A stretch of DNA of 34,677 nucleotides from Chrysochromulina parva (taxonomy: Eukaryota > Haptophyta > Prymnesiales > Chrysochromulinaceae): positions 1-34,677 of the forward strand of contig PJAB01000200.1 of NCBI GenBank assembly GCA_002887195.1, in the 5' to 3' direction. The notes under the pieces are model-generated. The model had not been told where the DNA came from and ran no database searches. It saw nothing but the letters and a program-made list of their open reading frames with translations. Position numbers and translations under genes: made by a program. Positions 1-34,677 of the stretch are shown one piece after another (position 1 is the first letter of the stretch; the number at the start of each line of letters is the position of its first letter).

Positions 1-1
1 C

Positions 2-1744
2 GTGCGGCTCATGGACGCCGCGGTGAGGGCGCTGATCGCGGCGCCGCCGCTGGAGGCGGCGGAGGTGCGGGCGGGCTTGGATGCGCACCGCACGGGCGCG
101 AGTGCGAGCGTGGTGGCGACTGTCATGCATCGGCTCGCGGACCTCAATGCGGCGGACGAGGCCATTAGGGCGATCCTGAGCCTGCCGCCGTCGCATTGGA
201 GGAAGCTGCTCGAGAGCGTACCCACGGATCCGAAGCCACCACAGGGCTTGGAGACATCCGATGGTCCTCCAAGTTCGCCGATGTCGACGCAGAGCGGCAT
301 CGTCAGAATGCCCATGGGAAACCTGTCCAAGATGGGACTTGCCGAGATGGAAAAATCGGCGGCGCTCTTGTGTTATGCTGACCTGTCGGCCGCCGCGTCG
401 CAGTACGGCCCGCGCGCGAGTCGCAGCATGCGCACTGCCGTTGCGGATATGGCGCTCTCCCAACTGCTGTTGCCTTGGCTTGGCACGAAGGGGGAGGCGA
501 ATGAGTACATGCTGGCAGCTCTCGAGCTACACGGCCAGTACGCGACTGAGCCAATGATCGTCGGGCTGCTCGAAAAGTGGCGGCGGCTCGATAAAAAGTC
601 ACTCGAGCTTGGCCGCCCGAGGCTCGAGCGACTTTCCATGGGCGGGCTGCTCGTCGAAAAGGGACCGAAGAAGAAGAGTTGGACACACCTGGTGTACGAT
701 AAAGTGACCGCGGGCTTCCAGGCTGCCTTTGGCGAGGTTACTGACAAGTCGGATTCGGGGCTGGAGGCGGCGTTTGCCTTGGTGGGCACGAACAGAAGTG
801 GCAAGATCGATGCCGCCGAGATGAAGGCGTACTTCCAGAGTGAGTACGGAAAGGAACTGGACGATCAGACCATCAACGAGATGATGACGGCCGCGGACAT
901 TGACGAGGACGGAGAGATGAGCCTCGCCGAGTTCAAGACTATCATACGCGCCTCCAAGATACCTATGGTGTCGAAGGCAGCTCCGGTGTCGAAAGGGTCG
1001 AAGTCGAAGAAGGCGGCGGGCATTGTCGCAGCCGAAGCCAAGCCCCTCAACTCGCTGGCACAGGCGCTGGCGCCGCCGACGGCGGCGGCCCCTTCGCCTC
1101 CTCCTTCGACGCCCGCGGCTAGTTCGAACGGCAACTCGCCGACAGATAGGGCTCACTCGCCGCAGCGTTCTTCACCGCAGCCCTCTTCACCGCAGCGCTC
1201 TTCACCCGACAGAATCACATCTGGGATGCCTGCATCCGATGGCATCACAGAGCCGAGCCTTTTCGAGCCGTCGGGAGCAGTCGAGCAGGCGGCAGCAACT
1301 CAGCCGGCGACGGTGGACGCTGTCGGCAACACTGATGAGCTCGTGCAGAGGGCAGAAGCACCGGTACAGCGTCGCTGGCAGCAGTGGACGCAGCAGGTAG
1401 CGGCTTCGAACGCTCTTGTGAAGCAGCTGCCCTTGCCGGAGGGCTGGAGGCAGGGCATGGCACCGAATGGGTCCCAATGGATCCCCTACTACTACAATAC
1501 CAGCACCGGCACCACGCAGTGGGAGCGACCATACGAGCCGGCGGTCATTACGGCACAAGCGGTCATCACTGTACCGGCGGTCGCCGCGGAGCCCAGCAAC
1601 AACAGTGACAAGGGAGCGACAGCGAAGCCTTTCAAGGAGCCAGTACCCTTACGGACGGAATGGCGGCAGGCCAGGGCTCCTAATGGACTCACCTACTATT
1701 ATAATGCGATCACGAACGCGACGCAGTGGGAGCCGCCCACTTAA
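2..1744 (+). CDS. EF-hand and tandem WW-domain protein, 5' partial
   Basis: The frame is open from the left edge, so the true start lies outside the window or is the ATG at 11; it ends at TAA 1742-1744. A helical N-terminal part of about 230 residues is followed by an EF-hand pair around residues 250-320. The first loop (GTNRSGKIDAAE) has Gly where the first Ca-ligating Asp normally sits and is probably weak. The second (DIDEDGEMSLAE) is canonical. A Ser/Pro/Gln-rich linker with SSPQRSSPQ-type repeats follows. Two WW domains close the protein: the first at about residues 477-511 (GW...YYYN...TTQW.RP), the second at about 553-579 (EW...TYYYN..TNATQWEPP). WW domains bind proline-rich or phospho-Ser/Pro ligands, so a Ca-responsive adaptor is a reasonable inference. 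The specific orthologue is not recognised. The second WW domain ends only one residue before the stop. Confidence 0.8.
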   Translation: MRLMDAAVRALIAAPPLEAAEVRAGLDAHRTGASASVVATVMHRLADLNAADEAIRAILSLPPSHWRKLLESVPTDPKPPQGLETSDGPPSSPMSTQSGIVRMPMGNLSKMGLAEMEKSAALLCYADLSAAASQYGPRASRSMRTAVADMALSQLLLPWLGTKGEANEYMLAALELHGQYATEPMIVGLLEKWRRLDKKSLELGRPRLERLSMGGLLVEKGPKKKSWTHLVYDKVTAGFQAAFGEVTDKSDSGLEAAFALVGTNRSGKIDAAEMKAYFQSEYGKELDDQTINEMMTAADIDEDGEMSLAEFKTIIRASKIPMVSKAAPVSKGSKSKKAAGIVAAEAKPLNSLAQALAPPTAAAPSPPPSTPAASSNGNSPTDRAHSPQRSSPQPSSPQRSSPDRITSGMPASDGITEPSLFEPSGAVEQAAATQPATVDAVGNTDELVQRAEAPVQRRWQQWTQQVAASNALVKQLPLPEGWRQGMAPNGSQWIPYYYNTSTGTTQWERPYEPAVITAQAVITVPAVAAEPSNNSDKGATAKPFKEPVPLRTEWRQARAPNGLTYYYNAITNATQWEPPT

Positions 1745-1777
1745 TTAACGAGCGCGACGCAGTGGGAGCCGTCCATG
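1712..1777 (+). repeat. 36-bp in-frame tandem duplication spanning the stop codon
   Basis: The segment beginning at 1712 (encoding TNATQWEPPT, stop) recurs at 1748, exactly 36 bp later and in the same frame, where it reads TSATQWEPSM. The stop at 1742 falls inside the first copy. The second copy looks like an orphaned WW-domain tail now lying in the 3' untranslated region. Confidence 0.8.
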
Positions 1778-1813
1778 AGTCATGGAGCACAAGGAAATGA
1801 TGGGGCACAACTA

Positions 1814-2116
1814 CAAGGAACACACAAGGAACACACAGGTGAACTTACTTACAAGAGCACATCAAGAAGGGGAAACAAGACAAGGACGGACAGGAGCAGC
1901 AAGGAACAGCAAGGAACACGAGAAACACACAGGTGAACTTACTTACAAGAGCACATCAAGAAGGGGAAACAAGACAAGGACGGACAGGAGCAGCAAGGAA
2001 CAGCAAGGAACACGAGGAACACACAGGTGAACTTACTTACAAGAGCACATCAAGAAGGGGAAACAAGACAAGGACGGACAGGAGCAGCAAGGAGCAGCAA
2101 GGAACACGAACAGGTT
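1814..2116 (+). repeat. 94-bp minisatellite, about 3 copies
   Basis: The word GAACTTACTTACAAGAGCAC begins at 1841, 1935 and 2029, so the period is exactly 94 bp. Copies one and two are almost identical; the third is shortened near its end (about 2110). A partial unit precedes the first copy (1814-1840). The composition is A/G-rich on the + strand, unlike the GC-rich coding DNA around it. 94 is not a multiple of 3, so the short open frames here shift from copy to copy and are not protein-like. It lies between the convergent WW/EF-hand and POLQ-like genes. Confidence 0.9.
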
Positions 2117-2360
2117 TCACAGACCTCTAGCCCAGCGTAGCCGTACGAGTGCGTAGATTGAATCGGGTATGACAGATTGACGACATGCTCTGTGCGACTG
2201 TGACATAGTGTCTCGGCTCGCTCGCGGCTCGCGCAATCCGGAACCGAAGCACTCGACTTTAGGTATATACACCAGGTAGCAGGTTTTGATAAACTTGGAA
2301 AACAACCCCCGCCCTCACTATAAGCACCGTCATGCGTCGTATCTACGGCTATACCACAGT
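2117..2360. other. short intergenic segment between convergent genes
   Basis: This is the 3' flank of the minus-strand POLQ-like gene and of the repeat tract. I see no RNA gene, clear hairpin or conserved frame in it. Confidence 0.5.
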
Positions 2361-5300
2361 CTATACCAGCACCTCGAGCTCAACGTGAAGCCGCACACTC
2401 AAGTGGAGGAGCTTGGTCACCTCCTCGATGGACGCATCCATCGCGTTTTGCATCCTGCTTTGCGCCACGTCTTGCGCGGTTGCAGATTGGACACACCCGC
2501 TTTGCGGCACGAGCTCAAAGAGGAGCTCGTCGTGGCAGTGCAAGAGCAGCACCGGGTGATAGCAGGAAGGTGCGCTCCCGGGCCCCACCCCCCCGGCAAT
2601 CCGAGGGGTGAGCTTGGCAAGCAGAGCGGTGGTCACGTCAGCTGCGCACGCCCGGCAGGCGTCGCCAAGCAGCGCCGCCTCTGCAGCTGCGCGCTCGCGC
2701 TCGCACGGAGCCGCGCGTAGACTTGCGACGTGATAGCGCCCTCCGAGCGTTCGCACTCGGCCGCTGTTGTCCCTGGCCTCACGGATGAGCCGGCTGTGGT
2801 ACTCGAGGACACCGGGAAAGGCCGCGAGCAGCGAGCTGATGACAGCGAGCTGTCCAGCCGGTCTTGACGGAACAGCGAGCTCTCCAGCCGGTCTTGGCGC
2901 GAGCGCCTGGTCGCACGCGTCGACGCCGATGCCAGCGGCGTCCACGAGCTGGACATCAGAGTCGACACTGCTGCGCTCGAGGGCCCCGTGCAGCATCGCC
3001 TCCATAAGCTGATCGTGGTCAGGCTCGTGCAGTGCGGGGGGTACGACGGCGCCGCCGAGCACGCCGCCCCAGAGCCGCGCCATCACCTCCTGTACGTGCA
3101 CGCTCATGCGAGAAGGGGCCTGCGTCGCCAGCACCGCCGTGGCGGTGCTTTCGTCGTGAGCGCGCCAGTGCGCAGCGGTGGCCATGAGGATCTCCGAGGG
3201 TGTGTGCGCCAGCACGGCCTCAAGAAGTGCGCGCTCCTGGCTGCCGTGGGCGAGCAAGCGGAGCATGAGCAGCGGAAGGCGCACGCGGATCAATCTGGAT
3301 GCGCCCCCGGCGTTCGGGCGCACACAGTCGCGGAGCGCGCGAGCCAGCGAGCGCTGTGGCGAGCTCTGTGGCGGCGCGGGCGTTGGATCGTAATTGGGAT
3401 CGTAATCGGAGCCATCGGCCGCGGCCGGGGGCGTCTGGCTAGGCGACGCCTCCAGCATTGGATGCTCGATGGCGGCCAGAGTGAGGAGTGAGGCAAGCGG
3501 CAGGTGTTGCGTCACGAGCAGCCCCTGGCGCGCACACGGCACGAGGTGCAGCGCCAACGAGAGCCGTCTGCATTGCTCGCCAATGGGCGCCGTAGCGGGC
3601 GCATGCTCGCCTTCGGGTGCCGTTGCGGGCGCAGCACCCAGCGCCTCGAGGGCACGTTCTGTCACGTCGCCATCGGGCGCCGCCGCGGGCGCAGCGCACA
3701 GCGCCTCGAGGGCACGTACTGTCACATCGCTCCGTCGCCATCGATAGAGCACGCCGCTCGCCACGCAGCCGCCGAGGAAGCTCCGGTAGAGCGTCGCGTC
3801 GCTCGCGACCACCGCGCTCGGCCGGCCTTCAGCCCTGGCGCGCCGTCGGTCTGTAGGGCTCACGTAGGTGATGGGCCGGTACTCGGGCGAGCGCAGCTTC
3901 TCACCTTGCGCATGCAGCTGTGAGTCGGCGCCCAGAGCAGCGCTCAGCTGCGCGAGGGCCCACGCGTCCTCTAGCGCCTCGGTCGGTTGGGCCTCGTGCG
4001 TGCCGTCGCCTTCATCGTTCATCACGTCCTCCATCAAATCCTCCGCCTCGGCCTCCGCCTCCGCTGCGCCCACCTCCTTCGCCGCCGCCTCCGCCGCCGC
4101 CTCCTCTGCCGCCTCGTCCATCTCCTCCGTTTCGTCCAACTCCCCCGAGTAGGCGCCCACTGCCGTTGCTGCACCGTGTCCGATCGCCGGCTCCAGATCC
4201 ATCGGAACCGGTGCCACTACCCTCGTCCCTCTGCGACGTGCTCGGGCAGCGCGTGACAAGCGGGTGGCCTCACGGCGCACGCTAGCAAGTCGCAGACGCT
4301 CCGCCTCAAGCAATGCATGCAACTGCTCGACACTCAGGGCCAGCCGTGTCGGAAGGCGGCGAAGAGCGCCGTGTTGGTACCCCGGCGCCGCTGCTCCCAT
4401 CGCCGCCGCTAGTTCCAGCGCCGCCGCGTCCGCCGCCGATGCCTGCACTACCGGTACCAACCCGCTCAGCGCGGCGCTCGGCGCATCCGTCGGTACAGCG
4501 GCGGGCGCGGCGGCGGGAGCGGCGGCGGGCGCGGCGGCGGGCGCGGCGGCGGGCGCGGCGGCGGGCGCGCGCAGCAGATGAGCTGCGTGAAGCAAGGGAG
4601 AGAGGAGCTCCAACAACGGCCGATGCAGCTGCTTCTCCTTGAAGTCGACTGCCGTGCACCTAGTCCAGGCACATTCCTGCGCTGCCTGCAAGCAGCACAG
4701 CTCCTCGTCGGTACAGCCAGCGCCCGCCCTAGCCAACGGCTCGTACGCTGGCCCCTGGAGCATGAGGAGCTGCGCGAGCGTGGGGGGAACGTCGGTGGGC
4801 GTGCCGGCAGCACCGCCTGCAGCACCGCCGACGTGGCCCATGGGCGCGAGAAGGGCCGCCATCAGCCGCACGTCGAGAATCGGACCGCGCAGCTCGATCC
4901 CCTCCGCCTCCAGGAGTTCAAGCAGTTGGGTCGCGCGACAGCAGACCTTCTTGGGGCATGCCTCACTCGAGCCGTCCGCGGCGAGACGCCGCGCCAGCGC
5001 CTGCCGAGGCGACTCCACCGCGCACGCGCCTCCTACTGCCGATGCCACCGCGGCGCCCACCGCGGCGCCTTTCTCGAGAGGCAGCCAGTAGACGGTGGGG
5101 GGCCCGTAGACGGTGGTGTCCCAGCACACAGCCACTCCCGCGAGGCGCGCCGTCGCGGGTTGCGCGGGGTACACGAGTGCTGCCTCGGCCGTGGGCGGCG
5201 CATCCGCGGCGGGCGCCGTGGCGGGCGGCACATCTTCGGCGAGCGGCTCGGCGAGCGTTTCGTCCAATGGCAGCGCCACGAGGCAGAATGCTGGCTTCGC

Positions 5301-8300
5301 CTCCCACTCGCGGAGGAAGGCGATCCACGCGTCGGCATCCGTCGTGGGCGTGGCCATCGTAAAGGGTAGACGCCTGCCGACATTGGAGCCGCCGCCGCCG
5401 CCGCCGCCGCCGCTGAGCTTCGCATACAACTGCCGGAACCGGAGTCCATCAGCGCCGAGCTGATCGAGGTCATCTCTCTCGAGTTGGAGATCGAGCTGGA
5501 GCCGCTTGCGCGCCGCCTCGTGGATGAGGCGTGCATGCTTGCGCAGCATGCCTTCCTCGAGCACCGCGCCAGGCGCGCCACGCAGGGCGCGCAGGATTGC
5601 TTCGGCTCCGTCACTCGCTGCGAGCTTCTCAATGGTTCCGAGTCCGGCCCGCACGAGTGCGTGCGCGCGTGGCAGCTTGACGAACGGGAGGGCGAGCAGC
5701 GGCTTGAGGTCGTAATCGGCCGCGCCGCGCTCGAGTCGCTCTTGCCACGTGGCGATTGTGTGCGCCACGTCGCCCCACCCAAGCTCCTCGCAGAAGGTGC
5801 GCACCTGCGCTGTGTACTGTGCTGCACGCGTCTCAAGGGCTTGCAGCTGCCCCAGCTCGAGGCCGTACCGATCTGCCACGAGCTCGGGCGCGACGCCACG
5901 GTGCAGCTCGCGCAACGTGAGCGCGTCGAGGGTGCGTTGGTGAGTGCGGCGCATCTGCTGCTCGTGCGCGGTCGGCCTGGCTCCGCCGCCACCTCCGCAG
6001 CTCGCGCGCTGCACGAGCCACTCTTGCACGACGTAACCGCTCTGGTGCAGCAACTGCTTCTCGGCGGGCAGCAGCCCGCCTTCTCGGCGGATGGCTTCGT
6101 CGAGCTTGCGCCACATGATGTCGCCCGCGCCGTCCGAACGGCTCCCGTGGGAGTGACCCAGTGCACCATCGAAGGGCTCTTGCATGGGCGTGAGCAGGAT
6201 GGTCAGGTGAAGCGTAGAGTCGGTGACGAAACGCGCGAGCACCTGACGAAGCGTATGTAGCAGGTAGACGCCATCCGAGGGGCGCAAGCTGCCAAGGTAC
6301 ACCGCCTTGCCGAACAGCGTCGGCTTCCATCGCATCTCGTCGGCACTCTGAAAGAGGTTTAGCAGCGGCCGGCCTCGCTGCTGCTGCCGCTCAGCCGCGG
6401 TGCTCGCATCGACGTACGGCCTGCGCAGCCAATGGCACGCCGCATCGAGGTTGGCGTGCAGGGCCCGGCGCAGCTCAAGCCGCTCCGCACGCCCTGCCGC
6501 CGCCGCCGCCGCCGTCGCCGCCGCCGCCGCCGCCGCCGCCTCCCCGCCGCCAGCCGCCTCCGCCGCGCTCGCGGGCGCATCGGACGGCGCGGGCAGCTCC
6601 GGCACATTGCTCGTAGCGGGCTCGGCACAGAGCGCGGCGGCAAACGTCAGCTGCGCCAGCTGCTGGAGCTCCTCGGGCGTGCTAGCGATGCCGGAGGCGA
6701 CCGCTTCGAGAATGAATCGCTGGCATGCGGTCGGATGCCGCCAGAGGGGTGGCGCTGGCTCGGGTACGGCCGCCGGCCTTGCTGGCACTGGGTGCGGGGG
6801 CGGAGCCGGAGCCTCGGATGGAGGCGGCGCCTCGGATGGGGGCGGCGCCGAGGTAGCGGTCTTCAGTGCGATGGGTGCCCTGGGGGGCGGGTGGCGCCCG
6901 AGGAGAAGCGAGGTGAGTTTCGTCATCGGGCTCGCCATGAGCGCACATACCTTGTCTCGATCGCGCGGGCCCGCGACCACGAAGACCTCGCCCAGCTCGC
7001 ACAGCCCCGCACGCCCTGCGCGTCCCGCCATCTGCCGATAGCTGATCGGCTGCAGCAGCACGCCCGCCTGGTCGTACGGCGAAGGCAGGATCACGCGACG
7101 GGCGGGCAGGTTGACGCCCGCGGCGAGCGTGGTCGTCGCGCACAGCACGCGCAGCGTGCGCTTGCGGAAGGCTTCTTCAATCGCACTCTTCTCGTTGAGT
7201 CCGAGGCCCGCGTGGTGCAAGGCCACGCCGTGTGGCACGGTGCGCGTGTACAGCTCGAGGGTGCGCGCCGTGGGCGACGCGGCTCGGAGCCTCTCGAGCA
7301 GCGTGCACCGCGCAGCCATGCGAGCGGGAGTGACGAGAGCCGCCTCAGGCAGCGCGACCTCGAAGGCGCGCGCAAGCGCGTCGGCGCACTGGGCCGTCTT
7401 GGCTTTGGTCGCGCAGAAGATGAGCACCTCCGCCCCGTCGCGCACAGCTTCGCATGCGAGCGCGACCGTTGATGCCCACTCGCCCTTGCCGCTGCTGCTG
7501 CCGCCGGCGCCGGCACCGGCGCCGGCGCCGGCGCCGTTGGTGCCACCCTGGCCAGCGCCGGTGGGCGCAAGCACGGCTGCGGGCAGCAAGCTCCGCTCGT
7601 GTCGCAGAATCGCCGCAGCCTCGACGTACTGCCAAACGTCGAGAAGCTCAGTGCTGGGCTGCACGAGCGCCGTCCCGGGCGCGCCAGGTCGGGCAGACAT
7701 GCGCCCGCCACAACCCCCGCCTGTCGCCGCAGCGACCGGTGCTGGCGTCGGTAGCAGCGCGGGGGCAACGACGTACTGCGTGAGGGGCACGGGACGCTCC
7801 TCGCTCACGTATAAGGCCGCGCCGAGCCAGCTGGCGAGCACTTCGGGGTTGCCGAGCGTCGCAGACATGACGACAATCTGAGGACCACCGCCGCCGCCCT
7901 TGGTGCCGCTTCCGCTGCCATGGGTGAGGGCACGTGCCGGCGCGCTGCTCGCGGGATGGCGCGCCGCACGCATCGCGAGCTTGTGCCGCTCCGCGCGAAG
8001 CAGCGTGAGCAGGTTCTCGATCGCATGGCCGCGCGATGGGTCTGCCAGCATGTGCACCTCGTCGACTACGACGATGCCGAGCTCGCGAAGTCCTTCGGGC
8101 ATCTCGAGCATCCGATGCACCACTGCGCTCGCGCGCTCGATGGTACACACGAGCAGGTCCACGTCGCCGTCGAAGCCGTTCCGGCTGCGCGCGCCGTGGC
8201 TCGCCTCCACGCGCAGCTTGCCCGCAGCCCCCGGCCGACCGGCGCGACGGCCAGTCGTGGGCAGGCTGCGCAATAGGCGCGTGAGCCGCTCGGTGACCTC

Positions 8301-8973
8301 CTCAACCATCGAGACGTATGGCAGCACGAGCAGACCCTTCTGGCGCCGCTGCAGCGCGCGGCACAGCAGTACATCCGCGACGAGCGACTTGCCGCCAGAA
8401 GTGGGCGTCGAGTACACGAGGTTGCGCCCGTCGAGCACGCCCTCGGTACCCAACAGGCATGCATGCTGCCATGGGTAGAGGCGGTGCACGCCGAGCTCCT
8501 CGTACGCTGCCACCACCGAGGTGCGCAGCCCGCAGCCGCCCGTGCCCAGCGCCGCGCGCACGCTCAGGTGCGCGTCCGCCTCGGCCGCGCGGCTGCGCGA
8601 CTCACCTCGAGCTAGGGCGGCGGCGGTCACCTCGACCGAGGCCGACGCGTCCACGAGCGGCGAGGCAGCTACGCTCGCCGAGGCAGTGTGAAGTACCTGT
8701 GTGAAGTTCGCCGGCGCGCCGGAGATGCCGGCAGCGGAGGCGGAGGCGGGAGCGACCGCTGCGCACGGCGCGTGCGAACCGAACGGCGGAGAAGACACGC
8801 ATACAGACAGCTGGCCTGGCATGGGGGCGACGGGCGCGGCGACGGGAGCGGCCGGCGGTGGCACCTCGGCGGGAGCGACTGAGGGTCCAGTCAGGTCATC
8901 GATCCCGAGCCACCAGTCGCGGTCGTCCACCACCGTCGAGGGGTCTGATAGGGCCATGGGCTCATCGTCCGCA

Positions 8974-9039
<66 letters not shown>

Positions 9040-9743
9040 AGCGGCAGCAGTGGCGGCGGGTTTGATCGCAACAGCGCGAGCTGCGGTTGCGGGAGCGGAG
9101 TTGGTGGAAACGGCAGTGGCGGCGGCTGCGGTTGCGGACGCGGCGGTGGTGGCGACGGCGTGCGGGGTCGCTTGCGCTGGCTCGACGGCACGTGCTGCAG
9201 CGAAGACAACATCGGCGTCAGGGCTAGGGACTCGATCTGATTCGGTGGTGGCGTTGAAGGCAGCACCAGAGACGTGGGAGGAGGTGTGCTGCACGCGGAG
9301 CTCGACGAGATCTGCCGCTCCTGCTCCACGCGCTCGAGCACTTCGAGCAAGACCGCGTCCGGAAGGTCCTCCAAGAAAGTCGGTGAAGCACATGCGGCGG
9401 GTGGCAGCGGCAGCGTCGATGGCGGCTGCTCCACGGCGGATGAGAAGTTGAGCAACACGCCATCCTGCTTGCTTGCCCACGAGTCATCGTCCCAAATGAA
9501 GGTAGGACATTGCTTGCGGCCGCGAGGCATCTCCTCGCAGCGCCAGAAAAAGCGGAGGTAGTTCTCCGATTCCTGGTTGTACACCTGCCAATGCTTCATC
9601 GATGAGCGCGGATGGAGTCTGCAAGTTGGCGGCTTGCGCGCAACTTTCGGCTCAAGCTTTGGGCCGTCTGAATAAGGCCTCGCTGCCTGGAAGAGACTCG
9701 CCAGCGGGTCGTACGGCGTCGAAGTCGGCTGTGTTGCGTCCAT
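2361..9743 (-). CDS. POLQ: DNA polymerase theta-like helicase-polymerase with N-terminal GRF zinc finger
   Basis: This 2460-codon frame has the POLQ order: helicase, linker, exonuclease-like region, family-A polymerase. Residues 41-87 form a GRF-type zinc finger (C41, H44, C69, C79, then FIWDDD). A polyproline run lies near residue 240. The SF2 helicase has motif I TPTSGGKS (about 445), II DEVH (about 560), III SATLGNPE and VI QMAGRAGRAG (about 905), followed by the POLQ-like RFILEAVASGIASTPEEL and a helix-hairpin-helix segment. The C-terminal part aligns by eye to the polymerase fold and keeps motif C HDELLFE (about 2403-2409). Motif A reads VRLPLLMLRLLAH instead of ADYSQLELRILAH (Arg2155 at the catalytic Asp), and the O-helix RxxxK...YG residues are not preserved. 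POLQ acts in microhomology-mediated end joining. Here the helicase looks intact and the polymerase doubtful. No intron is needed to read the frame. Confidence 0.88.
4498..4569 (-). repeat. 12-bp coding minisatellite in the POLQ-like gene
   Basis: Six near-perfect 12-bp units (GCGGCGGGCGCG on the + strand) encode the APAA-type repeats that separate the exonuclease-like and polymerase-like regions. Each unit adds four residues, so length changes would keep the frame. Confidence 0.85.
8974..9039 (-). repeat. (GGC)22 trinucleotide run encoding polyproline
   Basis: Twenty-two uninterrupted GGC triplets on the + strand read as CCG/GCC-type codons for the long proline run near residue 240 of the POLQ-like protein, between the zinc finger and the helicase. 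A pure triplet run like this is likely to vary in length between alleles and to be difficult for assembly. Confidence 0.9.
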
Positions 9744-9801
9744 GATGTGTGGCCGAGCGCTTCCGCTTGCCTTTTTGAAGCTTCGATGATGGCGCGAAAA
9801 A
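9744..9801. promoter_or_regulatory. 58-bp divergent promoter region with E2F-like site
   Basis: Only 58 bp separate the POLQ-like ATG (9743, minus) from the first possible TauE/SafE ATG (9802, plus). The minus strand carries TTTCGCGC (9792-9799), a perfect match to the E2F consensus TTTSSCGC, about 50 bp upstream of the POLQ-like start. E2F sites are typical of S-phase DNA replication and repair genes. Use of this site in this organism is inference. Confidence 0.45.
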
Positions 9802-11478
9802 ATGAAGCGCCGTCCGCGAGAGGATGCCTACATGACTCACCAAAATTTTTCGTGTTCAACGTCAACTCTACTAAATCGCTCCGTCCGACGGCGCTGCCGA
9901 TACTCTGCCGATGCAAAGTTTGCATTGCCCGTCATTTCTCTCGCGACCATCATGCAATGGATCGTGGACTCCGAGTTCGTGAATCATGACCTCTTGAACT
10001 ACCGGTGCAACGTAAGCGGGTCAATCATCTGTGACGAGCCGCTGCGCTCGTGCCAGTACGACCCGATCCTCTCCGATGACTCGTCCATCAATGCCACCGC
10101 GAAGTGTGGGATTGAGGGCATGTGCTACGTGTGCTTGCACAAGGCACTCTTCCCAATGATCGGGTCCGACATGCTCATGATCGCCATATTCTTTGCCTGC
10201 GGTGTGCTCGCTGGTGCCGCGGGCCTCGGCGGCGGCGGCCTCTACGTTCCCATCCTCATGCTCACGTCCAACTTCCTCATCAAGGAGGCAACACCGCTGT
10301 CGAATGCTATGGTGATGGGCAACTATCTCGCGCAGATCCTGATCAACGTGAGGCGCCGGCATCCTCACTCCAAGTTCCGCGCCATGATCGACCTCGACGT
10401 GCCGCTCATGCTGCTACCCGCGCAGCTCGTGGGCAGCGCGATTGGCCTGTTGCTTGCGCCGATCCTGCCGGCGACGGGCATCGAGATCCTAGCGTGCTTG
10501 CTGCTCTTCTTCGCGGCGACCAAGACGGTCATGACTGCGTACAAGATCTTCAAAAAGGAGACCGTCGCCGCCGCGCTCAAGCGACAGGAGCTCCTGCTGA
10601 ACAGAATGACCCACGAGAGCGCAGCGGCCAACGGCGCCGCCGACGACGGAAAGCAGGAGCGGCTGCTGGCGAGGCAACTTTGGTCCGAGTCGAGCGCTTC
10701 CGGGGGTGCGGGTGAGGCGAGCGTCTACCCGATCCTCGCGCCCACCTCGGACGCGGACCGTACCAACAGCGTGCTGCTCACGACGACGGCGGAGGACCTC
10801 CACCGTGCAAGAGTCGCGTACCGGCGCAAGAGCATCTGGAAGATCGGCGGCCTGGTGCTCACTTGGCTCTCCTTCCTCGGCATCTTCGTCGGCTCGAGCA
10901 ACACTAAAGGCGGCCGGTGCTCAGCGGGCAAGCTTGGATGGCTCTTCTCACAGCTCATCGTGCCCGTGTGTGCTGTCACTGGCACCGCCGTGAGCCTCCT
11001 GAAAGGCGCGTATGACCATGTCGAGGGCCGTCTGCCCGGCGATGTGGTATGGACGCGCCGCTCCGTGGTAATGCTGCCGCTGCTCGCGTTGCTCGTGGGC
11101 ATCGTGTCGGGGCTTCTCGGGATTGGCGGCGGCGAGCTCATGGCGCCGCTGCTGCTTGCGATTGGGATGCTACCGCAGTGTGCCTCGTCGACATCTGCCT
11201 TAATGGGCCTCTTCACCTCATGCTCCAACATGGCGCATTACATGATACAGGGCACGCTGCGGCCCTGGTCGAGCTACGTCTACATTCTAGGCCTCGTCAG
11301 CTTTCTGGCCGCCTTCACGGGGCGCATCATCGCACTCACGGTCGTGACGCGCCTCTCGCACCCGTCCGTGCTCTCCTTTTTGCTCGGGTTAGCCCTCTAC
11401 GCGGGCCTCGTCCTCCTCGTCGTACAAATTGTGGGAAATCCTATCGACTGGAGCGTCGACGACCTGTGCGGCAAGTAA
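9802..11478 (+). CDS. TauE/SafE-family membrane transporter
   Basis: The protein has the two-half layout of TauE/SafE permeases, a family that includes bacterial sulfite, taurine and sulfoacetate exporters and multigene families of plants and protists whose substrates are mostly unknown. The first half carries GLGGGGLYVPILML near residue 150. The second carries GLLGIGGGELMAPLLLAIG and SSTSALMGLFTS near residues 440-475. Several hydrophobic spans lie in each half, separated by a charged cytosolic loop of about 100 residues. Before the first half is a cysteine-rich stretch (NYRCNVSG...CDEPLRSC...CGIEGMCYVCLHK), probably lumenal or extracellular. The start is uncertain: ATGs lie at 9802, 9832 and 9952. 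The first abuts the E2F-like site of the divergent gene, so a downstream start is plausible; yet the hydrophobic FALPVISLATI, a possible signal anchor, precedes the ATG at 9952. Confidence 0.85.
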   Translation: MKRRPREDAYMTHQNFSCSTSTLLNRSVRRRCRYSADAKFALPVISLATIMQWIVDSEFVNHDLLNYRCNVSGSIICDEPLRSCQYDPILSDDSSINATAKCGIEGMCYVCLHKALFPMIGSDMLMIAIFFACGVLAGAAGLGGGGLYVPILMLTSNFLIKEATPLSNAMVMGNYLAQILINVRRRHPHSKFRAMIDLDVPLMLLPAQLVGSAIGLLLAPILPATGIEILACLLLFFAATKTVMTAYKIFKKETVAAALKRQELLLNRMTHESAAANGAADDGKQERLLARQLWSESSASGGAGEASVYPILAPTSDADRTNSVLLTTTAEDLHRARVAYRRKSIWKIGGLVLTWLSFLGIFVGSSNTKGGRCSAGKLGWLFSQLIVPVCAVTGTAVSLLKGAYDHVEGRLPGDVVWTRRSVVMLPLLALLVGIVSGLLGIGGGELMAPLLLAIGMLPQCASSTSALMGLFTSCSNMAHYMIQGTLRPWSSYVYILGLVSFLAAFTGRIIALTVVTRLSHPSVLSFLLGLALYAGLVLLVVQIVGNPIDWSVDDLCGK

Positions 11479-12355
11479 GTAGCCACCTGCCGCTGGGCTG
11501 TGCGCAGGTGTTTGTGTGTAGAGGACGGAGTCTCGCACGAGAGGTACTAGCAGCCATGAAGCGTGAAGCGTGAAGCCGTAAACTGTGCATCTGTGCGAGT
11601 GTAATCCTCGTGCGTGACCGTGAGCATGCGGGCGTGCGCGCGACACGCGTCTGCAGTCTCACAGAGAGCAGCCACAACCCACGATGTAGGAGTCACTTTA
11701 CTGCTCTCACTGCACTGTGGCAGGCGACTGCGGGGCACGCCGCACGCCCACGCGCTGTGGAGTTTGGCGCGCCGGGGTGCAACCGCTCGGCTTTCTATAC
11801 TTCCCGAGAACTGTCGCACGTGTGGGGCTAGGGTGGCCGTGCCGGGCAGCGATACACACACATGTCACAACACGCTAAACACGTCCCATGACATCACCAG
11901 AAGAGCGGAGCATACACAGGGGCACACCGTGCGTTTTTTTCACAGACCGCGACGTGTAGACTGTAGTCGGCTTTTTGCTGTTACGAGGCGCTGTGGGATG
12001 GGGGATGTCTCCGAAATGTCTCCGAGATGTCTCCGAGAGTCGGAGCCGGCAGCCGCAGCGCGCGTAGATGAGATGCGTTCCGACGCGAGCGCATGCAATT
12101 GGCGAGGGGTTGGCGGGAGAGCCCGATTTGGGAGAGCCCGTCATCAAGGAATGCCAGGGCCGATCCGTGCCAAGCGCCGTGCCAAGCGCCTTGGCCGGCA
12201 GAAGGACGTCACACAAGAGTCAGAGGTCGTCATGCATGAGAGCAGCTATCCCAGTCACAGCATGCATGAGAGCAGCTATCCCAGTCACACGGTGGGTTGA
12301 TCCTTGCCTCCTCAGGAAAGGGGGCAGGCGACGCAGCTTGCCCATGCCCATCTGA
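11479..12355. other. 877-bp region between convergent genes, no supported gene
   Basis: It holds the 3' flanks of the transporter and the MYB gene. Small direct repeats are visible: GAAGCGT twice near 11556, an ATGTCTCCGAG-type unit three times near 12004-12036, and a 30-bp tandem pair at 12231-12290. A 228-codon + frame (11614-12300) crosses it but shows no recognisable domain. Confidence 0.5.
12231..12290. repeat. 30-bp tandem duplication
   Basis: Two copies, 12231-12260 and 12261-12290, are identical except at the last base. Each starts CATGCATGAGAGCAGC. They lie about 65 bp beyond the MYB stop codon. Confidence 0.9.
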
Positions 12356-13777
12356 TCAAAAAGCCCCGGCGAGGGCGGCCATGGTGGCGGCGGCCTCCGC
12401 CTCGTTTGCGGGGGTGACTCGACCCCCCACGCCTGGCCCGCCATACGCGTCGACGCTGCTAGATCGATTCGCAAGAGGCGACGCACCAATCGATCTCATG
12501 TGCTGATTCGGGCAGCTCACCGGCCGAGCCGGCGCCACCGCGCTGGACGGCGCGACCCCTGCGACGCCACCGGAACCGAACTGCACAGGCACTAGCAGTG
12601 GCGCTGGCGGAGGCGGACTCACCGAGTTCCTGACCCCCTCGCTCCCCCCCCTGCTCACCCCCTCGCCCGCCCCCTCTGTGCATCCCTTCGGAGGCGCCGG
12701 CACGAGGGCCGGGCGGTATCGAGGGAGGCCCTGGGCCTTGCAGTAGGCACCAAGGAGCATATTCGCCGCGAGCGAGTCCGCGGTGATGGAGCCGCGCGAA
12801 GGATCGAGCAGCGCCCCGCTCGCGCGCAGGGGCTGAGGCGCCGTCGTCGGCTGTGGCTGCGACAGAAACGCTTTCGGCGGCGGCTGCGGCGGCGGCTTGG
12901 CCGCCACTGCTGCTGCCAATGGCGGCGGCACAGGCATGAAGGCGGCCACCCTCTGCCGTTTCGGCAGGGGCGTCGCGAGAGCGGGGGGTAGACGGCCGCC
13001 GGGAGACACGTGGTTGCCCTGCTCGTCGGTCACCACTCTCGACGACGACAGCACGGTGGAGGGTTCGATGGCGACAGCGGTGGTGGCGATGAAGGCGGTG
13101 GCAGTGGCGACGGGGGCGGCGGTGATGGCAGTGGCGGAGGCAGTACGGCTGATGGTAGCGATGGTTGCTGTGGCCACGGGCAGCGCGCAGCAGTTGGCGG
13201 TATCATCTTGCTTGGTCCGCTTCCTCTCTTCCTTTCGGCGCATGCTGTTCCACCGATTCTTGATCGAGTTGTCCGTGCGCCCCGGGAAGAACTTGACGAT
13301 CTCCGACCAGCGTGTGCCGAGTTCCTGCACCCTAGCCACGATCGCCGAGTCTTCCTCCGCGGTCCACTCAGTTTTTGTTACATCGGGCGAGAGGTGGTTG
13401 TGCCAGCGCTCTCGGCATTGCTTGCCAGAGCGCCCTTCCATGAGCGCGCCGATGGCTGACCAGCGCACTTTGCAGTGCGCCTGTAGCGCCTGCGTCACCA
13501 ATGTGTGCAGCGTCTCATCCTCTGCAGGTTTCCAGACGTGCTTTTTCCAGGTGCACGGTGGCGTGGGGGTGGGGTTCCCCAAGGCGTCATCCGGCGAGAT
13601 CAGAGGTGGGCCCCCCTTGTCCCATGGGGCGGGGCTAGCGGTCATCGCGGTCATCGTGCTCAAAGGCGTTTCGCGGCCAAAATCTTCCTCCATTTCGTCG
13701 TGGTCCGACATCGCGCCAAAGATCGGCCTCGCGCCCACGACGCTCCGGAATCGGCGCCGCGAAGCTCGCACGGCCAC
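12356..13777 (-). CDS. R2R3-type MYB transcription factor
   Basis: Two adjacent MYB repeats occupy residues 80-182. R2 has W82, W106 and W125 with the c-Myb-like GRSGKQCRERWHNHL. R3 has W138, W157 and W176 with FFPGRTDNSIKNRW. R3 spacing is the canonical 19 residues between tryptophans. In R2 the first interval is 24, indicating a loop about four residues longer than usual. These repeats form helix-turn-helix units that read YAACNG-type DNA in the nucleus. A basic stretch (RRKEERKRTK) follows R3 and may be a localisation signal. The remaining 280 residues are Ala/Pro/Thr/Ser-rich with no domain I know, possibly an activation region. A second ATG (residue 23, position 13711, MSDHDEMEEDF) is an alternative start. 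The gene is head-to-head with the PKG-like kinase, and TAACGG elements lie just upstream. Confidence 0.9.
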   Translation of the reverse strand: MAVRASRRRFRSVVGARPIFGAMSDHDEMEEDFGRETPLSTMTAMTASPAPWDKGGPPLISPDDALGNPTPTPPCTWKKHVWKPAEDETLHTLVTQALQAHCKVRWSAIGALMEGRSGKQCRERWHNHLSPDVTKTEWTAEEDSAIVARVQELGTRWSEIVKFFPGRTDNSIKNRWNSMRRKEERKRTKQDDTANCCALPVATATIATISRTASATAITAAPVATATAFIATTAVAIEPSTVLSSSRVVTDEQGNHVSPGGRLPPALATPLPKRQRVAAFMPVPPPLAAAVAAKPPPQPPPKAFLSQPQPTTAPQPLRASGALLDPSRGSITADSLAANMLLGAYCKAQGLPRYRPALVPAPPKGCTEGAGEGVSRGGSEGVRNSVSPPPPAPLLVPVQFGSGGVAGVAPSSAVAPARPVSCPNQHMRSIGASPLANRSSSVDAYGGPGVGGRVTPANEAEAAATMAALAGAF

Positions 13778-14075
13778 GCTTGCAATTCTCAGTAGAAGTT
13801 TATTTATGTTCCGTAACGGCAGCGTCCATGTAACGGCTACAAGCGCGTGCGCTCAGATCCATGCAGATCGAGACGCTTTTTTCGGACGGCAACTGTTCAG
13901 CCGAGCACCTGGAACCGAGAACACCCAGCTACAGCCACACCATATGCGCACACCGCGGCGGGCGCACGGAAAACTTCTGATTGCGCGTCGTCGCCGCCAT
14001 TGGCTACCGATGAGAGCCACTCGCCTGCTTGCTCTACACTGGCCCTACAAAGGTACAACATCGCTCTTCGCTGCC
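13778..14075. promoter_or_regulatory. divergent promoter region of MYB and PKG-like genes
   Basis: This 298-bp interval separates the two divergent coding starts. An A/T-rich patch (TTTATTTATG, 13801-13810) stands out from the GC-rich surroundings and lies just upstream of the MYB start on the minus strand. Two TAACGG words follow within 23 bp. Confidence 0.5.
13816..13838 (+). promoter_or_regulatory. paired MYB-type recognition elements
   Basis: TAACGG occurs at 13816-13821 and again at 13833-13838. YAACNG is the classical target of c-Myb-like R2R3 proteins and AACGG is the core of plant mitosis-specific activator elements. The sites lie 39-61 bp upstream of a MYB gene, which suggests autoregulation. 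This is inference from motif and position only. Confidence 0.4.
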
Positions 14076-16527
14076 ATGGGTTGCTTGCCATCGTCTGTTT
14101 CGCGCGATGCTGAGCCCGACGAAGGTGAACGGATGACGACGGAAGCATCGACCGATAGAAGCTCTTCTAGCCACTGGCAGCGGCCAGCGGCGGTGAGACG
14201 GCGCAGACTCTTCTCCGGATCCCACAGAGCCTTCAACGGGGATGGCTGCGCCCAGAAGAAGACGCCTAAGACCGAAGCGGACCGTATGAGCTTGCTCGAC
14301 GCTCTGAGCGAAGGCACGCTCCTCGGCGCCCTCGCCTCGCAGGAGCTCAATGAGTTGATCGACTACATGGAAGTCGTGGTGATGCAGCAGGGTCAGAAGT
14401 GCGATCTGGGCGGTTGCCTCTGTGTCGTGCTCGAGGGCGAAGTGGAAAGAAGCTCTGGCACGCACTCGAACGATGAGAGCGGCGGTGTCTCTCAAAAGCA
14501 CATAGCGGGCGCAGTCTTTGGCCAGGTGGGACTCTTTGACAACAGCGGGTAACGGCACGCTGGACGACTCCACTTTCATTCGCCTACTAGCCCCCGGCCC
14601 TTTACATCCTCGCTCGCTTACAGGCAGTCGTGATCTCGAGTCTCGCCTTCACAGTGTCGCTGGTGGAGTGCATGCACTCGCCACCTGTCCATCCCGCCTG
14701 TGCAAGCTTCCTGGGACGGCGTATCGACGCGCCATGGAGTACACAAGACAGGCGAACATCAAGACAAACATGAGGCTGTTGAGCACCATTCCGATCTTCA
14801 ACAAGCTCACGATCGCTGAACGCCTGCAGGTAGCCGACTTGAGTGTTACACGCTCATACCAAAGGAACGAAATCATCGTGCGTGAGGGCGAAGTCGGTGA
14901 CGCCTTTTACATCCTTCGTCAGGGTGGCGCTATCGTCACACGCGGTACCAACTCTTTTGGTTTGCCCCAGCGCATCGACTACAAATACCCAGGGGATTAC
15001 TTCGGCGAGGCTGCCCTGTTAGAGGGGCTGCCACGAAATGCTACTGTCGCCGCTGCTCAGCCTGGCACAGAGGTGCTTTGCATCGAAAAGGCTCTATTCA
15101 ACGATCGACTTCTCGGCCCCTTGTCGGAGATCATGGGCCGAAGTGAGAGCACTATCCAGCAACACATGGTCGTTTCTGTGCCATTGCTCGCCCAGCTGAC
15201 AGCCGAGCGGCGTGACGCGCTTGTCGGCCGCCTCAGAATCGAAACTTTCGATCAGGGCAGATTCGTCTTTGAACAGGGCGCCCTTGGCGATCGCTTGTAC
15301 ATCATCAAAGCTGGCGAGGTCGTTGTTACTGAACGCAACGAGAGGGGTGAACAACGGCAAATCGATCACCTCTCCGTCGGCCAATGCTTTGGCGAGCGGG
15401 CCTTGCTCAAAGAGGAGCCACGTATGGCAAGCGTGCGCGCTGCGACCAAGCTGGAGTGCTATTCCCTGAGCTATCGTGATTTTGCCGAGCTCGGGCTGGC
15501 GCATGGTGTTGACTGGAGCCGCCGTTGGGACATGGAGGACACGCGCGATGTCTCACAGCTTCGCGTACTAAACGTTTTGGGTGCGGGTGCATTTGGCACG
15601 GCCTGGCTTGTGAAACACCAGAAGACTGATCGCCAGTACGCGCTGAAGGCGCTCGAGAAGCGTACGGTCATGCGCCAGAACTGGACGTATGTCGTTGTGC
15701 GCGAAAAGGAGCTGCTCCAGTCGCTCGAACCGCATCCGTTCGTGATCACGATACATAATGCCTTCCAGAGCCCGACGCATCTCTTCATGCTCATGGAACT
15801 TGCACCAGGAGGAGAACTGTTCCAGCTACTCGAGACAGTCGAGCGCTTCCCACCTGAGCAGGCTCGCTTCTTTGTCGGCTGCGTCGTCCTCGCCATCGGT
15901 CACTTGCATCGGCACGACATCGTCTTCCGAGACCTGAAGGCAGAGAATTTGCTGATCTCGGGGACAGGTTACCTAAAGCTGATCGACATGGGCTTTGCCA
16001 AGCGTCTCGCCAAGGGTGAGAAAGCCTACACGCTTTGTGGCACGCCCTATTACCTGGCGCCCGAGATGATTCTACACCAAGGCCACGGCTTTGCGCTCGA
16101 CTGGTGGACGGTGGGTGTTCTGACTTACGAGATGATTGGGGGTGGGCCACCCTTCACCGGCAATTCTGAGATGGAGGTCTACGGCAAAGTGACACGTCTC
16201 AACTACTCCTGCTCGTCCTCTCACTTTCCAGAGCATTCAATCAGCTTCATCTCACAGCTTCTCAAGAAAGAGCCCGAGATGCGCCTCGGTAGTCTCGTTG
16301 GCAAACAGCGCAACGGCGTAAACGACGTGATGGCACACGAGTGGTTTCATGGATTTAGTTGGGACGATCTGATGGGGCAACGGCTGCGGGCGAGCTACAT
16401 ACCGCCGCCTCGCACGTACAAGTGCGGCGGATCACCAGATCCTTCGAATCGAATCCTTCGTGAGAATCTTAATCTCGAGGACGTGTGCAATAGCCCGTCT
16501 GACTGCGGATACTGGGTGGGGTGGTGA
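14076..16527 (+). CDS. cyclic-nucleotide-dependent (PKG-like) AGC protein kinase, two exons
   Basis: Exons 14076-14548 and 14655-16527 join in frame to 781 residues; neither alone gives a complete first cyclic-nucleotide-binding domain. The start is chosen at MGCLPSS, a fit to N-myristoylation plus palmitoylation. A basic patch (RRRRLFSGS, residues 41-49) could be an autoinhibitory or autophosphorylation site. Three binding domains follow. The first (about 72-185, across the splice) has a degenerate phosphate cassette (FGQVGLFDNSG, no Arg). The second (FGEAALLEGLPRNATVAA) and third (FGERALLKEEPRMASVRA) keep Glu and Arg. The kinase domain begins near residue 465: glycine loop GAGAFGTAW, Lys489, catalytic FRDLKAEN (Asp584, Phe where His is usual), DMG instead of DFG (Asp602), activation segment TLCGTPYYLAPE, and an AGC tail (FHGFSWDDL). 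cGMP is more likely than cAMP as ligand because regulatory and catalytic parts are fused. Confidence 0.9.
14549..14654 (+). other. intron of the PKG-like gene (106 bp)
   Basis: The donor is AACAGCGG|GTAACG and the acceptor TTCACAG|TGTCGC. Exon 1 reaches a TAA at once if unspliced. Joining 14548 to 14655 completes a Gly codon and gives GLFDNSG then VAGGVHAL...LPGTAYRRAM, which follows the expected course of a cyclic-nucleotide-binding domain. The acceptor at 14623 gives an immediate TGA and was discarded. Confidence 0.85.
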
Positions 16528-16900
16528 CAGACTTGGGTAGGTATCGCCGATGCCCGGGCTATGCGCCGGAGGCATAGTGTTCTGTCTTCCGATGCGTGGA
16601 AGAGGGAAGCCCGGATACTGAGTTACCGTACGATGCCCTATTTGTCTGCATAAGTGCGTGGTCATCTGTGTCGCTCCACCCTCTCCAAGCAACCGTCTTG
16701 GGTTTAAGGGTTAAGGGTTGGCTTCGGGGTTCGGGGTTCTCACTGTCAGGGGTGAAAGCCAGTCAGGGGTCAACTTACTAAACGTATACCGGGGTTGTGG
16801 GAGAGGGAGTTGCACACGCTTCTAAACTGCTCCACTAGGAGCAAATCGTGTGGCCTGCTCTTCACCACCGCACGTGGAACGGTAATGTGCCGCGCCCTAC
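16528..16900. other. intergenic region between convergent genes with TTAAGGG-like tract
   Basis: This 373-bp interval separates the PKG-like stop from the stop of the long minus-strand gene. It contains GGGTTTAAGGGTTAAGGGTT (about 16700-16719) followed by GGGGTTCGGGGTTC, a G-rich array reminiscent of degenerate telomere-type repeats. No gene is visible. Confidence 0.55.
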
Positions 16901-19900
16901 TCAAGCCTCGAACTCGTTCAGCGCCTTGTAGCCTGAAGGCGGGGGTAACCTACTCGGCGCAACCATCCCGTAGCCGTCGGGGATGATGAGCTGATGGGTA
17001 CCGTTGGGTGAGATGCTCGTGACCCATCCCTCCTTGAGCCAGCTCGTCGCAAGCCAGCTCGAGTTGATGCCGGCGAGCATGCCCCAGGAGGCGAAGCGCA
17101 CGCGCGCGCGCTCGCGCCCCTCCTCGCCAGGCAGTTGCATCCACTTCGTCTCAAGCACCTCGACGCACGTGCCAGGCTGCACATCGCCCAAGTTGGCGCT
17201 GTTCAGCTCGGGCCCCTCGCGCAGCACGAGCGCCGTTCCGCCCACGCGCGGCCGGAGCGGGTCAAAGCCGCGAGTCGTCGTCGTCTTCGATTCGGGAGCT
17301 CGAGGGGAGAGCTTGGTGATGATGTCGGGATGCCCCATCCGCCTACGCGGGCTCAGGATGCTCAGATCGTGAATCATCTGTTGTTGCTCCTCGTCGCTCT
17401 CGGGACGGTACTCGAGAAAGAGCCGATGGAGTGGGTCGAGGCCTTTATAACCCGCAGCCGTGAGCTCAGCGTGCGTCACGCGCAGGAAGATGACAAGATC
17501 GCGCCAGTCGAACCCGCCCTCTTGAAGCTCGCGCAGCTTGTACTGCGCCGCCATCAGCTGGCGAGAGGTGAAGCCAGCGACTCGCAGCGCGCCAGCGTCG
17601 AAGCCAACCTCTTTGAGCTCAGACGGGCTGTACGCGGCGTCCTTGAGGTCGGACGCGCTGTACGAGCCCTCGAGAAGCTCTGAGAGTGTGAACCCAATCT
17701 TGCGCAGCACCTTTGCTGTGTAGCCCGCACGACGCAGCTTGGCAGTCGACCGGCCGTCCACTGCCTGCACCGCGTGATGGGGAACGCCTCCCATGCGGAT
17801 CTCGTCGAGGCTGAAGCCCTGGTTCTTCAGGTTCTTGACCGAGTAGATGCCGCGCAGGTCGGCGACCACGAAGCCATACTCCTTCAGCTCCGCCACCTCG
17901 TACTTGCCATACATTTTGAGCATAGCGACCGACCGGCCGTCAACTGCCTCAACGGCCCGTTTCGTGAAGCCCGCCTCTTCGAGCTCCACATCTGGAAAGC
18001 CGAGCTCCTTGAGCTCCTTGACGACGCTTCCCGCGTCCTTGAGCGCTTTCGCGCCGTAGCCGTAGGCCTTGAGCTCCTTAGCACTGAACCCGAGCGCGCG
18101 CAGCTGGATGGCATCGAAGCCGGCCTCGCGGAGCGCGCCCACGCCAAAGCCACATGCGATCAGATCTTTGGCGGTGAAGCCCCCGACCAGCAGCTCCTTG
18201 GCACTGTACCCGACCTCGGCAAGTTGCTTCGCATTCAGCCCGGCCTGGCGCAGCTCCCCCGCGGGTGCCCCGATCGCTCGGAGTGTGGCCACGCTGTAGC
18301 CGGCGACCACCAGATCGAGGACGGAGTAGCCCACTTTGAAGAGCGCATCGGCCAAGTAGCCGCACGCTCTCAGCTCATCGGCGAGGTACCCGCCGTCCTT
18401 GAGCTCGCGAACGGTCCAACCGCCGTCCTTCCACTCCTCGATGCGGAAGAAGACCTTTCCACGTCGCAGCTCGGTCGCCGTGATGCCGCCTCCCTTGAGC
18501 TCCTTGGCTGTGTAGCCACCTTCATCGCCGCCAACGAGGAGAGTCTTGACATCGACCCGGCCGCGAGCACCGAACGCGAGCTCGGCTGCCGTGTACCCTT
18601 GCTGCTTGAGACGCTGCGCCGTGTAGCCGGAGTCCTTGAGCACGGCGATGGGCGTGCCTGCTGCCTTGAGTTGCACCAGCGACGTACCCGCCTCCTTGAG
18701 CTCCTGCGCCGAGTACCCAGCGTTCTGCAGGTCCTCCGCCGAGTATCCGGCTCCCTGCAGGGCGTTGAGGTCGTAACCCACCTCGCGCAACAACAGCGCC
18801 GTATGCCCCGCCTTGCGGAGGTCGAGGGCTTTGTAGTTCGCCGCGAACATCTGGGCGAGCGTGTAGCCCGCATCCGTAGCTTCCTGCGCATCGTAGCCCG
18901 CATCGTAGATGCGCTGGCAATCGTAGCCCGCTCCCTTCATCTCATGCACAGTGTAGCCAGCATCATGCATCATGCCCACCTGGAAGATGAGAGCCTTGCG
19001 AAGGTCGAGCGCGGTAAACTTGGCGTCGCGGATGTCGGGGATGCGATAGCCGGCCTCTCCCAGCTCCGCCGCCTTATACTTGCCATCCTTGAGTTCAACG
19101 AGCGTGAACGCTCTCGAGTCCTTCATCTGCAGCGCCGTGTACCCACCCTCCTTGAGATCCTTAGCCTGGAACCCGAGGGACTTCATCTCGGCCGCCGTGA
19201 TCTCGGCCTCCCACATCTCCCGCGGTTTGTAGCCCAAGTCCCTGAGCTGCACCGCTTTGAAGCCGGCTTGCTTGAGCTCCTTGGCTGTGAAGCCACCCGC
19301 CTTAAGCTCGACGGCCGAGAACGCGAGGTCGAGCAGCTCCTGCACGCCGAAGCCCACATTGCGGAGAATCTCTGCGCTCAGGAGCACTCGAAAATGCGCG
19401 CGGCGCACCATGCCCTTGCTCATGAGCTGCGCGACGCCCGTCTGCCAGTTGCCGCGCTTGGCAGCACGCTTGGAGGCCGAGTTCACCTCCGCCCTCGCCT
19501 CGTTGAAGATCTTGGCCACCGCGTTGTACGAGGCGTCGATCTCGCCATCGCTCGGCTCCGGGTTGCGATTCTTGCACAGCAGCTCGTACATTGCATGCAC
19601 CTCCTTGCGTCCGGGGCCACCCTTGCTCAGAAACGGCGCCGCCGTGAGCGACTTGAGCGCCGTCTGCGGCCCGCTGCGCAGCTTGAGAATGGGTAGCGGC
19701 CATAAGGTGTTTGGGCAGATGATGAGGTTCTCGAGCGCCTCGAGTGCCTTCCGATCGGCTTGCATGACCGTGAGGAGACCCGAGAGAGCCGATCGCTCCT
19801 CGCGCTCAATTGGCGGCATCCACTCGAGGCCCGCGAGCGATAAGTCGAGGTTCTCGAGGCTGTCATTCTTACCCAGCGCGTCGACGAGGGAGACGACCTC

Positions 19901-22462
19901 GTTGTCCGAGATCTCGTACTGACACTTCCACTTGATCAGTGAGCCGCTCTTAATGGCATCGAGAGGCAGCCCGTACCCGACGTTCCACAGCTGCACCGCC
20001 TTCTTGGCCACGGGGATGCCGGCCTCGCGCGCCTCCTGCACGAGCTCGTACCACGTCTTGAGCATCGTGAGGGTCGAGATGCCGATCGATTTGGGCAGCA
20101 CGTTCACGAAGGAGCCGTCGTTGACCGCCATCAGGTTCAACTCGGTTTGGCTCGCTGTGCCAGCTCGCACATGGGAGCTGACCATGACGAGGATGACAGC
20201 CTGCATGATGCACTGCGGCAGCGCCTCGATGAGCACCTCTCCAATGATGCGGGTCGCCGCATACGCTGGCACGAACTGGCGCAACGACTCGGGCATGGGA
20301 GTGATCGGGAGGAGCCCAAACGGACCGAGGAACATGAGGAAGTCGAGGAAGAACATGCCAAACGGGAAGCTGTACAAGAAGCTGAGATAGAAGGCCGAGG
20401 ACGGGCCATAGGTGTCGTACAGGTACGGGAGCACTCGCCACCACACGACGGCAAACTGGCCCACGAGCAGGCAGGCCGAGACGAAGGCGAAGCGGAAGGC
20501 GCCCGCGCGGTAGAAGAGCATTGTCACCTGGTAGTCGGAGATGAGGTCCATGAAGTAGAGCCACATCGTGATGATGCCCGAGATGGCGTTCTTGAGAATC
20601 TTGACCCCGAGCTTGGTTGTCTCTGTGCAGCCGCCCTCACGAGCCCTTTTGGCCTCCTCCTCCGCCTCTTGCCGCGCAAGCTCCTCGAGGTCGACAGCCT
20701 CGGCTGCCTGCGTCTTGAGCGCGGCGAGGAAGTTGTTGTACGTCGCGATTTGCTTCTCGAACTTGGAGCGTCGCCCGTTGAGCTCATTCACCACTTCCGG
20801 GTCGGCCTCCTTGCCGCGCAGCCGTATCATCAGGTTGACGCCCTCGAGCTCCTCCCTCGCCTTGGTCAGTAGCGCCTGCACCTCCTCCGGGTCGGTGGCG
20901 ACCTTGGCGAGGAATCCACCGGGCGAGTCGTCCTCCACCTGGTTGTACCCTTGCTCGCGCAGCGCGCGCTGTGCAAACCATTTGTCAATATCAGCCTGGA
21001 AGAGGAAGAAGACGACAAAGTAGGCAAACAGCCCAAAGTCGACGACGACGAAGCCCAACTGGTGGGTCTGCATGAACGTGCTCGCGGCGTGGCCCGCCCA
21101 CGCCGCCCACACTGTCGGGTCAAGGTTCTGGTTGTCAAACTTGGCAGCGAACCACTTCATGGTGCTGATGAACGGCATCATCGCAAAGCCGATCAGCACG
21201 TCGAGGTCGAAGGCCTCCGAGAGGGAAATGAGTACGGTGAGCAGGACCATGAAGACCATGGAGCCCCACGCCTCGTCCGATTGCTGCTGCGCTGTCTGTC
21301 CCTGCTTGCCCTTTTTCCCCTTGCTCTTGCGCTTCCTTTCGAGCGCAAGCCGGCGCTCCTCAGCCTTTCGCTTCTCCGCCTCCTCCTTCTCCAAGAATGC
21401 CAAGAAGCTGCCCGTCTTGCCGTCGTCGGGCTTGTTCGCCTTGAAGCGAGGCAGGTACGACTTCGCAGCCACCGCCTTGAAGCGCGGCTTCGTCTTGTTC
21501 TTCTTGAAGGCGCGCAACGTCAGCACGAGCTGGCGGAACTCGGCAGCTTGCAGTGAGCCAGATGAATCTTTGTCAAAGCCTTGCAGCACCCTCGCCGTCT
21601 CGGCCGAGTCGCCCTCGAGCCCGAGCTCAAAGAGCGCCTCCTTGAGCTCCTTCGTGTCGATGTCGCCCGACTTGTTTCTATCAAACTTCTTGAAGACCTC
21701 TGAAATGTCGTCGTCGACGGCCGGGGCCGTGGCTGCTGGCGGCGCGGCCGGCGCATTTGCAGCCTGGTAGGCCCTGAGTTCGGTTACGACCTTGCGGAAC
21801 TCCTCCATCTCCAGGGTTCCTGACCGGTCTTTATCGTAGCCCTGCAGCACCTTGAGCGCAAGCGCGTCCTCAACCTCGACACCCACTTCGCGCAAGATGG
21901 CCATAAACTCCTTTGTATCGATGCAGCCGCTATTATCGTTGTCGTACTTGCGAAAGGCCTGCTCGAGCTCGTCTACGGGGGCAGCGGGCGCGGCCTCAGG
22001 TGTGGCCGCAGGCGCATCAGCCACTAATTGGCGGTACGCATCTGGCTGGCGTTTCAATGCTGGCCGTCCTGCGGCCACCTCGCATGCACGCAGCTCGCCG
22101 ACGAGCGCCCTGAACTCTACAAATTCCAAGCCACCTGTTTTAGACTTGTCGTATGCATGGAGCACCTTGGCTGCCTCGGCCGTTTCCAGCTCGACACCCA
22201 GCTCGCGCAATGCAACTGCAAGCTCCGGATTGTCGATGGATCCACTGCCGTCCACATCGTATTTCTTAAATGTCTCCTCGATGTCTTTCGACGCCTGCTC
22301 CAGTAATGTCGACTCCGATGGTGGTGCGCCTTGCCCGCCATCCGTGTCCGCCATCGACTCAAGTTCACTCCAACCTGAAAAGTCTCCTCCCCGACCAGGG
22401 TTGGTCGGCGTTCCACTGGTCGGTTCGAATTGGCGTCGGAGAGGAGGAGATCGGTTGACCAT
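16901..22462 (-). CDS. EF-hand / multi-pass membrane / decapeptide-repeat protein with SH3-like end
   Basis: A 1853-residue intronless frame. Residues about 55-330 hold three EF-hand pairs, six loops (for example DVDGSGSIDNPE, DNDNSGCIDTKE, DKDRSGTLEMEE), probably from triplication of one pair. A Lys/Glu-rich stretch precedes hydrophobic spans at about 404-425, 470-495, 625-650, 660-720 and 740-765. The span with EALPQCIMQ resembles the E...PQ pattern of XK-related scramblases, a weak resemblance. A charged, probably coiled-coil segment (about 510-600) lies between spans. One leucine-rich-repeat-like segment (SLENLDLSLAGLEW) follows. Residues about 1024-1656 are some 60 decapeptides, consensus G[YF][TS]Ax[ED]L[KR]x[AG]. 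The end (about 1730-1815) resembles a bacterial-type SH3 domain. A calcium-sensing membrane scaffold is inferred; I know no characterised homologue. An alternative start is Met37 (22354), which has a good ATGG context. Confidence 0.85.
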   Translation of the reverse strand: MVNRSPPLRRQFEPTSGTPTNPGRGGDFSGWSELESMADTDGGQGAPPSESTLLEQASKDIEETFKKYDVDGSGSIDNPELAVALRELGVELETAEAAKVLHAYDKSKTGGLEFVEFRALVGELRACEVAAGRPALKRQPDAYRQLVADAPAATPEAAPAAPVDELEQAFRKYDNDNSGCIDTKEFMAILREVGVEVEDALALKVLQGYDKDRSGTLEMEEFRKVVTELRAYQAANAPAAPPAATAPAVDDDISEVFKKFDRNKSGDIDTKELKEALFELGLEGDSAETARVLQGFDKDSSGSLQAAEFRQLVLTLRAFKKNKTKPRFKAVAAKSYLPRFKANKPDDGKTGSFLAFLEKEEAEKRKAEERRLALERKRKSKGKKGKQGQTAQQQSDEAWGSMVFMVLLTVLISLSEAFDLDVLIGFAMMPFISTMKWFAAKFDNQNLDPTVWAAWAGHAASTFMQTHQLGFVVVDFGLFAYFVVFFLFQADIDKWFAQRALREQGYNQVEDDSPGGFLAKVATDPEEVQALLTKAREELEGVNLMIRLRGKEADPEVVNELNGRRSKFEKQIATYNNFLAALKTQAAEAVDLEELARQEAEEEAKRAREGGCTETTKLGVKILKNAISGIITMWLYFMDLISDYQVTMLFYRAGAFRFAFVSACLLVGQFAVVWWRVLPYLYDTYGPSSAFYLSFLYSFPFGMFFLDFLMFLGPFGLLPITPMPESLRQFVPAYAATRIIGEVLIEALPQCIMQAVILVMVSSHVRAGTASQTELNLMAVNDGSFVNVLPKSIGISTLTMLKTWYELVQEAREAGIPVAKKAVQLWNVGYGLPLDAIKSGSLIKWKCQYEISDNEVVSLVDALGKNDSLENLDLSLAGLEWMPPIEREERSALSGLLTVMQADRKALEALENLIICPNTLWPLPILKLRSGPQTALKSLTAAPFLSKGGPGRKEVHAMYELLCKNRNPEPSDGEIDASYNAVAKIFNEARAEVNSASKRAAKRGNWQTGVAQLMSKGMVRRAHFRVLLSAEILRNVGFGVQELLDLAFSAVELKAGGFTAKELKQAGFKAVQLRDLGYKPREMWEAEITAAEMKSLGFQAKDLKEGGYTALQMKDSRAFTLVELKDGKYKAAELGEAGYRIPDIRDAKFTALDLRKALIFQVGMMHDAGYTVHEMKGAGYDCQRIYDAGYDAQEATDAGYTLAQMFAANYKALDLRKAGHTALLLREVGYDLNALQGAGYSAEDLQNAGYSAQELKEAGTSLVQLKAAGTPIAVLKDSGYTAQRLKQQGYTAAELAFGARGRVDVKTLLVGGDEGGYTAKELKGGGITATELRRGKVFFRIEEWKDGGWTVRELKDGGYLADELRACGYLADALFKVGYSVLDLVVAGYSVATLRAIGAPAGELRQAGLNAKQLAEVGYSAKELLVGGFTAKDLIACGFGVGALREAGFDAIQLRALGFSAKELKAYGYGAKALKDAGSVVKELKELGFPDVELEEAGFTKRAVEAVDGRSVAMLKMYGKYEVAELKEYGFVVADLRGIYSVKNLKNQGFSLDEIRMGGVPHHAVQAVDGRSTAKLRRAGYTAKVLRKIGFTLSELLEGSYSASDLKDAAYSPSELKEVGFDAGALRVAGFTSRQLMAAQYKLRELQEGGFDWRDLVIFLRVTHAELTAAGYKGLDPLHRLFLEYRPESDEEQQQMIHDLSILSPRRRMGHPDIITKLSPRAPESKTTTTRGFDPLRPRVGGTALVLREGPELNSANLGDVQPGTCVEVLETKWMQLPGEEGRERARVRFASWGMLAGINSSWLATSWLKEGWVTSISPNGTHQLIIPDGYGMVAPSRLPPPSGYKALNEFEA
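17493..19393 (-). repeat. about 60 tandem 30-bp units encoding decapeptides
   Basis: The coding strand repeats every 30 bp, each unit encoding a form of GYTAKELKEA. Units are diverged at DNA and protein level, so the array is old or under selection, not a recent expansion. Two irregular blocks containing AVDGRS (for example EAVDGRSVAMLK and QAVDGRSTAKLR) sit some 70 residues apart and mark a longer-range duplication. Confidence 0.9.
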
Positions 22463-22643
22463 GTTCCGGTGGCCTGTTTTGCATGCGCCCAGTTACAAGT
22501 GGTTCAGACTCCGATTCCAAAAGGCGCCGAACTTGCGTTTTCGCGAGGCTCGCTTTTCCTTTTTTCTCGCGTCAGCGACTCGTCAAAAAGATCGCAAAAA
22601 CGAGCACCTCCCAGCTCCCACCACTCCTCGAAGCCCGTCCACC
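22463..22643. promoter_or_regulatory. 181-bp divergent promoter region
   Basis: This interval lies between the minus-strand EF-hand/decapeptide gene and the plus-strand ArfGAP. It contains a pyrimidine-rich stretch (CTTTTCCTTTTTTCTCGC, 22553-22570) and a TTTTCGCGA word (22538-22546). The A/T-rich composition contrasts with the flanking coding DNA. Confidence 0.45.
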
Positions 22644-23501
22644 ATGACAGCCAACCTCCTGCCGTCCCAGATCGGATACATCGAGTACATGCGCCAGGGC
22701 AAGACCGCCGCGCTCACGGACGGTGCGCGCCAGAACGATCACGCCTCCCACGCGGAGTTGAATAAGCTCCGCGCCCTCCCATGCAACTCGACGTGCTTCG
22801 ACTGCACAGCGCTCAAGCCAGGCTGGGCTGTGCTTCCGCATGGCGTGTTCATATGCATCGACTGCGCGCAGACGCACCGCGACATGGGTCGACATGTGAG
22901 CCAGACGAAGGCGATCGACACCGGGACCTACCTTTGGTATCCTGCCGAGCTGGCCGTCATGCGCGAGGTGGGCAACACCGTCGCGGCAGCCGCGTTCGCC
23001 GAGTTCAACCTGCCGCGCAAGCCATCGAAGGATGCGAAACCTGCCGAAAAGCTCGCATACTCGCAAGCCAAGTACAGCCGCGTCTCGCCTGACTTCGTGG
23101 CGGCCGCTGCACGCCTGCGTGCGGCCACTCCCAGCGCGGCCCCCCCTTCGTTGACCGCTGCTGCTGCTGCTGCTGCCGCCACTCCGGAGGCTCCTGCCGA
23201 CGCCTCCACGGGGAAGACCGTGCTCGGCCGCTTCTTAGCTTTTCCGTCTTCCTCGTCCTCGGCGGCCGATGCCGCAGCGGAAGCGTCCGCTGCCACTACC
23301 ACCGCTGCCACCACGGCACTACCTTGGCGTCGACGTCGAGCCACCACCACTGACACGTTCGACCTGAGCAACCTTGAAGATGCCTTGCAAAAGCCACAGT
23401 CGGCTTCCTTTAAACCCGCTCCAAGGATAGACGAGGGCATGATCGAGCTCATGGAGGCGACAGGTGCCTACCGACATCGCCCCAGATACAACACACAGTG
23501 A
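22644..23501 (+). CDS. ArfGAP-domain protein
   Basis: The chosen ATG lies in a strong context (CCACCATGA) and gives 285 residues; the frame is open far upstream only because it shadows the divergent gene. The ArfGAP zinc finger is complete: C51-x2-C54-x16-C71-x2-C74, followed by Arg79 in the position of the arginine finger (CAQTHRDMGRHVS). The usual tail of the domain follows (TGTYLWYPAELAVMREVGN). ArfGAPs stimulate GTP hydrolysis by Arf GTPases on Golgi and endosomal membranes and so control vesicle coat release. After about residue 150 the protein is Ala/Ser/Thr-rich without clear structure. A short acidic segment (FDLSNLEDAL) and a C-terminal helix-like piece (IDEGMIELMEATGAY) stand out and might bind partners. 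Small for the family, it resembles ArfGAP1/3-type or stromal ArfGAPs, but the subfamily is not determined. Confidence 0.9.
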   Translation: MTANLLPSQIGYIEYMRQGKTAALTDGARQNDHASHAELNKLRALPCNSTCFDCTALKPGWAVLPHGVFICIDCAQTHRDMGRHVSQTKAIDTGTYLWYPAELAVMREVGNTVAAAAFAEFNLPRKPSKDAKPAEKLAYSQAKYSRVSPDFVAAAARLRAATPSAAPPSLTAAAAAAAATPEAPADASTGKTVLGRFLAFPSSSSSAADAAAEASAATTTAATTALPWRRRRATTTDTFDLSNLEDALQKPQSASFKPAPRIDEGMIELMEATGAYRHRPRYNTQ

Positions 23502-23505
23502 AGAA

Positions 23506-23736
23506 GACGGCCAATCCCACTGCAGCCTCCTCTTCCGTCCCTCGAGAGCCGACGAGGCCTTCGAGAGGGGAGCGAGTGTGGGTGACAGTGGGGCCTCAAG
23601 CCAAGGGACCTGAGAGTACCGGGCGGGGCATGGGGGGGGCAGCGAAGAACAGACGGCCAATCCCACTGCAGCCTGTCCTCTTCCGTCCCTCGAGAGCCGA
23701 CGAGGCCTTCGAGAGGGGAGCGAGTGTGGGGCCTCA
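23506..23736 (+). repeat. direct duplication of about 80 bp downstream of the ArfGAP gene
   Basis: The word GACGGCCAATCCCACTGCAG begins at 23506 and at 23652, 146 bp apart. Similarity continues through CCGTCCCTCGAGAGCCGACG and GAGAGGGGAGCGAGTGTG in both copies. They differ mainly by a two-base insertion. About 65 bp of unrelated sequence lies between. The second copy ends just before the telomere-like tract. Confidence 0.9.
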
Positions 23737-23757
23737 TTAGGGTTAGTGTTAGGGTTA
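23737..23757 (+). repeat. interstitial telomere-like tract
   Basis: TTAGGGTTAGTGTTAGGGTTA comprises three TTAGGG-type units with one substitution in the middle. TTAGGG is a common eukaryotic telomere repeat, also reported for haptophytes. Three units can be chance or a scar of telomerase-assisted break repair; the duplication immediately to the left makes the second more attractive. Confidence 0.6.
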
Positions 23758-23878
23758 CGAGACTCCTGTTAGCTGTTTACGTATTCGTGTGGCTCCACGA
23801 GCGGCGACTTTGGGAAATTAATTTCCGAAAGTCTAGCACGAGTCAAGAGAATTCATAGGTTCACGGAGGAGGCGCAAG
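23758..23878. other. presumed upstream region of the glycosyltransferase-like gene
   Basis: A relatively A/T-rich stretch containing GGGAAATTAATTTCCGAAAG. The core GGAAATTAATTTCC (23814-23827) is a perfect palindrome about 50 bp before the ATG, a possible regulatory site. Confidence 0.45.
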
Positions 23879-25920
23879 ATGTCCTCGAGACTACTTCATG
23901 CCAAGCCGACGCGTGACGTGCGCTCGGGCGGCAACGGCACACGTCACAGCGGCGGATTCGAGGGCAAGGCGACGCGTGGCAGCGGCGGCGGCAAGCGGCG
24001 CGGCGGCGCGGCAGTCGCGGCGAGCGGAAAGCTCCGCGCAGCACTCGTGCTTCATGGCAAGCTCGGCGGCATTGACCGCGGGCAGGGCTGGACGCGGGCA
24101 GTCGACGGTGCGGAACCTACCATCGATCTGGCCGTGATCTGCTACGCGGGCGCCACGCGCCACATTGTGGAGGCGAACCGCGCTGAGGCGGCGATCGACA
24201 TCTTTGGTCACTCGTGGAGCCCAGAGATCGGCCAGGCGCTGGACGCACTCTGGCAGCCGCGCGCGAGCGTGCACGAGGCGGAGCCGCGCGCGCGCAACCG
24301 GCAGCTGTGCCTAACGGTAGGTAAGATGCTCCATGACGCCACGAGCGACGGATCGGGCGTTCACGGCGCGCCGTTCGCAGGATTCGGAGGTGTCGGACGT
24401 GGCGCCAACTCGTGTGAGCGGACGGCGAACCATCTGCTCGGTATACAGCGCGCAATCCAGCTGAAAGCGAAGCATGAGGGCCGGCACGGCTTCAAGTACG
24501 ACGTCGTCCTCGTCTCGCGATGGGACGTGCTCTGGAGCCGCCCGCTGATCCTCAGCCGGCTCGACCTCTCGCAGCATGCATTCACTGTGCCCACATTTTG
24601 CACGCATGCGCGTGGCGTCGACCGCCAATCGGACGTTGAGAAGCAGCTGAGCGCCTTCCGGAAGCTCGCTTGCGGCGGCGAGTCGAGTGCCGGCCAGCTG
24701 CCCACCGCAGCCACCGCGTGCCACCCCTCGCACCGCCCGTGCCAGCCTGACCTCTCACCACGCGCCAGGGAGTTCTACCTACTCGACTGGTGGTTTGCAT
24801 CGGACTCTACAGCCGCGGACGACTTCGGCACCGTGGCCGACGAGAAGCTGTACGCCAACTATACGCTGCTCAACCAGGAGCATCTCAACTCGGCGCGCAA
24901 CAGTCGGCCCACTATCATGGGTCACGCCTACTGGGGTCTTCACATGGTATGTGGCGCACAGCGGGCCCTGGATGACTTCACAGCGTTGCCCTCGGCGACT
25001 TCACAGCGCTGCCCTGGATGACTTCACAGCGCTGCCCTGGATGACTTCACAGCGTTGCCCTGTGCCTCGAGGCCGCCCGCCACCCTTTGCCTTGCGACCG
25101 CCCTTCCCTCTCCCCTCTTCCATCCTGCCGTTCTGCCTCGCGCCTCGGAGGGGATGGTCTCAGATGGCCTCTGATGGCCTCGGATTGTTGCCTTCCTAAT
25201 TGCATGCAGGTGTGGGGGCTGCGCGCACCTCTGCGCTTCGATGGGATGGTCGGGCACGACTTCTCCCTAGGGCGCGCGTATGAACGCTCTGGCTGCCGCG
25301 CGATGCGCCCTAATTGTGCGGAGGACTCTTGCACCGCCGCCGACGTGCTTGCCCGCCCTTGGCACAAGGAGAGGGGCGGTCTGCCGACGATGCCGGCGCG
25401 GCCCGCGCCGACCTACGCGTACGGCGGTGAGCAGACGCGCCGCTCTTGCGGAGAAGGTTACTTCACTTGCTCGAAGCGATCCCGCATGTGCAAAGAGGAG
25501 GAGGAGGCTTGGGAGCCCATGGACCGTGATGTGACGCGCCGGGCGTGGATTGCGTGCACCGCGGGCATCTGTGCCCGGGCCGGTGCACATAAGTACTCGG
25601 CGCGCTGCGCCGGCGCTGTCCTGGGCGCGTGGACAGCCGTCTGGCGCAACTCTCCCGCAGCTGACGGAAACCACTCGGCGGTTTTGCGTGACGCTGGGTA
25701 TCACGAGGGCACGGCTCTGGGCTGGACAGACCCCGCGCATGCGCAGGCCGCGTTGGCCGAGCTGAGCGCGCTCGCGACGACGCTGTACAAGTCGGCGAGC
25801 GCGCTCGGCTCGGCGCCGCCCACGGTGTCGCTCAAGACGCTGCTGACGGAGTGCAACAACCCAATGGCCGCACTTGCCAACAAGAAGGGCAAGGCCGGCG
25901 GAACTGGGATGGTGGCATAG
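23879..25920 (+). CDS. glycosyltransferase-like protein, two or more exons
   Basis: Exons 23879-24946 and 25210-25920 join in phase 0 to 592 residues, giving YWGLHM|VWGLRAPLRFDGMVGHDF. After a basic low-complexity N-terminus (about 50 residues) the protein resembles uncharacterised algal glycosyltransferase-like proteins. It has a first strand IDLAVICYAG, then IDIFGHSWSPEIG, HLLGIQRAIQLK, and YDVVLVSRWDVLW near residue 210. The last resembles the YD.V...R.D segment whose acidic residue would correspond to a metal-binding Asp. FYLLDWWFASDS and DEKLYANY follow. The second exon is rich in paired cysteines (GCRAMRPNC, SCGEGYFTCSKRSRMC), suggesting secretory-pathway folding, yet I see no signal peptide or anchor, so an upstream exon may be missing. 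GTAAGA (24321) to GCAG (24380) could be a further 60-bp in-frame intron. The enzyme activity is inference. Confidence 0.65.
24947..25209 (+). other. intron of the glycosyltransferase-like gene (263 bp)
   Basis: The donor CACATG|GTATGTGG is strong. The acceptor TTGCATGCAG|GTGTGG restores a conserved-looking frame. Reading through instead leads, after repeats, to TGA at 25019. The intron contains a four-copy 23-bp repeat. Confidence 0.8.
24966..25057 (+). repeat. 23-bp repeat, four copies, inside an intron
   Basis: Units begin at 24966, 24989, 25012 and 25035, with consensus CCCTGGATGACTTCACAGCG followed by YTG. The second unit has two substitutions near its start. Every unit carries a CTTCACAG|C that looks like a 3' splice site. 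Confidence 0.92.
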
Positions 25921-25990
25921 ACGGCGGGATCGTCTCCTTGTTGCAACCCAATCGCGATGTTGGTGGAGAGGGAGTGAGTGTGTGGTAAAC

Positions 25991-26032
25991 GGCGATAAGT
26001 CAAGTCAAATCTGACTTGACTTGACGGCGATA
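25991..26032. repeat. perfect 11-bp hairpin flanked by 7-bp direct repeats
   Basis: AAGTCAAGTCA (25997-26007), a four-base loop AATC, then TGACTTGACTT (26012-26022) form a perfect stem. GGCGATA occurs on both sides (25991-25997 and 26026-26032). The arrangement could be a 3' processing or terminator-like hairpin of the upstream gene, or a footprint of a small insertion with target-site duplication. Confidence 0.75.
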
Positions 26033-26155
26033 CGTCGAAGGCTCGTCCGTCCAAGACTGAACCCCCTGTGGACCGTTCCGTTGTGAGATTCAATCACTGT
26101 GAACACTACAGTAACGTTAGTGTACCGGTAATTTGCAACGGTCGCAACGCGAGCG

Positions 26156-29100
26156 ATGGCATCTGCGATAGCACCTGCGATGGCGCCCGCGATGGCCCCT
26201 TCTAGCATCATCAGTGTCGTCGTCCGGTCACGGCCCGGGTCGGCGACAGGTGGCGCTTTGACTGAGCCTACCGTCGAGCCGAACAAGGACGCATTGCAGC
26301 AGCGACGACGCATGGCAAGAACTCCACGCGGTGCCACGATGACGGGCTGGACAATGGAGCGATTGCAACCTTGGACAGCAGGGCGGCGGCGCTTTGGGCC
26401 GGCAGTTGAGCCCTTCTCGGAGAAGCCTTTCTCGGAGAAACAAACGGCCCAGTTTGTGACGGCCCCGACGCCACGAGCAGCTCGGCCACGGCCACACACG
26501 GCCTCGCCCCGGATGCCAAAGCCGACGACGATCGTCATCCCGGTGATGAGGCATCCCGACCACCCGTTTTGGAAGGCATCGCCGCGCCCGGCGGCCGGCA
26601 CGGCCCTCCATGCGGCACGCTCTTCGACCGCGAGGCCCGCGGCCACTGCATCTACTGCATGCCCTCCGGCGGACTTGCCGCTGGCGCCTCGGAAGGCGAA
26701 GCTTTCCGCGGAGGAGGCCGCGGCGATTCGGCTGCAGGCGCAGACGCGCGGCTCGGCGGCGCGGCAGGAGCTCGGCCGCACAAGGATGGGTGCTCTGCAA
26801 GAGCGTGCTCAGCGCGACGCCAAGGCGCAAGCGGAGGCAGCTGCGCGGCTGCAGAGCGTTCACCGTGGCCGACGCACGCGTCGCAAGCTGCAGGCCGGCG
26901 AAGACCCCTCCGCAGTGGCGGTGTCGATGGCGCGGGCGGCGGCGATGGGCGCGACGGTGATACGCGGAAAAGGCGCTCCCTACGGCGCTCCCACCGCCCA
27001 CTACGGCGCTCCATCCGTCCTTGAACCGCTTGCCATGCGAGCACTCGCGCCCGCACCCGCACCGGCCGCAGCTTTCCTTCCCTCGAAATCAAAAATGGAC
27101 GTTGCCTCCGCTCCTACCGCGCCCCCTCGAAATTTCCAGTTCGGCAAGGGCGCTCTCCATGAGAAGTTCAAGTGGGCGATCGGGACACAGACGGCATTAA
27201 TCTCGGCATCCAAGGGAGCGGCCAGCCTTGGGTCTCACCTTGAGGCCGCGGATCTCACCTATGTGGCCTTTGACCCGCTGGAGCCAGAGGACATGGAACT
27301 CGCAGCTGCAGCAGCAGACCACGACGACGACGCAGGGGGAGCGCCGGGCAGCCATGTCGGGCGCGCGGCACTTTCTCGGAAGGAGGAGCTCCACGCGATC
27401 TCGAGGCTCAGATCGCTCTTCAACGTCGCAGATCGCAAGCTTCGCGCCGTGTCGGGCGGCATGTCGGCCGCTGCGGCGGAGGGCAGCAGCTCGGAGCGAG
27501 CTACGTTTGAACGGCGCACCGTGCAACCGCCACTGCTGAGTGCGGAAGGAGTGGTCTTCACAGCTGACCTTTTCAGAGCGCAGGATGTCCAGCTGCTCGC
27601 GGGTGGTTCCCAGATGACCTTTTCACAGCTGCTCACGGGCGGCGGCGCGAGCCTCCGGTTGGAGCTCTGTGCGAGCGGCTGCCTGCGCTTGCTCCTACCG
27701 GCCTCGTCTGCTGCAGCTGCGAGTGCTGGCAGTGCGAGTGGCACGGCTGCGGCTGAGGCTGCGGCTGCGGCTGCGGCTGGGAACTTTCTTTTTCTCTTTC
27801 CCTTGCCGATAGCACTCATCGGCGGGAGCATCTCGGAGTCTATCTCGGAGAGAGCTGGCCGTGGTGCCCCACTTCTACGGGTTTCTACGGGCGGTACCGT
27901 CACGCGCCACGACCCACGATTGGCCCTCGCGACGGGCGTCGCCAACTGCCGAGGTGACACCCCGCCCATCATCTCGGCTGGAGCTCCGCAGATCCCACTC
28001 CCGCCCGCGCACCCGCGACCCGAACACCCGAGCACGCCGCGCCGGCCCGCCGTGTCAAGCGCCATGCCATCAAGACCCCGGTTCGCGCTTGTCGGTCCGG
28101 CGCCACCCCCGGCCTTCCAGTATCACACCTTAGGCAGCGCCGCTCCGACCGTGGCTCCGACCGGCGCTCACCACGGTGTCGGCCTGATCTATCGATCTCC
28201 CGCGATCTCTCGACCTCCCTCGGCCGCCTCGCGCCCGTCGCGCCCCACATCGGCGGCCTCCCAGAGAGATGCCAGCGCAGGGCCTTCCTCTCGAGTCAGC
28301 TCCGCAGCCCGCACACGTGCCGACGGCGGCGCGACGGCTCGAGCTAGTGGGCCGAGCTGCGGCGGCGTGGTGAGCGAGCCTGCCAATGCAGCGTGGACGC
28401 CCGACTCGTTCACTGCACGCTTCGAAATAGATCTCAGCGCGGCGGTGCCGCTCGCGCTCCGTTCGCGCGCATGGTGGCGTCTCGCCCTCCTCTATCTCAC
28501 CTCCGAGACCACGAGCTCGGTGGCCTTCGAGAGCGGCTTTGCCCTGCGGTGGCTCCAACACCAACGGTTGGTTCACCAGACCAGAAGCGGCGCCACGCCA
28601 CCGCACCCAGCCCTCACTGCCAAGCTCCTCGAGAAGCACGGCCCGTTGGGCGTCGTGGCCCTCGGCAACGGTGCTCGCGATGGTGCCTTTGAAGCTCTCC
28701 GAGACGCGACAGTCGCGGCCGCCGCCGGCACGCTCGGCGAGGTCGCTCACACGGTGGCCGCCGCCCCTGTGCCGACCGTCTCCAGCGGCGCTGAGGCTGC
28801 GTACGCGCGCTGGCTGGCCGGGAGCTCACAGCAGTCCGGCCGCTCCAACCTCGTCGCGCTCTCGCGACGCGCGGCTGTGCTTCGTCAAGGCCTCGCGGCG
28901 CTCCACGTGAGCGTCGGCACGGCGGCGGCCGCGGAGGCTCCCGCGGCCGTGCGCAGGGCGGCCGATATGCTTTCCGAAGAGGTTCTCCACGAGCAGCTGG
29001 CACTGCAGGCCGTGCGCGACGAGGCGGCGACACACACTGAGCTACCTGCGCGAGTGGTCACCGCGGTGCTCCACGTCGTCGGCGGCGAGCGGCTGCGGCT

Positions 29101-29428
29101 GGTGAGTGTCGCACAGGTGCAAGCACCAACCCATGTGTACGTGCGCGTCGTGCCAAGCACCTCAGAGCTCCTCGTGGACGGGCTCAAGCCGGGGACGCTT
29201 CTTGGTGCTCTACCCGGACTGAGCGGTGCCGTGCTCGCCGCGAGCGCGGGCCAGCTTGCACCGGGCGCGATCGCGGCAAGCTTCCGGCTCGTGCTGCGCT
29301 CGTATGAGCTCGAGCTGATCGCACCCTCGGAGGAGAGGGCGCGCCTCTGGGTACGCGGCGTCAACCATCTGCCGCTTGGCGGCAAGCACCGGACGCTTCT
29401 CGCCCTCGCGCGCAAGCATGCGCTCTAG
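26156..29428 (+). CDS. IQ-motif protein with PH-like C-terminus
   Basis: This is a 1090-residue frame. Two IQ-like motifs lie at about residues 188-205 (AIRLQAQTRGSAARQEL) and 226-243 (AARLQSVHRGRRTRRKL). Each has the hydrophobic-Q-x3-R-G-x3-R core that binds calmodulin or myosin light chains. Long Ala/Pro/Ser/Arg-rich stretches of low complexity fill residues 1-180 and 600-740. The last 120 residues alternate strands (LRLVSVAQVQAPTHVYVRVV, SFRLVLRSYELELIAPS) and end with ARLWVRGVNHL, much like the final strand and helix of a PH domain of the phospholipase C type. A calmodulin-regulated membrane or cytoskeletal adaptor is inferred. I recognise no orthologue. The ATG at 26156 is the first of several in a repeated GCGATGGC context (MASAIAPAMAPAMAPSS), so initiation could be a few codons later. 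Confidence 0.75.
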   Translation: MASAIAPAMAPAMAPSSIISVVVRSRPGSATGGALTEPTVEPNKDALQQRRRMARTPRGATMTGWTMERLQPWTAGRRRFGPAVEPFSEKPFSEKQTAQFVTAPTPRAARPRPHTASPRMPKPTTIVIPVMRHPDHPFWKASPRPAAGTALHAARSSTARPAATASTACPPADLPLAPRKAKLSAEEAAAIRLQAQTRGSAARQELGRTRMGALQERAQRDAKAQAEAAARLQSVHRGRRTRRKLQAGEDPSAVAVSMARAAAMGATVIRGKGAPYGAPTAHYGAPSVLEPLAMRALAPAPAPAAAFLPSKSKMDVASAPTAPPRNFQFGKGALHEKFKWAIGTQTALISASKGAASLGSHLEAADLTYVAFDPLEPEDMELAAAAADHDDDAGGAPGSHVGRAALSRKEELHAISRLRSLFNVADRKLRAVSGGMSAAAAEGSSSERATFERRTVQPPLLSAEGVVFTADLFRAQDVQLLAGGSQMTFSQLLTGGGASLRLELCASGCLRLLLPASSAAAASAGSASGTAAAEAAAAAAAGNFLFLFPLPIALIGGSISESISERAGRGAPLLRVSTGGTVTRHDPRLALATGVANCRGDTPPIISAGAPQIPLPPAHPRPEHPSTPRRPAVSSAMPSRPRFALVGPAPPPAFQYHTLGSAAPTVAPTGAHHGVGLIYRSPAISRPPSAASRPSRPTSAASQRDASAGPSSRVSSAARTRADGGATARASGPSCGGVVSEPANAAWTPDSFTARFEIDLSAAVPLALRSRAWWRLALLYLTSETTSSVAFESGFALRWLQHQRLVHQTRSGATPPHPALTAKLLEKHGPLGVVALGNGARDGAFEALRDATVAAAAGTLGEVAHTVAAAPVPTVSSGAEAAYARWLAGSSQQSGRSNLVALSRRAAVLRQGLAALHVSVGTAAAAEAPAAVRRAADMLSEEVLHEQLALQAVRDEAATHTELPARVVTAVLHVVGGERLRLVSVAQVQAPTHVYVRVVPSTSELLVDGLKPGTLLGALPGLSGAVLAASAGQLAPGAIAASFRLVLRSYELELIAPSEERARLWVRGVNHLPLGGKHRTLLALARKHAL

Positions 29429-29873
29429 ATAGAGAGGATACTCTGTACAGTAGAGACCACAGGAGACAGGACGCTGGACTGCACAGGACAGACGAGGAAG
29501 GCGCCCCCCGGGGGAGTGATAGGGGAGTGACGGGGGAGATGAGCAGGAGCCTCAGGTAAGACATCGTGATCTTCGCTTCGTGTCTCCAGTCCTAGGACCT
29601 AGCTAGTCAGTAAAGCGAATGATGTCCCACACTAATGCGGACTGTTTCGTTTCTGTTTCGTGTTTGGACCCAAAGCCGAAAGCCGCGCGGCGCGCGCGTC
29701 GAGGTGAGGCCTCGCTGCCAGGCCACACACCCTGTCGCCCGGGCGTGTGCATGCGATCGCAAGCATTCAAATGCAGAATGCCGCGCTCGCTCGCTCCTAT
29801 TACTCGCGGGAAGGGTTAACCACGGCAGGTAACTAGGCGGAATTCCGCGTGTTCACACCGCGTTCCTCCGTGC
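29429..29873. other. intergenic region, no supported gene
   Basis: This 445-bp interval separates two plus-strand genes. It holds a G-rich run (GGGGGAGTGATAGGGGAGTG, near 29511), a duplicated CTGTTTCGT (29643 and 29654 region) and the 12-bp palindrome GCGGAATTCCGC (29838-29849) upstream of the phosphatase-like gene. I see no RNA gene. Confidence 0.5.
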
Positions 29874-30842
29874 GTGAAGCGGGGAAAAATGCCAACCCTA
29901 CCTGGGCGGGAGGAGTTGTGGCGAATGGCGTCGGCGTCATCCCTTCTGAGCTCCCTTCTGAGCTCCCTTCGCATCGCCTGGGCCTCTCTATCCCGCCTAT
30001 TTGGCCGCATACTGGGGATCCCATCAAGCGAGCAAGCAGCAGTGCTGCTGCCGGACGAGCCGTCCTCTCCCAAAAGGAGCAGCCGTGCCAGAGTGACCCC
30101 GGCACCAATCCTCTGCTTGATGCGCCACTCAAAGCGCCTCGATGCCAACGGCCATGCTAGCATCGCAGAGGACGCGTGGCCAGACCGGCCGGTACGGCCA
30201 TACGATTCACCGATTGCAGACCATGAGCTGCCAAGGGCGGCCGCGGTGCAGTTGCGTACCCGCGGCTTCGAGCGCTTTGACGCGATCGTCTCATCGCCCT
30301 ATCGGCGTTGCCTTCAAACGGCGGGCATCTTGGCGCAGGAGCTTGGTATCCGTCGGCTCATCATCGACAATCGCCTCGGCGAGGATCTCAATGCGGCAGA
30401 TCGGTGCTGGGGCGCCGCCGGCATGGCCATCGGCGAGTACTCGTACATGAGCACCGAGGAGGCGGCGAAATGGGCCCTGGTCGATGAGAGCGGCGCTGGT
30501 GGCGGCCTGGTGCACGTCACGTGGCGGCGAGACGCACATCCAGTGCTCACGCAACCAGACGATGTTCACGCGCGCGTTCGCCTGCTGCCGCGGGTCTGCG
30601 CCGAGGCGCTACGGGTTTGTCGCGGAAGTACTCTGGCCTTACTCGTGGTCACACACGGTGATGTCATCAATCACTTCGCGCCCGCCTTTGATTGGAGCCC
30701 GGACGTTGGTCGGTACCGCGCGGATGAGTGCGGATGGCTCGTCTGCCACGACTTCGAGCCACTAGAGGGCTATGAAGGCGACACCGTGCCGCTCGAGCAG
30801 GTGCCACGTGTGCTCGCGGCTGAAGGCGTGTCGGCCATGTAA
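29874..30842 (+). CDS. histidine phosphatase superfamily (phosphoglycerate-mutase-like) protein
   Basis: The frame has the two-part signature of the superfamily. The N-terminal motif CLMRHSKRLD has Arg84 and the nucleophile His85, with Ser where the usual RHG has Gly. The second arginine motif is SSPYRRCLQTA (Arg144/145). The second histidine motif is VVTHGDVINHF (His261). GEDL near residue 170 is in the region of the proton-donor acid. Spacing resembles the UBASH3/STS and related eukaryotic branches more than metabolic phosphoglycerate mutases. Substrates of that branch range from phosphoproteins to small phosphoesters, so the substrate is open. Residues 18-50 (MASASSLLSS...RIAWASLSRLFGRILG) are Ser/Leu/Arg-rich and may be a mitochondrial or plastid targeting region. 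The ATG at 29925 (residue 18, GCGAATGGCG) is a likely alternative start. The CCCTTCTGAGCT repeat inside it makes this segment variable. Confidence 0.85.
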   Translation: MKRGKMPTLPGREELWRMASASSLLSSLLSSLRIAWASLSRLFGRILGIPSSEQAAVLLPDEPSSPKRSSRARVTPAPILCLMRHSKRLDANGHASIAEDAWPDRPVRPYDSPIADHELPRAAAVQLRTRGFERFDAIVSSPYRRCLQTAGILAQELGIRRLIIDNRLGEDLNAADRCWGAAGMAIGEYSYMSTEEAAKWALVDESGAGGGLVHVTWRRDAHPVLTQPDDVHARVRLLPRVCAEALRVCRGSTLALLVVTHGDVINHFAPAFDWSPDVGRYRADECGWLVCHDFEPLEGYEGDTVPLEQVPRVLAAEGVSAM

Positions 30843-31183
30843 GCACGTGTCGCTTTTCGTCGAGATGGTAGGGTAGTCGAGCTCTTCGCTTGCTTCTCTT
30901 TTTTACATAATCAAGTAGATCAGCACGGTAGGTTTCCGACCGGTCCCGGGCGTGCGTTGAGCGCGTTCGGGTTTACGGCGGTTACGCGCTTCATTCGATT
31001 GGTTATACCGTTGTCCGCGGCGCGCCAGCCGCCCGCGCGGCCGTACGGTACGGACCACGACACGGCGTGGTGCCGACGCCGCGCGGAGCCTCGTGTGAGA
31101 ATCGTCGGTGACTCGGCGGGCGTCGGGGCGTGTCCCATCCCTCCGCTCCCCGCCCCACGTGTCTTTTAGAGACACGAATTCTA
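30843..31183. other. intergenic region between convergent genes
   Basis: The 341 bp holds the 3' flanks of the phosphatase-like and channel genes. I see only a T-rich patch (CTTCTCTTTTTTACATAATC, 30892-30911) and GC-rich unique sequence, with no gene. Confidence 0.5.
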
Positions 31184-33685
31184 CTAAACAAACTCCACGG
31201 ACTTCTCCGCGGTGGCTGCCTGAACAGATGAAAGATCGGCCTTCTGATAAGGCCTTGTGTCCCTGATACGCAGCTTAGACAACTTGTACGACTGCGAGGA
31301 GGTGTGGCGGCGCGCAGTGGCGACGAGGAGCGTCGTGAGCGGCGGCACGTAGAGCTGGAGGTTGACGTCAGCATAGTCAAGTTCGCGAAAGGCCACCTCC
31401 TCACGCGAAGCGGGCGTGCCCGTTGGGCTCGCTGACAAGTTCGTTTCCAAGGCGGCCCCGGAGTGCCGCGGCTTAAGCTTGAGGCGATGCCGAGTCACCT
31501 TGAATGCAGTGACGAAGACAAGGGCGAAGGCAGCCGAGAACACGAGCATGGCAAACGCAAGTGCGACGGCGGGGCTGCGCAGGGTCGCGTCGAGCTCGAC
31601 GGAGCTGTGAAGGAGGCCACCGTGAAGGAGGCCGCGGTTCTCGAGCTCCATATGGTAGGCCATGAAGAAGCCAAGGAGGCAGTGGAGCATGAGCGCCGCG
31701 GGGAGCACCTGAGTGACTGCAGCGTCGTACATCTTGTCTGACGAGCTGACGATCCCCTTGAACCTGCACAGGGCACGATCGGACGCGCGAGGTGAGCAGG
31801 AAGAACGCAAACAGGGGTTTGGCGAAGGTTCACGTCTCCCTCGATCGGACGTGCGGAACAGCCCGGATTCGTCTACGACCACGCTCATGGCGAGATAGAC
31901 AAGCACCAGCAGGAAGAAGACAGGGAAGGAGTAACTCCACGCGAGGCCGTAGACGAGCTGCTTGAGAAGCAGCTGCATCCGAAAGGGCAGGTAGAGGGGA
32001 TTCTCGGCGGCATACACACGATTCATTTGCTCCTGTGCCATCGCACGCGGCGCGAGGAGCGTCTTGGCGATGAGCACGTCGAAGATACGCATGCCCTCGA
32101 CGAACGGGTTGATGAAGAATATGTCCGCGAGCACCATCGAGATGACTGTGGTCGCCCCGCCATTCGTGTACCACGCGCGATCGAAAAAGCCTCTAGCGCC
32201 AACCTGCTTGGTCCAAAGGAATGAGAGAGCCGCGGCAAAGGAGTTGACTAGCTGGAAAAAGGTGAGCTTCATCGCGAGCTGCGTCTCGCGATGGTCGAGG
32301 CGGATGTCGCGCTCGAAGAACTCTGCGTACGCCGGCGCTGTGAGGAAAATGAGCAGGTTGGAGAGGATGATGACGAGCGTCGTCCACAGCGTCGTGCCCA
32401 GCTTGGTCGACGAGTTCACATCCAGCGTGTCGGCCACGTTCATGTTGGTCACCTGGACAATGGCGTACGTAGAGAGGGTACACTGGAGCAGCAAGATGCT
32501 GTTGACGATCCAGCGCCTGCAGACGCGTGAGCCAAGTGAGAACTGCAGATTTTCCCATAGCACCTGGCTGGGTGGCGGTGGCACCGACGCCTTGAGCGAG
32601 ACACGCACGTCGACAATACCGCCGCCATGCAAGCTCTTCAGCATGAGCGTGCGCTGCGGGTTCTTGCGAAGGTCGAGCATGCACGCGCCCGCGTCCGCAG
32701 GATAGTTGAATGTCACGAAGCCGACGCCAGCGCACGAAGCACGCTCGTTCACAGGCCGATTGCAAAGCGCGTCAATTTCGGCGCCGATGCACTTGAGCTT
32801 TGCCTCAACCTTGGCGCGCGCGGCCAGGCGATCGCTTCCGAGCGGCGCTCGGTGCGCCGCGATTCGATAGTAATGGAGCTGCATCTTCAGATCCTGCTGC
32901 ACGCGCAAGAGCTGCAGATGCTTGCGGTTGGCGCGCGCCAACGAGCAGCAGACCACGTCGCCATACGCACCCAACAGCTGTCGCAGCGCTGTGACGAGAC
33001 TTTCGAAGCTAAGCGAAGGATCGCGCGGGAGACCCTCGATCATCACCGTGTAGTCTATCACCGAACGCTTGGTCCCGCGGCGTGGGTTGAGTTCAGCGGC
33101 CACGGCGCGGTTCGAGCGGGCGCAGTAGCAAAGGATGACCATGGCGAGAAGGACGATAACCGCGTCGGGCAGCCCGTGCGCGAGCACCGACAGCTCGTCT
33201 GAATTGCCGAGCGAATGCACCACGTAGACGGCTGCTTCGGCGCCCTTCGCCTTCGTTCCCGTCAGATTGTAGATGAGCGGCACGAGTGAAACGAGGACAA
33301 GCGGTAGAATCAGATTCCGACCGCCACGCACCATGCGCATGTAGAGGGCAATGCCAACTCCAAGACGATAGTACGCGCTGAAGCCCGGGACCGGAGCGCC
33401 ATCGCGCCAGCTGCGGCATGGTTCCGTTAGTGGCTTGCACCGGTAGAGCCTGCCGTCGTCAGCATGTGGCATGCGATCATCGGCCATTCGCATGGCAAGC
33501 TCGAGGTTCAGCGGCATGCGGTAGGCAAGACGAAGCCTGTACTCGAACTGAATCCGCTGTGCCGCGCGCTGCTTGCCAATCGATGGCTCTTCGGCCGATG
33601 CCATCTCGCAGATCCTTGGGGAAAGGGTGTCGGCGACGGGGGAAACAATGGTGCTGGTCGAGGTGTTCTGTTGTAACTCAGCCAT
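31184..33685 (-). CDS. OSCA/TMEM63 (CSC1-like) cation channel
   Basis: The 833-residue frame matches the OSCA/TMEM63 family, ion channels opened by membrane tension or hyperosmotic stress. An N-terminal hydrophobic span (LILPLVLVSLVPLIYNL, about 124-140) and a second (AVIVLLAMVILCY) precede the long cytosolic loop. The loop opens with the family's DYTVMIEGLP and contains GVGFVTFNYPADA, an RRM-like fold. SQVLWENLQFSLGSR is the usual lead into the pore module. The spans that follow include VNSILLLQCTLSTYAIVQV, WTTLVIILSNLLIFLTAPAY, KLTFFQLVNSFAAALSFLW, TTVISMVLADIFFINPFVEG, LVYGLAWSYSFPVFFLLVLV, VLPAALMLHCLLGFFMAY and LAFAMLVFSAAFALVFVTAF. ERDIRLDHRETQLAMK lies between spans. A polar Ser/Arg/Cys stretch of 29 residues before FKGIVSSSDKMYD may be an unspliced intron (31764-31850). 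Convergent with the phosphatase-like gene. Confidence 0.88.
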   Translation of the reverse strand: MAELQQNTSTSTIVSPVADTLSPRICEMASAEEPSIGKQRAAQRIQFEYRLRLAYRMPLNLELAMRMADDRMPHADDGRLYRCKPLTEPCRSWRDGAPVPGFSAYYRLGVGIALYMRMVRGGRNLILPLVLVSLVPLIYNLTGTKAKGAEAAVYVVHSLGNSDELSVLAHGLPDAVIVLLAMVILCYCARSNRAVAAELNPRRGTKRSVIDYTVMIEGLPRDPSLSFESLVTALRQLLGAYGDVVCCSLARANRKHLQLLRVQQDLKMQLHYYRIAAHRAPLGSDRLAARAKVEAKLKCIGAEIDALCNRPVNERASCAGVGFVTFNYPADAGACMLDLRKNPQRTLMLKSLHGGGIVDVRVSLKASVPPPPSQVLWENLQFSLGSRVCRRWIVNSILLLQCTLSTYAIVQVTNMNVADTLDVNSSTKLGTTLWTTLVIILSNLLIFLTAPAYAEFFERDIRLDHRETQLAMKLTFFQLVNSFAAALSFLWTKQVGARGFFDRAWYTNGGATTVISMVLADIFFINPFVEGMRIFDVLIAKTLLAPRAMAQEQMNRVYAAENPLYLPFRMQLLLKQLVYGLAWSYSFPVFFLLVLVYLAMSVVVDESGLFRTSDRGRREPSPNPCLRSSCSPRASDRALCRFKGIVSSSDKMYDAAVTQVLPAALMLHCLLGFFMAYHMELENRGLLHGGLLHSSVELDATLRSPAVALAFAMLVFSAAFALVFVTAFKVTRHRLKLKPRHSGAALETNLSASPTGTPASREEVAFRELDYADVNLQLYVPPLTTLLVATARRHTSSQSYKLSKLRIRDTRPYQKADLSSVQAATAEKSVEFV
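31764..31850 (-). other. candidate in-frame 87-bp intron in the OSCA/TMEM63 gene
   Basis: On the minus strand it begins GTCCGATCGAGG and ends CCCTGTGCAG. Its removal keeps the frame and changes VVDESGLFRTSDRGR...CRFKGIV to VVDESGLFRTFKGIV. The deleted residues are polar and Cys/Ser/Arg-rich, unlike the flanking membrane segments. The donor is GTCC, which is weak. CGTCCGATCG occurs at the 5' end and again inside, 66 bp away. Confidence 0.35.
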
Positions 33686-33772
33686 TGAGGCTTGAGGTGT
33701 CTGTCGCGCACGACGCCCGTCCTCCTGTCTTGGCTCGCTGCGCCATCAGATTAATTAAATACTAGACGAGAC

Positions 33773-33793
33773 CCGCGGCGCTAAGCGCCGCGG
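33773..33793. promoter_or_regulatory. 21-bp GC palindrome upstream of the channel gene
   Basis: CCGCGGCGCT, one central A, then AGCGCCGCGG form a perfect inverted repeat about 90 bp upstream of the OSCA/TMEM63 start codon. It could be a dimeric transcription-factor site or a hairpin in the 5' leader. Confidence 0.5.
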
Positions 33794-33813
33794 CGGTGAA
33801 CTCAAGTCTACAC

Positions 33814-33865
33814 GTATCATGATAATGCAGACACAGTCACATTACATGTATCATGACACAGTCAC
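33814..33865 (+). repeat. paired direct repeats GTATCATGA / CACAGTCAC
   Basis: GTATCATGA (33814-33822) and CACAGTCAC (33832-33840) recur as an adjacent pair at 33848-33856 and 33857-33865. In the first copy nine bases separate the two words. Confidence 0.75.
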
Positions 33866-33902
33866 AGGCTTTTTGTTACTGTTCGCTTACATGTAGAGTA
33901 GA

Positions 33903-34020
33903 ACATGTCCAGCGGACGGGATAGACAGGTCCGCACATGTAGAACGGGATGTAGAACATGTCCAGCGGATAGACAGGTCCGCACGTGAACAGCATGATAG
34001 ACAGGTCCGCACATGAACAG
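33903..34020 (+). repeat. irregular repeat of AGACAGGTCCGCAC
   Basis: AGACAGGTCCGCAC begins at about 33923, 33971 and 33999 and is followed each time by ATG or GTG. The longer word AACATGTCCAGCGGA precedes the first two copies, so the array is a nested duplication of 48 bp and 28 bp. Confidence 0.8.
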
Positions 34021-34270
34021 CACGCTCAGTAGACATACGGCTTAACGCCACAAAACCCCACGTAAAAAAATTAAAACGGCATGCGAGGGATGCGAGAAAG
34101 GTTTCCGATTGGACACGCGGCGATTTGTCTCTTGTGCATGAAAACATGTAAGGTAAGCCCACCCCTGCACTAACAGTGAAGCAGATCCGCCCAGAGGAGC
34201 TGAGCTGCGTCAAAAGCATGTGAATGCAGAATGGCGAAGAGCCCAGCTCAGCCTGCGGCTACCTTCCTGC

Positions 34271-34620
34271 GGCGCCTCGGACACTCGGGGCCGTCTATGT
34301 AACGATTCTGCTCGCGTGTTGAGGTCGCAGCGTGCCCTGGTTTGCCTCCCGAAAGAAGCAGCAGCGCTTCGCTGGCCCCCTTCGAGCCAATCGCCACACA
34401 ACGGCAAGGCATCTGACTCGCGTCCATCGTGCCGCCTCGGACACTCCCGGGGCCGTCTCGTGTAACGATTCTGCCCGCGTGTTGAGGTCGCAGCGTGCCC
34501 TGGTTTGCCTCCCGAAAGAAGCAGCAGCGCTTCGCTGGCCCCCTTCGAGCCAATCAAGCTGGCCCCCTTCGAGCCAATCGCCACACAACGGCAAGGCATC
34601 TGACTCGTCCATCGTGCCTC
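34271..34620 (+). repeat. 160-163 bp tandem duplication with internal 24-bp duplication
   Basis: GCCTCGGACACTC begins at 34274 and 34434; GAGGTCGCAGCGTGCCCTGG at 34321 and 34484. Both copies share CGAAAGAAGCAGCAGCGC and CACACAACGGCAAGGCATC. Copy 2 has small insertions plus a 24-bp internal duplication of CTGGCCCCCTTCGAGCCAAT (34535 and 34559). Short frames over it are products of the repeat. I find no gene in 33686-34677. Confidence 0.9.
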
Positions 34621-34677
34621 GCTGCCAAGTCGTGTCCAGCTCCCACCCAGCACGCCCTGCCGGTTAGCCACGTCTAG

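Follow-up and report, generated by a model that had tools for sequence, protein, structure and literature searches.

Calcium-sensor, XKR-like membrane and decapeptide modules in a single protein of Chrysochromulina parva

A protein of 1853 residues (P0001), encoded by one uninterrupted open reading frame (16901..22462, minus strand) in a 34,677-nt contig of Chrysochromulina parva, the whole of which is referred to here as the window, combines six EF-hands, a multi-pass membrane core whose predicted fold matches one half of XK-related (XKR) proteins, and about 60 decapeptide repeats. This architecture is well supported. As to function, the reading preferred here, with a probability of about 0.4, is that P0001 is a Ca2+-regulated multi-pass lipid-handling protein of XKR type on a decapeptide tether.

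Reading frame and family

The frame is open throughout, from 22462 down to 16901, and all its features lie on the minus strand. Its translation gives, in order, six EF-hands (residues 57-317), a hydrophobic three-helix module (396-487), a helical loop (488-612), the membrane core (613-820), a leucine-rich-repeat (LRR)-like stretch of low confidence (840-960), about 60 decapeptides (1027-1660) and an SH3b-like domain (1736-1838). The single frame and module order of the sequence-only reading are borne out by the ORF scan and the translation; as to its further claim, that no characterised protein has such an order, the repeat is that of a described Pfam family, PF25296, and many relatives carry core and decapeptides. 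A public protein of 1818 residues, P0002, is 99% identical to P0001 over 98% of the query and begins at Met37 of P0001, a likely alternative start codon (22352..22354); by this comparison of sequences the true start may be at 22354 instead of 22462.

That two or more separate genes or transcripts have been read as one frame is very improbable. No signs of separate genes were found within 16901..22462, where the frame has no interruption, and six further frames of this genome also have the core with decapeptides behind it, including one (C502, 98% identical to P0003) in which EF-hands also stand in front. Two proteins from MMETSP each connect adjacent modules: P0025 joins core and decapeptides, and P0055 joins EF-hands and core, its end diverging ahead of any decapeptide.

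The source genome searched comprises 45.07 Mb in 2199 contigs, the window being contig C200, and PF25296 matches occur on at least 26 contigs. Seven frames join core and decapeptides (C200, C177, C346, C628, C1622, C380 and C502), in a survey that covered parts of the decapeptide-bearing regions of 25 further listed contigs and reported no frame for C1534, C1394, C1383, C1752, C1828 and C557. Among the other proteins compared, the best blastp partners are P0027 for C177, P0030 for C346 and C628, P0021 for C1622, P0028 for C380 and P0003 for C502. In a tree of the core, P0001 pairs with P0003 (93/91), C177 with P0027 (100/100) and C1622 with P0022 (95/82), the other source-genome copies in the tree being less supported. 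The core motif is present in 30 of the 49 proteins compared (P0001 included), and the other 29 all list PF25296; a second protein search returned 26 proteins, 25 of them new. So many relatives rule out a single-gene oddity. The nearest named relative is P0025 of Haptolina brevifila, presumably a haptophyte (40% identity over 62% of the query). The portions of the open-licence literature retrieved on XK-related scramblases together with protists, EF-hands or haptophytes do not name such a fusion.

Other genes of the window include a protein with an EF-hand pair and two WW domains (2-1744, plus strand), a 2460-aa DNA polymerase theta-like frame with DEAD helicase, POLQ helical domain and DNA_pol_A (2361-9743, minus strand), a PKG-like protein kinase with two cyclic-nucleotide-binding stretches (14518-16527, plus strand), and an 833-aa gene (31184-33685, minus strand) whose match to PHM7_cyt, which we take to be of OSCA/CSC1/TMEM63 type, exceeds the cut-off only together with its frame neighbours.

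Membrane region and XKR-like core

Hydropathy alone (threshold 1.3) yields six stretches between residues 402 and 761, missing TM1 and TM4 of the model, and the EALPQCIMQ segment occupies residues 746-754, in agreement with the several spans and the segment reported from the sequence. The three-helix module (21002..21277), delimited by hydropathy and model, is followed by the modelled loop with helices (20627..21001), which in 13 of 17 EF-bearing family sequences is the site of an EF-hand pair, and then by the core (20003..20626). The fold of the predicted core matches TM1-TM2-IH1-TM3-TM4 of the XKR N-terminal domain, and the match is good; because of this and of its residue pattern, with support from the PF09815 (XK-related) scores of relatives, the core is probably an XKR N-terminal-like domain. 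The earlier suggestion of an XK-related membrane part thus stands for the fold and the acidic residues, but the resemblance is limited to the N-terminal half of XKR.

PF09815 gives no match to P0001 at E<=1 in the Pfam scan; for the relative P0027 it gives 25.5 bits on the cut-out core against a cut-off of 24.8 (20.1 for the full-length protein), and for the paralogue C177 it passes the cut-off only together with the frame neighbours (28.2 bits; 18.2 when the whole protein is scored). Where decapeptide-bearing proteins contain an XK-related stretch, it reaches position 168 of 337 at the furthest. In the source genome this profile finds six places at E<=1, four of them, with E of 0.013 to 0.58, in frames with decapeptides, and none in C200, C380 or C502. 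An hhalign comparison of the core with XKR8 and reciprocal hmmsearch with shuffled and reversed controls were weak tests of the link, as was a Foldseek search with the whole 626-residue model, which placed no XKR among the best 50 of 136 matches. A separate XKR-like protein, C71 (L013:1697-5068:+; 42.8 bits, above the Pfam cut-off), lacks decapeptides and, as read by eye, keeps DxxxD and ExxxExxPQ with more hydrophobic spans behind; it also has a weak RING-like match near its end.

XKR8, XKR9 and Xkr4 (PF09815) share with P0001 the TM1-TM4 fold with IH1, DxxxD on TM1 and ExxxExxPQ on TM3. XKR9, however, has two repeats of four spans, of which the P0001 core corresponds to one, and the L of its 'PQL' is a C in P0001 (PQC). 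By hydropathy and model, no second XKR repeat (TM5-TM8) was found after TM4: behind residue 761 there is no hydropathy span outside the repeats, and the model behind TM4 (784-814) has short elements only, with two helices right before the repeats. P0001 instead has the three-helix module in front of the core, and adds the EF-hands, LRR-like segment, decapeptides and SH3b-like end. No XKR match was found for the three-helix module, which could be a strongly diverged counterpart of the second XKR repeat. Since the second repeat was not found and this module precedes the core, P0001 is classed not as an ordinary XKR but as a variant carrying an XKR N-terminal-like domain.

The acidic residues of the core are conserved. 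XKR8 residues D26, D30, E137, E141, P144 and Q145, invariant in 17 aligned sequences, have counterparts in D639 and D643 on TM1 (DLISD, 20534..20548) and E742, E746, P749 and Q750 on TM3 (20213..20239) of P0001, with identical local spacing. In an alignment of 34 rows (P0001, 21 proteins of the first search carrying E[AS][LF]PQ, and 12 of the 25 new proteins of the second), the four TM3 residues are present in every row, although for E746-Q750 this is partly by choice, the motif having helped to pick 21 of the 34; among the 31 rows that have a letter at these positions, D643 is kept in all and D639 in 30. According to PMC10495444, D123 and D127 on TM1 and E310 on TM3 of Xkr4 bind Ca2+, their alanine mutants lose scrambling, and Xkr4, Xkr8 and Xkr9 are caspase-activated and need extracellular Ca2+. 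E310 would correspond to E746 of P0001, because the surrounding residues match (T307, E310 and S311 in Xkr4; T138, E141 and S/T142 in XKR8).

A Megaviridae environmental protein of 591 residues (BFVD entry A0A5J6VJI9) matches the membrane model (Foldseek E 5.7e-4, probability 1.00, TM 0.25-0.27) and is, on this model comparison, a possible giant-virus relative; when viral contigs were scanned with the core profile, none of the 18 pattern matches was confirmed as a relative.

EF-hands, decapeptides and C-terminal end

The EF-hands (21512..22294) form three mutually similar pairs, and their loops, starting at residues 69, 105, 174, 210, 261 and 297, all match the canonical Ca2+-binding pattern, which upholds the six EF-hands in three near-copies first described. 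Canonical loops are shared with centrin/calmodulin-type EF-hands, and centrin and calmodulin chains are among the sequence matches, but in P0001 three tandem pairs stand at the N-terminal end of a membrane protein. When loops are required to fit a strict pattern, EF-hands occur in 17 of the 39 family sequences examined, a non-random sample to which P0055, P0059 and P0061 were added for their EF matches, and many of the 22 sequences without them are incomplete at the front. Left out of this count were P0064, with N-terminal EF-hands, and P0067, P0069, P0070 and P0073, with EF-hands by domain list. The EF-hands lie at the N-terminus in four (P0001, P0003, P0027 and C177) and in the loop just ahead of the core in 13, as placed by the distance to the PQ motif and by hydropathy spans. 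We infer that the EF-hands changed position between two sites on a common side of the membrane, the cytosolic one, or disappeared from these sites, and that Ca2+ serves as a functional input.

The decapeptide array (17483..19384) matches PF25296 (Decapeptide repeat region) at E=8.6e-151, with 490.6 bits against a curated cut-off of 45, in ten stretches; it differs from the family at large in being joined to an XKR-like core and EF-hands. In 500 shuffles, lag-ten identity averages 0.078 and never exceeds 0.106, whereas over residues 1016-1665 of P0001 it is 0.287. A unit scorer finds 60 units between residues 1027 and 1659; the number, which agrees with the figure of about 60 initially given, is approximate, the scorer being lax (62 further calls elsewhere, mostly low-scoring). 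In the AF2 model, built from 24 sequences with pLDDT of 82-93 in nearly all ten-residue blocks and a pTM of only 0.39, most units consist of a six-residue helix and a four-residue loop, a prediction that supports the regular solenoid proposed at the outset. A helical fold is favoured over a beta-helix, which these short helices disfavour, within the limits of that prediction. Pentapeptide_4 is above cut-off in several paralogues and in other decapeptide arrays. The Foldseek matches listed for the decapeptide part contain no credible fold match, which does not show a new fold: the two with E under 0.001 (8cwy and 8cws, designed crystals) have TM-scores of 0.04-0.06.

The repeat region of P0001 has its strongest match among PDB sequences in IcmE/DotG, a bacterial protein of type IVB secretion systems (7muc; phmmer E=1.6e-68, residues 1024-1502). 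P0001 scores 418.6 bits with NF033900 (NCBIfam, IcmE/DotG), below the cut-off of 750, and the Pfam scan finds no PF03743 in it at E<=1. PF03743, the C-terminal domain of IcmE/DotG, of VirB10/TrbI type, is listed for the matches P0042 and P0044. Homology to DotG as a whole is thereby ruled out: the decapeptide region is common to both, but P0001 has a multi-pass membrane core and EF-hands instead. In PMC7511231, tomography places the penta-peptide repeats in the stalk; the authors call it tempting to assign to DotG a beta-helix that has no assignment in the Dot/Icm map, but report that no register was found. PMC2639597 lists 30-bp repeats in IcmE/DotG. Searches of the open-licence literature for DotG together with decapeptide or pentapeptide gave no paper, and among the open-licence matches listed for decapeptide repeats no title concerns this repeat in algae.

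Between core and array, the LRR-like segment (19583..19945) is assigned with low confidence from the model and a Foldseek match to tropomodulin (probability 0.69, but E 0.88). The SH3-like end named in the sequence-only reading (16949..17257) is suggested by fold, with the VIA-align rows for the decapeptide part covering it, but Pfam SH3_3 stays below its cut-off (14.3 of 27 bits).

Decapeptide arrays also occur elsewhere in the source genome. C66 (L045:805-6984:+, 2060 aa) and C67 (L025:1217-7723:+, 2169 aa) each have four Ion_trans stretches and an N-terminal array in one open frame; for the GPHH motif of L-type Ca2+ channels (cut-off 26.8 bits), C67 scores 28.5 and C66, just under, 26.6. 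Judged by their domains, both are four-domain voltage-gated channels with Cav-like GPHH. The profile scan detects no membrane-protein family in the decapeptide frames C1015, C940, C1625, C701, C179, C974, C266, C2146, C861 and C1682. Taken together, the core frames, the channels and these other frames place the arrays on membrane proteins of at least two kinds, and elsewhere too; ankyrin repeats likewise occur on varied proteins. On contig C557, a 7267-aa open frame has a decapeptide match. Two metagenome proteins, P0034 and P0040, carry long arrays on another type of multi-span protein, whose spans enclose an RRM-like domain and which might be OSCA/TMEM63-like.

Arrays at the N-terminus of two voltage-gated channels, and an array longer than the core in P0001 itself, lend weight to an alternative that is only a little less probable, a Ca2+-responsive scaffold or tether without scrambling of its own. 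In it the solenoid would be the working part, and the XKR-like core would serve as an anchor or belong to a lipid-transfer or channel complex. XK is reported as a partner of the lipid transfer protein VPS13A in PMC9436381, but the title of that paper names XK itself a lipid scramblase. Moreover, acidic TM1 and TM3 residues matching those that Xkr4 scrambling needs, kept in nearly all rows, exceed the needs of a plain anchor. A mechanically gated device, with the decapeptide superhelix as a spring pulling on the core, is decidedly unlikely; a long regular solenoid is predicted and channels carry the same repeat, and ankyrin repeats on some channels offer a comparison for spring-type gating, but the EF-hands point to Ca2+, not force, as the input.

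Proposed mechanism and meaning

The calcium-gated membrane scaffold or tether originally imagined is possible; the resemblance to XKR tips the balance somewhat towards a tethered, Ca2+-regulated lipid-handling protein. The core of such a protein would represent the first structural half of XKR only, TM1-TM4 with a partly inserted IH1. Ca2+ would bind the six EF-hands in the cytosol and might also occupy an acidic site buried between TM1 and TM3, and would control movement or clustering of the core. The core would handle phospholipids, most likely as a scramblase acting between leaflets, and a homodimer may stand in for the two-repeat XKR, while the superhelix of about 600 residues and the SH3b-like end would extend into the cytosol and anchor or load it. 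Phospholipid scrambling has been reported for XKR4, 8 and 9.

A bolder proposal, which we regard as doubtful, is that a single repeat keeping the Ca2+ 'glue' site forms a homodimeric, EF-hand-controlled scramblase, and that the decapeptide superhelix is a general cytosolic tether on lipid- and ion-handling membrane proteins. If true, it would mean that a one-repeat form of the animal scramblase, which has two repeats, can exist.

Repeats of PF25296, revealed here by similarity to a bacterial secretion protein, sit on membrane proteins of several kinds within a single genome, voltage-gated channels included. Should the core scramble lipids, P0001 would combine XKR-type scrambling with a Ca2+ sensor built in on the cytosolic side, and would offer a one-repeat version for testing how the XKR fold moves lipids.
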